From contig NZ_CP028920.1 in the NCBI RefSeq assembly GCF_003060865.1, positions 134,761 through 198,760 of the forward strand: a stretch of 64,000 nt of DNA, given 5' to 3'. Below the pieces are notes generated by a model that worked only from the letters and a program-made list of their open reading frames with translations, did not search any database and was not told the DNA's origin. Shown in pieces: positions 1-64,000 of this stretch. The stretch's first letter is position 1; the number at the start of each line of letters is the position of its first letter. This DNA comes from Gemmobacter aquarius. GTDB taxonomy: Bacteria > Pseudomonadota > Alphaproteobacteria > Rhodobacterales > Rhodobacteraceae. Made by a program: the position numbers and the translations under genes.

Positions 1-113
1 AAGCGCAAACCGGCCCGCAACGCCTCGGAGGCGTTCTGGTAGCGGCCCGAGGCAACCAAATCATCGATCAGCTTTGATTGGGGTTCGGTCAGCACAACGT
101 TGCGGGTGGCCAT
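1..113 (-). CDS. ParD-family antitoxin, N-terminal part (runs off the window)
   Basis: The minus-strand ATG at 113 opens a frame of 37 codons that leaves the window. Its beginning (MATRNVVLTEPQ, then LIDDLVASGRYQNASEALRAG) is the ribbon-helix-helix start of ParD/CopG-type antitoxins of type II toxin-antitoxin systems. These proteins bind their own operator and neutralise a ParE-type RNase/gyrase poison that is normally encoded just downstream, here outside the window. A 7-bp inverted repeat lies 18 bases upstream of the start. Family assignment is firm from the motif; the presence of the toxin is an inference. Confidence 0.85.
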   Translation of the reverse strand, partial: MATRNVVLTEPQSKLIDDLVASGRYQNASEALRAGLR

Positions 114-130
114 GCAGTGATCTCCGTTTG

Positions 131-149
131 ATTGGCAATATATGCCAAT
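131..149. promoter_or_regulatory. Inverted repeat upstream of the parD-like gene, probable operator
   Basis: ATTGGCA, a 5-base spacer, then TGCCAAT form a perfect 7-bp inverted repeat just upstream of the antitoxin start. Ribbon-helix-helix antitoxins usually autoregulate through such palindromes, so this is the likely operator. Binding is inferred. Confidence 0.5.
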
Positions 150-219
150 GGCGCCTGTCTGTCGAGAGAGGCTCGGCCAAACCGCAAGACGGCAGTGGCC
201 GAGCCAGAAATTAATCCCC

Positions 220-690
220 TCAGGCGGCGATACCCGCCTCCCCTGCCCTATCGCGCTCATTGCCGACGATCTGCAGCCTCGCATTGCGATAGCCCTCCCT
301 CGCGATCCAGAGCTCGGCCGCGGTAATGGATTCCGCCAGATGCAGCAGCTCGGTGTTGCCACCAAAGTCCAGAAGAACACGCACTTGTCCAGCTTTGGGT
401 TCCTCAGCCACCTCGAAGACCAGCCGACTGTCAGCCGAATGGCTGCGCATGATGGTGACAAGGATGACCCCCTCTGAGGAGAAGTTGCCCTCATGCAGCG
501 TGAAGGACGCCGGAGCCGTCCAGGTTGGATAAGGCCGCGGCGGTTCTTTCTTCACCAGGCGGCCAACACCGTTGGACCTTTCCCATGCCGCCAGCTTCTT
601 GGTGAAGCGTGCGGGCGGTTTGGGACTGCCGTCGGTGTAACGAATAAGCGCGCCCAAGGGCGCTGTGTCGATTATTGTGGTTGCAGACAT
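220..690 (-). CDS. Conserved hypothetical protein next to the ParB-like gene
   Basis: A 156-aa protein without a signal peptide or membrane segment. The start at 690 is supported by a GAGGA ribosome site a few bases upstream. I recognise no catalytic motif. It lies about 100 bases downstream of the large ParB-like gene on the same strand, separated by a stem-loop, so it is probably co-transcribed and may be a plasmid maintenance accessory. Codon use resembles that of the neighbours. Function unknown. Confidence 0.7.
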   Translation of the reverse strand: MSATTIIDTAPLGALIRYTDGSPKPPARFTKKLAAWERSNGVGRLVKKEPPRPYPTWTAPASFTLHEGNFSSEGVILVTIMRSHSADSRLVFEVAEEPKAGQVRVLLDFGGNTELLHLAESITAAELWIAREGYRNARLQIVGNERDRAGEAGIAA

Positions 691-756
691 GATTCCTCAT
701 CCTGAATGCGAGCTTTCGCACTCATCATATTGATATTGTTGTATTTCGTAGTTATT

Positions 757-778
757 GAGGGCGAGTTTCCCCGCCCTC
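757..778 (-). other. Stem-loop between the ParB-like gene and the downstream small gene
   Basis: GAGGGCG and CGCCCTC (7 bp each) flank an 8-base loop immediately after the stop of the ParB-like gene. No run of U follows on the minus strand, so a processing or attenuating hairpin is as likely as a terminator. Confidence 0.4.
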
Positions 779-789
779 GGGGGCTCAGA

Positions 790-2982
790 TCACTCCGCAG
801 CCATCATCGCGGTGCTTTCCACAGGCAGATCGGCCATCAGGAAGGCGGGCAAGTCGATCTCAGCGTCAATTTCAGCAGCGCCCAAGGGTTCTTCGTTCAA
901 AGCCCCCTGCCCTTCTGCTGCGTCATCCCCGTCCAGAGCGGCAAGATCACTACGCCGCAGAACCTCCGGCAACCAGCCGCTGCCCTTGAGCAAGCGCTCG
1001 GCTTCCGTCGCCATCTCGCCCTTCTTCAGATGGTCGAGCAGCTGTGCGGTGCCCTCCCCCTTCGCCTCACGCACAGCTTCAAGGATACGCGCCTTGGGAA
1101 CACGGTTCAGGTAATTGTCCGGTGTCGGCTCCCAGCCTGCCGCTACCATATCAAGATCGACAGCTTCAGCCACGATCTCAGACTGCGCCATGCGGCGGAC
1201 CAACCCACTGGCCGAGATGCCCGCCCCATAGGGGTTCACCTTCTCATGCAGAGCATTAATCCCGAAGCTCAGGCAATGCGCCAGCAGAGACAGACGGCTG
1301 GCCTGATCGAGGGCCGAGAGATAGTCCCAAAGCACGGCATCGTCGCCAAGCGGCAGATCGGCCTCCCAGGCAGCATGACGATCGTCCACCGCCTTGGCCA
1401 CCGGACTATCCTTCAGATCGGGGGCCTGTGCTGACATGTAGACGGGGCGCACAGATGCCTCCAAGCAACTGCCCGAAGCCCCGGAACTGCGGAAGGTGTC
1501 ATTGACCAGCTTCATCAGCAGAAGGGTCAGGGCAACGTCAGGCGAACGCCCAATCGCCTCCCGCAAGGCGAGGGTGCGATGTGCGGTCAGCTCCATCACC
1601 AGGCGCTCCGGCAAAGGCTTCAACGCGCCATCGTCCTCATCGTCTGGCAGACCGGCACTGATCGGCTGGCCCCCGGAAGTGATGATGGTGGTCGCAGACG
1701 AACCAGAGGGAAGCTGATAAGCCGAGACACCATCATCGGCCCCCTGCCCTTCCGCACCCAGTTCATCGCCAAAGTTGGCCACGGTCTCTTCGCGAGGCTC
1801 ATCCTCCGGCCGGACATAGCCGCGATGGGCAGCCAGGTTGCCATCCCGATCCAGCGTTACGAATACGCCGGCACGACCAACCTCGGCCGCATCAAAATTC
1901 AGCGGGCGCCGCTCGAAGGCTTCCATGGCAGCTTCCAGCTCGCCGAGCCGGGCGTCGATCTCTTCGGGGTATTCGTCCTGACCAGAGTATTCCTCTTCCA
2001 GTGCGCGATACTCGGCGAGCAGCTTGGCGTGCTCTGCAGCTTCATCAGCGCTCAGCGGTGAAGGATCGCCAACAAGACGCCGCAGACCGTGACTGTAGCC
2101 GTAAGGCAGATCGGTTGACACCTCGATCCACTTCCAACCCTCAGCGGCGATTGCCTGGGCCTCGGCTTGCAGCTTGTCCGCGACCAAACGGTCGAGCAGG
2201 GCAGGGTCCTCCAACCAGCCGCCATCATCGCCTTGGAAGAGATCACGCAAGACAACGCCACCCGCAGCATCATAGACATCAACACCGACAAACACTGCGC
2301 GCCGATCGGAGGCCCGCACAGAGGTCTCAGTCAACATGCGCCGGATGGAATAGGGCTCCTTGTTCCAGGAGTTCTTCACCGCATCCCAGACCTGCACCTG
2401 ACGCGCGTGATCGGGGTTCACCGTGAAGGCAATCAGCTGTTCCAGCGTCATGCCATCCTCGGCGTAGACCTCGAGCAGGGCAGGGGCCACGGACGCGAGT
2501 TTCAACCGCTGTTTCACGATCTGCGGCGTCACAAAGAAGGCCGCCGCGATCGCCTCCTCACCCTGACCCTTATCGCGCAAAGCAACAAAGGCGCGGAACT
2601 GATCGAGCGGGTGCAACGCAACGCGCTGCATGTTTTCAGCCAGGGAATCGTCCTCGGCCAGAATATCTGATGTCACATCACGCAACACACAAGGCACAGG
2701 CGCCGTCTTTGCCAAACGCTTCTGCTTTACCAGCAGCGACAGCGCCTGAAAGCGTCGACCGCCAGCCGGGATCTCGAACTTGCCGGTCTCGACGCCATCG
2801 GCATCTAATACAGGCCGCACGCTGAGGCCTTGCAACAACCCACGGCGAGCGATGTCCTCGGCCAACTCTTCTACCGACACACCGGCCTTGATGCGCCGGA
2901 CGTTGGACTGGCTCAGCACCAGCTTATCAAAGGGGATGTCCCGTGAGGACGACAGGGTGATCTTCTGGGCAGCTTGGGCCAT
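790..2982 (-). CDS. Large ParB/Spo0J-family nuclease-like protein
   Basis: A 730-aa protein. I chose the ATG at 2982 because GGAG lies 8 bases upstream; an in-frame start 78 bases earlier lacks this. Residues 12-120 carry the ParB N-terminal domain, with the GGRR motif around 74-77 that binds nucleotide in ParB proteins, then the helix-turn-helix region typical of KorB/ParB (about 140-190). A long acidic C-terminal part (about 250-730) goes far beyond partition ParB proteins of about 300 aa. It sits beside repABC, which has its own RepB, so it is probably not the main centromere protein. Large ParB-like proteins of this kind are common on alphaproteobacterial plasmids; their role is not settled. 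Confidence 0.8.
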   Translation of the reverse strand: MAQAAQKITLSSSRDIPFDKLVLSQSNVRRIKAGVSVEELAEDIARRGLLQGLSVRPVLDADGVETGKFEIPAGGRRFQALSLLVKQKRLAKTAPVPCVLRDVTSDILAEDDSLAENMQRVALHPLDQFRAFVALRDKGQGEEAIAAAFFVTPQIVKQRLKLASVAPALLEVYAEDGMTLEQLIAFTVNPDHARQVQVWDAVKNSWNKEPYSIRRMLTETSVRASDRRAVFVGVDVYDAAGGVVLRDLFQGDDGGWLEDPALLDRLVADKLQAEAQAIAAEGWKWIEVSTDLPYGYSHGLRRLVGDPSPLSADEAAEHAKLLAEYRALEEEYSGQDEYPEEIDARLGELEAAMEAFERRPLNFDAAEVGRAGVFVTLDRDGNLAAHRGYVRPEDEPREETVANFGDELGAEGQGADDGVSAYQLPSGSSATTIITSGGQPISAGLPDDEDDGALKPLPERLVMELTAHRTLALREAIGRSPDVALTLLLMKLVNDTFRSSGASGSCLEASVRPVYMSAQAPDLKDSPVAKAVDDRHAAWEADLPLGDDAVLWDYLSALDQASRLSLLAHCLSFGINALHEKVNPYGAGISASGLVRRMAQSEIVAEAVDLDMVAAGWEPTPDNYLNRVPKARILEAVREAKGEGTAQLLDHLKKGEMATEAERLLKGSGWLPEVLRRSDLAALDGDDAAEGQGALNEEPLGAAEIDAEIDLPAFLMADLPVESTAMMAAE

Positions 2983-3124
2983 CAGGTTTTCTCCACGACG
3001 GGCGCCGGGAGCCACTCTCCCGATCTCACTTCCCGCCACCCTCAAACCAACCATTCTCACACTTTCGTACTGGATATAGGTGCTAACGACAGACCGGCAG
3101 GGCGGCGCGTTTCAGTTGGATGAT

Positions 3125-4303
3125 TTATGTACCAACGCAAAGTTGGCCATGGCCAACTCTTGTCTTGGCGCAACCGGCTAGGATTCTCGATAGGTAGTTG
3201 TCTGGGCTTTTGACCTGGTCGATCTTGCAGGCCATTTGATCTGCCACCTGAATCGCTTTTTCTATGCCAAGCACAGACACCGCCCTACCCAACAGAGCGC
3301 TGTCTATTCTCAGCATCTTACCAAACTCAAATAGCAGCTGTAGGAGGCCGTGTTCTGTGGTGGGGTAGTCTGGATAAAAGGCCGGGATTTCGGTCAAGCA
3401 AGCCCATAGCTCTGTCATCGTGCGCGGGAAGGTTTTTTTTGTATATGATTTTTGAGTCTCTTTGTGCCGGACATTTTGCCCGTCTGAGGCGGTCGGTTTG
3501 TTCGAGTTAGAAGGCGGGGCTTGTTCTTGGCGTTGTTCGTGTTGCAGATCGTTGGCCGTGGCCAACTCTTCCAAATGCGGTACGCTTGGAGTGACTACCT
3601 TACTTTGCAGGATGCATTTGAGTCTGCTGATGACGCTGCTTGCCTGAAGTACAGTGACTCCGGTTCGACGCATAAAGTTGCGGGCGGCTTCGACGAACTC
3701 TAGGGTCTCGCCGTGCAGGCATAGGGAGAGGCATTCACCGCGCAGTTTTTGGATGTAGGCTTTCATGCCTCGAAGTTCGTCGGCTTCCTGACGATGTTTC
3801 TGAGACAGTGCAAGGATTTCGCCAGACCGTGCGAGCAGGGGCGACAGGTCGATGCCGAACGCGCCGATGACTTTACCGTTGCGCATAATTGGGAATCGTT
3901 TGCCGTTGGCGCTGTCTCGCCGTTGGATTAGGTTCGCAGCTTCAAGTTTCTCAAGGTGTCGCCGAAGTTGCCTGTCCGTTATGCCTTTCGCGCGGAAACA
4001 TAAAGTGTCGTTGCAAGCGAACACGGTCAGCAGGGTGAGTGGCGTGATTGGGCTGTCATTCCCTGTTTTCGGATCGTTGCAGGGAAGGCAGCTCAAGAGT
4101 GCGTCAAGCACAACGACTGAAGGCGGCCGCAGGCCCAGTGCGCGACCTGTGGTGTTGACCGCCGCCATAAGCGCGCGCCGCGTTACAGGTACGAAGTGTG
4201 GCTGGTGTTCGATCGTGCCAATACCGGCGAAAGAATCGAAGATTGAAGGCGCACAACTCAGGTGTGCCTCGACCTCGATGGTCGTGACTGCTTCTTGTTC
4301 CAT
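3125..4303 (-). CDS. repC: Replication initiator RepC
   Basis: A 392-aa protein with the RepC layout of repABC plasmids: an N-terminal winged-helix DNA-binding domain (about 35-180, including TDRQLRRHLEKLEAANLI) and a C-terminal domain after a less conserved linker. RepC starts replication at an origin inside its own gene. It is the last gene of repA-repB-repC on the minus strand and is separated from repB by 230 bases that hold the antisense RNA. Two parS-like palindromes (3142-3157, 3551-3566) and an AT-rich stretch (3431-3465) lie inside the gene. Confidence 0.93.
   Translation of the reverse strand: MEQEAVTTIEVEAHLSCAPSIFDSFAGIGTIEHQPHFVPVTRRALMAAVNTTGRALGLRPPSVVVLDALLSCLPCNDPKTGNDSPITPLTLLTVFACNDTLCFRAKGITDRQLRRHLEKLEAANLIQRRDSANGKRFPIMRNGKVIGAFGIDLSPLLARSGEILALSQKHRQEADELRGMKAYIQKLRGECLSLCLHGETLEFVEAARNFMRRTGVTVLQASSVISRLKCILQSKVVTPSVPHLEELATANDLQHEQRQEQAPPSNSNKPTASDGQNVRHKETQKSYTKKTFPRTMTELWACLTEIPAFYPDYPTTEHGLLQLLFEFGKMLRIDSALLGRAVSVLGIEKAIQVADQMACKIDQVKSPDNYLSRILAGCAKTRVGHGQLCVGT
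3142..3157. promoter_or_regulatory. parS: parS-like 16-bp palindrome (site 1)
   Basis: GTTGGCCATGGCCAAC is a perfect palindrome with the GTT...AAC ends of RepB centromere sites on repABC plasmids. It lies in the last codons of repC. Two further copies with one or two changes occur in the repABC region. Confidence 0.8.
3431..3465. other. AT-rich segment within repC, candidate oriV
   Basis: A T-rich run (eight T in a row) followed by TATATGATTTTTGAG stands out in otherwise GC-rich sequence in the middle of repC. Known repABC origins lie in an AT-rich part of repC, so this is the best candidate for the melting region. Inferred from position and composition only. Confidence 0.5.
3551..3566. promoter_or_regulatory. 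parS: parS-like 16-bp palindrome (site 2)
   Basis: GTTGGCCGTGGCCAAC differs from site 1 by one central base and is otherwise palindromic. It lies within repC. Confidence 0.75.
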
Positions 4304-4346
4304 CTGTTTTCAGACAGCAAAAGGATACCGGTCACCGAAATCGGTG

Positions 4347-4437
4347 TTGCAGTGATTCGATTTTTTGGGTACCAATAGATTGCGAGTAAATCGGGACCCT
4401 CTGGAGTGCTTCACCGCCTTCGGGGGGTTTCTTTTTG
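4347..4437 (+). ncRNA. Counter-transcribed RNA (incompatibility RNA) between repB and repC
   Basis: On the strand opposite to repABC, TTGCAG (4347-4352), a 17-base spacer and a weak -10 TACCAA (4370-4375) are followed at 4413-4428 by a stem with a C(UUCG)G tetraloop and then a T-rich tract. Starting near 4382 and ending near 4437, this gives a transcript of about 56 nt, the size and place of the ctRNAs that repress repC and set incompatibility in repABC plasmids. Promoter boxes are weak; position and terminator are convincing. Confidence 0.7.
4411..4437 (+). terminator. Rho-independent terminator of the ctRNA
   Basis: ACCGCC, loop TTCG, GGGGGT with one G-G mismatch, then TTCTTTTT. Read on the plus strand it ends the antisense RNA upstream of repC. 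Confidence 0.7.
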
Positions 4438-4484
4438 CGCTACGTCTGCCTCCTTTTTGATTGTTTCTTGCCTGTTTGACTAGG

Positions 4485-4500
4485 GTTGACCATGGCCAAC
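4485..4500. promoter_or_regulatory. parS: parS-like palindrome (site 3) after repB
   Basis: GTTGACCATGGCCAAC has one mismatched pair. The symmetry extends to AGGG/CCCT on both sides (4482-4503), making it the longest palindrome of the three. It lies between repB and repC, a usual place for the RepB centromere. Confidence 0.8.
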
Positions 4501-4533
4501 CCTATAAAGATCAATCACTTAACCGTTTCGGCG

Positions 4534-5490
4534 TCATGATTTTTCTTTCCACTCCTTGTAGAGGCGCTCAAGCTGCGTCTCCACGAAGTTGATGAACCCG
4601 CGCTCCTTTTTGTCGGAAACCTCGATCAAAAGACGTTGGCCTTTGGACCTGAAAGCCACCGAAGTTGCGTGCATCTTGTTGAGCGGGGCAGGGGAGGGGC
4701 CCTTGGCGGCAGACTCCGCTGCGTTCTGCTGTGCATCCGCAACCTTCTGCAGCGCATCGATGACAGCGCTGAGCTTCTCTGCCGCAGTGCCTTCTTCAGG
4801 AACAAGCAAGAGGACAGAACTGTCTGAAGGGGCGTTTTCGGTTTTGACCAGACGACGCAGTTCCAGCCATGGGCGACGGCCTGCTTCATGCGCGGCGCCA
4901 ATTTTGTAGATCACTGCGTCGGGCACGTCTCGGGCAACGCCAATCAGTTTGCTTAGCGTTCCCTTGTCGACAGCTAGCACATCGCCGATCTCGGCCCGGG
5001 TGAAGCCCTGGTCCTCTAGCTTGGTGGCGAAAATGGCTTGTTCGATGAAGCTGCGTTCTAGGCGCGCAGAGTTTTCCAGGGCCTGTGAGACAAGCGCCTC
5101 ACGGTGGTCCATTTCCTTGACATAAGCCTTGACCTTGATCCCAAGCACGCGGCACGCGGCAATTCTGCGGCGTCCGTAAACCACCTCATAGCGAGGGCCA
5201 GGGCCACGGCGATAGCGGAGCAGTGCAGGGAGCTGTTGTCCTGATGTCCTGATAGACTCGATCAGATCATCAAGCCCTTCGGATACGTCAAAACGATCCG
5301 CGATTTCAGAATCGCCGATCTCATTGACATCTACGTCCTGGGCGGCTTGTGCCGAGACCTGAGAAAGGACGTCTGACATGCTCCTCAGGGAACGAGGCGA
5401 GCTTTCGTCCACCTTCGACCCGGCCTCGGCAGCAACCAAAGGCTTTGAGCCCATTTGTGCTAGGCTCTTGGCAAGAAGATCACGCTTCAT
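4534..5490 (-). CDS. repB: Plasmid partition protein RepB (ParB family)
   Basis: A 318-aa centromere-binding protein. The ParB N-terminal domain contains GRRRIAACRVL (from residue 106), the arginine motif that binds CTP/nucleotide in this family. A helix-turn-helix follows at about 155-185 (FTRAEIGDVLAVDKGTLSKL). It acts with RepA on the nearby parS-like palindromes to segregate the plasmid. Its start overlaps the end of repA by 11 bases, showing co-translation. Confidence 0.93.
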   Translation of the reverse strand: MKRDLLAKSLAQMGSKPLVAAEAGSKVDESSPRSLRSMSDVLSQVSAQAAQDVDVNEIGDSEIADRFDVSEGLDDLIESIRTSGQQLPALLRYRRGPGPRYEVVYGRRRIAACRVLGIKVKAYVKEMDHREALVSQALENSARLERSFIEQAIFATKLEDQGFTRAEIGDVLAVDKGTLSKLIGVARDVPDAVIYKIGAAHEAGRRPWLELRRLVKTENAPSDSSVLLLVPEEGTAAEKLSAVIDALQKVADAQQNAAESAAKGPSPAPLNKMHATSVAFRSKGQRLLIEVSDKKERGFINFVETQLERLYKEWKEKS

Positions 5491-6706
5491 TTGTGCCCCC
5501 TCGACCCCATGCTGACTGGATCATCTTTTCAATGTCATTTGAAAAGCTCATCACCGACTCTAGGGCTCGCTCATAAGTCTTTCGGTTCTTGGTCGTAGCG
5601 AGGTCCACTTCGAAGATTGTCTTCTGCGAAAGGCCGGCCTCGCTAACCGCCGAAGACTTCACGAAGGGCGTCTTGATCACACTGTCGCCTAGCAATTGCC
5701 TGAGCCATTCAGACAAGTCCTGCTGCGTGCTGATAGCGGTGTCGAAGCGCGTCAGGAGGTAGGCGAAATTGTCATACGCGCCGATGCCACCGTTCGAGTA
5801 CAGGACTTCCAACACGCCCGACGCCATCGTCAGGAACTGGCTGGCCGAGGCCAGGTCGACACGCTCAGGGATGATGGTCATGAGAAGCGACGTCGATGCA
5901 CAGACCGCCGCCATCGTCAGATAGCCAAGCTGAGGCGGGCAGTCGATTAAAACGATGTCATAATCGTCTTCAACCTGTCGTAGCGAGTCGCGGATCCGAT
6001 TGAAGAAGACGGGTTGTTCGCCACGGCTCAGCGCGGTTGGAGTTTCGGTTTCGAATTCCGAGAGCATGATCCCGCCGGGCACTAGATCGAGGTTCGGGAA
6101 GTAGGTCTTGCGCAAAACGTCCACGATAGGCACCCGGGACGTTTCGCCATCGTTGTAGCGAATTGCATCATACAGCGTGCCGCCGTGACGGAAGTCGATC
6201 TCTGGCTGGTATCCAAAGAAGGTCGTCAGTGAGGCCTGAGGATCTGCATCGACCAAACACACACGGTATCCACGCAGGGCGAGCCTCATCCCGAGAGTCA
6301 CGGTGGTCGTAGTTTTGCTGGATCCGCCCTTGAAGTTGACGGTTGACCAGATCTGAAGCTTGTCACCTTGTCGCCGACCGGGAAGGAACTGAAACGGATC
6401 CTTTGCATTCTGAGCCAGAATGTTGCGGATCTGGAGAATGTTCTCGGCGGAATAAAGGCGCTTGTTACCCGGTCCCTGTTCGACTTCTGGAATTCTGCCG
6501 TCGAAATGCGCCTTGCGCAGATAGCCGTCGCTCACCCGCAACAACTCTCCGACCTCTGCGCTTGTGAAGGCGCGGAGTGTCTTTTCTTCCTTTGGTGCCA
6601 GAAAAAGCTTCGACATATGTTCAAGGGCTTCAGAAAGCCGCTCTGCGTCTGCCTTGAGCTTGTCATGCAACACTTGGTGCATCATCATTCGCCTGTCTCG
6701 AGACAT
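5480..6706 (-). CDS. repA: Plasmid partition ATPase RepA (ParA family)
   Basis: A 408-aa ParA-type ATPase. A MerR-like helix-turn-helix at about 46-80 (FTSAEVGELLRVSDGYLRK) precedes the deviant Walker A motif KGGSSKT (126-132) and a Walker B region (DIVLIDCPPQLG). RepA moves plasmid copies with RepB and represses the repABC operon. It is the first gene of the operon. The run of Met codons at residues 7-9 offers alternative starts. A DnaA box and short repeats lie upstream. Confidence 0.94.
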   Translation of the reverse strand: MSRDRRMMMHQVLHDKLKADAERLSEALEHMSKLFLAPKEEKTLRAFTSAEVGELLRVSDGYLRKAHFDGRIPEVEQGPGNKRLYSAENILQIRNILAQNAKDPFQFLPGRRQGDKLQIWSTVNFKGGSSKTTTTVTLGMRLALRGYRVCLVDADPQASLTTFFGYQPEIDFRHGGTLYDAIRYNDGETSRVPIVDVLRKTYFPNLDLVPGGIMLSEFETETPTALSRGEQPVFFNRIRDSLRQVEDDYDIVLIDCPPQLGYLTMAAVCASTSLLMTIIPERVDLASASQFLTMASGVLEVLYSNGGIGAYDNFAYLLTRFDTAISTQQDLSEWLRQLLGDSVIKTPFVKSSAVSEAGLSQKTIFEVDLATTKNRKTYERALESVMSFSNDIEKMIQSAWGRGGTNEA

Positions 6707-7128
6707 CTCTTAAGCGTTACCCGTGATCTGCAGTCGATCGGTGCCAGCAGGAACGCAGTGGACGTCGTTTTCTTAGTTTTCGCGTTACAGATATGACGCC
6801 CGTCGGGAAGAAACTCAAGGCAAATCTTGTGCAGCTATCTTGTGCTTTCTGCGGACCATGGCACCATATGATGCGAAAAGGCTAACGTGACCTGTTAAAG
6901 ATTGGGTGTAGGACATTGTAAAGATTACAGAAAATGTCGCGAGACTTATCCACAGGACCCGACGCCCTTGAACCTACGCGTGATGCTTGGAAAATCTCTG
7001 ACCAGGCTCAGTAACGCTGTAGCAGACCTGACCACGGCAATCGTGTTCGCGTGAGCATCGCAAGCGATTCTTCGTCTGAGCCCGTCGGTAGAATGCCTTT
7101 TGGCCTATTGGGCACCGAAAAGCGTTAC
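6707..7128. promoter_or_regulatory. Upstream region of repA with DnaA box and short repeats
   Basis: This gene-free interval between repA and the recombinase gene holds a perfect DnaA box TTATCCACA (6946-6954) and two near-identical direct repeats, TGTTAAAGATT (6893-6903) and TTGTAAAGATT (6916-6926). It should contain the repABC promoter and the RepA operator. I could not place -35/-10 boxes with confidence. Confidence 0.5.
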
Positions 7129-8052
7129 CTAATACAACAGTCTCAACTTCTTCGCCCGCTCCAAGATCATCTTGACCGATGACGGCTCCCACTTGCTGCG
7201 GCCCCTAGGTGTCCGTTCGCGCATGGTCTCTAGCCGGTCGCAGATGGCTTGAAGAGTCATCTTGGGATCTGCGCCTTTGATGCCCGCGACGATGGCGGGC
7301 AGGCGATCATCCTTGTCGGATGCGGTCGCACGGGAAAGGACAGTGTCTGGCAGCAGGCCTTCGCGGACGAAGGTTTTGGCAGCACGGATCAGGCGGGGCA
7401 GGGACCAAGGCTGCGCCTCGCTCGGCAGACCTGAATTGACGATGCGCAGCACGTCTTCCCAAGGCAGGCCCGGTCTCAGACGGCGCACTTCCGGCACCCA
7501 CTGTTCAGCACTGGCATTCAGTTTCTGGAAATGGCTTTCCACTCGCGCGGCTCTTGCCTTGCGGATTGCCACGGGGTCGCCCGCCTTTAGGCCTGGGTTG
7601 CCGCCAACCCGCCCTTCTGCCTTCGCAGATCGCAACCCGGCCTTGGTGCGCTCGCGTATCAAGGTCCGTTCAAACTCGGCGGCCGCACCCAGAACCTGCA
7701 AGGTGAACTTGCCCTGAGGCGACGCCGTGTCGATTGGATCCTGCAAGGACCGGAAATGTGCGCCTTTCGCCTCCAACCGCTCAATGATCTCCAAGAGGTG
7801 AGAGAGTGAACGGGCCAGGCGGTCGATCCGAACCACGACAAGTGTATCGCCAACGCGCAGTTGATCCAGCACACGCGCCAGAACAGGCCGGGTGCGACTG
7901 CCGCCCGAGGCTTGCTCTTCGGCAATTTCCACGCAGCCTGCGGAGCGCAACTCCAGAACTTGGGGCAGGGCGGTTTGATCTTCGGTGGAAATACGCGCGT
8001 ATCCGATGAGTGGCACGGGGCAGGGGGCCTCTTTTGCAATTGCGGATGTCAT
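7129..8052 (-). CDS. Serine recombinase (resolvase/invertase family)
   Basis: A 307-aa protein from the ATG at 8052; upstream in-frame Met codons would add an extension not seen in the family. The resolvase catalytic domain begins at residue 16 with GYARISTEDQ (nucleophile Ser22), followed by VVRIDRLARSLSHL and the region ending AAEFERTLIRERTKAGL. The C-terminal 130 residues are longer than in Tn3 resolvases and look like a DNA-binding extension. Such enzymes resolve plasmid multimers or transposon cointegrates. Next to repABC, multimer resolution is the likely job. No paired res sites were identified. Confidence 0.88.
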   Translation of the reverse strand: MTSAIAKEAPCPVPLIGYARISTEDQTALPQVLELRSAGCVEIAEEQASGGSRTRPVLARVLDQLRVGDTLVVVRIDRLARSLSHLLEIIERLEAKGAHFRSLQDPIDTASPQGKFTLQVLGAAAEFERTLIRERTKAGLRSAKAEGRVGGNPGLKAGDPVAIRKARAARVESHFQKLNASAEQWVPEVRRLRPGLPWEDVLRIVNSGLPSEAQPWSLPRLIRAAKTFVREGLLPDTVLSRATASDKDDRLPAIVAGIKGADPKMTLQAICDRLETMRERTPRGRSKWEPSSVKMILERAKKLRLLY

Positions 8053-8246
8053 GAGTAAACGACCGTTTGAAAACGAATGCAAGGGTGCGTTCTGTGGTGT
8101 TGATCGCCAGAAAGCCCTTGGTTTCCATAGACTGACCACGACCAGATATCTCTCCACGGACACCTCGCGCGCGTGCTCCGTGAAGCGTATCTGTAGCCTT
8201 ACTAAAAACTCTTTGGTAATCTGCAAAATACGACTATTTTGCACAT

Positions 8247-9314
8247 ATGAAGTTATATAACCCTGTTAATACTGATAATCCTGAAGAAACCATCGTCGAT
8301 TCCGAGAGGGTTGGACAGGCGTCCGAAGACGACCTGTGGTTCCTGCCAGGTCCGATGGAAGAGGAACCGGATTATCTGCCTCCAGGCCCAATGACTGAGC
8401 CTAGTGAAACCTCAGTACTTGCGGCTTGGGCTCGGGCCGAAGCGGGTTGTGCGGCCCGCCTCGCACAGGTGGCCGGAAGACTGGGCGCGCTTGACGACCG
8501 TCTGCGACGCGGCCCATTGGGTTGGCGGCACAGATTGGCTCTGATCGAGGCTGCAGAGCTGAGCTGGTTCGTTGGCGATCGAGTCAGCCCTGAACGCCTT
8601 GCACTCTGGATCGCGCTTCGGCTGTCTGGCGCGCAGGAAGACTCAGGGGCGCTGTCTCGTGTTGGATGGGCCGTTCGGCGTCTGACTGGAGGGCCTGGCC
8701 CCGAAGCTGGGCTTGCCGATTTTCTCGACCGCCGGGACCCTGAGAATATAGCTGATGACGCCGATCGTTTCGCTGAACGTGCTGATGGCTGGCTCGCCTT
8801 GATGGAAGCCAGCCGACATTTTCACCCTATCACTCGGGCTTGTCTGGGCTTCAACCTTTGGAGCCTGGCAGGTCTCGGTCAGAATGGCGACCGGATGGAA
8901 GCTGCGGTCACGGCAGGACGTGTTGCTGCAGCCGAAGGGAAGGGTGCAATTTTCGCACCGCTGGCACTGGGTGGGGCAGGGGGGCTTCGTGCCGGCGGAC
9001 CTCCGGCAGAGCGGTTGACCCGATGGCTGGACGGGATGAACAACGCATGCCTCGCAGCGATGCGGCACCTCGACGAACTCGAATTATGGTCCACCCAAGC
9101 GGAAACTGTCATGTCAGTGTTGTCTGGCCGTACTCCTCCGGCTTTGCGCGCTGTATTGACCGAATGGCCCTTGGTCTCTGCACCGATGGTCGAGACTGTG
9201 ATCGGCGCCAGCCGCGCGGCTGTCCAGCGAAACCTGGCTTGGATGGAGGCGCGTGGGCTAATCTGCGAAATGACCGGGCAGGGGCGTTATCGGATGTGGC
9301 GCGCGGCGATCTGA
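8247..9314 (+). CDS. RHE_PE00001-type (DUF1612 plus C-terminal helix-turn-helix) protein
   Basis: A 355-aa protein divergent from the recombinase. It has a proline-rich acidic N-terminus, a helical middle (about 55-280) and a C-terminal winged-helix-like segment (APMVETVIGASRAAVQRNL, then MEARGLICEMTGQGRYRMW). This layout fits the plasmid-borne family first seen on Rhizobium etli plasmids. Members are thought to be DNA-binding regulators or filamentation-related proteins, but none has a firm function known to me. The assignment is from memory of family sequence and is moderately sure. Confidence 0.65.
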   Translation: MKLYNPVNTDNPEETIVDSERVGQASEDDLWFLPGPMEEEPDYLPPGPMTEPSETSVLAAWARAEAGCAARLAQVAGRLGALDDRLRRGPLGWRHRLALIEAAELSWFVGDRVSPERLALWIALRLSGAQEDSGALSRVGWAVRRLTGGPGPEAGLADFLDRRDPENIADDADRFAERADGWLALMEASRHFHPITRACLGFNLWSLAGLGQNGDRMEAAVTAGRVAAAEGKGAIFAPLALGGAGGLRAGGPPAERLTRWLDGMNNACLAAMRHLDELELWSTQAETVMSVLSGRTPPALRAVLTEWPLVSAPMVETVIGASRAAVQRNLAWMEARGLICEMTGQGRYRMWRAAI

Positions 9315-9400
9315 AAGCTTTGGATCACGATTTTCGCCACTTTGCATTTGGAATTGACCCGGCCGACACATCCAAGGCTGCCCGGCGACGGAAGTATGCA

Positions 9401-10165
9401 TCATCCGAACACTAACCCGCCATCGACGATCAGGTTCTGCCCCGTGACTGCGCGCGCCCAGGGCGAGGCGAAGAACAGCACGGCGTCGGCCAGATCCTCG
9501 GGCGTCGTCACCCGGCCCAGAGGGGTCTGGGCGGCGATGATGTCGAACACCGCTTCGGGCGTGGCGGCGCTGGCGTCGGTGGTGCGCAACAGGCCTCCCG
9601 ACACCATGTTCACCGTGATGCCCAGCGGCCCCAGTTCCTTGGCCGCCGTGCGGGTCAGCGCCAGAAGCGCACCCTTGGCGGCGGTGTAGTCGTGATAGGG
9701 CACGACCGGGTTCTGCATCAGGTTGGTGCCGATGGTGATGATCCGGCCAAAGCCTTGCGCTGCACAATGCGCCCGCATCGCGGCCAGACAGTTCAGCGCG
9801 CCACCCACCGCCGTTTCGGCCTGCCGCGCGATATCGGCCCATTGCAGCCTGTCAAGATGCGCCCGCGCATCGCCGTTGAAGGCGAAATCAGCCAGCGCAT
9901 TGTGGACCAGCACATCCGGGGCCCCCAGACGCTCAGTGATCTGATCCACCATCGCCGCAACCTGCGCGGGGTCTGTCACATCGGCGCGAAACGCGGCGGC
10001 GCGCGGGCCAAGCTCGGCGGCCAAGGTCTCGGCTGCGGTCTGGCTGTTGCGATAGTTGATGGCCACCCTTGCGCCTTCGCGGTGAAAGGCGCGGGCGATG
10101 GCGGCACCAAGGCCACGGCCACCGCCGGTGACAAGGACGGTCAGGTCAGACAGGGGACGGGTCAT
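9401..10165 (-). CDS. SDR-family oxidoreductase at the end of the thiamine operon
   Basis: A 254-aa short-chain dehydrogenase from the ATG at 10165, which overlaps the thiD stop by four bases. It has the Rossmann motif TGGGRGLGAA (about 14-23), the NALA variant of the NNAG motif, and the YxxxK active site (YTAAK). The catalytic Ser usually found 13 residues before Tyr is Thr here. Translational coupling to thiD behind a TPP riboswitch suggests a role in thiamine precursor salvage, for example on a pyrimidine or thiazole breakdown product. The substrate is unknown. Confidence 0.85.
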   Translation of the reverse strand: MTRPLSDLTVLVTGGGRGLGAAIARAFHREGARVAINYRNSQTAAETLAAELGPRAAAFRADVTDPAQVAAMVDQITERLGAPDVLVHNALADFAFNGDARAHLDRLQWADIARQAETAVGGALNCLAAMRAHCAAQGFGRIITIGTNLMQNPVVPYHDYTAAKGALLALTRTAAKELGPLGITVNMVSGGLLRTTDASAATPEAVFDIIAAQTPLGRVTTPEDLADAVLFFASPWARAVTGQNLIVDGGLVFG

Positions 10166-10968
10166 GCGTTGGTTCCTTTGAATTGGGCGAAGAAGTGATG
10201 GGTCGGGCCGTGGCCACTGCCCACCGTCAGCGCATTGGCGTTGGCGATGGCGGCGGCGACGTAGGCCTTTGTGCGTACGGCGGCGTCGGGCAGGGGCAGG
10301 CCAAGCCCCAGAAACGTAGCCAGCGCAGACGACAGCGTGCAGCCTGTGCCATGGGTCTTGCGCGTGGCGTGGCGGGAACCTGTAAGCCAGGTGAGGACAT
10401 CGGTACTTACCAGGAGATCGGGGCAATCACCGCCCGGCAGATGCCCACCTTTCAGCAGCACCGCCCGCGCCCCAAGCGCCAGCAGCGCCTGCGCCTGTTC
10501 CTGCATCTGGTTGCGGGTTGCGGCCTCGGGCACGCCCAGCAGATCGGCCGCTTCGGGCAGGTTGGGTGTGATGACCGATGCCAGCGGCAGCATCGCGCGC
10601 AGGGCGGCAACCGCATCGGCCTGCAACAGCCGGTCGCCGCTTTTGGCCACCATCACCGGATCCAGCACGATTGGCGCCTCTAGGCCCGCCAGCGCATCGG
10701 CAACCGCGCCGATGATGGGGGCGGTGCCCAGCATCCCGATCTTGACCGCGTCCACCCGGATATCGGCGCGGATCGCCGCGACCTGAGCCGTCACGAAATC
10801 CGGCGCGATCATCTGCACGGCAGTCACGCCTTGGGTGTTCTGCGCGGTCAGCGCGGTGAGGGCGGCCATGGCATAGCCGCCATTGGCCGAGATCGCCTTG
10901 ATATCGGCCTGAATCCCGGCCCCGCCCGACGGGTCAGAGCCTGCAATCGACAGGATGTTGGGGATCAT
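10162..10968 (-). CDS. thiD: Hydroxymethylpyrimidine/phosphomethylpyrimidine kinase
   Basis: A 268-aa ribokinase-fold kinase that phosphorylates HMP and HMP-P in thiamine synthesis and salvage. It begins with ILSIAGSDPSGGAGIQADIK, the family signature. GTGCTLSSALA near the C-terminus is the anion hole with catalytic Asp/Cys region. The start at 10968 overlaps the thiE stop as ATGA and has GGAG upstream; a Met four codons earlier is less likely. Third gene of the thiM-thiE-thiD-SDR operon. Confidence 0.95.
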   Translation of the reverse strand: MIPNILSIAGSDPSGGAGIQADIKAISANGGYAMAALTALTAQNTQGVTAVQMIAPDFVTAQVAAIRADIRVDAVKIGMLGTAPIIGAVADALAGLEAPIVLDPVMVAKSGDRLLQADAVAALRAMLPLASVITPNLPEAADLLGVPEAATRNQMQEQAQALLALGARAVLLKGGHLPGGDCPDLLVSTDVLTWLTGSRHATRKTHGTGCTLSSALATFLGLGLPLPDAAVRTKAYVAAAIANANALTVGSGHGPTHHFFAQFKGTNA

Positions 10969-11576
10969 GCCACGCTCCATTCTGACAACAAGGCACGCGT
11001 GGTGGCCTGCGCATCCGGCGCGCGGGTCACAGCCGTGACCACGGCCATGCCGCAGGCACCGGCGGCGCGCACCGCCGCCGCATCGCCCGGCTTCAACCCG
11101 CCGATGGCATAGGTCGGCAATCCCGCCTCTGCCACGATCTGCGCCAAGCCGTCAAAGCCGATGGGCGTGGCGTGGTCGTGCTTGGTTTGCGTGGCGCGCA
11201 CCGGCCCGGCCCCGATGTAATCCACGCCGGGCGGGATCACGCGCGCCTGCGCCACCGTCTCGATGGACAGGCCAAGCATCATCCCCGCAGGCATCCGCTG
11301 GCGGATAAGGGCTACATCGCCGTCGCCTTGCCCGATGTGCAAGCCGTGCGCGCCGGTGGCCAGTGCCACCTCGACCCGGTCATTGACGATCAGCCTCGCC
11401 CCAAGCGCCGTCAGTTCCGGCATCAGCAGCCGCACCAGCGCCGCCAGATCATCGTCCAGCGCCGTCTTGTCGCGCAATTGCACCCATGCCGCCCCGCCGC
11501 GTGCTGCCGCGCGCGCCTGTTCGGCCACGGCCAGGGCGGCACCCGGATCGGTGATCACATAAATCGGGCCCATCAT
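10965..11576 (-). CDS. thiE: Thiamine phosphate synthase
   Basis: A 203-aa TIM-barrel enzyme that joins HMP-PP and thiazole phosphate. It shows LRDK (substrate diphosphate binding), ARLIVNDRVEVALATGAHGLH and HIGQGD, GAGPVRATQTK and the late AIGG motif of ThiE. The ATG at 11576 overlaps the thiM stop by four bases; the next codon is also Met. Confidence 0.95.
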   Translation of the reverse strand: MMGPIYVITDPGAALAVAEQARAAARGGAAWVQLRDKTALDDDLAALVRLLMPELTALGARLIVNDRVEVALATGAHGLHIGQGDGDVALIRQRMPAGMMLGLSIETVAQARVIPPGVDYIGAGPVRATQTKHDHATPIGFDGLAQIVAEAGLPTYAIGGLKPGDAAAVRAAGACGMAVVTAVTRAPDAQATTRALLSEWSVA

Positions 11577-12358
11577 GCGCGGCTGACCTTGGCGCCTGCG
11601 GTCACCTCCTGCGGCGTCAGGCTGTAAAGCGCGTCCAGAAACGCCACCTGAAAACTGCCGGGGCCAGCGGCACCTGCCGCCCGTTCCCCGGCCAGCCCGT
11701 AATAGGCCAGCGCCGCCACGGTGGCAGGCAGGGCGGGCTGGCCCACAGCAAAAGCCGCGATCGCCCCGTTCAGCGAACATCCCAAAGCAGTCACGCGCGG
11801 CATCAGCGCGTCACCATTGGCCACGCGGAACGCCTGCACGCCGTCGGTGACGTAATCGACCGGCCCCGATACAGCGACCACAGCCCCCGTGCGCAAGGCT
11901 AGGTCTTGCGCGCTGGCCTCGGCCGCTGTCACCGGATCGGCGCTGTCGGCCCCGCGCCCCGCGCCACCCATCCCGGCCAGCGCCAGAATCTCGGAGGCAT
12001 TGCCGCGAATGACCGTTGGCCGCAGCGCCATCAGCCGAGCGCAAACATCCCGGCGAAACTGCGTCGCGCCCACGCCCACCGGGTCCAGCACCCAAGGACG
12101 GCCCGAAGCGATCATCACCTGTACGGCCATCTCCATCGCCTCGGCCCATGCCGGGTCCAGCGTGCCGATGTTGACGCACAGCGCCTGCGCAAGGCCTGCA
12201 AACTCTGCCACCTCCTCGCGCGCATGGACCATCGCGGGCGACGCCCCCACGGCCAGCAGCACATTGGCTGACACGTTCATTGCGACGAAATTGGTGATGC
12301 ACTGCACCAGCGGCGCGGTGCTGCGCAGGGTGGCAAGGGTGGTGCCGAGGTTGTCCAT
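11573..12358 (-). CDS. thiM: Hydroxyethylthiazole kinase
   Basis: A 261-aa kinase that phosphorylates salvaged thiazole alcohol. Family signatures are CITNFVAMNVSANVLLAVGA (about 20-39), DPVGVGA and VIRGNASEI, and a glycine-rich TALGCSLNGAIAAF active-site region; this last reads GCS where many homologues have GTG(C). First gene of the operon, 80 bases downstream of the TPP riboswitch. With thiD and thiE it makes a salvage set; no de novo genes (thiC, thiG) are nearby. Confidence 0.94.
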   Translation of the reverse strand: MDNLGTTLATLRSTAPLVQCITNFVAMNVSANVLLAVGASPAMVHAREEVAEFAGLAQALCVNIGTLDPAWAEAMEMAVQVMIASGRPWVLDPVGVGATQFRRDVCARLMALRPTVIRGNASEILALAGMGGAGRGADSADPVTAAEASAQDLALRTGAVVAVSGPVDYVTDGVQAFRVANGDALMPRVTALGCSLNGAIAAFAVGQPALPATVAALAYYGLAGERAAGAAGPGSFQVAFLDALYSLTPQEVTAGAKVSRA

Positions 12359-12437
12359 TCTATTCTCCGGCCGCGCGCAACGGGGCCAGAGGTGGCGTCG
12401 GGGATGGCCAAAATACGGCCAAAGGGGACACCCACCG

Positions 12438-12513
12438 CAGACTCCCTACGCCAGCATTATCTGGTTCAGGTTCAAAGGGTGCTTCTCAGCCCGGTTGCCC
12501 GGACGCCCCTGTC
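12438..12513 (-). promoter_or_regulatory. TPP riboswitch (THI element)
   Basis: On the minus strand the conserved pieces occur in order: GGGGCG, CTGAGA (12484-12489), ACCCTTTGAACCTGA, CCAGATAATGCTGGCGTAGGGA. It lies in the leader of thiM-thiE-thiD-SDR. TPP binding should shut the operon, probably by hiding the thiM ribosome site. Confidence 0.95.
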
Positions 12514-12546
12514 GCGCTGCTTAGACACAAATATTTGCAGACAAAG

Positions 12547-13452
12547 TCAAGTCTGTGGCCTGTCTGGCAGAGCATGCCCTGTGTCTGATTTCGTCGGCCA
12601 GACCTCAAGGATGCCACACATGATGACCAATGCACCGCCGGCTATCTCGGTGGGCGACAGAATCTCGCCTGCAAAAACTGCAGCGGTTACTGCACCGAAA
12701 ACCACTTCGGTCATTAAAAGGATGCCGACGCGTGCGGGGTCAAGTCTCACCGCCGCCCACATCAGCCCTGCAATCGAGATTACCCACCACAGCGCCGCCG
12801 TCACCAGAACCGCCCCAGCAACGACCGCCAGATCCGGCGCGGCAATCGCAGGAAACGGCTCCAGCACGGGCGCGGCAACAAGCGAGGTCAGGGCGGCGCC
12901 TATGGCGAACAGGAACGCCGACGGCAGCGGCCTGACGTCGGATTTGTTCCGCATCCCCGCCGTGGCAAAGGCCCAGACAAGGCCCCCGACAAAGGCCATC
13001 CATTCGCCCAGATCGCCGGGCAGCGGGATATCACCATCGCCTCCCAGCATGATGAACAGGCCTACAAGACCGGTGGCAATGGCAACCAGCCGGAGGCGCG
13101 GCACCTGCTGGCGCAGTAGGTACTTCGCGATCAGCACGCTCCAGACCGGGCTGAAGAACCACAGCAGCACAACAAGTGCCACCTTGCCGTACAGAAAGCC
13201 GATCGAATACAGTGCAAAGGCCGCCCCGCCCAACATGACCGAAACGATGCCAATGCGGTTTCTACCCCAAAGCGCTCGTTTGTCGGCAAGGACGAAGGGC
13301 AGCAGGAACATGGATGCGACCAGCGTGATCGCTCCCGTTCCCCATGCCCCGTCCAGCCCCCGTTCGGCCACGGCCCGGACGGGCACCCAATAAACGCCCC
13401 AGATGACGCCCGTTACAAGAACGACGGCCGAGGCCAGAAGGCTTGTGCTCAT
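12547..13452 (-). CDS. DMT-superfamily (EamA-like) permease
   Basis: A 301-aa inner-membrane protein with about ten hydrophobic segments in two similar halves, as in EamA/RhaT transporters. The start at 13452 has AGGA 7 bases upstream. It begins VIWGVYWVPVRAVAERG, and the second half ends with the TEVVFGAVTAAVFAGE motif typical of the family. It is transcribed in the same direction as the thiamine operon and lies upstream of the riboswitch; export or import of a thiamine precursor is possible but unsupported by sequence. Substrate unknown. Confidence 0.85.
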   Translation of the reverse strand: MSTSLLASAVVLVTGVIWGVYWVPVRAVAERGLDGAWGTGAITLVASMFLLPFVLADKRALWGRNRIGIVSVMLGGAAFALYSIGFLYGKVALVVLLWFFSPVWSVLIAKYLLRQQVPRLRLVAIATGLVGLFIMLGGDGDIPLPGDLGEWMAFVGGLVWAFATAGMRNKSDVRPLPSAFLFAIGAALTSLVAAPVLEPFPAIAAPDLAVVAGAVLVTAALWWVISIAGLMWAAVRLDPARVGILLMTEVVFGAVTAAVFAGEILSPTEIAGGALVIMCGILEVWPTKSDTGHALPDRPQT

Positions 13453-13700
13453 TTGTTTTCCTGTTCCGGACCGGTCGCAGATTTTCAAGACCATGTGTTT
13501 CCCACTACATATCGTTCAAGTGGATCACAGGCCGCCGCGTGCCGACAGTGCTTGACTCACTTGCGACAAGGGTGAGGCCATCAGCATAGACAGACACAAA
13601 CTGGGTTTGAGCCCGGAAGGACGTGCCGCAGACCGGACACAAGCCTTCTTCTGGTAGGCCCGCAAAAAATTGGCGCTAACGAGAAGGTGCAGTCAGCCTT

Positions 13701-14822
13701 CTAACGGGCATTCACCATCGGCCGTGTCTTCAGCACTTCCAGGCTGTCCAGCAAAGCCTCGCGCGGCAGATCGCGGCCGATGATGACGACGCGGCTCTTA
13801 CGATCCTCGCCCGACCAGCGGGCAAGGCGGATGGGTGGGTCGATGATGTGCTGGACGCCGTGGATGACAAACGGCGTGTCGAAGCCGTCGGCCCAGATCA
13901 CCGCCTTCAGGCGCAAGATGTCGGGGCCGCGGGCGGCGATCAAGGTTTCCATCCAGATGTCCAGCATGATCGGATGGATCGGGTCATCAAAGACCATCGA
14001 CACCGAAGAGATGCGGTCGTCATGGCGGGCCGCCGGGGCAATGGCGGCCAACAGGCTTGACCCCGGGGCCGGGGCCAACCCGAATAGGCCATGGGTTGGG
14101 CCGGTTGCAAAGGGGGCCAGCGATTTTGCCAATGGCGGAAGCGGCAAGGATGAAAGCGCATAGGCCGGGGCGTTCACCCAGGCTTCGGCTTCCGGCAACG
14201 CACCGTTCATGTCGGGGGCCCCATGGCCGAAAAGCTCGGTCAAAGGAACCGCGCCGCGCGTAGCGGTCACGATGCGCGCCCCGGGGGCAAGGGCCGCAAG
14301 CCGGGCGCGGAACCGCTCGGCCTGCGATGGTGTCACGAGGTCGGTCTTGGACAGAACCAGCACATCGGCCATGGCGACCTGCTGAACACTTTCGAACCCG
14401 GCATCCAGCGTGGCAGGGCCATGCGCGGCATCGCAGACTGTGACCACCCCATCCATCCGCAGCGTCGCCCCCAGACCGGGCGTCACGATCAGCGTGTGCA
14501 GGATCGGCGCGGGATCGGCGAGGCCAGTGGTCTCGATCACGATCCGGTCGAACGCCAGTTTCCCGGCGCTGCGCTTTTCGAACAGGCTTTCCAGCGCCTG
14601 CACCAGATCGCCGCGCACCGTGCAGCACATACAGCCGGAGGAGAGAAGCACCGTTTCTTCGGTCGTCTCGACGATCAGGTCATGGTCAAGACCCACATCG
14701 CCGAACTCGTTGACGACAACGGCGATGCGGCCTGCCGAGGCATCGCGCAGGAGCGCATTGAGAAGCGTGGTCTTTCCGGCGCCAAGATAGCCGGTGATCA
14801 GGGTCAGGGGAATTCGGGACAT
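13701..14822 (-). CDS. COG0523 GTPase (zinc-responsive metallochaperone type)
   Basis: A 373-aa G3E-family GTPase. P-loop GYLGAGKT (11-18), the metal-binding CxCC motif GCMCC (C64, C66, C67), NKxD as SKTD, and a C-terminal CobW_C domain. It lies divergent from hisI across a Zur box, so it should be made under zinc starvation. COG0523 proteins under Zur are thought to deliver scarce zinc to essential enzymes. It is distinct in sequence from the CobW at 38909 and from the two other COG0523 proteins of this region. Confidence 0.9.
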   Translation of the reverse strand: MSRIPLTLITGYLGAGKTTLLNALLRDASAGRIAVVVNEFGDVGLDHDLIVETTEETVLLSSGCMCCTVRGDLVQALESLFEKRSAGKLAFDRIVIETTGLADPAPILHTLIVTPGLGATLRMDGVVTVCDAAHGPATLDAGFESVQQVAMADVLVLSKTDLVTPSQAERFRARLAALAPGARIVTATRGAVPLTELFGHGAPDMNGALPEAEAWVNAPAYALSSLPLPPLAKSLAPFATGPTHGLFGLAPAPGSSLLAAIAPAARHDDRISSVSMVFDDPIHPIMLDIWMETLIAARGPDILRLKAVIWADGFDTPFVIHGVQHIIDPPIRLARWSGEDRKSRVVIIGRDLPREALLDSLEVLKTRPMVNAR

Positions 14823-14838
14823 CTTCGACTTGTGCTAT

Positions 14839-14851
14839 GTTATACTATAAC
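14839..14851. promoter_or_regulatory. Zur box between COG0523 gene and hisI paralogue
   Basis: GTTATACTATAAC is a perfect 13-bp palindrome of the form reported for Zur sites. It sits 17 bases from the minus-strand GTPase start and 36 bases from the plus-strand hisI start, so one site can repress both directions. An identical 13-mer occurs at 22959. Confidence 0.85.
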
Positions 14852-14887
14852 GTATATCTGCCATCGATCCCCTGAAAGCAAGCCAGA

Positions 14888-15358
14888 ATGACCGTTACTT
14901 TCGCCCCCCGCCCGTCTGTCCTCGATGTCGAAGAAGGCCTGGCCCTCGCCCCGCGCTTTCCGGCGGATGGCCTCATGCCCTGCGTGACGACCGATGCCGC
15001 GGACGGCACCGTGCTGATGCTGGGCTGGATGAACGAACAGGCGTTGCGGCTGACCATCGAGACGTGCGAGGCGCATTACTTCAGCCGCACAAGGCAAGCG
15101 GTCTGGCACAAGGGCGCGACCTCGGGCCTGACTCAGACTGTGGTCAGGATGCGGATCGACGACGATCAGGATGCAATGTGGCTGGAGGTTACCGTCGCAG
15201 GCTCTGGCGCGTCGTGCCATGTCGGCTATCGGTCCTGCTTCTACCGTGAGGTGCCTATCGGCCCCGCTGCCGGTGGTCCGCTGCGGTTCACCGAGACCGA
15301 GCGCCGGTTTGACCCCGTCGCGGTCTATGGCGATGCGCCGAACCCGACGATCCTGTGA
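14888..15358 (+). CDS. HisI-type phosphoribosyl-AMP cyclohydrolase paralogue lacking one zinc cysteine
   Basis: A 156-aa protein matching HisI: MLGWMNEQAL, HYFSRTR, WHKGATSG, and CHVGYRSCFYR. HisI opens the AMP ring in histidine synthesis and uses Zn and Mg. The family motif DCDxDA reads DDDQDA here (91-96), so the first zinc-ligand Cys is Asp92; the other two (C110, C117) and the metal-binding Asp residues remain. It is first in a Zur-controlled operon. Zur-regulated HisI paralogues are known as backups for zinc shortage. I infer an enzyme that needs less zinc or another metal. Activity is not shown by sequence. Confidence 0.88.
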   Translation: MTVTFAPRPSVLDVEEGLALAPRFPADGLMPCVTTDAADGTVLMLGWMNEQALRLTIETCEAHYFSRTRQAVWHKGATSGLTQTVVRMRIDDDQDAMWLEVTVAGSGASCHVGYRSCFYREVPIGPAAGGPLRFTETERRFDPVAVYGDAPNPTIL

Positions 15359-15365
15359 GGCCGGC

Positions 15366-15752
15366 ATGGGCGCGGCTTTAACCCCGAATGAGATCGAAGT
15401 GCTGGCCCTCTTGCGCGGGGCGAATGGCCCGATGACGGCCTATCAACTTCTTGGCCGGATGCAGCGCAAAGGTGGTGCAGTGGCCCCTCCCACAGTCTAT
15501 CGCGCCCTGAAAGGGCTGGAAGAGGCCGGTGTCGTGCAACGGATCGAAACGCTGCGCGCTTGGGCCGTGGTCACCTCGCCCGTGCCGGGGGTGGTGGCGA
15601 TCTGCGACGATTGCGGGTCCGTGCGCAGCGTCGAGGCGCCAAGCCTGTTTGAAAGCCTCCATCAGCGCCTCGCCGCTGAGGGTTTTGCCGAGGCGCGCCA
15701 GACCATCGAGGTGCATGGCCGTTGCGGCGATTGCACCGGGGGCCAGGCATGA
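15366..15752 (+). CDS. zur: Fur-family zinc regulator (Zur)
   Basis: A 128-aa Fur-family protein with a winged helix (APPTVYRALKGLEEAGVVQRI, 40-60) and two CxxC pairs (C80/C83 and C120/C123) for structural zinc. It lies between hisI and the znu transport genes and two Zur boxes, which identifies it as Zur rather than Fur. It is shorter at the N-terminus than most Fur proteins. The start at 15366 follows hisI by seven bases. It probably represses its own operon when zinc is plentiful. Confidence 0.9.
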   Translation: MGAALTPNEIEVLALLRGANGPMTAYQLLGRMQRKGGAVAPPTVYRALKGLEEAGVVQRIETLRAWAVVTSPVPGVVAICDDCGSVRSVEAPSLFESLHQRLAAEGFAEARQTIEVHGRCGDCTGGQA

Positions 15753-15847
15753 AGGACCTCCTCCTCTCCGGCGTGGTCCTGCGGCTGACGCTGGCCCTTG
15801 GTCTATCCGCCACCCTGTGGGTCGGGCTCTGGCTGGTGGTGGGCTGA
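15749..15847 (+). CDS. 32-aa single-span membrane microprotein
   Basis: A tiny frame that starts with ATG overlapping the zur stop as ATGA and stops one base before the znuC ATG. It encodes MKDLLLSGVVLRLTLA followed by a second hydrophobic stretch ending in LWLVVG, together one membrane span. Its position is fully consistent with translation in the zur-znuCB operon. Small membrane proteins often tune ABC transporters; that role is only a guess. Confidence 0.55.
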   Translation: MKDLLLSGVVLRLTLALGLSATLWVGLWLVVG

Positions 15848-15848
15848 C

Positions 15849-16590
15849 ATGGCATTGCGCATCCGTGATCTGACACTGGGCTATGACCGGCATCCTGCGG
15901 TGCATCACCTTGACCTTGACCTGGCCCCGGGCAGCCTGACTGCCGTGGTTGGACCGAATGGCGCGGGGAAATCCACGCTGCTGAAGGGCCTAACCGGCGA
16001 GCTTGTTCCCCTGGAAGGCCGGATCGACCGGGGGGTGGCGCGGCTGGCCTACCCTGCCGCAACTCTCCGAGGTGGACCGCAGCTTTCCCATCGCGGTCGG
16101 GGCCTTTGTTGCCATGGGGCTGTGGCATCGGGTCGGGGCCTTTGGTCGGGTCGGGGCCAAGGACGCCGCGCGGGTGGCCGAGGCGCTGGCGGCCGTGGGC
16201 CTGACTGGCTTTGACCAACGCCCGATCTCGGCCTTGTCGGGCGGTCAGGTGCAGCGGGTGATGTTCGCGCGGCTGCTGTTACAGGATGCCGACCTGATCC
16301 TTCTCGACGAACCCTTCACCGCGCTCGACACCAAGACCGCCGCTGACCTTCTGGCAGTCGTGCAGCGCTGGCATGGCGAAGGGCGCACCGTGCTTGCCGT
16401 TCTGCATGACATCGAAGCGGTGCGCAGGCATTTCCCCGAAACCCTGCTGCTGGCGCGCGAAAAGGTCGCGCATGGGGCGACGGATAAGGTCCTGACTGCC
16501 GAGAACCTGTTCCGCGCTCGCCAGATGTCTGAGGCTTTCGACGACAGTGCCAATGTCTGCGTCCGCCCTGCCACACGGGGTGCCGCATGA
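15849..16590 (+). pseudogene. znuC: Zinc ABC transporter ATPase ZnuC, broken by a +1 frameshift
   Basis: The first part (from 15849) holds the Walker A motif GPNGAGKST and reads to GVARLAY; the remainder, in the next frame, continues LPQLSEVDRSFPI with the signature LSGGQ, Walker B LILLDEPF and switch His to 16590. The two join perfectly if one C of the CCC at 16052-16054 is removed. As given, ZnuC would lose its signature motif and transport would fail. All motifs are intact on both sides, so a sequencing error or very recent mutation is likely. It overlaps znuB by four bases. Confidence 0.9.
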
Positions 16591-17450
16591 GCTGGCTGGT
16601 CGATCCCTTCGCCGACTTCGCTTTCATGCAGAGGGCGCTCTTGGGCTGCCTTGCGATCTCGCTGGGGGCTACGCCGGTCGGCGTGTTCCTGCTTTTGCGC
16701 CGGATGAGCCTGACGGGCGATGCCATGGCCCATGCGATCCTGCCCGGGGCGGCGGTGGGCTATCTGGTGGCCGGGCTGAACCTGGGCGCGATGACCATCG
16801 GCGGGGTGGCGGCGGGGCTGATTGTGGCCGTCCTGACCGGGGCCGTCGCCCGCTTTACCGCCCTGCGCGAGGATGCCTCGCTTGCCGCCTTTTACTTGAT
16901 CTCGCTGGCCTTGGGCGTGCTTCTCGTCTCGCTGAAGGGGTCGAACGTCGACCTGATGCATGTGCTGTTCGGTACGGTCCTGGCGCTGGACGACGCGGCG
17001 CTGATGCTGCTGTGTGCGATCACCACCTTCACACTGGTCGCGCTGGCGCTGGTCTTTCGCCCTCTGGTGCTGGAATGCGCCGATCCGCGGTTCCTCGCCT
17101 CGGTCAGCCGGTGGAGCGGGCCGGTGCATTTCCTGTTCCTTGGCCTTGTCGTCCTGAACCTTGTTGCCGGGTTTCAGGCGCTTGGCACGCTGATGGCCGT
17201 GGGGATCATGATCCTGCCCGCCGCTGCCGCCCGGTTCTGGGCCAGTTCCATCGGCGGGATGCTGGCGGTCGCCGCCACGGTCGCGGCCGTCTCCTCCGTC
17301 GCCGGACTGTTGGCCTCTTACCACGCAGGGCTCCCGTCCGGCCCTGCGATCATCCTCGCCGCCGGAACCCTTTACCTCCTGTCGCTCGCGTTCGGTCCCT
17401 CGGGCAGCCTTGCCGCCCGCTATTGGCCACGCGCCCATCTTGAAGCCTGA
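16587..17450 (+). CDS. znuB: Zinc ABC transporter permease ZnuB
   Basis: A 287-aa ABC-3 family permease with about eight membrane segments and the family run DAMAHAILPG (about 45-54), plus GTLMAVGIMILPAAAAR in the second half. It pairs with ZnuC and ZnuA to import Zn2+ across the inner membrane. The start overlaps znuC as ATGA. Confidence 0.94.
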   Translation: MSWLVDPFADFAFMQRALLGCLAISLGATPVGVFLLLRRMSLTGDAMAHAILPGAAVGYLVAGLNLGAMTIGGVAAGLIVAVLTGAVARFTALREDASLAAFYLISLALGVLLVSLKGSNVDLMHVLFGTVLALDDAALMLLCAITTFTLVALALVFRPLVLECADPRFLASVSRWSGPVHFLFLGLVVLNLVAGFQALGTLMAVGIMILPAAAARFWASSIGGMLAVAATVAAVSSVAGLLASYHAGLPSGPAIILAAGTLYLLSLAFGPSGSLAARYWPRAHLEA

Positions 17451-17462
17451 AAGGATACTCCC

Positions 17463-18467
17463 ATGATTACTCGCCGTCTCCTGCTCGCCTCCGCCGCCGC
17501 ATTGGCCTTTGCCGCACCGGCATGGGCCGAAGACAAGCTGCGCGTCATCGCTACCTTTTCGATCCTCGGCGACATCGTTGCGAATGTCGGCGGTGACCGG
17601 GTCGAGGTGACCACGCTGGTCGGCCCGGACGGGGACGCGCATGTGTTCCAACCTGCGCCCGCCGATGCGCAGGCGGTGGCAGGCGCGCAGGTGATCGTCG
17701 CCAACGGGCTTGGGTTTGAAGGTTGGATGGACCGGCTGATCGAAGCCTCGGGCACAACGGCCGTCCTGATCAATGTGTCCGAAGGGGTAAGCCCGATCGC
17801 CTTTGGCGAAGAAGAGCACGCGGAAGAAGGTGGGCATGAAGGCCATGATCACGGTGACCACGCGGAAGGGGCTGGCCACGATGGGCACGATCACGCTGAC
17901 CATGGCGATGAGGCCGGTCATGAGGGGCATGACCATGGTGCCTTTGACCCCCACGCCTGGCAAAGCCCGGTCAATGTGGCGCTGTATGTCGGCAACATTG
18001 CCCAAGGCCTTACATCGGTCGACCCGGAGGGTGCAGCCGTCTATCAGGCCAACGCCGCCTCCTACATCGCGGAGCTTGATGCGCTTGATGCCGAAATCCG
18101 CACGGCCGTTGCGGCCCTGCCCGAGGATCGCCGCACGGTGGTCACGTCACACGACGCGTTCGGCTATCTTGCCGCCGGCTACGGCCTGACCTTCGTCGCG
18201 CCACAGGGGGTTTCCACAGAAGCGGAAGCATCCGCGCAAGATGTGGCGGCCCTGATTACCCAAATCCGTGAGCAGAGCATCGCTGCCGTCTTTGTCGAGA
18301 ACATCGCCGACCGCCGCCTGCTCGAGCAGATCGCCACCGAGACCGGCGCGGCCATCGGCGGCACGCTCTATTCCGACGCGCTGTCCGGTCCTGAAGGCCC
18401 CGCCGCCACCTACCTTGCCATGATGCGCCACAACCTGTCGCAGCTGACCGCTGCGCTGACCAACTGA
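17463..18467 (+). CDS. znuA: Zinc-binding periplasmic protein ZnuA
   Basis: A 334-aa cluster A-I (TroA-like) binding protein. It has a signal peptide (MITRRLLLASAAALAF, cleavage after AWA), metal ligand candidates H60 (GDAHVFQP) and H164 (DPHAW), and a long loop at about 119-158 packed with His, Asp and Glu in HxH repeats, the hallmark of zinc-specific ZnuA. The ATG is preceded by AAAGGA. It delivers Zn2+ to ZnuBC. Confidence 0.94.
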   Translation: MITRRLLLASAAALAFAAPAWAEDKLRVIATFSILGDIVANVGGDRVEVTTLVGPDGDAHVFQPAPADAQAVAGAQVIVANGLGFEGWMDRLIEASGTTAVLINVSEGVSPIAFGEEEHAEEGGHEGHDHGDHAEGAGHDGHDHADHGDEAGHEGHDHGAFDPHAWQSPVNVALYVGNIAQGLTSVDPEGAAVYQANAASYIAELDALDAEIRTAVAALPEDRRTVVTSHDAFGYLAAGYGLTFVAPQGVSTEAEASAQDVAALITQIREQSIAAVFVENIADRRLLEQIATETGAAIGGTLYSDALSGPEGPAATYLAMMRHNLSQLTAALTN

Positions 18468-18476
18468 GGTAACCCC

Positions 18477-19439
18477 ATGAACGCCCAAACCCCCGTGACC
18501 GTGCTGACCGGCTTTCTTGGCGCCGGGAAGACCACGCTTCTGAACCGCATCCTGACCGAGCCGCATGGCAAGAAATACGCCGTCATCATCAACGAATTCG
18601 GCGAAACCGGGATCGACAACGAACTGGTGATCGACGCCGACGAAGAGATCTTCGAGATGAACAACGGCTGCATCTGCTGCACCGTCAGGGGCGATCTGAT
18701 CCGCATTCTGGCCGGGCTGATGAAGCGCAAGGATTTCGATGGCATCCTGATCGAGACGACCGGCATGGCCGACCCCGCCCCGGTGGCGCAGACCTTCTAT
18801 GTCGATCAGGACGTGGCTGAGAAGACGCGGCTGGATGCCATCGTCACGGTGGTCGATGCGGTGAACCTGTCCACCCATCTGGACGAGGCACATGAAGCCG
18901 CTGAGCAGATCGCCTTTGCCGATATCATCCTCCTGAACAAGGTCGATTTGGTGGACGCTGCAGCGCTGGCCACCGCCGAGGCGCGGATCAAGGCGATCAA
19001 TCCCTACGCCAAGATCGTGAAGACCGAGAAATGTGGCGTCGCGCTGGATCAGGTGCTGGGGCTTGATGCCTTCAGCCTGGAACGCGTGCTGGAGATTGAG
19101 CCGGATTTCCTCGACGAAGACCACACGCATGAGCATGAGGAGGATATCACCTCGGTCTCCCTCTCCTCCGACACGCCGCTGGACGAGAAGAAGTTTCAGT
19201 CTTGGTTCGGCAAGCTTCTGCGCGAACGCGGGCAGGATATCCTGCGGTCGAAGGGCATTCTCGACTTTGCAGGGCAGGAGGAGCGGTTCGTCGTCCACGC
19301 CGTCCATATGCTGACCGATGGCTCACCGCTCGGGCCCTGGCCCGCGGGCAAGGCCCGATCCTCGAAACTGGTCTTCATCGGCCGCGATCTGGACAAGATG
19401 GGGCTGGCCGAGGGCTTTGCCGCCTGCAAGGCCGCCTGA
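18477..19439 (+). CDS. COG0523 GTPase in the znu operon
   Basis: A 320-aa G3E GTPase with P-loop GFLGAGKT (12-19), CxCC (C65, C67, C68), NKVD, and a His/Glu-rich stretch around 213-223 (DEDHTHEHEED) likely to bind zinc. It begins ten bases after znuA and overlaps the next gene by one base. Its place in a Zur-driven operon points to zinc allocation. It differs from the GTPases at 13701 and 21719. Confidence 0.92.
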   Translation: MNAQTPVTVLTGFLGAGKTTLLNRILTEPHGKKYAVIINEFGETGIDNELVIDADEEIFEMNNGCICCTVRGDLIRILAGLMKRKDFDGILIETTGMADPAPVAQTFYVDQDVAEKTRLDAIVTVVDAVNLSTHLDEAHEAAEQIAFADIILLNKVDLVDAAALATAEARIKAINPYAKIVKTEKCGVALDQVLGLDAFSLERVLEIEPDFLDEDHTHEHEEDITSVSLSSDTPLDEKKFQSWFGKLLRERGQDILRSKGILDFAGQEERFVVHAVHMLTDGSPLGPWPAGKARSSKLVFIGRDLDKMGLAEGFAACKAA

Positions 19440-20467
19440 TGCCGGTCTTGGAGCGGCACGATCCCCTGGCGCCCACCCGCATCGAAATGGGGGGGCGCAA
19501 GTATGATTTCGACGCGGTGCCCGTGGCCGTGGCGACGGTAGGTGATACCGCCTTCACCGCTTGGGGCGACGGGCATGTGCGCGTCTTCCGCCCCGGCGCG
19601 GAGCACGAGGCCTTGCCGGTCCACAAGGGCGCGATCCTGTCGATGGTGGCGGAATCGTCGGGGACGTTCCTGACCGGCGGCGACGATGGCCGCTTCTGCC
19701 GCGTCGGTCCTGAGGGCGTGACCGAGATTGCCAGCCACCCCCGCAAATGGGTGGACCATGTCGCGGCGGGCGCGGGCGGGGTCTTTGCCTGCTCGGTCGG
19801 GCGCGAGGTGTTTCTCTGGGACGGTTCCCGGCAGGAACGGCTTGCAGCTCCCTCAACCGTCGGCGGCCTCGCGTTTGACCGCAAAAGCGGGCGGTTGGCG
19901 GTCGCGCATTATGGTGGGGTCACAATCTGGGCGCGCGACAAACGTGGCTGGAAGCCCACCGCCCTGAAATGGGCGGGCAGCCACACCGCTGTCAGCTTCA
20001 GCCCCGATGACCGCTTCGTCATGACCCGAATGCAGGAAAACGCCCTGCACGGCTGGCGCTTGCGCGACAAGTCCGACCTGCGGATGTCGGGCTATCCGCA
20101 GAAGGTGAAGGGCTGGGCCTGGGCTGGTAAACTACCCTGGCTTGCGACCACCGGCGCGGATGAGGCGATCCTGTGGCCCTTTGACGGGGCGCAAGGCCCG
20201 ATGGGTCGCGGCCCGATGCAACTGGCCTGGGGCGGGCGCGGCTATGTGACCGCGATCTGTGCCTTGCCGGGGCATGAGGCGGTGCTGGCGGGCTATTCCT
20301 CGGGCGCGGTGATCTTTTCCGAAATCGACCAGATCGCCGAGCCTCGCGCGGTCAAACGCCCGACCGGCGCGCCGGTAACCCTGCTGGCCGTTACGCCGCT
20401 GACGGGCTGGCTGCTGGCGGCAGATGAACAGGGCGGCGTCCTCTGGGCACCTTTGGGGGCGGGCTGA
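19439..20467 (+). CDS. WD40-repeat-like protein of the zinc operon
   Basis: A 342-aa protein from the ATG at 19439, overlapping the previous stop. It has about six to seven repeats with patterns such as AFTAWGDGHVRVFRPG, FLTGGDDGRFCRVG and AVSFSPDDRFVMTR, typical of WD40 beta-propellers. No signal peptide. WD40 proteins of this kind occur beside COG0523 genes in alphaproteobacterial zinc operons, but I know of no function. A scaffold for the GTPase or its client is an inference from gene order. Confidence 0.8.
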   Translation: MPVLERHDPLAPTRIEMGGRKYDFDAVPVAVATVGDTAFTAWGDGHVRVFRPGAEHEALPVHKGAILSMVAESSGTFLTGGDDGRFCRVGPEGVTEIASHPRKWVDHVAAGAGGVFACSVGREVFLWDGSRQERLAAPSTVGGLAFDRKSGRLAVAHYGGVTIWARDKRGWKPTALKWAGSHTAVSFSPDDRFVMTRMQENALHGWRLRDKSDLRMSGYPQKVKGWAWAGKLPWLATTGADEAILWPFDGAQGPMGRGPMQLAWGGRGYVTAICALPGHEAVLAGYSSGAVIFSEIDQIAEPRAVKRPTGAPVTLLAVTPLTGWLLAADEQGGVLWAPLGAG

Positions 20468-20739
20468 TGCTGGGTCTCTTCAACCGTCGCCCCCGCCCGA
20501 ACGCCGAAGCCGTTGCCCGACTGAAGGAGTGGATCGCAAGCCTCATGTCTCTGGGCGACAAGGATCACATTGCCATTGCCGAGCTTGCCTGCCATGAACC
20601 CGGCTGTCCTGATCTGGAAACTGTGGTGACCGTCACCCTTGCCGACCGCCGCCGGTTTGTGCTGCGCTTTCCGTCTTCGGTCGCCGAAGTCACTGAAGCG
20701 CAAGTGCAATCGCTGAAATCGAGTGTCCCGGCCCCTTGA
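20467..20739 (+). CDS. Small conserved hypothetical in the zinc operon
   Basis: A 90-aa cytoplasmic protein whose start overlaps the WD40 stop. It begins with a basic MLGLFNRRPRP and has one conserved-looking motif, IAELACHEPGCPDLETVV (about 36-53), with C42 and C47 and a His. The motif could be a metal or redox site. It is translationally tied to the preceding and following genes. Function unknown. Confidence 0.75.
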   Translation: MLGLFNRRPRPNAEAVARLKEWIASLMSLGDKDHIAIAELACHEPGCPDLETVVTVTLADRRRFVLRFPSSVAEVTEAQVQSLKSSVPAP

Positions 20740-21065
20740 CCAGCTTTGTCCACCTGATCGAGGGCGACAGCGCCGAGGCCCGTCGAGCGCGCATTGCGGA
20801 CCTTGCCCGCTCTTCGCGCAATCCTCCCCTCATCCTGACTGAAACGGGCGATGTCCCCTGCACCCCGCTTGACTGGCTGATGGGCCCCGGCTGCACCTGC
20901 TGCTTGCCTGATAGCCATCCGCGCCAGCGCCTGTTGCGTGCGGCCTCGCAACCGCTGGCAATGCGCATCCTCATAGACGCAGGCCCGCCCGCCGTGGCCG
21001 ACCGGATCATCGCCATCCTGCGGGCGATGCCGGTGCGGTTGCACATCAGCATTCTGGGTACGTAG
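20736..21065 (+). CDS. CobW-like CxCC protein without a P-loop
   Basis: A 109-aa frame with a TTG start at 20736 that overlaps the previous stop as TTGA. Its order of segments resembles the N-terminal half of a COG0523 GTPase: a start strand (SFVHLIEG), PLILTETGD where CobW proteins have VIINEFGE, then GCTCCLP (C53, C55, C56) matching GCICCT, then MRILIDAGPP where they have ILIETTG. The Walker A residues are missing, replaced by EGDSAEARR. It may be a metal-binding, GTP-independent partner of the zinc GTPase. The similarity is my alignment by eye. Confidence 0.6.
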   Translation: MTSFVHLIEGDSAEARRARIADLARSSRNPPLILTETGDVPCTPLDWLMGPGCTCCLPDSHPRQRLLRAASQPLAMRILIDAGPPAVADRIIAILRAMPVRLHISILGT

Positions 21066-21722
21066 TCAGGAAAGCAGATGCGGCAAACCACAGTCGCAAT
21101 CTTCTTCGTCTTCGGGCAGATCAACCACCAGCAACAGCCGCGTCTCGCCCGTGCCTGCGATGGGGGGTGAGCGGTGGAGGAGCCCGCAATCCTCGCCCGG
21201 CCAAAGGGTGCCGCGAAAGATGGCTGCGTCAAAGGGGGCAAGGGCGTTGTGTCTTGGGACAATTCCGTCAGCTGCGGCGGGCCCGTATTCGGTGCCGTGT
21301 CCGCGATAGGCGCACAAGAGGCGCGCCGTGATCCGGTCACAGTGGAACTTGTGGCAGGCGTTGGTCTGGATGACATCAAGACGAACCTGCACCCGCGTCG
21401 TCGCCATGACCGCGCCGAAAACCCTGGCCAGCGCGGCAGCATCTGACGCGAGCGTCTGCCGCTCTTGCGACAGAACCAGACCGGTGACGTCGCAGGCGGC
21501 ATGGACTGCCGCCTCAACCTCGGTCACAGCCATTTGCGCTCGAAGACGCGGCAGCTTGTCGGGGGACACCCCCTCGATCCAGGCGGCAAAGCCCGGATCG
21601 CGCTGCCTGCGCCATAGCGCTGCGGCGACACCCGGTTCGTGGATGCGCCCAAGGCCCTCCGAGTGGTCAGAGGCGGCCACCCAGACAGCGCGCGGGCGGG
21701 GTTTGCGAAGCGCGCCCGTCAT
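21066..21722 (-). CDS. DUF1826 protein coupled to a zinc GTPase
   Basis: A 218-aa protein starting at 21722, with ATGA overlap to the COG0523 stop. Family features include [20 protein letters not shown] (about 135-155) and [15 protein letters not shown], with several Cys and His residues that could bind metal or form an oxygenase-like site. DUF1826 genes commonly follow Zur-controlled COG0523 genes, so it belongs to the zinc-starvation response. Molecular function is unknown. It converges with the 109-aa gene, the two stops being adjacent. Confidence 0.82.
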
Positions 21723-22933
21723 GCCGCCTTCGCATTCCACTGCGGGAAAGGATCGGTAAGCTTGCTCCACGCTTGCGGGGTAAAATCACAGGTGGTGACA
21801 AGGGCTGCGTTCAGCGCGGCACAAATCGCCTCTCGGTCAAGGTCCGCGCCGATAAAGACGATCTCTTGCCGCCGGTCGCCCCAGGGTTCGGCCCATTTCG
21901 AAGCAATTTCGGCCTGCGCCTCGGGGTGCTTGGGCAGCCGTTCCGCGGGGACGCTTGCCCACCAGCGCCCCAAGGGCGTGACTGATGACATGGCCCCGGC
22001 CAGGCTGAACTCGGCCACCCAATCGGGCCGCGTGGCGATCCAGAAATGCCCTTTGGCGCGGATCACGCCCGGCAGGGGACCGTTCAGCACGGCATGGATT
22101 TTGGCCGGATCAAAGGGTTCGCGAGCGTGGTAGACGAAAGAGGAGATCCCGTATTCCTCGGTTTCCGGCGTGTGGTTGGCGAAGCCATAAAGCTCCTTGG
22201 CCCACATCGGATGTTCGTGCGCGGTGTCGAAATCAAAGAGCCCTGTGTCGAAGATCTGATTCGGGTCCACGCGCGAATGGCTGGTTTCGATCACCTTTGC
22301 ATCAGGGTTCAGCGCCCGGATGATCTTGCGGGCGGCATCGACCTGGGCGGGCGTGGCGTCGCCCACTTTGTTCAGCACGACGACGTCGGCGAATTCCATT
22401 TGCTCGGTCAGCAGGTTCACCAGGCTGCGCGTATCCTGATCACCAAGGCTCTCGCCCCGGTCGGCCAGAAAGTCATGGCTGGAGAAATCGCGGAGCAGGT
22501 TCACGGCATCTACGACCGTGACCATGGTATCCAGCCGCGCCACATCTGACAGGCTAATGTCATTCTTATCGCGAAAATCAAAGGTCGCGGCGACGGGAAG
22601 CGGCTCGGCAATGCCTGTGCTTTCGATCAGCAGATAGTCGAACCGCCCCTCGGACGCCAGCCGCCGCACCTCAGTCAACAGGTCGTCGCGCAGAGTGCAG
22701 CAAATGCAACCATTGGTCATCTCGACCAATTTTTCCTCTGACCGGCTCAATTCTGCCCCTTCGCGGATGAGGTCGGCGTCGATGTTCACCTCGGACATGT
22801 CGTTGACGATCACCGCCACGCGGCGGCCGTCGCGGTTGTTCAGGACGTGGTTCAGAAGCGTGGTCTTCCCGGCCCCCAGAAAGCCGGACAGGACGGTGAC
22901 GGGAAGTCGGGGGTCGGTTTGGCTAAGGTGCAT
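21719..22933 (-). CDS. zigA: Zinc metallochaperone GTPase (ZigA/ZagA-like COG0523)
   Basis: A 404-aa G3E GTPase with P-loop GFLGAGKT (17-24), CxCC (C76, C78, C79) followed by TLRDDL, NKVG and a long CobW_C domain ending with the motif FIGADLDR. The NDMSEVNID segment and the length of about 400 aa mark the zinc-linked subgroup that includes ZigA of Acinetobacter and ZagA of Bacillus. It is preceded by a Zur box and followed by DUF1826. It probably transfers zinc to key enzymes during shortage. Confidence 0.9.
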
Positions 22934-22958
22934 GGCTCACTCTGTTATGTTATACTAT

Positions 22959-22971
22959 AACAAATCTACTT
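22959..22971. promoter_or_regulatory. Zur box upstream of the ZigA-like gene
   Basis: GTTATACTATAAC, identical to the site at 14839, lies 26 bases upstream of the minus-strand GTPase start. The flanks (TATG before, AAAT after) extend the partial symmetry. It could also affect the plus-strand B12 leader that begins about 90 bases away. Confidence 0.85.
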
Positions 22972-23061
22972 AGAGCGAATCAGAAGGAACTGCAATGTCG
23001 TTTGGCGGGTGTGCCCGGTCGGAATGCGGATTGACCACGCCCACAGGAGGCGGCATCTTCG

Positions 23062-23250
23062 GGCACGATGGTTCCCGGCCAAACCACGCGCGGCCGGGTG
23101 AAAAGGGAATACGGTGTGGTGTAGGCATTAGCCGCCAATTCCGTGACTGCCCCCGCAACTGTAAGCGGCGAGCGACCCCCGATGCCACTGGCCTTTTACA
23201 GGCTGGGAAGGCGGGGAAAGCCCAGACCCGCGAGTCAGGAGACCTGCCAT
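23062..23250 (+). promoter_or_regulatory. Cobalamin riboswitch 1
   Basis: The conserved core is present in order: GATGGTTCCCGGCC, GCCGGGTGAAAAGGGAA, CGTGACTGCCCCCGCAACTG, GCCACTGG, GGCTGGGAAGGCGG, GCGAGTCAGGAGACCTGCC. A following CCGGG...CCCGG hairpin next to the GGAAGGAG ribosome site may be the switch part. It controls DUF1636-btuD-btuF-btuC. Confidence 0.95.
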
Positions 23251-23295
23251 CGAAGTCAGCAACCACCGGGCGGGGTGCCCCGGAAGGAGTCTTCG

Positions 23296-23748
23296 ATGGA
23301 CGATAGACCGCGGCGGCCTGCGGGTACGCCTGCCTATTCCGTGGTGCAATCCGCGCCGCATCAGATTTTGGTCTGCAAGGCCTGCAAGCACAGGGGCAGC
23401 AGTTGCGCGCCGGGCTTTGCCCTGCTGAAAAGGCTGCGCGCGGCCATTGCGGCGGCAGGTCTTGGCGATGAATTCGAAGTGTCCGGGACCGCCTGCCTTG
23501 CAGGCTGCGTGCCGGACCATGGCGGGGCTTGTGTGGTCGGCTGGCGGGCCAATGCCAAGGCGACCTGGCTGTTTGGCGACATTGATCCGGCCCAGCCGAT
23601 TGATGATCTTGTGGAATTCTCGCGACTCTATGCGGCTGTCGATGACGGCTGGATGAGCGGTCGCGATTGCCCCCCGCGCCTTTGTGACAACACGCTGGCG
23701 AGAATACCGGCGGCCCTGATTGTCACCCGCGAAGGGGCGATCCAGTGA
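23296..23748 (+). CDS. DUF1636 ferredoxin-like protein (copy 1)
   Basis: A 150-aa protein starting at 23296 after GGAAGGAG. It has the thioredoxin-like [2Fe-2S] pattern: CKACKHRGSSC near the N-terminus and GTACLAGCVPDHGGAC further on. It lies between a B12 riboswitch and an ABC importer gene with which it overlaps by four bases. DUF1636 proteins recur in B12 regulons; an electron-transfer role in corrinoid handling is plausible but unproven. A second copy heads the cob operon at 40303. Confidence 0.85.
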   Translation: MDDRPRRPAGTPAYSVVQSAPHQILVCKACKHRGSSCAPGFALLKRLRAAIAAAGLGDEFEVSGTACLAGCVPDHGGACVVGWRANAKATWLFGDIDPAQPIDDLVEFSRLYAAVDDGWMSGRDCPPRLCDNTLARIPAALIVTREGAIQ

Positions 23749-24530
23749 CGGCCCAAAAGCCCGCCGTGGAATTGACAGGTGTCTCATGGGGGCCCAAGGG
23801 GCGGCCTGACATCCTGTCCGACATCAGCTTTGCCGTGCCGCACGGGCAGATCATGGCGATCTGCGGGGCCAATGGTGCGGGCAAGTCTTCGCTGCTCCGC
23901 CTCATTTACCGCCATCAGTCCCCGCGGAAAGGCACCGTGCGTTTGATCGGCCGCGATATCTGGGCGATGGGCGCCCCCGAGGCCGCGCGCAACCTTGCCG
24001 CCGTGCTGCAGGAACAGCCCACGGATTTCGCCCTGACCGCCCGGCAGATCGTGGCACTGGGTCGTTTGCCGCATCGCAGGGGGTGGGGCGCGGCCCTTTC
24101 CACCGCCGGGTTCGAAGATGCCGCGATCATCGAGGGCGCCATTCTGCGGATGGACCTGTACGGTATGGCCGACCGCGCCTTTGGCACCCTGTCGGGGGGC
24201 GAGCGTCAGCGGGTGATGGTGGCACGTGCGCTGGCGCAGCAACCGCGCGTGATTGTGCTGGATGAACCGACCAACCATTTGGACATCCGCCATCAGTTGG
24301 AACTTCTGGCCCTGCTCAAGGGGCTGGGACTGACCGTTATCGCTACGCTGCATGACCTGACCCTTGCAGCCGAATTCTCTGAACGCGTGCTGATCCTGCG
24401 CGATGGCCGCGTCCTCGCCGACGGACCGCCCGATCAAGCGCTGTCGGAAGCCACCCTTGCCGATGCGTTCCACGTCAAGGCGCGCATTGACCGAACCGGG
24501 CCAAGCCCGCGTTTCTCGTTCCAACTCTGA
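23745..24530 (+). CDS. Corrinoid ABC transporter ATPase (BtuD-like)
   Basis: A 261-aa FecE/BtuD-type ATPase. Walker A GANGAGKSS (about 44-52), signature LSGGERQR, Walker B VIVLDEPTNHLDIRHQLEL and H-loop TLHDLTLA are complete. With the next two genes it forms a binding-protein-dependent importer; the upstream B12 riboswitch points to cobalamin or cobinamide rather than iron-siderophore. Confidence 0.9.
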   Translation: MTAQKPAVELTGVSWGPKGRPDILSDISFAVPHGQIMAICGANGAGKSSLLRLIYRHQSPRKGTVRLIGRDIWAMGAPEAARNLAAVLQEQPTDFALTARQIVALGRLPHRRGWGAALSTAGFEDAAIIEGAILRMDLYGMADRAFGTLSGGERQRVMVARALAQQPRVIVLDEPTNHLDIRHQLELLALLKGLGLTVIATLHDLTLAAEFSERVLILRDGRVLADGPPDQALSEATLADAFHVKARIDRTGPSPRFSFQL

Positions 24531-24545
24531 CCCAAAGGACCCAAC

Positions 24546-25469
24546 ATGATTCGTCTCTCGCTTCTTGCACTCCTGCTATCCGCAACGACTGCCTATGCTT
24601 ATCCCGTCACCGTGAAAAGCTGCGACCGCGAGGTAACGTTCGACGCCGCCCCGACCCGCGCCATCTCGAACGATGTGAACCTGACCGAAATGATGCTGGT
24701 ACTGGGGCTGCGCGACACGATGATTGGCTATACTGGCATCTCCGGCTGGAAGACGCTGGACGAAGACATGCGCGCAGGGGTTGCCGAACTGCCGGAACTG
24801 TCGGCCAAATACCCAACCAAGGAAGTGCTGGCGGGGGCCGAGCCTGACTTCTTCTTCGCGGGTTGGAACTATGGCATGAAGGTCGGCGGCGAGGTCACGC
24901 CCGAGACGCTGGAACCCTTGGGCATCCAGACCTACGAGCTGACCGAAAGCTGCATCCATATCGGCCCCAAGGCCAAGTCCAGCATGGATGACATGTATGC
25001 CGACATCCTGAACCTTGGCCGCATCTTCGGGGTCGAAGAGCGCGCGCAGGCGCTGGTCGCAGGTTGGCAGGCCCGTCTGGCCAAAGTGACGGCGGGTGTG
25101 GAGCGTAGCGCGCCCTTGCGCGTGTTCGTCTATGACAGCGGCGAAGAAGCGCCCTTTACCGCCGGCGCCTATGCCATGCCGACCGCGCTGATCGAGGCCG
25201 CGGGTGGCATCAACATCATGAATGATCTGGAAAAAAGCTGGGCCGAGATCGCTTGGGAGCCCGTGGTGGAACGCAACCCCGAGGTGATCGTGATCGTCAA
25301 CTACGGTGATGTGACGGCCGAACAGAAGATCGCCTTCATGAAGGAGAACCCAGCCTTCGCCAATATCGACGCGGTCAAGAACGACCGTTTCGTCGTGCTG
25401 GAATATGTTGAGGCGACCCCCGGCCCCCGCAACATCAAGGCGGTGGAAAAGCTGGTCGCTGGCTTCTGA
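24546..25469 (+). CDS. Corrinoid-binding periplasmic protein (BtuF-like)
   Basis: A 307-aa cluster A-II (FecB/BtuF-like) binding protein. Signal peptide MIRLSLLALLLSATTAYA, then PVTVKSCDREVTFDAAPTRA as in siderophore/B12 binders, and NDLEKSWAEIAWEPVVERNPEVI near the hinge. It has an AAAGGA site upstream. Ligand inferred from the riboswitch. Confidence 0.88.
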   Translation: MIRLSLLALLLSATTAYAYPVTVKSCDREVTFDAAPTRAISNDVNLTEMMLVLGLRDTMIGYTGISGWKTLDEDMRAGVAELPELSAKYPTKEVLAGAEPDFFFAGWNYGMKVGGEVTPETLEPLGIQTYELTESCIHIGPKAKSSMDDMYADILNLGRIFGVEERAQALVAGWQARLAKVTAGVERSAPLRVFVYDSGEEAPFTAGAYAMPTALIEAAGGINIMNDLEKSWAEIAWEPVVERNPEVIVIVNYGDVTAEQKIAFMKENPAFANIDAVKNDRFVVLEYVEATPGPRNIKAVEKLVAGF

Positions 25470-25481
25470 GGGCAATAGACC

Positions 25482-26531
25482 ATGGCTGACGCCACTGCCC
25501 TTCCGTCCCTGGCCCGCAAGATCGGGACCTGCACCGGCATCGCCCTTGCGGCGGCGGCGGTGCTGCTGGTTTCCGTCATGGTGGCGGTGTCGGTGGGGGC
25601 GGTGGCAATTCCATTGGCTACGGTCTGGGGCGTTGCGCTTGACCGCATTTTGCCGGGCATCGTGACCCCGGGCTGGAGCGCGGGCCGTGCCAACATCGTC
25701 TGGGAAATCCGATTTCCCCGCGTGGTGCTGGCTGGGCTCGTCGGGGCGGGGCTTGGGCTGGTGGGGGCGGCGTTGCAATCGGTCACGCGCAATCCGCTGG
25801 CCGACCCGCATCTGCTGGGTATCTCGTCGGGCGGAGCCTTTGGCGCGATTGCGGCGCTGTTGCACACCGGGCTGTTCCTTGGGCTGCTGACCGTGCCGCT
25901 GATGGCCTTTGGCGGTGCGCTGGTGGCGACTGTTCTGGTGCTTGGGGTTGCGCAATTGGCCGGGGCCAGCAGTGCCGACCGGCTGGTGCTGGCCGGGGTA
26001 GCCGTCAGCTTTGTCATCATGGCGGGGGCCAATATCCTGATCTTTCTGGGCGATCCGCGGGCGACCCATACGGTTGTGTTCTGGATGCTGGGCGGGCTCG
26101 GGCTGGCGCAATGGTCCCATCTGATCTGGCCGATGGCCGTGCTGCTGCCCTGTGGCTTTTGGCTTTGGGCACAAGCCGGGCGGCTGAATGCCATGAGCCT
26201 TGGCGACGAGACAGCAGCAAGCCTTGGCATCGAGGTTGGCCGCTTTCGCCTTGCCGTCTTTGTCGCCGCCGCCCTGATCACCGGCGTCATGGTGGCGTTT
26301 TCCGGGTTGATCGGATTTGTTGGCCTGATGATGCCGCATCTGGTGCGGCTGGTGGTGGGCGGTGACAACGCGCGAGTGCTGCCGGCCTCGGCGCTGGCGG
26401 GGGCGGTGTTCCTGATCTGGGCCGACGCGTTGGCCCGGGTGGCTGTCGCCCCCGAAGACATGCCGATCGGCGTGGTCACCGGCCTTGTGGGCGGGGTGTT
26501 CTTCATCTGGATGATGGCGCGCAGGCCTTAG
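25482..26531 (+). CDS. Corrinoid ABC transporter permease (BtuC/FecCD family)
   Basis: A 349-aa permease with about ten membrane segments. FecCD-family motifs include RFPRVVLAGLVGAGLGLVGA, NPLADPHLLGISSGGAFGA, WMLGG and GFVGLMMPHLVRLVVG. It completes the DUF1636-btuD-btuF-btuC unit and converges with cobF, their stops overlapping by four bases. Confidence 0.92.
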   Translation: MADATALPSLARKIGTCTGIALAAAAVLLVSVMVAVSVGAVAIPLATVWGVALDRILPGIVTPGWSAGRANIVWEIRFPRVVLAGLVGAGLGLVGAALQSVTRNPLADPHLLGISSGGAFGAIAALLHTGLFLGLLTVPLMAFGGALVATVLVLGVAQLAGASSADRLVLAGVAVSFVIMAGANILIFLGDPRATHTVVFWMLGGLGLAQWSHLIWPMAVLLPCGFWLWAQAGRLNAMSLGDETAASLGIEVGRFRLAVFVAAALITGVMVAFSGLIGFVGLMMPHLVRLVVGGDNARVLPASALAGAVFLIWADALARVAVAPEDMPIGVVTGLVGGVFFIWMMARRP

Positions 26532-27286
26532 GTCTTGCGGATCAGGTAGATGTCCATGATCCAGCCATGCGCGGCGCGGGCTGTCGCGCGGGTGGCCAGA
26601 ATGTCGTCTTGCACCTGCGCCAGCGGTCCTGCCCGCAGAATCTGCTCGGCCATGCCGACATAGGCCCCCCACCAGATGGTCAGCTCGGCCGGATCCAGCA
26701 CCCGGAACGCGCCGCCCGCATCCAGCATGACGACGATGGTGGTTGCCCCGTCGGGCCAGCCGTCCATCCGCAGCGCCCGGCCCGTGGTGATGGTGACGGG
26801 TGCGGCCAGATCGTTCAGCGGGATGGCATGGGCCGCGCACAACATCTGGATCGCGGTGATGCCGGGGATCACCTCCAGCGTCAGCGGCAGCCGCAGGCCG
26901 ACCCGCCCGGCGATGCGCAGCGTGCTGTCATACAGCGACGGATCGCCCCAGACCAGCAGTGCCACGCGCGGCCCGCCGCCCAATTCCAGATGCGCGCGGA
27001 TCGCTGCCTCCCAACGGGCGGCGATGGCATCGTGCCAGTCATTGACGCGTGTGACATAGTCAGGCGTTGCCGGATCACGCACCGGCAGGTCAAAGGTCTC
27101 GATCCGGGTGGCGGGGTTGGTCACGCAGGCGCGGCAGATCTGCAGGCGCAGACCAGCCAGATCGGCCTTGTCCTCGCCCTTGAGCGGCACAAGGATCAGG
27201 TCGGCGGCATTCATCGCAGCCATCCCTTGCCGGGTGACGTGATCGGGGTTGCCAGTGCCGATCCCGATCAGCGACAGATGGATCAT
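26528..27286 (-). CDS. cobF: Precorrin-6A synthase (deacetylating) CobF
   Basis: A 252-aa SAM-dependent tetrapyrrole methylase that methylates C1 and removes acetate in the aerobic pathway. It starts MIHLSLIGIGTGNPDHVT, the CobF start pattern, then LVWGDPSLYDS and VIPGITAIQ. I chose ATG 27286; an upstream GTG at 27310, adjacent to the cobA stop, is a possible coupled start. Last gene of the cob operon. Confidence 0.92.
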   Translation of the reverse strand: MIHLSLIGIGTGNPDHVTRQGMAAMNAADLILVPLKGEDKADLAGLRLQICRACVTNPATRIETFDLPVRDPATPDYVTRVNDWHDAIAARWEAAIRAHLELGGGPRVALLVWGDPSLYDSTLRIAGRVGLRLPLTLEVIPGITAIQMLCAAHAIPLNDLAAPVTITTGRALRMDGWPDGATTIVVMLDAGGAFRVLDPAELTIWWGAYVGMAEQILRAGPLAQVQDDILATRATARAAHGWIMDIYLIRKT

Positions 27287-27310
27287 GGCCGAAGCCGGAA
27301 TGCGCTGCAC

Positions 27311-28039
27311 TCAGCCCTCCGCCGGGTCGGCCAGGGGGCCGTAGAGGATCAGCGCAGGCTTGTCGCTGCGACCGCCCGCCAGGCTGGTGGCAAGGGCGGC
27401 AATCGTGCTACGGTGCAGGCTCTGGTCGGGATGACCCACCGCCTCGGCCAGCAAGGCAGGGGTGTCGGGCGGCAGGCCATGGGCAACAAGCGCCTCGGCC
27501 AGCCGGGGAAAGGTGCGCTTGCCCATGAAGACGACCGTGGTGGCCAGGGGGTCGGCAAGGGCGGCCCAGTTCAGATCGTCGGGCAGGTTGCCGGTGGTAT
27601 CGGCCCCGGTGATGAACTGCACCCGCCGCGCAGTCAGGCGCCGCGTCAGGGGGATCCCCGCCGCCGCCGCCGCCGCACAGGCTGTGGTGACGCCGGGGAT
27701 GATCTCATAGCAGATGCCCGCCTCTTGCAGCGCGAGGATTTCTTCCTCCAGCCGTCCGAAAATGCCGCCATCCCCTGATTTCAGCCGCACCACGCGCGCG
27801 CCGGTTTGCGCATGATCGACCAGCAGGCGGCTGACGTGGTCTTGCTTGGGTGATGGCCGGCCCGCCCGCTTGCCCACCGCCACCAGATCGGCCCCCGGCC
27901 GGCACAGGGCCAAGATCGGCCCCGACGAAAGATCGTCAAACAGCACCACATCCGCCTCGGCGAGGCAGCGCGCGGCCCGGATCGTCAGCAGATCCGGATC
28001 GCCCGGCCCCGAAGATACGAAATACACATGGCCGGTCAT
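27311..28039 (-). CDS. cobA: Uroporphyrinogen-III C-methyltransferase CobA
   Basis: A 242-aa SUMT that makes precorrin-2, the branch point into B12. It has VYFVSSGPGDPDLLTIRA (signature GxGxGDxxLLTxxA), VRLKSGDGGIFGR, and EIIPGVTTACAAAAAAGIPLT. No siroheme synthase domain is fused, so it is dedicated to corrinoid synthesis. ATGA overlap with cobB. Confidence 0.94.
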   Translation of the reverse strand: MTGHVYFVSSGPGDPDLLTIRAARCLAEADVVLFDDLSSGPILALCRPGADLVAVGKRAGRPSPKQDHVSRLLVDHAQTGARVVRLKSGDGGIFGRLEEEILALQEAGICYEIIPGVTTACAAAAAAGIPLTRRLTARRVQFITGADTTGNLPDDLNWAALADPLATTVVFMGKRTFPRLAEALVAHGLPPDTPALLAEAVGHPDQSLHRSTIAALATSLAGGRSDKPALILYGPLADPAEG

Positions 28040-29388
28040 GCTGCGGTCTCCGGGCTGGCGGGGGCGATAAGGTGAAAGAAGGTGCCGCTGACAGTGGCGC
28101 CCTCGGTGGCCCGAAACGACCCGGTTTCGGCAACCGCTGCCCCCGTTGCATCAACCACATCGGCCAAGGCGGCGTCGGGCTGCGACAGGATCGTGGCATA
28201 GTGGAACTCGTGCCCGCGCAGGGCCATACCGACGGCAAAGCCCGGCAAGGCCAGCCTCGGCCTGGCCAGGCGATAGCCCAGATGCATCCGCCGCTTGGCA
28301 AAGCTGGTCTCCAGCCCCAATAGGCCCGCCATCTGGTGCCGCGTGCCATCAGCGGCCACCAGCCCTGCCCCCAGCGCCATATAGCCGCCACACTCGCCAT
28401 GCACCGGGCGGGTGCGGGCAAACTCTGTCAGGCCCGCGCGGAACCCAGCCGCCGCCGCCAGCCGGCCCGCGTGCAATTCCGGATACCCCCCCGGCAGCCA
28501 GCAGACCGTTGCGGTCGGGTCGGGGCCTTCGTCTTGCAAAGGCGAAAACGGCAGGATCGTCGCCCCACCCGCCCGCCAATCGGCCAGAAGATGCGGATAG
28601 ACAAAGGAAAACGCCGCATCCCGCGCAAGGGCGACCCGGTCTCCGGGCGGGGGCACGCAGGGGGCCGACGCCGCGCGCAACTGCCCCCCGGCCTGCGCGC
28701 GAATGGCACTTAGGTCGCAATGCGCCGCGACAAAGGCCCCCATCTCGGCCAGGATCCCGGTCAGGCGCGGCAATTCCTCGGCCTGCACCAGACCCAGATG
28801 CCGCTCGGGCAGCGCCACACCGGCCTTGCGCGGCAGCGCGCCCAGCACCGGGATACCCGCGCTGGCAAAGCCTGCCCGCACCAGCGCCTCATGCCGGGGC
28901 GAGGCGATCCGGTTCAGGATCACCCCCGCAACCGGCACATCAGCGCGATACCGCGCCAGACCCAGCGCCACCGCTGCCGCCGTCTGCGCCTGACCCGAGC
29001 AGTCGATCACCGCGATCACCGGCCAGCCCAGCACGGCGGCAATGTCGGCGCTGGCCCCGGTGCCGGTCTCTCCGGGCCGGGCCACGCCGTCAAACAGTCC
29101 CATCGCCCCTTCGGCAATCACCAGATCGGCACCCATGGCTACCTGCGCCAGCGCCCCGATCCGGTCGGGCGTCATCGCCCAGCTGTCAAGGTTGACCGAC
29201 GCCCGCCCCGCCGCCGCGCTGTGAAACGCGGGGTCGATGTAATCCGGCCCGCATTTGAACGGCTGCACCGCCACCCCTTGGGCGCGCAAGGCCGCGATCA
29301 GCCCCAGCGTCACGGTTGTCTTGCCGCTGCCCGACGCGGCGGCCGAAATCAGAAGACCCGCCGGGCGCTGAACACGGGGCGGTGTCAT
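28036..29388 (-). CDS. cobB: Hydrogenobyrinic (cobyrinic) acid a,c-diamide synthase CobB
   Basis: A 450-aa ATP- and glutamine-dependent amidase. N-terminal P-loop-like [17 protein letters not shown] and [14 protein letters not shown]-terminal class-I glutamine amidotransferase domain with nucleophile in [11 protein letters not shown] (about 325-335) and a late His in GHEFHYAT. It amidates the a and c side chains before cobalt insertion. ATGA overlap with cobM. Confidence 0.94.
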
Positions 29389-30158
29389 TCGGGAAACCTC
29401 GGGTCGGTGCCTACGGGGCGATAGCGGCGGTCGTAGTCGCCTGCGTATAGCCGGCTTTCGTCAAACCCCTCCGCCCCAAGGGCGCGCCCGACCACGATCA
29501 ACGCGGTCCGCTCTCCGACCCCTATCATGGGATCAAGGCTGGCAAGCGTCGCCCGCACCACCTGCTGATCCGGCCAGGACGCACGAAACACCACCGCAAC
29601 CGGGCAATCCGCGCCATAGAACGGCAGCAGCCGCGCCACGACTTCGGCCAGCATATGCACCGACAGGTGGATGGCCAGCGTCGCCCCGGTGCGGGCGAAA
29701 TTCTCAAGGCTTTCGGCCTCGGGCATTGCCGAGGCGCGGCCTGCCGTGCGCGTCAGCACCACCGATTGCGCCAATCCGGGCAGGGTCAGCTCGGCCTGCA
29801 ACACCGCGGCGGCCGCGGCAAAGGACGGCACGCCCGGCGTCACGTCAAACGGGATGCCAAGGGCGCGCAGGCGGCGCAATTGCTCGCCCATCGCCGACCA
29901 GATCGACAGATCGCCGGAATGCAGCCGCGCCACATCCAGACCCGCGGCATGGGCTGCGCTTATCTCGGCCATGATGTCGTCCAGCGACAGCGGCGCGGTG
30001 TTCACGATCCGCGCACCGGGCGGGCAATGCGACATCAACGCCTCGGGCACCAGCGATCCAGCGTAGAGGCACACTGGGCTGCCAGCGATCAGGTCGCGAC
30101 CGCGCAGGGTGATCAGGTCAGCCGCACCGGGCCCTGCCCCGATAAAATGGACGGTCAT
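29385..30158 (-). CDS. cobM: Precorrin-4 C11-methyltransferase CobM
   Basis: A 257-aa methylase starting [20 protein letters not shown], with [29 protein letters not shown] and [15 protein letters not shown], all CobM/CbiF signatures. The start at 30158 overlaps the cobE stop as ATGA; a longer frame upstream is not protein-like. Confidence 0.94.
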
Positions 30159-30517
30159 GTGATGTGTCCTCTGGTTTCGGCGATGGCGCAGGTCGCCATG
30201 CCGCCGCGCGCCGTGATCCGCGCCACGCTCAGCCGCGCGTTCGGCCCTGCCGCCACAAGGGCGGCGGCTTCGGCCACCGACCCGGTGCCGTGCATCGCAA
30301 GGATGCGCGGCGATTGCGTAGGGGTTTGCACGCCTGCCACCGCCACGGCCAGTAGCGGCAGGCCGCGCGCATCGGCCAGGGCCTGCACGCCCGCGACCTT
30401 TTCTGCCAGCGTAGCCAGTGCATCGACGCGGCCCCCGGCAGCCTCGGCCAGCGCCAGCACCTCGTGCAGCGCCTCGGGTGGCGCGCCGTCGCGGTATCCG
30501 ATTCCGGCCACCCTCAT
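30155..30517 (-). CDS. cobE: CobE (CbiG C-terminal-like) protein
   Basis: A 120-aa protein starting [23 protein letters not shown], the CbiG_C/CobE type, with [14 protein letters not shown] and a Gly/Ser-rich end. CobE binds a pathway intermediate in the aerobic route; its exact part is unclear. The start overlaps the cobL stop as ATGA. Confidence 0.88.
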
Positions 30518-31692
30518 CTGATCCCCCGCCATTGCACCACGGGCCGCGCGGCCTGCCAGTCGCGGAACCGGCCAAGCGTGCCCGCCTCGGCCAGATCGAT
30601 CCGCAACAGGGTGCCGCCATGGCGGGCGTGCAGATCGGCCAGCCGGGCTTCGGCCTCGAGTGTCACGCCATTGGCCACGATCCGGGTGCCCGGCGGCAGC
30701 ACCGCCCATAGCGCGTCGTATAGCGCCGCATCGCCGCCGCCGCCGACAAAGACCGCATCGGGCGGCGGCAAGCCCCCCAGCATCGGCAGCGCCGCGCCGT
30801 GCCGCAAATCCATCCGATGCGCCACGCCAAAGCGGTCGGCGTTGGCGGTGATGGTGGCGGCGCGGTCCGCCCGCGCCTCAAGGCAGACCGCCCGCCCGCC
30901 CGCAAGGCACCATTCCACCGACACAGACCCCGACCCGGCCCCGATATCCCACAACAGCTCGGCCGGGCGGGGGCCAAGCGCCGACAGCGTGATTGCCCGC
31001 ACCGGGGCCTTGGTGATCTGGCCGTCATGCTGGAACAGATCGTCAGGAAGGCCGCTTGCACGCGGCAGGCCCGCGCCGGGCGGCAGATCGGCGCCGTCGA
31101 TCGCCACCGCCACGGGGGCCGCGATGTCTGGCCAGCCGCAGCCGCTGCGGAGGCGCTCAACCGGCCCACCCAGCGCCTCGGCCACCGTGACCCGCGCCGC
31201 GCCAAAGCCATGGGCGGTCAGCCAGCCCGACAGCTCGGCCACCGCCGCCCCGTCGCGCAGGGTGCAGATCACCCGCACGCCCCGGGCCAGCACTGGCCAC
31301 AAACGGGCATACGGGGCGGCATGCAGACCCAGACAGATCACGTCCTCCAGCCGCCAGCCCAGCCGCGCTGCCAGCAGCGAAAACGTGCCCGCCACCGGAT
31401 GCGCCACCCATTCGCCGGGCGAAAGATGCGCCACGACCGACCCGCCTGCTCCGAACCAGAACGGATCGCCCGACACCAGCATCGCCACCCTTTGCCCGCG
31501 GCGAGCCAAGAGCGGGTCAAGGTCGAACGGCACCGGCCACGCTTGCCCCCGCGCCCCCACACCCGCCAGCGCCAGATGCCTGGGCGCGCCGAACACCACC
31601 GCTGCCTGCGCCAGCGCGGCACGGCTTGCCTCGGACAGGCCCGCCGGTCCATCCTCGCCCAGACCGATGATCGCAAGCCAAGGTTCAAACAT
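30514..31692 (-). CDS. cobL: Precorrin-6Y C5,15-methyltransferase (decarboxylating) CobL
   Basis: A 392-aa fusion of two methylases. The N-terminal half starts [20 protein letters not shown] with [17 protein letters not shown] sequence (tetrapyrrole methylase, CbiE type); the C-terminal half (about 200-392) has [18 protein letters not shown], a CbiT-type SAM site. It methylates C5 and C15 and decarboxylates. The ATG at 31692 shares two bases with the plus-strand cobK ATG; Met codons slightly upstream are alternative starts. Confidence 0.93.
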
Positions 31693-32443
31693 GACGCGCA
31701 TCCTGCTGCTGGGCGGCACGACCGAAGCCAGCCTGATGGCGCAGGCGCTGGCGCGGGCCGGGCTGGACGCGGTGTTTTCCTATGCCGGGCGCACGGACAG
31801 CCCCGCGCCGCAGCCCTTGGCCACACGCGTCGGCGGGTTTGGCGGGGTGCCGGGGCTGGTGGCCTGGCTGCGCGACCACCGCATCAGCCATGTGATCGAC
31901 GCCACCCACCCCTTTGCGGCGCAGATGAGCCGGAATGCGATCACGGCCTGCGCACAGACGGGCATCGCCCTTGTGGGGCTGGAGCGTGCCGCCTGGCAGC
32001 CCGGGCCGGGCGATGACTGGCGCACCGTGCTTGATGTGGATGCAGCCGTGACCACCCTGCCCGACGCGCCCGCCCGGGTGTTTCTGGCCATCGGCAAGCA
32101 GACCCTTGCCCCCTTTGCCGCCAAACCGCAGCACCATTACCTGCTGCGGCTGGTCGATCCGCCGACCGGGCCCCTGCCCTTGCCACGGGCCAGCGTGGTG
32201 ATCGCGCGCGGCCCGTTCGACATGGCCAGCGATGCCGCCCTGCTGCGCGATCACGCCATCACCCATATCGTGGCAAAGAACGCCGGTGGCACGGGGGCCG
32301 AGGCAAAGCTGACGGCCGCGCGGGCGCGTGGCCTGCCGGTCATCCTGATCGACCGGCCCGTCTTGCCGGCGCGCAAGGTGGTGGCCACGGTCAGCGATGT
32401 GATGGCCTGGCTGGGTCATGCAGACACCGAGCGGGGTGTATAG
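31691..32443 (+). CDS. cobK: Precorrin-6A reductase CobK, antisense inside the cob operon
   Basis: A 250-aa NADPH-dependent reductase starting [21 protein letters not shown], with VIDATHPFAAQMSRNA and IVAKNAGGTGAEAKLTAARA, the CobK/CbiJ signatures. It is the only gene on the plus strand between cobL and cobJ. Its start codon overlaps that of cobL by two bases and its end overlaps the cobJ end by 28 bases. Its promoter must lie within cobL. Confidence 0.93.
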   Translation: MTRILLLGGTTEASLMAQALARAGLDAVFSYAGRTDSPAPQPLATRVGGFGGVPGLVAWLRDHRISHVIDATHPFAAQMSRNAITACAQTGIALVGLERAAWQPGPGDDWRTVLDVDAAVTTLPDAPARVFLAIGKQTLAPFAAKPQHHYLLRLVDPPTGPLPLPRASVVIARGPFDMASDAALLRDHAITHIVAKNAGGTGAEAKLTAARARGLPVILIDRPVLPARKVVATVSDVMAWLGHADTERGV

Positions 32444-33156
32444 ACCCAGCGCCCGACGCGACGGGTCGCCTGATTGCCGACGATCACCACCGTGCGCATA
32501 TCGGCCATCTCGGCCTCGGCTTCGGCGAGCGTGACACAGGTCAGTGTTTCGTCCGGCGTGCTGACCGCACGGGCAAACAGGACGAGCCGACCGGGTTCGC
32601 ATTCCTCGCGCAGGATGCGCAAGACTTCAACGAACTGGTGCGGGCGCGAGGCGGATCGTGGGTTGTAAAAGGCCATCGCAAAGCCGCCTTGTGCTGCGTG
32701 GCGCAGGCGGCGTTCCACCTCGGCAAAGGGTTTGAGATTGTCGCTCAGGTTGATGGCGCAAAAATCATGCCCGAGGGGCGCGCCCGCCCGCGCCGCCGCC
32801 GCGAGCATCGCCGTGATGCCGGGCAGGATGCGGATGTCGGTATCCTGCCTGTCGCGACGCACCTCCAGCGCCTCGAACAGGGCCGAGGCCATCGCGAACA
32901 CCCCCGGATCGCCCGATGACACGATCACCACACGCGCGCCCGCCGCCGCCAGATCCAGCGCGTGCTGGGCGCGGTCAAGCTCTACCCGGTTGTCAGAGGC
33001 ATGCAGCGTCAGCCCCGCACGCGGCGCGATGCGCGCAACATAAGGAATATAGCCCACCACATCGGTTGCCTGATCCAGCGCCGCTGTCACCTCGGGCGTG
33101 ACGAGGCCCTCGGCACCCGGGCCAAGGCCGGCAACGGCGACCCAGCCGCCAATCAT
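32416..33156 (-). CDS. cobJ: Precorrin-3B C17-methyltransferase CobJ
   Basis: A 246-aa methylase that contracts the ring. VAVAGLGPGAEGLVTPEV, VVGYIPYV, VIVSSGDPGVFAMASALFE and ILPGITAMLAAAARAGAPLGHDF are CobJ/CbiH signatures, and FYNPRSASR is the late motif. ATGA overlap with cobI. Confidence 0.95.
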   Translation of the reverse strand: MIGGWVAVAGLGPGAEGLVTPEVTAALDQATDVVGYIPYVARIAPRAGLTLHASDNRVELDRAQHALDLAAAGARVVIVSSGDPGVFAMASALFEALEVRRDRQDTDIRILPGITAMLAAAARAGAPLGHDFCAINLSDNLKPFAEVERRLRHAAQGGFAMAFYNPRSASRPHQFVEVLRILREECEPGRLVLFARAVSTPDETLTCVTLAEAEAEMADMRTVVIVGNQATRRVGRWVYTPRSVSA

Positions 33157-33893
33157 TCATCACCCCCTGCGACCGGGCGGCGGCCGTGGCCATGCACCAG
33201 CACGATCGCGAAATACGGGCAATCGGCGGCATCCACATCGGCCAGCCGTGCCATCCGCTGGCCCGGCATCGTGCCGCGTTCGATCAGCCAGGCGTCCTGC
33301 AACCGGCCCGCCGCCTGAAGGGCGCGCCGCACCCGGGGAAGGTTGCGCCCGGTCTTCATAATCGCCAGCGCATCAGACGTCTGCATGTAACGCAGAAGAT
33401 CTTCTTCGGGCAGCGTGCCCATGAGCACTGTCAGGACATCGTCGCCCCAAGTAATAGGCACGCCCGTCGCGTTCCAACAACCCACCATGCCGGGAATGCC
33501 GGGGATCACCTCGACTGGCACAACATCGCGCAGGCGGATATAAAGATGCATGAAGGACCCGTAAAAGAACGGATCGCCTTCGCACAGGACCACCACCTCG
33601 TGGCCGGCCATGGCCAAACCGCGGAGCCGGTCGGCCCAATCGTCATAGAAGGCCGACAGCAGGCGGTTGTAGTCGGGGCTGTCAAACGGGATTTCGGTAG
33701 TGACCGGGTATTCCATCGGATATTCGCTGGCACCCTGCGCCAGCATGCCGTCCACGATCCGCCGCGCCTGACCCTGTCGCCCGGCCTTGCGGAAATAGGC
33801 CACGTGCTGCGCGGACCGGATCACCCGGTCAGAGCGGACCGAGATGAGGTCCGGGTCGCCGGGGCCAAGCCCGGCACAGATGATGCGGCCCAT
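33153..33893 (-). CDS. cobI: Precorrin-2 C20-methyltransferase CobI
   Basis: A 246-aa methylase starting MGRIICAGLGPGDPDLISVRS, with VVLCEGDPFFYGSFMHLYIRL and VIPGIPGMVGCWNATGVPIT, CobI signatures. ATG 33893 has GGGAA 8 bases upstream; ATG 33899 is the alternative and has a longer spacing from AGGA. It follows cobH by about a dozen bases. Confidence 0.94.
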   Translation of the reverse strand: MGRIICAGLGPGDPDLISVRSDRVIRSAQHVAYFRKAGRQGQARRIVDGMLAQGASEYPMEYPVTTEIPFDSPDYNRLLSAFYDDWADRLRGLAMAGHEVVVLCEGDPFFYGSFMHLYIRLRDVVPVEVIPGIPGMVGCWNATGVPITWGDDVLTVLMGTLPEEDLLRYMQTSDALAIMKTGRNLPRVRRALQAAGRLQDAWLIERGTMPGQRMARLADVDAADCPYFAIVLVHGHGRRPVAGGDE

Positions 33894-33906
33894 GGTCATT
33901 TCCCGG

Positions 33907-34536
33907 TCATTCCTTGCGACTTGCCAAGGCATTGACAGCGGCAACCGTAATCGCCGATCCGCCCAGTCGCCCATCCACGACCACTGCAGGTACCGGAGCG
34001 GCATCCATAAGGGCGGCCTTGGATTCCGCGGCACCAATAAAGCCCACCGGGCACCCGATGATCGCTGTCGGCCTTGGGCAATCGGGGTCTTCCAGCATGT
34101 TCAGCAGGTGAAACAACGCGGTCGGCGCGTTGCCGATGGCAACCAAGGCGCCCCCGAGGTGCGGCCGCCACAACTCGACCGCCGCCGCCGAGCGGGTGTT
34201 GCCCATGCGGGCGGCAAGCGCGGGCACCGCTGGGTCTTGCAGCGTGCAGATCACCGCATTGCCTGCAGGCAGGCGGGCGCGGGTGATTCCCTCGCTGACC
34301 ATACGGACATCGCACAGGATCGGTGCGCCCGCTTCAAGTGCGGTGCGGGCAGCGATCGCCATGCCGGGCGAGAATCGCACATGCCGCTCCAGCCCGACCA
34401 TGCCCGCCGCATGGATCATGCGGACCACGACCACCTCCTCCTCGGGAGTGAAGGCGGCAAGATCGGCCTCGGCCCGGATGGTGGCAAAGGATTGCACATA
34501 GATTTTCGCGCCGTCCTTTTCATAGACATGCGGCAT
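33907..34536 (-). CDS. cobH: Precorrin-8X methylmutase CobH
   Basis: A 209-aa CbiC/CobH protein that moves the C11 methyl to C12. MIHAAGMVGLERHVRFSPG contains the active-site His; PILCDVRMVSEGITRARL and IGCPVGFIGAAESKAAL are conserved. The start overlaps the cobG stop by one base (TGATG). Confidence 0.95.
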   Translation of the reverse strand: MPHVYEKDGAKIYVQSFATIRAEADLAAFTPEEEVVVVRMIHAAGMVGLERHVRFSPGMAIAARTALEAGAPILCDVRMVSEGITRARLPAGNAVICTLQDPAVPALAARMGNTRSAAAVELWRPHLGGALVAIGNAPTALFHLLNMLEDPDCPRPTAIIGCPVGFIGAAESKAALMDAAPVPAVVVDGRLGGSAITVAAVNALASRKE

Positions 34537-35666
34537 CAGAACAGTCCCCCCAGGTCAATGGCATCCGCATCAAGGCCCCGTTTCATGGCGCGGTCGGTCG
34601 GGCTGCCGTTCAGGATCAGATCAAACCCCACGGCGGTCGCAACCAGGGTAACATCCGCGCGGCCAGGATGGGCGCACCCTTTGCCACAGCCCGACACATG
34701 CAGCAGGCGGCCAGTTGGCACCTGAGGGGCCAGGCGCCGCGCCAGATCACGCACCGCAGCCCGCCCTTGCAGGCAGGCGGGGGCGCCAGAGCAGGCCTCG
34801 ACCCGCCGGATCGGATCGTCGGGGTCGGTGATCAGACCGGGCAGCGCCGGCATGACAGACACCCCCTCGATCAGCAGCATCCGCCAGGGCGTCATCCGCA
34901 GAGGGCCAAGATCGGCCAGTCCCGCAAGGGCTTCGGCCTGCATCTGGCCAAAGGCCACACCCACCAGCGCACCCTGCGCCACCAACCCCGGCTGCGGCAG
35001 TACAGCCTTTGGGGCGGGGGCAACCGTGCCGGTCAGCGCGTCCGTGGGCCGCACGCCGCGCCCGATCAGATCCGCCATCCGGCCCCGGCCATCGCTGACC
35101 CCGCCTGCCGCCACGAACCATCGCGCCAAATCGACAGCGGCCGCCGCACCGTCGTCCACCGGCGCCCCCAGCGCAGCACCGTCGCAGCGAATAAGCAATC
35201 GCCCATCCGCCGCACGTTCCAGCCGGATGTCGCCCGAGATGTCGCCCATCATCGGCACCGGGCCGCTATCGACGACAAAACCGAACTTTCCCGGCAAGGG
35301 GGGCATCTGACCCAAAGCTCCGGCCAAGGCGGACGCCAACCGCAGGGTTTCCACATCGGCAAAGGGCGTGACCAGAATGTTGCGCCGCTGTTCGGCCTCG
35401 GGCGAGGCGTCGATCAGGTCCATCCCACGCAAGCCGACGATCAATGCGGAATGCGACGCCGCAGTCACGCCGCGCACCTGCACATTGCCGCGCGCCGACA
35501 GGTCGATCAGCCCATTGCCATACGCGCGCGCCGCAGCCGCCAGCCCGCGTGCCTGATCCTGGGACAGCCGGCCCAAGGGAGGGCGCACCCGCACCACCAG
35601 CCCGTCGCCGGACTCCATGGGGCGCAACGCACCCGGGCACCAGCCCTGGACCTGAAACTCGTTCAT
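34536..35666 (-). CDS. cobG: Precorrin-3B synthase CobG
   Basis: A 376-aa sulfite/nitrite-reductase-like oxygenase that uses O2 to prepare ring contraction; its presence marks the aerobic pathway. It has NVQVRGV and a C-terminal iron-sulfur cluster region with Cys in ACSGAPACLQG and SGCGKGCAHPG. ATGA overlap with cobN. Confidence 0.94.
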   Translation of the reverse strand: MNEFQVQGWCPGALRPMESGDGLVVRVRPPLGRLSQDQARGLAAAARAYGNGLIDLSARGNVQVRGVTAASHSALIVGLRGMDLIDASPEAEQRRNILVTPFADVETLRLASALAGALGQMPPLPGKFGFVVDSGPVPMMGDISGDIRLERAADGRLLIRCDGAALGAPVDDGAAAAVDLARWFVAAGGVSDGRGRMADLIGRGVRPTDALTGTVAPAPKAVLPQPGLVAQGALVGVAFGQMQAEALAGLADLGPLRMTPWRMLLIEGVSVMPALPGLITDPDDPIRRVEACSGAPACLQGRAAVRDLARRLAPQVPTGRLLHVSGCGKGCAHPGRADVTLVATAVGFDLILNGSPTDRAMKRGLDADAIDLGGLF

Positions 35667-38600
35667 GCCTGCACCTGAAGCATGGCCGCGATGGAATTGC
35701 GCCGCGTCACCCAGAGCCCGGCTTCGGCCAGGCGGCGAAACAGATCGCGCAGGGCTTCAAGGGCTTGCGGATTGTGCTGCGCCATAAAGGCCACCAGATC
35801 GTTGCGGCCCAGCGTCGCCTCGTGATACAGGTCGAACAGATGCGGCGGCACCACGCCCGCCAGATGGGCAAAGGCCGCCAAGTGATCGGCGGTCGCGGCA
35901 ATCTCGGCGGCACCGCGATAGCCGTGGCGCATCATCCCGTGGGCCCAAGCCGGATCCGCCGCGCGGGCGCGCACCACGCGAGCGATTTCTTCGGACAAGC
36001 TGCGGGCACGGGGGCGGTCGGGTTGCGTGGCATCAAGATGATAAAGGGCGGGTTGCGCCGCCCCCAGTCGGGCAAGCGCGGCAGCAAACCCCGCCTCATG
36101 CGCCGCGTAATCGGCCGCCAGCAACAGATCGCTTTCGGGCAGATCCTGAGCATGCACAAAGCTGTCTGCGCTGCGCAAGCGGGCCTCCAGCCCGGCACGG
36201 TCACTGTGCGATTGCCCGTCCGCGCCGATCGCCCAACTGGAGGCCGCGATCCACGCCTCGCCCGCTGCGGCACGCGCTTCGTCGGTGAATGCGTCCATGG
36301 CAGTGCCCATGCCCAGCCCATACATGCCCGGTTTTGGGCCATAGACCCGTGCGGCGGCATCGCGGTAGGGGTTGTCCTCGGGGGCCTCGTCGCGGTCGGC
36401 CAGCATTTTGGCCCCGGTTTCAAACAGCGTCGCCAGCCCGGGAAACACATCCCGGAACAGGCCCGACACCCGCAGCGTCACATCTATGCGCGGGCGGCGC
36501 AGCAAGGCCAGCGGCACGACCTCGACACCCGACACACGCGCCGACCCTGCGTCCCAGACCGGGGCCAGCCCGGCCAGATGCAGCGCCATGGCGAATTCCT
36601 CGCCGGCGGTGCGCATGGTGGCGCTGCCCCACAGATCGACCACCAGCCCGCGCGGCCAGTCGCCGTGATCCTGCAAATGCCGGCGCAACAGTTCCTCGGC
36701 CAGCTTGACGCCCTGCGTTTGCGCGGCCCGACTGGGCACGGCGCGCGGATCGACCGCGAACAGGTTGCGCCCGGTTGGCAACACATCAGACCGCCCCCGC
36801 GCGGGCGACCCTGATGGGCCCGGCGCGACCCGAAGCCCCGCCAGAGCCCGCATCAGCCCGTCGCGTTCTGCCGCACCGCAAGCGCCGCGCCCCAGCACGT
36901 GCAACCCGTCGCCATATTGGCTTTCCTTGATGTCGCAGACAAAGCGGTCGATGCGGGTGATCGCCTCGGCAGGGCTGGCGCCCTCTGGAATGCCCAGATC
37001 GGTCTCGACGCCAGATGCCTGCGCTTCGCTGCGGATCTCGGAGATCAGCCGGTTGCGGCGACCAGGGTCCAACCCGTCGGCGGTGGAATATTCGTCCAAT
37101 AGCCGTTCCAGACGGTGCATCCCTTCGGGCACCACGGCGGCGCGCAAGGGCGGCGGCATGTGGCCAAGGGTCAGCGCGCCGATGCGCCGCTTGGCCTGTG
37201 CGGCCTCGCCCGGATCGTTAACGATAAACGGATAGATCACCGGCAGATCGCCCACCAGCGCCTCGGGCCAGCAGGCGGCGGAAAGCGCCACCGATTTGCC
37301 CGGCAGCCATTCCAGCGTGCCATGCGCACCCATGTGCAGGATAGCGTGCAACCCCTGCGCGCGCAGCCACAGATAGAACGCCACATAGCCATGCCGGGGC
37401 ACGCGCGACAGATCATGGTATTCGCCGTCGCGCAGGGCGACCTCGCCGCGTTCGGGTTGCAGCGCCACCAGTACGTCCCCAGCCCTCGTCGCGGCAAAAT
37501 GGAACGCGCCATCGCGGCAGGCAGGGTCATCCTCGGGCGCGCTCCACGCGCCGTACAGCGCGTCGCGCAAAGGATCAGGCAGACTGGTCAGCGCGGCCAG
37601 ATAGTCCTTCAGCGGCCATGCCAGCGTGTCGTTTTGCAAGGCTGGGGCCAGCGCGCATGGCCGCGCGCCATAGCCCGCCGCGCCCAGATCGGCCAGCAGG
37701 CCTTCGGTCGAGGCCAGCGCATCCAACCCCACCGCATGCGCCATCTGATGCGGGCGACCGGGATAGGTGGACAGGATCACTGCCAGACGGCGCTGGTCAA
37801 CCGGCGTTTGCGCCAGCCGCAGCCAGCCCATGACCCGCGCCACCACGGCAGCCACCCGGTCCCGGTCCGCCCGATGGGCAAAGCGCGAAAATTGCAGGTC
37901 GGGATCGCGTTTGGCCGCAGTCTTGAAGGACACAAGGCCCGCGAACAGCCGCCCGTCCACCTCGGGCAGCACGACATGCATCGCAAGGTCTGCCGGTGAC
38001 AGGCCACGATCCGACCCGGCCCAGTCGCGGCGGCGCGCGGTGGACAGCGCTACCTGAAACACCGGGCACCCCGCCACGTCAAACGGTGTGGACCCATCAT
38101 CGCCGCGCGCCGAAAAGGCGGTTGCGTTGATGATCGCAGGCGGACATGCCTGCGCCAGCACGGGGCGCAGCCAATCGGCAAAACCCGGCGCCTTGAGCGA
38201 CGGCGCAAAGACGCCCACCGCAGACACGCCCTGCGCACGCAGGCCAAGGATCAGCGCGTCGATGGGGCCGGTATCGGCCGCCGTAAGATAACTGCGATAG
38301 AAACTCACCAGCACGACCCGCCCCGGCGGCAGGTCCGCGATCACGCCCTGATCGGGGTCATAGATCCCCATGTCGGGCATCCGTTTATCGCCCGGCACCG
38401 GCCCGGCATACAGCCCCGCTGCCAGCGCCAGTTGCGCCAGCGCCGCCTGCGCTGCCACCGCGCCGCCCGCGTCACACAAATCCTGCAACCGCCGCAAGGT
38501 GGAGACCGGCAGGGTCGAGGCTGTATCCAGCGCCGGGTCCACCCGCCCGTCCGCAGGCAGCACCGCCAGCGCGATCCCCCGCCTGCGTGCCATGTCCTGC

Positions 38601-38899
38601 ACCGACGCAATGCCGTAAGGCCAATAGGCTTCGCCGCCGATCAGGCGGATCAAGATTGCCTTTGCCCTCGACAGCGTCCGCTCGACATAGGTATCGACCG
38701 AGACGGGATGTTTCAGCGCAACAATATTTTGAAGCCGCAGGGACGGAAGACCGCCGCCAGCCCGCTGCCAGCCGGCCGCAAACGCGCCAAGGTCGCTGTC
38801 GGAAAACGACAGGACCACCAGATCGGCAGGGTCCTGCCCCGGATCAAACGGCGCCTCGGCCGTGTCCAACCCCCGACTGTCGCGAAAGACGACGTGCAT
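35663..38899 (-). CDS. cobN: Cobaltochelatase subunit CobN
   Basis: A 1078-aa CobN/magnesium chelatase H-type subunit that binds hydrogenobyrinic acid a,c-diamide and inserts Co2+ with CobS and CobT, which are not in the window. Motifs include LHMGAHGTLEWLPGKSVALS, VIYPFIVNDPGEAAQAKRR and DLWGSATMRTAGEEFAMALH. It is shorter than the roughly 1,270-aa Pseudomonas enzyme. Confidence 0.95.
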   Translation of the reverse strand: MHVVFRDSRGLDTAEAPFDPGQDPADLVVLSFSDSDLGAFAAGWQRAGGGLPSLRLQNIVALKHPVSVDTYVERTLSRAKAILIRLIGGEAYWPYGIASVQDMARRRGIALAVLPADGRVDPALDTASTLPVSTLRRLQDLCDAGGAVAAQAALAQLALAAGLYAGPVPGDKRMPDMGIYDPDQGVIADLPPGRVVLVSFYRSYLTAADTGPIDALILGLRAQGVSAVGVFAPSLKAPGFADWLRPVLAQACPPAIINATAFSARGDDGSTPFDVAGCPVFQVALSTARRRDWAGSDRGLSPADLAMHVVLPEVDGRLFAGLVSFKTAAKRDPDLQFSRFAHRADRDRVAAVVARVMGWLRLAQTPVDQRRLAVILSTYPGRPHQMAHAVGLDALASTEGLLADLGAAGYGARPCALAPALQNDTLAWPLKDYLAALTSLPDPLRDALYGAWSAPEDDPACRDGAFHFAATRAGDVLVALQPERGEVALRDGEYHDLSRVPRHGYVAFYLWLRAQGLHAILHMGAHGTLEWLPGKSVALSAACWPEALVGDLPVIYPFIVNDPGEAAQAKRRIGALTLGHMPPPLRAAVVPEGMHRLERLLDEYSTADGLDPGRRNRLISEIRSEAQASGVETDLGIPEGASPAEAITRIDRFVCDIKESQYGDGLHVLGRGACGAAERDGLMRALAGLRVAPGPSGSPARGRSDVLPTGRNLFAVDPRAVPSRAAQTQGVKLAEELLRRHLQDHGDWPRGLVVDLWGSATMRTAGEEFAMALHLAGLAPVWDAGSARVSGVEVVPLALLRRPRIDVTLRVSGLFRDVFPGLATLFETGAKMLADRDEAPEDNPYRDAAARVYGPKPGMYGLGMGTAMDAFTDEARAAAGEAWIAASSWAIGADGQSHSDRAGLEARLRSADSFVHAQDLPESDLLLAADYAAHEAGFAAALARLGAAQPALYHLDATQPDRPRARSLSEEIARVVRARAADPAWAHGMMRHGYRGAAEIAATADHLAAFAHLAGVVPPHLFDLYHEATLGRNDLVAFMAQHNPQALEALRDLFRRLAEAGLWVTRRNSIAAMLQVQA

Positions 38900-38908
38900 C
38901 GCGGGTCC

Positions 38909-39943
38909 TTATGCCTCCAGCGCGGCGCGGATCGCGGCAGGGTCGATGTGGTGATGTTCCGCGATCACCACCAGCCGCGACTGGCGCGGCCCATCACCCC
39001 ACGGTCGGTCATATTGGTGGCGCACCCGCTCTCCGACCGCCTGGACCAGCAGACGCATCGGCTTGCCCGTCACAGCGACATGGCCCTTGACGCGCAGGAT
39101 GTGCTGATTGCGCGCCAGACGCTGGATGCGCAGGGCCAAATCGTCGGGGTCGGTGATTTCGGGCAGATCGATCACCACGCTGTCGAAATCCTCGTGCTCG
39201 TGGTCATCCTCGCCGTCGTGATGGCTGGGGCGCGCGGCGATGTCATCCTCGGCAGCGGCGTTAAGGCCCAGGATGAGGCGCGGGTCGATCCGGCCATCCG
39301 TCACAGGCAGGATCGCCACCTTGCGCGACATCTCGGCCTCGATCACGCCGCGGGCGGCGGTCAGCCCCACCTCGCCTGCCAGATCGGCCTTGGTCAGCAG
39401 GATCAAGTCGGCGCACAGGATCTGATCCTCGAACACCTCGGACAGGGGGGTTTCGTGGTCGATGCTGTCATCCGCAGCACGTTGCGCATCCACCGCCGCC
39501 ACATCGGGGGCGAAGCGCCCGGCTGCCACCGCCTCGGCATCGGCCAGGCCAATCACGCCGTCAACGGTGATCCTTGACCGGATCGCGGGCCAGTCGAACG
39601 CCTTGAGAAGCGGTTTCGGCAGTGCAAGGCCCGAGGTTTCGATGAGGATGTGATCAGGGCGCACCGGCATTGCCATCAGCGCCTCGATCGTGGGGATGAA
39701 ATCATCGGCCACGGTGCAGCAGATACAGCCATTGGCCAGCTCGACGATGTTTTCCACCGGGCAGTTTTCATCGGCGCAGGATTTCAGGATGTCGCCATCC
39801 ACCCCCACCGTGCCGAACTCGTTGACCAGGATCGCCAGACGCTTGCCTTGCGGGTTTTGCATCAGGTGGCGGATCAGCGTGGTCTTGCCTGCCCCCAGAA
39901 AGCCGGTGATGACGGTGACGGGGATTTTGGTCAGGTCGGTCAT
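38909..39943 (-). CDS. cobW: CobW GTPase of the B12 operon
   Basis: A 344-aa G3E GTPase with P-loop GFLGAGKT (14-21), CxCC (C73, C75, C76), TKAD and a His/Asp/Glu-rich linker (SHHDGEDDHEHED). It sits between cobN and DUF1636 under a B12 riboswitch, the classic CobW context, so it probably loads cobalt for CobN rather than zinc. Confidence 0.94.
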   Translation of the reverse strand: MTDLTKIPVTVITGFLGAGKTTLIRHLMQNPQGKRLAILVNEFGTVGVDGDILKSCADENCPVENIVELANGCICCTVADDFIPTIEALMAMPVRPDHILIETSGLALPKPLLKAFDWPAIRSRITVDGVIGLADAEAVAAGRFAPDVAAVDAQRAADDSIDHETPLSEVFEDQILCADLILLTKADLAGEVGLTAARGVIEAEMSRKVAILPVTDGRIDPRLILGLNAAAEDDIAARPSHHDGEDDHEHEDFDSVVIDLPEITDPDDLALRIQRLARNQHILRVKGHVAVTGKPMRLLVQAVGERVRHQYDRPWGDGPRQSRLVVIAEHHHIDPAAIRAALEA

Positions 39944-39946
39944 GGA

Positions 39947-40303
39947 TCAGGTCTCCAGCGGGGGAATGCGGGCAAGCGTTTGCTTGCGAAAGATGGTGGG
40001 GCGGTCGCGCCAGGGCACGATACCATCGGCAGAGCCGGCAAACAGCCCGGCCCCGCGCAGGATTTCGGGCACGTCATCGGTGGTCATCCGGCCATAGACA
40101 TAAGACCAGCCGCCTGCTTTGCTGAGCGCGATCGCACAACCATGATCGCAGGCCGACAGACATTCCACCGCGCGCAGGGTCACGCCGTCGGGCAGGCCCG
40201 ACTGCGCGACCGTGTCAAACAGGGTTTGACCGGGGGCGGTTTGCCCGTCGGGCAGCGGCTGACCAGCGCGGCAGGTGGTGCAGACATGCAAGACAGTCGT
40301 CAT
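39947..40303 (-). CDS. DUF1636 ferredoxin-like protein (copy 2), head of the cob operon
   Basis: A 118-aa protein starting MTTVLHVCTTCRAGQPLPDG after GGGAGAGG. Cysteines in VCTTC and AVECLSACDHGCAIAL match a thioredoxin-like [2Fe-2S] ferredoxin. It is the first gene after riboswitch 2 and lies three bases before cobW. It is shorter than copy 1 at 23296 and only loosely similar. Confidence 0.88.
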   Translation of the reverse strand: MTTVLHVCTTCRAGQPLPDGQTAPGQTLFDTVAQSGLPDGVTLRAVECLSACDHGCAIALSKAGGWSYVYGRMTTDDVPEILRGAGLFAGSADGIVPWRDRPTIFRKQTLARIPPLET

Positions 40304-40408
40304 GGCCTCTCCCGTAAGTGTCGCACGGGGCAGCCTGCGGCATGGGCGTGATGCGCCCAAACTCCGAAGGTCGCGGAACACCCCGTCCGCGCGTTTCAGT
40401 TCTGGAGC

Positions 40409-40614
40409 TGGCAGGTCTCCCGGCTTGCGGATCTCAAGGCGGGCGCAAGGCCTGCCCCGGCGGGCTGCCCGTCTTCCCGAACCTTGCGGCCAGTGACGTG
40501 GGGCAGACCTTTCCGGTCACGGTCGCGGGGGCGGCTGCGCTTGGGGTTGCGGCAAGGCGTGCCGCAAATCCTGTCGCATTCCCTTTTCACCTGTCCTAAG
40601 ACAGGCACCAACTC
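40409..40614 (-). promoter_or_regulatory. Cobalamin riboswitch 2
   Basis: On the minus strand: GGTGCCTGTC, GGTGAAAAGGGAA, a CCGTGACC-type segment, GCCAC/GCGGCC core parts, AACCGCAAGG-like core and GCCGGGAGACCTGCC. It lies upstream of DUF1636-cobW-cobN-cobG and onward to cobF; B12 should reduce expression of the whole operon. Confidence 0.9.
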
Positions 40615-40670
40615 CTTCATGCCGTAGTCTGCCACAAGGATTGCGCTGTCAAGAACAAGGAAACGTCTCG

Positions 40671-41324
40671 ATGTCCGCCACAAACGACACCTCCACCGAA
40701 GGCCCGGGGCCCGGTCAGGCCGACGATCTGGCCCGCCACGCAAGCAAGATGGCCAAGAAAAAGGCCGCCCGCGACAAGATCATGGCTGGAAAAGCAGGCG
40801 AACGCGGGCTTTTGATCGTGCATACCGGGGCGGGCAAGGGCAAATCCTCGTCCGGGTTCGGCATGGTCTTGCGCTGCATCGCACATGGGATGCCCTGCGC
40901 CGTGGTGCAGTTCATCAAGGGCGCCTGGGACACCGGCGAGCGGCGCCTGATCGAGGGTCATTTCAGCGCCCTGTGCCAGTTTCACGCGATGGGCGAAGGC
41001 TTTACCTGGGAAACCCAGGACAAGGCCCGCGACATCGCCGCCGCCCGCGCCGGTTGGGAAAAGGCCAAGGAGCTGATCCGCAACCCCGATATCCGCTTTG
41101 TGCTGCTGGACGAGATCAACATCGCCCTGCGCTATGATTACCTTGATCTTGACGAGGTGCTGGCCTTCTTGCGCGCGGAAAAGCCGCCGCTGACCCATGT
41201 CTGCCTGACCGGGCGAAACGCCAAGGACGCATTGATCGAGGCCGCCGATCTGGTAACCGAGATGACGCTGATCAAGCATCCGTTCCGGTCGGGCATAAAA
41301 GCCCAGCCGGGGGTGGAGTTCTGA
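40671..41324 (+). CDS. cobO: Corrinoid adenosyltransferase CobO
   Basis: A 217-aa CobA/CobO/BtuR-type ATP:corrinoid adenosyltransferase. P-loop [14 protein letters not shown] (about 51-64), [26 protein letters not shown] and [14 protein letters not shown] are signatures. ATG 40671 has AAGGA upstream. It is followed by cobQ after four bases. Confidence 0.95.
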
Positions 41325-41328
41325 CGCG

Positions 41329-42785
41329 ATGCCCGCGCTGATGATCCAGGGCTGCGGGTCGAACGTCGGCAAGTCGATGCTGGTGGCAGGACTGTGTCGC
41401 GCGGCGGTGCGGCGCGGGCTGTCGGTCGCGCCGTTCAAGCCGCAGAACATGTCGAACAATGCCGCCGTCACCGCCGATGGCGGCGAGATCGGCCGCGCGC
41501 AGGCATTGCAGGCGATAGCCTGCGGGCTGGAGCCGGTGACCGACATGAACCCGGTGCTTCTCAAGCCCGAGTCCGAGGTGGGCGCGCAGGTGATCGTGCA
41601 GGGCAAGCGGCTGACGACCGCGCGGGCGCGCGATTATGCGGCGCTGAAACCGCAGTTGATGGGGGCGGTGCTGGACAGCTTCCATCGCTTGCGCGGGGCG
41701 CATGATCTGATGATCGTCGAAGGCGCGGGCAGCCCGGCAGAGGTGAACCTGCGCGCGGGCGACATTGCCAACATGGGCTTTGCCCGCGCCGCCGATGTGC
41801 CGGTGGTTCTGGTCGGCGACATTGACCGAGGCGGGGTGATCGCGCAGATCGTGGGCACGCAGGCGGTGATCGACGCGGGCGATGCGGGAATGGTTGCGGG
41901 GTTTGTCATCAACAAGTTTCGCGGTGATCCGCGATTGTTCGACGACGGCTATGCCTTCATTCAGGCGCGCACCGGCTGGCGCGGCTTTGGCGTGGTGCCG
42001 TGGTTTTCCAAGGCCCATCTCCTGCCCGCCGAAGATGCACAGGACATCGGGTCAAGCCCGCGCGGTCTTGGCGGCAATGACGCCGTGACCATCGCCGCGC
42101 TCTGCTTTTCCCGTATCGCCAATTTCGACGACCTTGATCCGCTCAAGGCAGAACCGGGGGTCAATCTGGTGATGGTGCAACCCGGGCAGGCCATTCCCGG
42201 AGACGCACGGCTCGTGATCCTGCCCGGGTCGAAATCGACGCGCGGTGATCTGGCGTTTCTGCGGGCGCAGGGCTGGGATGTGGATGTGGCCGCCCATATC
42301 CGGCGCGGCGGGCATGTGCTGGGCATCTGCGGCGGCTATCAGATGCTTGGCCAGTCAATTGCCGACCCCGACGGCATCGAGGGCCCTGCCGGAGAAACGC
42401 CCGGCCTTGGCCTGCTTGACGTGCATACCCTGATGACCCCCGACAAGCGTTTGTCGCGGGTGCGCGGCTGCCATTTGGCCAGCGGCCAGCCCATAGAGGG
42501 GTATGAGATCCATATCGGGCGCACCAGCGGCCCTGATCGCGCCCGCCCTTTGCCCGGATCGACGGCCGCCCCGAGGGCGCGATCCATGTCCAAGGGCGCA
42601 TCAGTGGCACCTATCTGCACGGCATGTTCCAGTCGGATGGCTTTCGCGCGGCGTTTCTTGCGGGTCTGGGGATCGACGCCGCCGGTCGCAGCCACAGCGC
42701 CGAGGTCGAGGCGACGCTTGACCTGCTAGCCGACCATCTGGAAACCCATTTGGACGTGCCGGGCCTGCTGGCGTTGGCACGTTAG
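41329..42785 (+). pseudogene. cobQ: Cobyric acid synthase CobQ, broken by a 1-base deletion near the end
   Basis: A complete glutamine-dependent amidase: [28 protein letters not shown], and the amidotransferase nucleophile in [10 protein letters not shown]. After [11 protein letters not shown] (near 42540) the given frame turns into Arg/Pro-rich noise and stops at 42729. Adding one T to the TTT at 42549-42551 restores [24 protein letters not shown] and a normal end at 42785. The lost part contains the last catalytic His region, so the enzyme would be dead if the deletion is real. Either a sequencing error or recent decay. Confidence 0.9.
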
Positions 42786-43760
42786 GGCCGCAGGTCCTGC
42801 GAAAGGCGGTCCCACTCCGGCTCAGGTCCCGGCAGGCCCAGCCGAAGCAGGCAGCCCGACCAGGGGAAGATCCGGCTCCAGATCCTGTGGCGCGCCAGCC
42901 GGTGCTGCGCGGCTTCTGCGTCGGGCGTCTCATAAAGACGGAACAGCGTTGTGCCCCCGCTATCTTCCAACCCGCCACCCGGGCCAGATCATCGGCGCGG
43001 CCAGCGTCTAGTGCCAACTGCGCGCGCATTGCATCCGCCCAGCCCGTATCGGAGATCGCCTGCCGTCCGATCTCGATTGCCGGGCCAGAGACGGCCCAAG
43101 GCCCAGCCATCCGCGCCAGCGCCGCAATGTCGCTATCGGCCCCAAAGGCGAAGCCAAGCCGCAAGCCTGCCAGCCCGTAAAACTTACCAAAAGACCTCAG
43201 GATTAGCAGGTTATCCTGCCCTGCCCGCGGCAAAAGCGAAAGCCCGGGGGAGATGTCACCAAAGCTTTCGTCCACCACCAGAAACCCAACCTTTCGGGAC
43301 AGGGTAAGCAAATCGTGCGGGGTATGGCGGCGCCCGTCGGGTTTATTGGGGTTCACCACCACGGCAAGGCTGGCACTGTGCAGGGCTTCTGGCGTGCTGA
43401 CATTGGCAACATCCCAGCCTGCCTGTGACAGACACGCCGCGTGTTCGTTATAGGTCGGCCCCAGCACTGCCGCACGCCCGGCGGGCCGCAACAAGGGCAT
43501 TAGTTGAATAGCCGCCTGCGCGCCCGCAAGCGCTATTCCGGCCGCTTGATCTGATGCTCCCCATGCGCGCGCCGCCTGCGCCACCAAACCCGCCTGACTT
43601 GCCCGAGTCGGCAGGCTGCGCCAACAGTCCGGGTCAAGCAGGGGCAATGGCCAAGGGCGGCGGTTGATACCCGTGCACAGGTCAATCCAGTCGCCCGTGC
43701 CGAAAACGGCCATCGCCTGATCCAGATTTCCGCCGTGATCGCGCATAGATGTGCTCCTTG

Positions 43761-43764
<4 letters not shown>
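42782..43764 (-). pseudogene. cobC: Threonine-phosphate decarboxylase-like CobC, broken by a 1-base deletion
   Basis: A PLP-dependent class-I aminotransferase-fold enzyme that makes aminopropanol phosphate for the B12 loop. HGGNLD, CTGINRRPWPLP, the Lys site in RSFGKFYGLAGLRLGF, and VVNPNKPDGR are seen. After VAGWKIAG the frame is lost; adding one G to the run at 42954-42958 (C on the plus strand) restores GTTLFRLYETPDAEAAQ to a stop at 42782. The restored stop overlaps the restored cobQ stop. The start at 43764 overlaps the pduX-like stop as ATGA. Confidence 0.87.
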
Positions 43765-46072
<2,308 letters not shown>

Positions 46073-46095
46073 GGGAGTGGGCAAAACTTGGGGGT
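46073..46095. repeat. Left terminal inverted repeat of the IS
   Basis: A 23-bp copy, matching the right end in inverse orientation without mismatch. Confidence 0.9.
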
Positions 46096-46134
46096 GTCTG
46101 TGTATGTTGGTGGTTCATTGAGAAGGGAACTGCC

Positions 46135-47493
46135 ATGGAAGTGCGGATTATTGTCGAGACGACCTTTGAGAACGGAACCACAAAGAGGCATCGTCTCGGC
46201 CGTTTGTCCCGCCCGTTTCGACGCACGCAGCCTGAGGGGTTCGGGTTGTTGCTCGAAGATGCGAAGACGATCCTGGGGCAATTGCAAAGTGCGATCCTGC
46301 ACGACCAGATCGAGGAAATTTCCGAAGCCAGCCGGATCTGCCCGGACTGCGACGGGGTCCGGGCTATACATGATTATCGGTCGCGGGTGCTCGACACACT
46401 CTTCGGCAGGTTCGAGGTCAAAGCGCCGCGCATTCGGCGTTGCGCCTGCAATGCAAAATCCGATGTTGTCTTGGGCGGACCGCTTTCGCCTCTCGCTCAC
46501 TTTTTCCCGGATCGATCGACCCCGGAACTGCGACGCCTTCAAGCCGAACTTGGAGCGCGTCATTCCTTTCGGGAAGCGGTGCGTATTCTGGAAACCTTTC
46601 TGCCTTGCGCGAAGCAGGTGAACACATCGGTGCGCAATCGACTGGGCAAAGTTGCCCGGGAAATCTGCGACAGCGAGCAGAATGAGCCGCTGGTTCCTTC
46701 AGCCGCCGAAGAGGCGCCTGCGCTGACGGTTTTCCTGGACGGTGCGCATATCCGATGCAGGCCGGAATATCAGAAGCGACACCTCGATGTTGTGGTCGGT
46801 AAAATTGAAGGCCACGATAGGTGCCGTCGCTTCGGCTTGGTGCAACAGGCGGTCCTGTCACCTGCCAGTCAGCTTCGCCAGCACTTGAGGGCTCTCGGTT
46901 GGGATCACGAACAAACCGTCACGGTAATTTCGGACGGGGAACCAGCCCTGCCAAACCTCGTCCGCAATGCCGTCGATGGAAAGGTCCGCCACATCCTCGA
47001 CTGGTGGCATATCTCGATGCGTATTCAGCACGTCGAGAACGCCGTAAAAGGCCTGCTGCAGAGCAGGGGTTTCTCCGGCATTCCAGTGTTGTTCAAACGT
47101 CCGGCCGAAACACTGCGATGGTACCTTTGGCATGGGAAAGTTCTAACGGCCACGACCAGTCTGCAATGGTTGATCGTCGATTGCACGCGGCTGAATACAG
47201 ATGATCGCATGGCGGCTGAAGCAGCCCGACGCGTGCAAGCCCGGTGCCGGGACCTCTATTCCTACCTTGCGAACAACATGGACAGCCTGACCGACTATGG
47301 TCGGCGGTACCGCACGGGTTTTCCGATTTCTTCATCCCGGGCAGAGGGCTGCGTGGACGACATCGGGAACACCCGCATGGGCAAGCGCCGCCGCATGAGA
47401 TGGTCGCCCAATGGAGCCCACCGCGTGGCTGTTGTCCGCGCCGCCGTTCTCGACGGTCGGCTAACCGGAGCCTACCAAAGAGCAGCCGCATGA
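46135..47493 (+). CDS. ISKra4-family-like transposase
   Basis: A 452-aa transposase starting at 46135 after GAGAAGGGAAC. A zinc-finger-like part (ICPDCDG at about 78-84, RRCACN at about 103) precedes a DDE-type core: FLDGAHIRC (first Asp, about residue 202), VISDGEPALPNL (second Asp) and SSSRAEGCVDDI (Glu). Layout and sequence fit ISKra4-group enzymes. The gene is intact, so the element may still move. Confidence 0.85.
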   Translation: MEVRIIVETTFENGTTKRHRLGRLSRPFRRTQPEGFGLLLEDAKTILGQLQSAILHDQIEEISEASRICPDCDGVRAIHDYRSRVLDTLFGRFEVKAPRIRRCACNAKSDVVLGGPLSPLAHFFPDRSTPELRRLQAELGARHSFREAVRILETFLPCAKQVNTSVRNRLGKVAREICDSEQNEPLVPSAAEEAPALTVFLDGAHIRCRPEYQKRHLDVVVGKIEGHDRCRRFGLVQQAVLSPASQLRQHLRALGWDHEQTVTVISDGEPALPNLVRNAVDGKVRHILDWWHISMRIQHVENAVKGLLQSRGFSGIPVLFKRPAETLRWYLWHGKVLTATTSLQWLIVDCTRLNTDDRMAAEAARRVQARCRDLYSYLANNMDSLTDYGRRYRTGFPISSSRAEGCVDDIGNTRMGKRRRMRWSPNGAHRVAVVRAAVLDGRLTGAYQRAAA

Positions 47494-47515
47494 CCCCCAA
47501 GTTTTGCCCACTCCC
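47493..47515. repeat. Right terminal inverted repeat of the IS
   Basis: The 23-bp reverse complement of the left end; its first base is the last base of the transposase stop codon. Confidence 0.9.
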
Positions 47516-48085
47516 AGTCCCGTCCTGGTGGCCGCACTGTGGATGGGGATGTCAGGGATTGCATCGGCGCATTCGTTCACGGCCGCACTTCTGGTCGTCG
47601 GCGAAGACCTTGAAGTAGGCCTCGCCGAAGCCGTCCGCGGTTTCCTGCTGGCGGCGGACGAGCGGGATGGGCACGCGAATGAGACGTCTGACGGGCATTT
47701 GGGCGGGGTTGATGTGCATGTTCTGCCGCTTCCGCGCGAAGCAGCAGGGTTGGTCGAGGACCTGTTAGGAACACCTAGCGAGCCCCCCGATGTGGTGGTG
47801 GTCCTTGGCCCCGAGCCAGCAGCCAGCGCAACCGCGCGCGCGTATCAATCGGAAGGCATCGTCTTGGTGCAGGATGTCCTTCCAGCGGGATGGGAAGGCG
47901 AGAGTCAGATGGACAGTTTCGCGGCGCGTTACCGGCTCGTCCATGGCACGGCGCCCAGTGCAATGGCGGCCACGGCCTATCACGCCGCGCGATGTCTTGA
48001 TGCCGCGATCAGACCATTGGACGGCGTCAACCTGCAGGCCGCGCTGGAAGAAGTATGGCGGTCAACCGAGTTGGGTTTGCCTTGA
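47516..48085 (+). pseudogene. Secreted substrate-binding-like protein, 5' end removed by the IS
   Basis: The frame enters from the IS right end and reads LVAALWMGMSGIASAHS, a signal-peptide core, then a periplasmic binding protein fold like Peripla_BP_6 (VVVVLGPEPAASATARAYQ, AARYRLVHGTAPSAMAATAYHAARCLDAAI). The natural start codon is gone; a TTG at 47504 inside the IS repeat could act in its place. About 190 aa remain, much shorter than full binding proteins, so the internal part may also have been reduced. Ligand unknown. Confidence 0.6.
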
Positions 48086-48158
48086 TACTGCTGTGGCACC
48101 TGGAGACAAGCGCTTCGTGCCACTGCTTCTTGTGACGCCCTTTCATCCTGAAGCGAAG

Positions 48159-48626
48159 TCAGGCGCTCGGATAGCTGGTGAAGACCTGGCTGCTGCCATC
48201 GAGTCCGACGAGAAGAACCTCGTATGCCTCGCGCTCCGTCTCCGGTCCCATTCCGGGTGAACCGAACGGCATACCCGGAACGGTAAGTCCGACCACTTCT
48301 GGACGTTCGTCCAGAAGGCGGCGGATGTCTGCGGCGGGGACGTGCCCGTCGATGGTATAGTCATCGATCGTCGCCGTGTGGCAGGAGGACAGTTCTTCCG
48401 GAATGCCGCGCTCGCGCTTATACGCCGCGAGTTCTTCGATGCTGCGCTCCTCAAAGCTTACATTGAAACCATTCTCGCGAAGGTGTCCGATCCAGGCATT
48501 GCAGCATGGACAGCCGGGGTCCTTGACCACATGGATGCGCGCATCCGTTTCCGCCAGCATCGGTGTGGCGGCGATGGCCAGGAAAACTGGACCTGCAGTC
48601 AGAATGGTGCGACGCGTCATGTTCAT
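48159..48626 (-). CDS. DUF411 copper-binding-type secreted protein (copy 1)
   Basis: A 155-aa protein from ATG 48626 (GAGG 8 bases upstream). Signal peptide MNMTRRTILTAGPVFLAIAA, then HVVKDPGCPCCNAWIGHLRENGF with a CxCC site, SSCHTATIDDYTIDGHVPAADI with a Cys-His pair, and PGMPFGSPGM near the end. DUF411 proteins accompany copper-resistance genes and probably bind Cu in the periplasm. Confidence 0.87.
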   Translation of the reverse strand: MNMTRRTILTAGPVFLAIAATPMLAETDARIHVVKDPGCPCCNAWIGHLRENGFNVSFEERSIEELAAYKRERGIPEELSSCHTATIDDYTIDGHVPAADIRRLLDERPEVVGLTVPGMPFGSPGMGPETEREAYEVLLVGLDGSSQVFTSYPSA

Positions 48627-48724
48627 CAAATGTACCTCATGTCGAAAGTTGTCGCCGACGATACCGCCGAACAATTGCTGTGGCGAGTGAAGTCGTGGTT
48701 TCTGCCGGAGCAATCACCAAAAAA

Positions 48725-49336
48725 CTACTCCAGCTGCGCATCGCTGGCCTGGACCAGCAGAACCCCATGATTTTGATCGGCATCGTCATCTGTGATTTTT
48801 CGGGTCGTCACGCCTGGAAGCTCAGCAAAGCCCTCCATCATCCGTTTCGGGAACCAGGTCATAGGGAGGCTCTCGAAGCCTGGAACGCCTTCCAGCACGC
48901 GCGACAAGGCAATGGTGCAGTTGGCCTTTGGTACGGCACCGTAAGCCATGGCCCGCTGCATGATCATCGCGGCTATTTCAGGGGAAACCTCGACTGTCTG
49001 TTCCACGACGTCGAAGGTCTCACGGGCGTGGTAGTCGATGTAGAAATCCACCATCTTCGGGGTGATCCCGAAATGGACATCATTGCGTTCGGGAAGTCTG
49101 GGATGCCGCCAGGATCCAGCCGGATCGAACAGAACACGCTCTGATCCGTTAATCAGGAGTCCCGCATGCGCACCCGCACCGCTTCGGGTCGAGAGTACCG
49201 TGTAGAGAGTAACCGAGGTCGGCCCGGGATGCGCATAGCGCGCGGTCGCGACGACATCATCCGGCGCCCAGATAGGTTCGGCCCCGCAGGCGGCCAGACT
49301 AATCAATGCTGTGAGGGCGAGGAGGAGCTTTTTCAT
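48725..49336 (-). CDS. Putative periplasmic lipoprotein
   Basis: A 203-aa protein from ATG 49336. MKKLLLALTALISLAACG is a lipoprotein signal with lipobox LAAC. The body contains GAGAHAGLLINGSERVLFDPAG, with His and a Cys at ANCTIALSRVL, which recalls an NlpC/P60-like or papain-fold layout, but I am not certain. It lies upstream of the DUF411 gene, same strand. The substrate is unknown. Confidence 0.75.
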   Translation of the reverse strand: MKKLLLALTALISLAACGAEPIWAPDDVVATARYAHPGPTSVTLYTVLSTRSGAGAHAGLLINGSERVLFDPAGSWRHPRLPERNDVHFGITPKMVDFYIDYHARETFDVVEQTVEVSPEIAAMIMQRAMAYGAVPKANCTIALSRVLEGVPGFESLPMTWFPKRMMEGFAELPGVTTRKITDDDADQNHGVLLVQASDAQLE

Positions 49337-49523
49337 CAAATCATTGTCCCGCATTTTCCTGAATGGTCCTGCTCGCCGGACGCGGTTTCCAGTAAACTTT
49401 GCGATAGCGTTTCAAGAAATCAGAAAACTCGGCATTGTTACCGCACGCGAGACAGCCCGATGTCGGGCAGGGACACCAAACTGTCAGGTGACGGCAACGG
49501 CCCATCCTGATAGTATTCCAACC

Positions 49524-49874
49524 ATGACATTTACGACCTTTGGCATGCGTGTCCTGATCTTTGCCGCCTACCTTTTGGCGGCGATCTTGCCCGTGATGGC
49601 TTTGGGCGAAGGGCGCGGGCAATCTCAGGTCGACCATGCACAGATAATGGCGATGGCTGGCCATTTGATGCCCATGCAGACGACTGACGGTCCTGACAGC
49701 GACGCGCAACAGGTTCTTTGCCAGCAGCATTGCCTTTTCGCCACTGCGGCCTTGCCCGCACCGAACGGTGGTACCGAAGTGGTGGCGCGTGCCGCCGATG
49801 TCGAGCTCCATTTCGGCTTGCTGTTTGCTTCGCTGGCCATTCCGCCTCTGGGGCACCCTCCCAAAATGCAGTGA
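49524..49874 (+). CDS. Small Met/His-containing secreted protein before the multicopper oxidase
   Basis: A 116-aa protein with a hydrophobic N-terminus (MRVLIFAAYLLAAILPVMAL), then HAQIMAMAGHLMPMQ and QQHCLFATAALP, Met/His/Cys residues that suit Cu binding. It ends with a second hydrophobic segment. It lies about 70 bases before the multicopper oxidase on the same strand, suggesting one transcript. Family not recognised. Confidence 0.6.
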   Translation: MTFTTFGMRVLIFAAYLLAAILPVMALGEGRGQSQVDHAQIMAMAGHLMPMQTTDGPDSDAQQVLCQQHCLFATAALPAPNGGTEVVARAADVELHFGLLFASLAIPPLGHPPKMQ

Positions 49875-49945
49875 TTTGACCCCGCGGTTCCGGCCTGAGC
49901 CGGAAACCGCTCGTCCCAATCATCTAGCGATTCAGGAGAACTCGC

Positions 49946-51421
49946 ATGCTATCTCTTTCTCGTCGCGGCTTTTTGGCCGCTTCTGCGGCCACGGCCGCAT
50001 CTTTGGTCCTGCCCGCTCGGGTGCGGGCCCAATCCGCCCGGATGTCTTTGACGGCCACAACCCGGACGCTTGACATCAAAGGCCGGGCCGCAACCGTCTG
50101 GGGGCTCATGGATGGCAATGGCCGCTCGGGGCTTGTACTCGATCCTGGACAGGCCTTTGCGGTTGACCTCAAGAACTCGCTCGCAGAGCCTACCATCATT
50201 CACTGGCACGGACAGATCCCCGACAACGCACAGGACGGTGTCCCCGACCTGCCGATGCCAATGCTGCAGCCCGGTGACATCCGCGCCTACGACTTCGCGG
50301 CAAGGCCGGGCACCCACTGGATGCACGCCCACGTCCCGGCGCATGAAATGCTACTTCTAGCAGCGCCACTGATCGTGCGGCGGCCCGAGGATGTTGCGGC
50401 AGATCGTCAGGAGGTGACGCTGTTCCTGCACGACTTTGCGTTCAAGTCGCCCGCCGAGGTGCTGACCGAAATCACCGGCGGCGCATCGATGGCCGGCATG
50501 GATCATGGCCAGTCGGGGCAAGGTGCCATGGACCATTCCGGGATGGACATGGGCGCCATGGAGCAGGGCGGCATGATGGCGATGCCGGGCATGGACGGCA
50601 TGGCAATGGACCTCAACGACTACAACTTCGATGCCTATCTCGCCAACGACCGGACGCTTGACGACCCGGAAGTCGTACAGGTGGACAAAGGCGGGCAAGT
50701 GCTGGTCCGCGTGATCAATGCCGCCGCTGCGACTGTCTTCTGGATCGATACGGGCGCGCTTCCCGGACGGCTGGTTGCGGTGGACGGCGAGCCGGTGCAA
50801 CCGCTGCCTGGCAGTCGCTTTGGTGTCGCGATGGGCCAGCGTCTCGACATCGAGCTGGAAGTACCGAGGGAGGGCGGGGCGTATCCGGTTCTCGCCTTGC
50901 GCGAGGGCGCCAAGGAAAGGACGGGTGTCATCCTGGCCACGCCGGGGGCCGCTGTGGCGAAGATCGCTGACTTGTCGGAGCGAGACCATCCCGCCTTCAG
51001 CGGCGATCTCGCACAGGAAAGCTTGCTTCGCGCGGTCACTCCGTTGCCCGAACGTGCGCCCGCATCGCAGCCGATGCTCATGCTGGGTGGCTCGATGATG
51101 CCCTATGTCTGGACGATCAACGGACAGACCTGGGGCACCCATGTGCCGGTAACGGCGAAGTCCGGCGATCGGGTCGAGATGATGTTTCACAACATGTCCA
51201 TGATGGCACATCCGATGCACCTTCACGGTCACGCGTTTCAGGTGGTCGGCACTGGTGGCGCGCGTTTTGCAGGTGCGGTACGCGACACCGTGCATGTGCC
51301 GCCGATGGGCATGGTGACGGTTGCGTTGGACGCAGGTGAAGCCGCGCGCTGGATGCTGCATTGCCACCATATGCCCCACCTCTCGACCGGCATGATGACC
51401 GAGTTCGCGGTTTTAGCCTGA
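49946..51421 (+). CDS. Met-rich multicopper oxidase (CueO/CopA-like)
   Basis: A 491-aa periplasmic laccase-type enzyme with a Tat signal (SRRGFLAASAATAASLVL). All four Cu motifs are present: HWHG, HWMHAHVP, HPMHLHGH and HCHHMPHLSTGMM. The insert at about 183-220 is rich in Met, His and Gly (GMDHGQSGQGAMDHSGMDMG), typical of cuprous oxidases that detoxify Cu(I). AGGAG lies before the ATG. A strong terminator follows. Confidence 0.93.
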   Translation: MLSLSRRGFLAASAATAASLVLPARVRAQSARMSLTATTRTLDIKGRAATVWGLMDGNGRSGLVLDPGQAFAVDLKNSLAEPTIIHWHGQIPDNAQDGVPDLPMPMLQPGDIRAYDFAARPGTHWMHAHVPAHEMLLLAAPLIVRRPEDVAADRQEVTLFLHDFAFKSPAEVLTEITGGASMAGMDHGQSGQGAMDHSGMDMGAMEQGGMMAMPGMDGMAMDLNDYNFDAYLANDRTLDDPEVVQVDKGGQVLVRVINAAAATVFWIDTGALPGRLVAVDGEPVQPLPGSRFGVAMGQRLDIELEVPREGGAYPVLALREGAKERTGVILATPGAAVAKIADLSERDHPAFSGDLAQESLLRAVTPLPERAPASQPMLMLGGSMMPYVWTINGQTWGTHVPVTAKSGDRVEMMFHNMSMMAHPMHLHGHAFQVVGTGGARFAGAVRDTVHVPPMGMVTVALDAGEAARWMLHCHHMPHLSTGMMTEFAVLA

Positions 51422-51426
51422 AGCGC

Positions 51427-51465
51427 GCCCGGACCTGCAGCCAGTCTGCGGGTCCGGGCCTTTTT
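51427..51465 (+). terminator. Rho-independent terminator after the multicopper oxidase
   Basis: GCCCGGACC (51427-51435) and GGTCCGGGC (51451-51459) form a 9-bp stem followed by CTTTTT. It separates the oxidase from the TlpA-like gene or lets part of the transcription through. Confidence 0.88.
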
Positions 51466-51479
51466 ACGGGGAACACGCC

Positions 51480-52001
51480 ATGCTCACCCATATCTGCCGC
51501 CGGTCGGTACTCGTCGGCCTCGCCATGCCCTATCTCGCAACTCCGGCTGAGGCTCGGCCTCCATTCCGACTTCGGAGCGACCCTCAGCAACTGCTTTCAC
51601 CCCCGATCCTGGATGAGAAAGGAACCACCCGGTATCTCGACGACTTCGCCGGACGGGTGATCCTTTTGAACATTTGGGCGACGTGGTGCCCGCCCTGTCG
51701 GGAAGAGATGCCGATGCTTGAGCGACTTGAAAAACGGCTCGGCGGCGCGGATTTCGCGGTCCTGCCTCTTTGCATTGATGACGCTGGGATTGGCCGGGGC
51801 CGACAGTTCTATGACGAGATCGGTCTGGACGCTCTGCCGCTCTATTGGGCTGAGCCATTAAGGGTTCAGCTTGCCCTGGCCTTTATCGGGCTGCCGACAA
51901 CGCTTCTGATTGACCGTCAAAGCCGCGAGATCGGACGGCTACAAGGTCCGTTCGCTTGGGACAGCGACGACGCCGTCGAACAGATCGTCGGTGCCTTTTG
52001 A
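51480..52001 (+). CDS. TlpA-like thioredoxin-fold protein
   Basis: A 173-aa exported protein. A short signal region (LVGLAMPYLATPAEA) is followed by a thioredoxin fold with the active site WATWCPPCREEMP (about 68-80) and cis-Pro in GLPTTLLID. Probable disulfide reductase in the periplasm, supporting copper-site maturation. GGGGAA precedes the ATG. Confidence 0.9.
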   Translation: MLTHICRRSVLVGLAMPYLATPAEARPPFRLRSDPQQLLSPPILDEKGTTRYLDDFAGRVILLNIWATWCPPCREEMPMLERLEKRLGGADFAVLPLCIDDAGIGRGRQFYDEIGLDALPLYWAEPLRVQLALAFIGLPTTLLIDRQSREIGRLQGPFAWDSDDAVEQIVGAF

Positions 52002-52067
52002 CTGGTCTGTTGTGTCGGCCGAAGAGCGCGAAGGCAATGATCGGAATCCGCAAGCAATGATGTGATA

Positions 52068-52543
52068 TCAGGCGGCCGGATAGCTGGTGTAAACCTCTAG
52101 GCCGCCATCGCGCCGGATCAGTACTACATCGTAGGCATCGCGGCTGTCTTCAGACCCCATGCCGGGCGAGCCGTAAGGCATGTCGGGCACGGCAAGTCCG
52201 ACAGCGTCGGGACGCTCAGCCAGCAACCGCCGGATGTCTGCGGCGGGAACATGGCCTCAAGCGCATAGCCTTCGACCGTTCCCGTGTGGCAGGAAAACGC
52301 CTTGACCGGAACTCCCTGATCCATCTTGAAGCGGATCAACAGCGTGCCCATCGAAACTTCATCGGTCACGGTGAAGCCTTGCTCCCGCAGATAGTCGACC
52401 CATGCTTCACAGCACTCGCAGCCACGCCCCTTGACGACATGGATTGGCGGTTCTTCCTCTGCCTTAGCTTTGGCGGCAGGGGTTACGGCAAATGCTGTTG
52501 CTGCAAGGATGACCTCGCGGCGTCCGATCAAATATCTGTTCAT
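52068..52543 (-). pseudogene. DUF411 protein (copy 2), broken by a 1-base deletion
   Basis: It starts MNRYLIGRREVILAATAF, has HVVKGRGCECCEAWVDYL and FSCHTGTVEGYAL, then loses frame near 52255. Adding one C to the CC at 52255-52256 (plus strand) restores GHVPAADIRRLLAERPDAVG and PDMPYGSPGMG to a stop at 52068. It is about half identical to copy 1. ATGA overlap with the M23 gene stop shows it is last in that operon. Confidence 0.85.
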
Positions 52544-53703
52544 CCGCGTTCTCCGTCAGTTCCTGAAATGAAGCCAGTTTCGCTGCGCCAGGTGGCGAGC
52601 GCATTGAGATCATCTGCCGAAGCAATCTCCTGTTCCGGCAAGGCGTCCTGGTCTTTAGGATCGACCGGTCTGCCGTCGACACGAACTTCGTAGTGAAGGT
52701 TGGGGCCGCTCACGAGCCCTGTCGCGCCGACCGCGCCAATCTCGTCTCCCGCCTTGACCCGTGACCCCACGCGAACGTCTTCGGCGATCTCTGAAAGATG
52801 CGCATATCGCGTCACGACCCCACCGCCGTGATCAATGTCGATCGTGGTGCCATAGCCGCGGATCGAGCCCGCAAAGATCACCCGACCGGCGCCGGTCGCC
52901 GAGACTTCGGTGCCCACGGGTGCCGCGTAATCGATCCCGGTATGCATGCGAACCCCACCCAACACGGGATGGTTCCGGCGCCCAAAGACGGACGACAGTC
53001 GTGCACCAAGGATGGGTGCCGCTGAACGCTGCACGGCTTCGCCATCTTCAAAGACGATGACCGGGCCGGCGGCTTCGGTCGCAACGAGTTCGAGGACGCG
53101 GTCGCGAAGCTCCAACCGCGCGTAACTCAGGCGCGGCTCGCCCGCGATGCTGCCATCGGGAAGTTGGTCTTCCTGCCAGACCAGCGCGAAGGTCTCTCCG
53201 CCCTTCAGGTCGCGCCTGAAATCGACCTGGCCCGCAAGAACTGCGGTTAGGTCAACCGCAAAGCGTTCTGGTGCATTTCGGGCCGTCAAGGCGTCGTAAA
53301 GGGTTCCGTCGAGGGTCAAGGTCTCCCGCCGGTCCGTCTCACGAACCGGTGGGTCGATGCGCTGTGCGGCTAATGGCCCATCGAAGCGAAGAGCAATCTC
53401 CACACCATCTTCCACGAAGAGTGACAGGCGTGTCAGCGATGCTGAATCCCCGGACGCTGCCGCCCATTCGATCCGGTGACCGGGTCGCAGATCGGTCAAG
53501 TCGTAAACACCTGACAGCGCGAGGGCAGCTTCTGCCCGGATCGTCGCGGGGATTCCTGCGTGACCAAGGACGCTGTCCAATGTGTCACCGGGTTCGATTG
53601 TGGCTTCGAATGCCATCGGCAAATGCGCCGTCGGAGGATCTGCCACTGCCTGGAGCGGGGCGAGAGATGCGACAGCAAGGATCAGAAACGCGGAGCGGAT
53701 CAT
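52540..53703 (-). CDS. M23-family metallopeptidase
   Basis: A 387-aa secreted protein from ATG 53703. Signal peptide MIRSAFLILAVASLAPLQAVA, then a LysM/OapA-like segment (TIEPGDTLDSVLGHAGI), a beta-rich middle and a C-terminal LytM domain with HTGIDYAAPVGTEV (zinc His and Asp) and NLHYEVRVDG (HxE-type pair). It cuts peptidoglycan cross-bridges or activates amidases. It overlaps the DUF411 copy 2 start and follows sco, so envelope repair is tied to copper stress here. Confidence 0.9.
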   Translation of the reverse strand: MIRSAFLILAVASLAPLQAVADPPTAHLPMAFEATIEPGDTLDSVLGHAGIPATIRAEAALALSGVYDLTDLRPGHRIEWAAASGDSASLTRLSLFVEDGVEIALRFDGPLAAQRIDPPVRETDRRETLTLDGTLYDALTARNAPERFAVDLTAVLAGQVDFRRDLKGGETFALVWQEDQLPDGSIAGEPRLSYARLELRDRVLELVATEAAGPVIVFEDGEAVQRSAAPILGARLSSVFGRRNHPVLGGVRMHTGIDYAAPVGTEVSATGAGRVIFAGSIRGYGTTIDIDHGGGVVTRYAHLSEIAEDVRVGSRVKAGDEIGAVGATGLVSGPNLHYEVRVDGRPVDPKDQDALPEQEIASADDLNALATWRSETGFISGTDGERG

Positions 53704-53719
53704 CTGGCAGAATGACCTT

Positions 53720-54322
53720 TCAACTGAGGGTTCGGCGGATTTTGGGAACGGCGAAGCGCCGGTCTTCATGGAAGTCGATGATGCTGGCAAAGCGCCCATC
53801 GGGGTGGAACAGGAGCACACCGGCGGTGTGGTCCATCGTATAGTCGCCGCCATCCTTGTCGACGCGGCGATAGGTTACCCGGAAATCTGCGGCGGCCTGC
53901 GCGACCTTGTCGGCGGGACCCGTCAACCCGATGATACGCGGGTCGAAATTGCTGACGTAATCCGCAAGGACGTCGGGCGTGTCTCGTTCCGGATCGACCG
54001 AAATCAGCGCCACGATCAAGCGGTCCGCGTCGGCTCCCAGTTCTTCGAGCCAGAGCGATATGTCGCTTAGTGTGGTCGGGCAGACGTCCGGGCACCAGGT
54101 GAAGCCGAAGAACACCATGACCGGGCGACGGGCCCAGTCTGTGGGTCGGACGGACTGACCCCGGTGGTCGGTCAATGCCCAGGACATCTCGCCGATTGGC
54201 AAGGGCAGGACCTCGCTGAGAGCTGGCCTGTTGCGCGTGCGATAGGCTCCGACGCCCAGCATGAAGGCGACGGCTCCGATGGCACCTCCAGCGCCGAGGA
54301 TTATTGCCCTGCGTCGGCGCAA
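53720..54322 (-). CDS. SCO1/SenC-family copper protein (1)
   Basis: A 200-aa membrane-anchored protein (hydrophobic residues 6-26) with a thioredoxin fold and copper motif GFTWCPDVCPTTLS plus the distal His in TMDHTAGVLLF. SCO proteins load Cu into the CuA site of cytochrome oxidase or act as thiol reductases. The start overlaps the PCuAC gene end by 22 bases. Confidence 0.93.
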   Translation of the reverse strand: MRRRRAIILGAGGAIGAVAFMLGVGAYRTRNRPALSEVLPLPIGEMSWALTDHRGQSVRPTDWARRPVMVFFGFTWCPDVCPTTLSDISLWLEELGADADRLIVALISVDPERDTPDVLADYVSNFDPRIIGLTGPADKVAQAAADFRVTYRRVDKDGGDYTMDHTAGVLLFHPDGRFASIIDFHEDRRFAVPKIRRTLS

Positions 54323-54774
54323 TCCGGACCCTCCGCGCGCAACGAAAGGACATCGACATTCATCGTGACCTCTCCGGCCTTTTCAAAGATGAGGGTGACC
54401 GGAAAGCTGTCCCCTTCCTTCAGGGCTGTCGTCAGCCCCATCAGCATGCCGTGGTATCCGCCAGGCGAAAGCTGCACGCTCTGGCCGGCCGGCACAGGGA
54501 TGGACATCGCATGCGGCATTGATGCGATGCCGTCCTGAACGACAGTCTCGTGCAGCATCGGCATACCGGCTGCAGGCGTTGCAATGCCGATCAGCGCATC
54601 GTCCGCAGATCCAGCGTTGGTGATCCCCACATAGAAAACGCCGGGTCGCCCCGCGCCAATCGTCGCCTTGGACCAGGCGTGCTCAACGGTCAGATCACCG
54701 ATGGTCACGGTCTCGCAGGCCATGGCGGCAGGCGCGGACACGATCAGAGATGCGGCAAGGAGGAAGTGTTTCAT
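54301..54774 (-). CDS. PCuAC-type periplasmic copper chaperone
   Basis: A 157-aa protein with signal peptide (MKHFLLAASLIVSAPAAMA). It has VEHAWSKAT and the Cu(I) motif: MLHETVVQDGIASM with HGMLMGL about twenty residues on, the H(M)x10Mx21HxM pattern. It works with SCO to build CuA. It lies between two sco genes, four bases after the upstream one. Confidence 0.92.
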   Translation of the reverse strand: MKHFLLAASLIVSAPAAMACETVTIGDLTVEHAWSKATIGAGRPGVFYVGITNAGSADDALIGIATPAAGMPMLHETVVQDGIASMPHAMSIPVPAGQSVQLSPGGYHGMLMGLTTALKEGDSFPVTLIFEKAGEVTMNVDVLSLRAEGPDCADAGQ

Positions 54775-54777
54775 GGG

Positions 54778-55437
54778 TCAAAGTCTCGATTGAAGGTCGG
54801 AGAGGATTTCGGCCGCCGGAGTGCCGTAGGTGAATTGACGCAGCCACGCGCCATCTGGGCCGATCAGATAGAGGCCAGGGCTGTGCGCCATCGTGTAGCC
54901 GTCCGGCGAAGTGGTGTCGGCCTCCCGCTCGTAGAAGATCTTGAAGCTTGCGGCCGCAACTTGTGTTTCGGCCTCGCTGCCGGCCAGACCGAGGATCGCT
55001 GGGTGGAACGCCTTGGTGTAGTCAGTCAGTCCAAGCCGTCTGTCCCGTTCGGGATCGATCGAGATGAAGATCGGCTGCACCGATCCTGCCTCGGATCCAA
55101 GGTCATCCATGACCTGTGCAACTTCGGAGAGTGTCGTGGGGCAGACATCCGGGCAGCTTGTGAAGCCGAAGAACACCAACAGGAACTTTCCGCGGAATTC
55201 GTCCGTCGTACGGATACGACCTTCGCTGTCTGCAAGTGCGAAGGTGGGCGTGAAAGCAGATGCTGCAGCTGCGCTGTCCTCCGTTGCAGGCCACCACCGC
55301 GCCGCCGCAAAAGCGACGACCGCCGCAGTCGCGGCGACCCAAAGGATGATCTGAAGAGACGAAGACGCATGAACAGTCCAGGCGATGAGAACAGCGTGCG
55401 GTCTAGAACCTCGAGCAACTAGAGGTTCAACCGACAA
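54778..55437 (-). CDS. SCO1/SenC-family copper protein (2), start uncertain
   Basis: A SCO protein with membrane anchor LQIILWVAATAAVVAFAA, copper motif GFTSCPDVCPTTLSEV and late His in TMAHSPGLYLIG. The frame has no ATG or GTG near the anchor; the nearest start is a TTG at 55437 without a ribosome site. The ATG at 55418-55026 lies in another frame, so a small indel near 55370 may have displaced the true start. About 219 aa from the TTG. Confidence 0.82.
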   Translation of the reverse strand: MSVEPLVARGSRPHAVLIAWTVHASSSLQIILWVAATAAVVAFAAARWWPATEDSAAAASAFTPTFALADSEGRIRTTDEFRGKFLLVFFGFTSCPDVCPTTLSEVAQVMDDLGSEAGSVQPIFISIDPERDRRLGLTDYTKAFHPAILGLAGSEAETQVAAASFKIFYEREADTTSPDGYTMAHSPGLYLIGPDGAWLRQFTYGTPAAEILSDLQSRL

Positions 55438-55474
55438 AAAGGTGAGGAGTGCAGCACCGGCGAGGTTTCGCCGA

Positions 55475-55648
55475 TCAGGCCGCCCCAAGAAACCGGGCAA
55501 GGGCAACGCCAAGGAGGGTGCCAAACAGCCCGAAAGCGATGGCGAAGCCTGCGCCATATTGCAGGCGGTCCAGCGTCTTGCCGCCGCGCTGTCGGGCGAG
55601 ATAGTAGCCCCACAGGAATCCGACGATCCCGAAAACTGGTCCGATCAT
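55475..55648 (-). CDS. 57-aa two-span membrane protein coupled to lnt
   Basis: MIGPVFGIVGFLWGYYLARQ, then RLQYGAGFAIAFGLFGTLLG, two short membrane spans with a basic loop. The ATG overlaps the lnt stop as ATGA and has GGAAG upstream. Unrecognised family; small partners of this kind are easily missed by annotation. Confidence 0.7.
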   Translation of the reverse strand: MIGPVFGIVGFLWGYYLARQRGGKTLDRLQYGAGFAIAFGLFGTLLGVALARFLGAA

Positions 55649-57207
55649 TTCTGGCTTCCTTTCAAGACCGTTTTTTTCCGCCAGACCCAGAAGGCGAAAA
55701 CTCCCCAAGAGCCAAGGATAAGGAGAAGTGCGGACCAGTCGCCAAGACGGGCGTAGAGGGTCGGTGGCAGGGATCTCGGTAAGCGCATGTCGATTACGCC
55801 AGAAGTCTCAATGTCCAGCATCGCCAGTGTCTCGCCGTAGGCATCGACCACCGCCGAGATTCCCGTATTTGCGGCCCGCACGAGTGGAAGCCCCTCTTCG
55901 ATGGCTCGCATCCGGGCTGAAGCCAGATGTTGCTTTGGACCAATCGAGCTGCCGAACCAGGCGTCGTTGGTTGCATTGAATATCCAGTCCGGTCGGATGG
56001 CATCATCGACCACATGCCCGGGAAAGATGATCTCGTAGCAGATAGCGATGCCCGCATAGGGATGTGGGCCGAATGCAAGGGTGCGGGGACCCGGACCGGG
56101 GAGGAAATCACCTAAAGATTCGACCAATCGCTGGAACGGCAGGACTCTCCGCCACGGCACGTATTCACCAAAGGGCACAAGGTGATGCTTGGCGTAGCGC
56201 GTCAGGACGGAGCCATCCGGCGCGATGGCGAGCACAGAGTTTCGGTACACTGTTTCGTTAGAGGTAACCTCCCGCTCAGGACTGCCCGCCAACAATACGG
56301 CGGTCTTCGGCAAGAGCCACCCAAGCATGATACGGGCCCCAGTGTCTTCGGCGAGAAACCCCGGCCATGCGGTTTCGGGCCAAAGCAGGATATCGTAGTC
56401 GCCCGGGCGCGCAGAAAGAGCCAGAAGCCGAAGGATGTTGGCTTTCCGGGATCCTTCATCCCACTTGGCGCTTTGCGCGATGTTCGGTTGCACGACGCGG
56501 ATTTGAGTGCCGCGCTCCGACGGGGGATCGGACAAGGTCAGGCGCGCAAAACCGAAACCAGCGACGGTGACCGCAATTGCGGTGGCGCTGGCGAAACGGA
56601 TGACTTGCAACCTGCGAGCGGGCGCGCGGAAAGCCAGCCCGACCAGTGCTGAACAAAGCACCAAGAGGAACCCCAGCCCATAGCTGCCGACCAGGGAGGC
56701 CATCTGCGCGAGAGGCAACCAATCGGCCAGCGTGTAGGCAGCAAGGTTCCAAGGAAACCCCGTCAGAACATGCCCCCGCAGCCATTCAAGGCCGGTCCAG
56801 CCTGTCGCAAGCGAAAGCGAGAGCGGCAATCCGGCGCGCGCCATGCGGGCGGCAAGGGCACAGGCAAAAGCCGGAAACACTGCCAGCAGAGCTGCAAGGC
56901 CGAACACGGCTGGCAAAGCCAACCATCCGAACCGATCTGCCTCGACCTGAAAACTTTCGGTGATCCAGAAAAGCCCGGGCACGAACTGGCCTAAGCCAAA
57001 CAGATATCCGATTCGAAACGCGACAGGCCACGGCGTGCCATGCAACATAATTGCCAGCACAGCGAAGGCGATCAGCGCAAAGGGCAGGATCGAATATGGC
57101 GGCAAGGCGAGGACAAGTGCGGCACCAGCGGCCAGGGCCACGCCCAAACCGGGCAGACCTTGAAGCAGCTTTCCGCCGGAAAAGGGATGAGCGTCTGAAG
57201 TGATCAT
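55645..57207 (-). CDS. lnt: Apolipoprotein N-acyltransferase Lnt
   Basis: A 520-aa inner-membrane enzyme that adds the third acyl chain to lipoproteins. Six to eight membrane segments precede a nitrilase-like domain with catalytic residues in LLWPETAWPGF (Glu), KHHLVPFGEYVP (Lys) and IAICYEIIFPG (Cys). It heads the operon with the SCO, PCuAC and M23 genes, an unusual place for lnt, which is normally a single chromosomal gene. It may be a second, metal-inducible copy. Confidence 0.94.
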   Translation of the reverse strand: MITSDAHPFSGGKLLQGLPGLGVALAAGAALVLALPPYSILPFALIAFAVLAIMLHGTPWPVAFRIGYLFGLGQFVPGLFWITESFQVEADRFGWLALPAVFGLAALLAVFPAFACALAARMARAGLPLSLSLATGWTGLEWLRGHVLTGFPWNLAAYTLADWLPLAQMASLVGSYGLGFLLVLCSALVGLAFRAPARRLQVIRFASATAIAVTVAGFGFARLTLSDPPSERGTQIRVVQPNIAQSAKWDEGSRKANILRLLALSARPGDYDILLWPETAWPGFLAEDTGARIMLGWLLPKTAVLLAGSPEREVTSNETVYRNSVLAIAPDGSVLTRYAKHHLVPFGEYVPWRRVLPFQRLVESLGDFLPGPGPRTLAFGPHPYAGIAICYEIIFPGHVVDDAIRPDWIFNATNDAWFGSSIGPKQHLASARMRAIEEGLPLVRAANTGISAVVDAYGETLAMLDIETSGVIDMRLPRSLPPTLYARLGDWSALLLILGSWGVFAFWVWRKKTVLKGSQK

Positions 57208-57236
57208 CCTGCGAAAGCCCCCGTCTTGAGTGGCGA

Positions 57237-57267
57237 GGGCTAATTGCTCTAGCTACTTGAGATGCAA
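57237..57267 (-). promoter_or_regulatory. MerR-type metal-responsive promoter upstream of lnt
   Basis: On the minus strand TTGCAT, then CTCAAGTAGCTAGAGCAAT (19-base spacer with CTC/GAG symmetry), then a weak TAGCCC. A 19-base spacer holding a symmetric AGTAGCTAG-like core is characteristic of PbrR/CadR/ZntR operators. No MerR-family gene is visible in the window. It lies about 30 bases upstream of the lnt ATG. Confidence 0.5.
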
Positions 57268-57473
57268 GGCATGCGTTGCCGGATCACGGCAATGTCAGAG
57301 TGTCGAGACCTGTTGGTCGACTTCCATGGGCCCATCAGAAACCTCGCAAGAAGAACGGCGCAGTGATTGTAGCGCTTTCGGCCCAAACCGTGCTCTGTTG
57401 ACGGCTCTTTGATTTGTCCCGGAGGCAAGAGGACGATACTGCCCATTCCGAAACGTAGGTGAAGGAGTGATCC

Positions 57474-58067
57474 ATGGCCGAGGAACGGATCGGGCGACGG
57501 GCTTTGATGGGCGGAGCAGTCGGGATGGCGGGTCTTGCGGCCCTACCAGCCTTGGCGCAGGACGGCACGACCGAGTTTCAGGCTCCTGTATCCGGCAGCG
57601 TACGGAACAACGTGTCCAGCTTCCGGATGCCTCAGTGGCGGGACTATTTTGAGAATACTAAGGGTGGTGCAATTCTGGCGGACACAAAATCACGCGCACT
57701 GCATTACTGGTCAGAGGATCAGTCGATCTACCGGCTCTATCCCTCGTCCGTCCCCCTGTCCGAGGAACTGACGCGGCTCGGGCGGACCGAGATTGTCCGC
57801 AAGGCTGTGAACCCGCCGTGGCGTCCGACGGCATCCATGCTCGAGCGCAACCCGGACTGGCCGAAGATGGTCGAAGGCGGATCCAAGGACAACCCGCTTG
57901 GTGTCCGCGGATTGTATCTGTCCTGGCCTGCCTATTTGATCCACGGCACCCATGATACCCGGAAGATCGGTCGCAGATCATCGAACGGGTGCATCGGCCT
58001 CTACAACGAGCATGTCATTGAACTTTACGAGCTTGCACAAGTCGGCACTCAGGTGCTGCTGATCTGA
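57474..58067 (+). CDS. L,D-transpeptidase (YkuD family) 1
   Basis: A 197-aa protein with a Tat-like signal (GRRALMGGAVGMAGLAAL) and a YkuD domain ending in HGTHDTRKIGRRSSNGCIGL, the catalytic His/Cys motif. It makes 3-3 cross-links in peptidoglycan or links lipoproteins to it. AAGGAG precedes the ATG. Divergent from lnt. Confidence 0.92.
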   Translation: MAEERIGRRALMGGAVGMAGLAALPALAQDGTTEFQAPVSGSVRNNVSSFRMPQWRDYFENTKGGAILADTKSRALHYWSEDQSIYRLYPSSVPLSEELTRLGRTEIVRKAVNPPWRPTASMLERNPDWPKMVEGGSKDNPLGVRGLYLSWPAYLIHGTHDTRKIGRRSSNGCIGLYNEHVIELYELAQVGTQVLLI

Positions 58068-58399
58068 CGATCAAGGGGCAAGCTGTCGGACCGCTTGGCA
58101 AAAGACCTTTTGCATCCGGCTCAGAGCTTACCGCCTTAGCCCACCGTTCTGCGTGAGAAAGTGAGAGCGTTTCGGCCGCATGAGATGCAAATGTATCGAG
58201 AAAAGCACAGGGCGGTGTTACATCGAAAGGCGCATTAGAGCTGGTGGTCTGTTCTGGGAAAAATTTGTGTCCGGCAGTAAGCGCGACAGTCTTCGTCTTG
58301 CTGTATTGCGGAGGTAACAGTGACTTGACTGGACTTGAGACCAGAAAGCGGTGCCGTTAACGACTAACCCTTCTGGTGTATTCGGGAGGCACTCATATT
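58068..58399. other. Interval between the two L,D-transpeptidase genes
   Basis: 332 bases with no gene, RNA fold or repeat that I recognise. It must hold the promoter of the second transpeptidase; no boxes were clear enough to list. Confidence 0.4.
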
Positions 58400-59380
58400 G
58401 TGAAAGCGAAGCGGATGGTCGATCGACGCGGATTTTTGGTAGGCGCCGCCGCGCTAGTTTCCTCTCCAGTGGTGGCGGGCTCGCATCTTCAAGACCAGTG
58501 GGACGCGTGGGACGCAGAGGTGACACCACTTGGCTATGAACCTACCACAACGAACCCTTGGGGACTTCATCCGCGCCTGTTGCCGACGCGCGTCCAAGCG
58601 CGCACTGGTCTGGTTCCCGGTGACATCCATGTTGATGCGATCGCCCGGTACTTATACCATATTCAACCAGATGGATCAGCTATGCGCTACGGTGTCGCCA
58701 TCGGCCGCGACGGACTTTACGAACCTGGAACCTACACGATCAGGCGCAAGGCGAAGTGGCCCAACTGGACACCAACCGCGTCGATGATTGCGCGGGAACC
58801 AGAGATCTACGCCAAGTTCGCTGACGGGATGGCACCGGGTCCAGGCAATGCCTTGGGATCACGCGCACTTTATCTCTACCTGGGCGAAAGGGATACGTAT
58901 TTGCGCATTCATGGAACCCCACTCCCGCGGTCTATCGGCAGCCGGGCAAGCTCAGGTTGCGTCCGCATGGTAATGCCACACATCAATGATCTTTACGATC
59001 AGGTCCAAACTGGTGTGACAGCCCACTTTATCCAGCTGAAGAAGGCGATAGGGTCACCACCGCATGACCCTTCCGCTTGGCCGCGCGTTCCATGGTCAAC
59101 ACTACAACATGGACACGCTCGACCGAAAGTGGACGTTTGTTCGTATCGCGACTATTGGCTCAGCCCGTTACTTCGGATTGAACAGCAGCCTGTGTGCAGA
59201 TTGGGCGCCCCGCGACGGTTCGCAGTGGCAGCATTGTCGTCTCGACCGGCCCGACGTAGCGGTACCAGTAGCAACCGTCCTCTGGCCTCAAAAGCACTTC
59301 CTGAAGATTCTGGTAAGGTGCGGCAATCGCCCCAACCCCTTCCGGCATTCTTTGAGAAACCCTGTTTCCTTGTCGATTGA
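58400..59380 (+). CDS. L,D-transpeptidase (YkuD family) 2 with anomalous C-terminus
   Basis: From GTG 58400 after GGGAGG; MVDRRGFLVGAAALVSS is a Tat signal. The YkuD domain carries HGTPLPRSIGSRASSGCVRM with catalytic Cys. After about residue 215 (HFIQLKKAIGSPP) the last 110 residues are Arg/Ser/Pro-rich and antisense to a lipoprotein gene, so they are probably not natural: a frameshift has likely destroyed the stop. Domain call is sure, the end is not. Confidence 0.8.
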   Translation: MKAKRMVDRRGFLVGAAALVSSPVVAGSHLQDQWDAWDAEVTPLGYEPTTTNPWGLHPRLLPTRVQARTGLVPGDIHVDAIARYLYHIQPDGSAMRYGVAIGRDGLYEPGTYTIRRKAKWPNWTPTASMIAREPEIYAKFADGMAPGPGNALGSRALYLYLGERDTYLRIHGTPLPRSIGSRASSGCVRMVMPHINDLYDQVQTGVTAHFIQLKKAIGSPPHDPSAWPRVPWSTLQHGHARPKVDVCSYRDYWLSPLLRIEQQPVCRLGAPRRFAVAALSSRPARRSGTSSNRPLASKALPEDSGKVRQSPQPLPAFFEKPCFLVD

Positions 59381-59461
59381 CTGACTGGCCGGAACTGAGC
59401 AGGCACCCACAATTAAGCAGCACCCAAGTCGCACAAGAATTAGCGTCGATCTGCCTAACAT
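59160..59461 (-). pseudogene. Small lipoprotein with a frameshift
   Basis: ATG 59461 has AGGGG upstream and opens MLGRSTLILVRLGCCLIVGACSVP-type sequence (20-residue limit: the signal ends in lipobox VGAC). A neighbouring frame then reads PYQNLQEVLLRPEDGCYWYR and LRTVAGRPICTQAAV to a stop at 59160. One indel around 59350-59395 joins them. The second part resembles small conserved lipoproteins of Rhodobacteraceae as I remember them. Antisense to the end of the transpeptidase frame. Confidence 0.55.
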
Positions 59462-59814
59462 AAAAATTCCCCTTGCTCGGGCTGAACGCCACCTCAGACC
59501 GTGCGGAAGTAAACAAGCCAGCGATGGAGCGCTAAAGTCGTCCCATGCTTGCCCCAGAGAGCAGTTCGGACGACAATCTCTGACGGCACGGATACACCCA
59601 CTTATGGATCGAGGTTCAAGTCTTGTCGGCGAACTGCGCGCGCGGTTCACTCAAATGTGTACCATGATCGTCTTGATTCCTGCCCTGCATGGAAGCGGGA
59701 GGCAAGAACCTGCTTGCTGCTCAGGTTGCTTGAGGTGTTAGCGAACTCTCAGGCTTATCGCGTCGAATGTCGGGCGATGGTGTCAATTCATTTGTCGAAA
59801 AGAGAGCAGGACCC
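59462..59814. other. Interval between lipoprotein and ccdA
   Basis: About 350 bases without a gene that I can support. Short open frames here have no family signature. Confidence 0.4.
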
Positions 59815-60474
59815 GTGTTTGAAATTTCTGGCGTTGGAGTCCTCGCGGCCTTTTTGGGAGGGCTCTGTCTTCCTGTCCCCGTGCGTGCTGCCGCTGGCGC
59901 CCGGTTATGTGTCCTACATAGCAGGGCAACCGGGCCAGAGTGCGCACGGTGTCGTGCAGATGAAAACTCGCCTGAATCGCCTGCTCTTGAGCCTTTATTT
60001 CGTTATGGGTTTCTCGACAGTATTTATTTCCTTGGGCGCTGGTGCCAGCCTTCTCGGTGGCTTGCTTTTGCAATGGAAATACGAGCTCGGCATTGTCGGC
60101 GGTGCGCTTATCATCGTGTTTGGATTGGTCATGACCGGGCTTATACGGCCGGGCATCCTGCTCCGTGACACGCGATTCACATTTGATGCAAAAGGCGGAA
60201 ACCCTCTTGGCGCCTATTTGCTTGGGCTCGCGTTTGCTTTTGGCTGGACGCCTTGCATTGGGCAGTTTTAGGGTCGATCTTGACGGTGAGTGCGGCTTCG
60301 GGGGCAGATGGCGTGGCCCTTTTGACAGTGTACTCGGTCGGCCTTGGTGTTCCGTTCCTGTTGCTCGCCGCATTTACGAATGAACTGGCCGCACGCATCA
60401 GGCGACTTGGTCGTGCAAGCCTCTGGCTTCATCGGGTAGCGGGCGTTGTCATGATCGCTATGGTATCGCTGTAA
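59815..60474 (+). pseudogene. ccdA: Cytochrome c biogenesis protein CcdA with several frameshifts
   Basis: From GTG 59815 (AGCAGGA upstream): FEISGVGVLAAFLGGL in one frame, then FLSPCVLPLAPGYVSYIAGQ in another after about 59870, then FAFGWTPCIG and, after one missing C near 60265, VLGSILTVSAASGADGVALL in a third. Both redox Cys (PCVLP and TPCIG) are present. CcdA carries reductant across the membrane for cytochrome c and thioredoxin-like proteins such as the TlpA nearby. At least two breaks would abolish it as written. Confidence 0.85.
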
Positions 60475-60546
60475 TGACCGGGCAGATCACGGATATTGCT
60501 TTCTGGTTGCTAGAGACATTCCTGTTTGGGAACGATCGGCTGAGGG

Positions 60547-61857
60547 TCAGCCCAAAAGCACGGTCGACAGCAGGTTCACGTTCAGCACGATAATCACGGC
60601 CGCAATCAACCAACAGAGGCCGGTCAGCCAGCGGGGTGCGACCAGTTCGCCATCTTGGCGCGGCTGGCTGTGAACATCACCAAGGGCACTATGGCGAAGG
60701 GAAGCTGGAATGACAGCACCACCTGACTCAGGATCAAAAGCTCACCCACACCACCGCTGCCGTAGAGCAGGATCACGAAGATCGCTGGGATGATGGCAAG
60801 GCCCCGGGTAATCAGCCGCCGCGCCCAAGGGGCGATGCGCAGGTTGATGAACCTTCCATCACGATCTGTCCGGCCATGGTGGCGGTGACAGTAGAGTTCA
60901 GCCCCGCGCAGAGGAGTGCCACACCGAACAGGACCGGCGCGAGCGACGAGCCGAGCAAGGGCTCCAGCAACAGATGCGCCTTGTCAATTTCGGCTACGTC
61001 GTTTTGCCCCACGGTGTAGAAGCAGCAGCGGCCAGGATCAGGATCGATGCATTGATCGTCAGGCGAACATCAGTGCGATGGTGCTGTCCCAAGTCGCCAA
61101 CCTCAGCGCCTCGCGCTTCGAGGGCAGATCAAGCCCGAAGGCGCGAGTCTGCACGATCCCCGAATGCAGGTATAGTTATGCGGCATTACCGTCGCCCCGA
61201 TAATGCCAAGAGCGAGGTAGAGCATCGTCGGTTGTTGAAATTCGCGGCTTGGGGCAAAGCCTGCGATGACCTCGCCCCAGACTGGGTCGGCCTGAGCAAT
61301 CAACACGACAAACAGGCCGCGATCAGCGCCATCAGCGAGATGATCAGCGCCTCGATCCAGCGGAACCCCTTGTTCTGCAGCCAAGGATCAGGAACACGTC
61401 GGCGGCTGTGATGAAGATGCCGATCTCGAGCGGGATGCCGAAGAGCAGGTTGAGGCCGATGGCCGTGCCGATCACCTCGGCAGGTCTGTGGCGATGATGG
61501 CCAGTTCGGCAAAGATCCAGAGCGGGACGGACATCCATTTCGGGAAAGCATCGCGGCAGGCCTGCGCCAGATCGCGGCCCGAGGCGACAGCCAGCCGCGC
61601 GCAGAGAGACTGCAGAGGATCGCCATGATGTTCGACAGAAGCGCGACGAACAAGAGCGTGTAACCGAACGCCGCGCCACCGGCGAGCGAGGTCGCCCAGT
61701 TGCCGGGGTCCATATAGCCCACTGCCACCAGATAACCGGGACGATGAAGGCGAGGAACCGGCGGAACCGGCTGGTGCCACCGTTCCCGACGCGATGGTGC
61801 GGAAGACTTCGGAAAGGGAGGGAGTCTCGCTTTCCTGCCGCAGGCATTGGTCGTCAT
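60547..61857 (-). pseudogene. mntH: Nramp-type Mn2+/Fe2+ transporter MntH, many frameshifts
   Basis: Pieces in all three minus frames assemble into one Nramp protein: [35 protein letters not shown], [35 protein letters not shown], [20 protein letters not shown], and an end in NVNLLSTVLLG with TGA at 60547. The frame changes about ten times, mostly by loss of one base in a doublet or triplet (for example GGTTC for GGTTTC near 60855). Start probably ATG 61857. Divergent from mntR. Confidence 0.88.
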
Positions 61858-61907
61858 GGCTCTTGGCACTCCTGGCTGATCGCGCCCGACAAGACGCGGC
61901 GCATAAA

Positions 61908-61949
61908 GTTAGACAATGCTAACATTCTGCCCCGCGCTTTACTTGTCAA
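61908..61949 (-). promoter_or_regulatory. mntH promoter with inverted-repeat operator
   Basis: A perfect -35 TTGACA (61944-61949, minus) is followed by an inverted repeat GTTAG, 6 bases, CTAAC (61908-61923) over the expected -10/start region. Between divergent mntH and mntR, this is the likely Mn-responsive operator. Confidence 0.6.
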
Positions 61950-61974
61950 TCCATCCCGTGCGAGACTATTCACA

Positions 61975-62420
61975 TGACAGAGTTCGATCCTGCACCCCAA
62001 CCCACAACGGATGACCGGCCCGCGGACTGCGCGCCGGGGCGTTTCAGGGTGTTCGCGAAGCCCGGCGCAATGAACTAGCCGAGGACTATGTCGAACTGAT
62101 CGCCGAACTGATCCACCACACGGCGAAGCGCGCCCGTAGACATCGCCGCCCGGCTTGGTGTGAAGGTGCCGACAGTGAGCAAGACGCTCGACCGTCTGGC
62201 GGGAGGGACTGATCACCCGCGCGAAGTATCGCTCGGTGTTTTTGACGGACACAGGCCGTGCGCTCGCGAAGGAATGTCGGCGGCGGCACGAGATCGTGCT
62301 ACGCTTCTCATCAGTCTGGGCCTTGATCCCGAGACAGCGGAACGCGATGCCGAAGGCATCGAGCACCATGTCAGCGAGCGAACGCTGGCCCTGTTTTCAG
62401 CCTTCGCCAACCGGTCCTGA
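61975..62420 (+). pseudogene. mntR: Mn-responsive regulator MntR (DtxR family) with frameshifts
   Basis: ATG 61975 reads MTEFDPAPQPTTDDRP; later frames give NELAEDYVELIAELI, IAARLGVKVPTVSKTLDRLA (winged helix), LITRAKYRSVFLTDTGRALA and DAEGIEHHVSERTLALFSAF, an MntR/DtxR layout, to a stop at 62420. At least three indels lie between. MntR represses mntH when Mn2+ is sufficient. Confidence 0.83.
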
Positions 62421-62426
62421 AGGCCT

Positions 62427-63086
62427 TCAGCTATTCTCGACCGCAAACCGCACATCGGCGATGAGGCTGTCGGCGCTGAAATTCTCCAGCCGTTTGCCAT
62501 TAAGGAAGAAGGTTGGCGTTTGGCGGATAGCCAAGGCTTCCACGTCGGCCGCATCCTGATTCAGGATACCAGTGATGCCCGGGAAGAACTGGTCCGTCTC
62601 GGCCTTTTCAAGATCGAGGCCTGCAGCCCCGGCAATCTCCCAGGCGACATCCATCTCGGGCGAGCCATGGACAGCCCAGCCTGGTTGCTGTTCCAGCAGC
62701 GCATCCAGCACCGGCTCGAACTTGTCTTGCATCCGCGCAGCCTCGAGGATGCGCACTGCCTCGTCCGAGCCTTCATGGAAAACGGTGTAGCGCAGCACCA
62801 CCCGGACCTGCGTCGGGAACTGCCGCCGGATTTCCTGCACCACGGGGTGGTATGCACGGCAGGCCTCGCAGGAGGGATCGAAGAATTCAACCAGTGTGAC
62901 GGCGGCATCGGCGGGGCCGAAGCTAGGGGAGTAGTCACGGACCAAGAGGGCCTGATCCTCGGTTGGCGTGGCGGCGGCCGCCGCTTCTGCCTCGGCGTCG
63001 CGGCGCTGTTTCAGCACGAAGGCGCCACCCGCGAAGGCAGCAACACCAAGTGCGGAGGCTCCAAGGATAAGGGTGCGGCGGTTCAT
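62427..63086 (-). CDS. DsbA-family thiol:disulfide protein
   Basis: A 219-aa exported protein (signal MNRRTLILGASALGVAAFAG) with thioredoxin-like site FFDPSCEACRAYHP (CEAC) and cis-Pro in IRQTPTFFLNGK. Likely oxidase or isomerase partner of the DsbB encoded upstream, with ATGA overlap. Confidence 0.92.
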   Translation of the reverse strand: MNRRTLILGASALGVAAFAGGAFVLKQRRDAEAEAAAAATPTEDQALLVRDYSPSFGPADAAVTLVEFFDPSCEACRAYHPVVQEIRRQFPTQVRVVLRYTVFHEGSDEAVRILEAARMQDKFEPVLDALLEQQPGWAVHGSPEMDVAWEIAGAAGLDLEKAETDQFFPGITGILNQDAADVEALAIRQTPTFFLNGKRLENFSADSLIADVRFAVENS

Positions 63087-63520
63087 GTGCGGTGTCCTTT
63101 CGGCAGGATGAGACAGGCAAGGATCGCCGCAAAGGCGACCGCTGAGAGATAGGGGATCGGCAGGCCAAGGATCATCTGCGCCTCACCGGTGCAGGAGGGG
63201 CCATTTTCAGTGCATGGCACGATCGGTGCGGGCAGGATCCCTGCGTACAGGCCCGAATGCCATGCCGCAAGTGCGAGCCCGGCGAAAGCCAACGGCAAGC
63301 CATAGGTGCGCGCCATCCCGTCTCCCCGCCAGAGCGACAGGCCAAGGATCGGCACCAAGGGGAACATGGCGATACGCTGATACCAGCAGAGCGTGCAGGG
63401 CATCTGACCAAGCACCTCTCCGATGAAGAGCGCACCAAGCGTGGCCGCCAGTGCGATCAGGAAAGCGACGGTCAAGGAAAGGTCGTCACGCGACAGGCTC
63501 TGCGGGTCAGCTTTGGTCAA
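63083..63520 (-). CDS. dsbB: Disulfide bond formation protein DsbB-like
   Basis: A 145-aa four-span membrane protein. CTLCWYQR and PCTENGPSC hold the two Cys pairs. I choose a TTG start at 63520: AAGGAG lies exactly 7 bases before it, and it begins within the lspA end (14-base overlap). An ATG at 63562 would overlap lspA further and lacks a ribosome site. It reoxidises DsbA using quinone. Confidence 0.9.
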   Translation of the reverse strand: MTKADPQSLSRDDLSLTVAFLIALAATLGALFIGEVLGQMPCTLCWYQRIAMFPLVPILGLSLWRGDGMARTYGLPLAFAGLALAAWHSGLYAGILPAPIVPCTENGPSCTGEAQMILGLPIPYLSAVAFAAILACLILPKGHRT

Positions 63521-63992
63521 GAACCGGCTCCTTGCGGCGACGAAGGGGAAGCGAGGCGGCAAGGATCAGGACCGTGCCGAGAGTGATCGCAATATCGGCG
63601 ACGTTGAACGTGGGCCAGTGCCAGTCACGCCAATAGAAATCAAGGAAATCAGTCACGGCACCCTGCCGAAGCCGGTCGATGATGTTGCCAAGCGCCCCGC
63701 CCACGACCAGTGCAAAGCCTGCCCTTTCCAAAGCAGGTTGCGCCCGGAATGCCATGACGGCGAAGGCGATGGTCAGTGCGCCCGTCAGCGCAGCCATCAG
63801 AAGGGGCTTACCCGCCATGAACCCGCCCATCATGCCAAAGCTCGCGCCGGTATTGAACCCGAGGGAAAGGTTGAGGCCCGGCAGGACCGGGACCGCAGTC
63901 CCCTGCGACAGCAGCGACAGCGCTGCGGTCTTGGTCAACTGGTCTGCCACCACTGCGGCAGCAATCAGCGAAGTCAGCATCACCCTGGTCAT
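63507..63992 (-). CDS. lspA: Signal peptidase II LspA
   Basis: A 161-aa inner-membrane aspartic protease that cleaves lipoprotein signals. VGGALGNIIDRLRQGAVTDFLDF (first Asp) and FNVADIAITLG (second Asp) are the catalytic motifs; four membrane spans. It is usually a chromosomal housekeeping gene; copies near metal-resistance genes are well known on plasmids. Confidence 0.94.
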   Translation of the reverse strand: MTRVMLTSLIAAAVVADQLTKTAALSLLSQGTAVPVLPGLNLSLGFNTGASFGMMGGFMAGKPLLMAALTGALTIAFAVMAFRAQPALERAGFALVVGGALGNIIDRLRQGAVTDFLDFYWRDWHWPTFNVADIAITLGTVLILAASLPLRRRKEPVLDQS

Positions 63993-64000
63993 TCTACGGC

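Follow-up and report, generated by a model that had tools for sequence, protein, structure and literature searches.

A zinc locus ending in a CxCC protein gene

The DNA analysed here, a stretch of 64,000 nucleotides from Gemmobacter aquarius (hereafter the window), contains an operon in the order hisI-zur-znuCBA-COG0523-WD40-p90-p109, the last gene of which encodes a protein of 109 amino acids that we call p109 (Table 1). The TTG start of p109 overlaps the TGA stop of p90 as TTGA, in agreement with the first-pass annotation of this sequence, and the aligned start position is identical in all nine loci compared, with TTG in three and GTG in six. These nine loci are the window, L002-L008 and L094; L007 and G022/L095, whose contigs are of equal length (56,477), were counted once. 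p90 lies directly upstream of p109 in eight of them, and each time its stop overlaps the p109 start.

Table 1. Genes and candidate regulatory sites of the zinc locus, in window coordinates
Feature	Position	Strand	Basis or remark
cobW1, divergent COG0523 gene	13701..14822	-	PF02492, E 3.2e-48
Zur-like palindrome GTTATACTATAAC before hisI	14839..14851	.	compared with Paracoccus Zur sites (PMC5387054)
hisI-like phosphoribosyl-AMP cyclohydrolase (PRA-CH), first gene	14888..15358	+	PF01502, E 1.9e-28
Fur-family regulator, probably zur	15366..15752	+	PF01475, E 3.9e-9
znuC ATPase, two frames	15849..16590	+	ORFs 15798-16214 and 16003-16590; ABC_tran on second part
znuB (ABC-3 permease)	16587..17450	+	PF00950, E 3.4e-50
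znuA	17463..18467	+	PF01297, E 4.9e-94
cobW2, COG0523 GTPase, Walker A and GCICC	18477..19439	+	PF02492, E 7.6e-61
WD40-repeat protein	19439..20467	+	WD40/beta-propeller models at E 1e-4 and weaker, below curated cut-offs; syntenic
p90, 90-aa protein	20467..20739	+	102 homologues at E<=1e-3
p109, 109-aa CxCC protein	20736..21065	+	TTG start inside p90 stop
GCTCC codons, p109 residues 52-56	20889..20903	+	Cys conservation in 49 family rows
DUF1826 gene, convergent with p109	21066..21770	-	PF08856, E 2.4e-47
ZigA-like COG0523 gene	21719..22933	-	NF038288, 587 bits, just under cut-off of 600
Zur-like palindrome GTTATACTATAAC upstream of ZigA-like gene	22949..22961	.	

The order COG0523-WD40-p90-p109 is found in seven of the nine loci, although p109 is broken off in one of these, L008. 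L004 begins at p90, where its contig ends. In L005 the order is znuA, a Pyr_redox-type gene and p109, without COG0523-WD40-p90; neither p90 nor the WD40 protein had a match within this 20-kb locus, and the L005 genome, a metagenome-assembled genome (MAG), holds other COG0523 genes, none of them close to the COG0523 protein of the operon (44% at best).

Several details of the neighbouring genes were noted. The N-terminal part of znuC in the window lies in the frame of 15849 and the C-terminal part in the frame of 16003, reflecting either a real lesion or an assembly error; the znuC match positions fit a single frame in L003, L006 and L007. The DUF1826 gene was matched in two frames at L007 11045-11739 / L095 4296-4990. 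A fourth COG0523 gene of the window (38909-39943) adjoins an open reading frame of 1078 amino acids, which we take to be cobN-like. An equal-scoring second site (G000:C3:13770-14342), 160 kb off on the same contig, suggests a duplicated region.

In all eight loci that include this region, a Zur-like palindrome with at most one mismatch precedes hisI or, in L005, znuA, and the remaining palindromes of this quality in these loci lie only before the ZigA-like gene. Genome-wide, the bare pattern is not commoner than its reversed control (9 versus 10 per strand), and as such the evidence lies in the conserved position of the palindrome rather than in its count. The palindrome equals a Paracoccus znuA site at 10 of 13 positions. 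In Paracoccus denitrificans, Zur sites such as GTTACGATATAACAT are located before znuA, promoter DNA was studied together with Zur in EMSA, and a Zur-controlled COG0523 gene sits with two hypothetical genes (PMC5387054). The genome of the window contains two further Zur-like palindromes, at G000:C1:179955 and G000:C1:180011 (0 and 1 mismatch, respectively), 56 bases apart. The gene-neighbourhood survey proposed in the first-pass annotation placed p109 homologues at zinc loci, and the sequence evidence argues strongly for a link between p109 and a zinc starvation operon.

Occurrence, coding status and conservation of p109

p109 has a patchy distribution. A scan of 84,980 species genomes, limited by pattern, returned seven p109 loci. 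They are recorded under Tabrizicola, Rhodobacter and 'Alphaproteobacteria bacterium', with a single locus, similar in appearance to the rest, under Exiguobacterium profundum. At the family level, matches to p109 were present in four of 295 genomes, three of them convincing, including the window's own; the match left out of this count, in G131, spans 37 residues and contains one stop. At the genus level p109 was found in one of 19 genomes. With three convincing matches among 295 genomes of the family and one among 19 of the genus, p109 is dispensable. Its upstream partners are more widespread, with p90 in 13 and the WD40 protein in 15 of the 295 family genomes (the latter at E<=1e-20), and the WD40/p90 unit also occurs without p109. 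Of ten WD40 loci without p109 (L096-L105, from nine genomes), nine have the COG0523 gene and seven have p90; none of the ten has a same-strand CxCC open reading frame of at least 70 amino acids with its start in the next 1.3 kb downstream. L098 has a COG0523 gene on the opposite strand.

Searched against 5.8 billion proteins, p109 had 33 homologues at E<=1e-3 from 61 candidates, and a profile search gave 54 proteins at E<=1 from 7,995 scored candidates; P0001, the cluster of the window protein itself, is counted in both lists. Among distantly related p109 genes the third codon position is the most variable. Compared with six diverged copies, the window gene has a dN/dS of 0.22-0.26 in five cases (that of L008 spanning 66 codons), the value for L005 being 0.42. 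Evidence of strong constraint is missing from the close pairs, which with few changes gave 0.24 (window-L002), 0.55 (L002-L003) and 0.92 (window-L003), the L004-L008 pair giving 3.4 over 66 codons, again with few changes. The number of homologues, the excess of third-position changes and the low dN/dS in distant pairs together identify p109 as a coding gene; it is a genuine gene under long-term purifying selection. Its tail, from residues 102-109 onwards, is variable: the window version stops at residue 109 beside the DUF1826 stop, and the L002 version has 161 amino acids.

The tail of the operon is a recombination mosaic. Between the window and L002, the stretch 20677-20976, which contains p109 DNA, is 100% identical, while the flanking 100-base blocks are 77-91% identical on the left and 80-81% on the right. 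The same stretch is only 57-65% identical between the window and L007, whereas the COG0523 and WD40 genes of these two loci are 83-98% identical. In L008 the p109 gene departs suddenly from the other copies near codon 63-66, as the result of either a rearrangement or a misassembly.

Conservation was assessed in 49 rows, comprising the window protein and 48 of the 54 database proteins, with tails cut at residue 112; six proteins, P0033 and P0050-P0054, were omitted as fragments or for their odd lengths. The cysteines are near-invariant (C53 49/49, C55 48/49 and C56 48/49), as are D81 (49/49), H61 and E9 (48/49 each) and H6 (48 rows and one gap), followed by E36 (45/49). CxCC is present in 47 rows and GCxCC in 44. 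No row contains a Walker A motif of the form GK[ST] or the guanine motif NKxD, tested as [NST]KxD. Both the GCTCC motif and the missing Walker A described in the first-pass annotation were therefore confirmed. A strand resembling ILIETTG was also described; the segment in this place reads ILIDAG (residues 78-83, with D81 in 49 and G83 in 47 of the 49 rows), with aspartate for glutamate and a spacing one residue shorter, and agrees only in part with the Walker B pattern hhhExxG. We note that GCxCC is not rare, being present in eight of the 404 open reading frames of the window, which we read as four COG0523 genes, p109 and three others.

Relationship to COG0523 and predicted fold

Pfam and NCBIfam scans of p109 and 34 family members returned no useful family, and PF02492 (cobW) was unmatched in all 34 members at a maximum E of 10, with filters dropping most matches above 0.1. 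The p109 family is unnamed and has no Pfam or NCBIfam entry. With the COG0523 proteins (CobW/ZigA/YjiA, PF02492 and PF07683) p109 has in common GCxCC and the zinc operon, and by hand count the acidic end of the next strand follows the last cysteine after 25 residues in p109 (C56-D81) as well as in its COG0523 neighbour (C68-E93). It differs from them in having no Walker A, NKxD or CobW_C match and in its length of 109 rather than 320-404 amino acids. NCBIfam NF047431, presumably the Rv0106-type family, is a model of 402 positions. A COG0523-like protein that has no canonical Walker A has been described: Rv0106, which carries CxSC instead of CxCC (PMC2770081), so that proteins of this type resemble p109 in the missing Walker A and differ from it in the motif.

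Sequence comparison with COG0523 returned the motif itself. Alignment of p109 with 31 COG0523 N-terminal halves by hhalign placed residues 46-81 on 55-90, in register, with P 3e-4. No full column shuffle of 300 reached this score, but 67 of 300 shuffles that kept the GCTCC block did, and masking of CxCC lowered the score from 29.6 to 13.6. These controls show the profile similarity to be that of the motif alone, and the hhalign match was rejected as proof of kinship. An anchored flank test, in which the 47 of 49 rows with CxCC were compared with 2,500 segments of long open reading frames, some perhaps spurious, gave family mean P values of 0.32 on the N side and 0.36 on the C side. In BLASTP of p109 against three zinc-locus COG0523 proteins, the top score (E 0.001) involved other parts, out of register, and weaker pieces in register around the motif had E 0.027 (twice) and E 0.066. 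As judged from these sequence comparisons, p109 is no more like COG0523 outside GCxCC than expected by chance. The segment order of a COG0523 N-terminal half, which had been taken as a sign of kinship, fits the predicted fold, but kinship does not follow from it.

Two AlphaFold models of p109 (pLDDT 84.8 and pTM 0.80; pLDDT 91.8 and pTM 0.85) have eight elements in common and predict a P-loop-NTPase-like alpha/beta half-domain, corresponding to the first half of such a domain. In structural comparison with the PDB, P-loop NTPases or designed P-loop folds made up most of the best 50 rows of each comparison. The matches are generic, with best Foldseek E values of 0.02 (PDB) and 0.05 (viral library). 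For the second and better model the top VIA row was the Sua5 C-domain rather than a G3E protein, and there was no G3E protein among its best 50 VIA rows. The models are compatible with a P-loop-like alpha/beta order, and the structural matches do not single out G3E proteins. T4 polynucleotide kinase and the Sua5 C-terminal domain are 3-12% identical to p109, and no common motif was seen. A profile search of solved-structure sequences gave six weak rows at E<=10, the best being a hydrogenase small subunit at E 0.52.

Possible roles of p109 under zinc starvation

The reading that we prefer, with a probability of roughly 0.4, is that p109 is a zinc-starvation protein, a GTP-independent zinc-holding accessory with a predicted P-loop-like fold and a permanent Cys/His/acidic site. 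A GTP-independent zinc carrier had been proposed in the first-pass annotation, and this proposal is consistent with the missing nucleotide motifs, the conserved CxCC, H61 and D81 and the zinc operon; the COG0523 kinship on which it was based is not supported beyond the motif. Zur would bind the operon palindrome, and a single transcript would probably cover all genes through p109. p109 should not bind GTP, since its predicted half P-loop-NTPase fold is without Walker A or NKxD. The zinc site would be formed by CxCC and H61 together with the acidic residues E9, E36 and D81 near the strand ends, at the sheet edge, and the order of elements and the conservation suggest that this site may take the place where a P-loop protein holds its nucleotide. 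The metal sites of CobW are created by guanine nucleotides (PMC7895991). Unlike CobW, p109 would keep its zinc permanently, and under starvation would exchange it, as donor or as recipient, with zinc proteins or COG0523 GTPases.

Rather doubtful, although deserving the most serious attention among the alternatives, is the possibility that p109 is an alpha/beta protein unrelated to the G3E GTPases, with an independently arisen CxCC that binds zinc for structural reasons or acts as a reactive thiol centre and is possibly served by a pyridine-nucleotide-disulphide-reductase-like enzyme of the locus. The chance-level flanks and the absence of G3E proteins from the top structural rows are as expected from such a protein. 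In L002, L003 and L007 the znuA and COG0523 genes are separated by a Pyr_redox_2-type gene, which in L005 stands between znuA and p109; however, the interval between the znuA and COG0523 genes is too short for it in the window, L006 and L008, and contains another open frame in L094. The [ML]xxGCxCC context and the position of the motif before an acidic-ended strand also recall COG0523 and speak against an unrelated protein. The open frame of L094, of 269 codons at about 8717-9695 on the reverse strand, is presumably DUF4198-like.

We consider it unlikely that p109 is a nucleotide-free metallochaperone whose truncated P-loop fold, perhaps the decayed remnant of half a COG0523 protein, carries a permanent Cys3/His/acidic zinc site instead of the GTP site. 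If this were true, zinc would be held without a GTP switch.

Still less probable is a role of p109 as a pseudo-GTPase regulator of zinc delivery, which it would tune by binding to the COG0523 protein, the WD40 protein or p90. The first-pass annotation had suggested a regulator competing with the GTPase, and the position of p109 at the end of the unit, the overlap of its start with the p90 stop in 8/8 p90-holding loci and the precedent of Rv0106 (PMC2770081) are compatible with such a role. The competitor idea is weakened by L005, which keeps p109 near znuA with none of the three proposed partners in the locus and no closely similar COG0523 protein elsewhere in its genome, and the ten p109-less WD40 loci, in which no same-strand CxCC frame of at least 70 amino acids starts in the 1.3 kb downstream, likewise do not suggest a dedicated regulator. 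The case of L005 favours an independent zinc role of p109 over a dedicated partnership with the neighbouring GTPase.

That p109 is a fast-evolving accessory of little function, kept for a time by operon-tail recombination, is improbable, since its patchy occurrence, mosaic tract, variable tail, broken L008 copy and dN/dS values of about 0.5 or higher for three close pairs are set against the low dN/dS in five of six diverged comparisons and the near-invariant Cys, His and Asp.

p109 has CxCC and a predicted P-loop-like fold but no nucleotide motifs, and it shares its starvation operon with a COG0523 GTPase. It would be a simple system for finding out what a carrier of this kind requires for binding zinc and passing it on, and catalogues of the zinc regulon gain an unannotated family. 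It has been reported that COG0523 subfamily 5 occurs with WD40 and znuABC genes and that some of its members lie downstream of Zur sites (Haas 2009, PMC2770081); DUF1826 is named in a figure legend of the same paper. The neighbourhood of p109 is likened to this arrangement by its WD40 neighbour, and the excerpted text of that paper names neither p90 nor p109 for the subfamily 5 loci. The earlier statement that no description of the arrangement was known therefore holds for p109, the family of which was not found in the literature searched, but not for the wider COG0523-WD40-znuABC neighbourhood. The p90 family is likewise unnamed and spread more widely than p109; p90 adjoins the WD40 gene in the loci whose upstream side was read, and one UniRef record labels it 'Nitrate reductase'.
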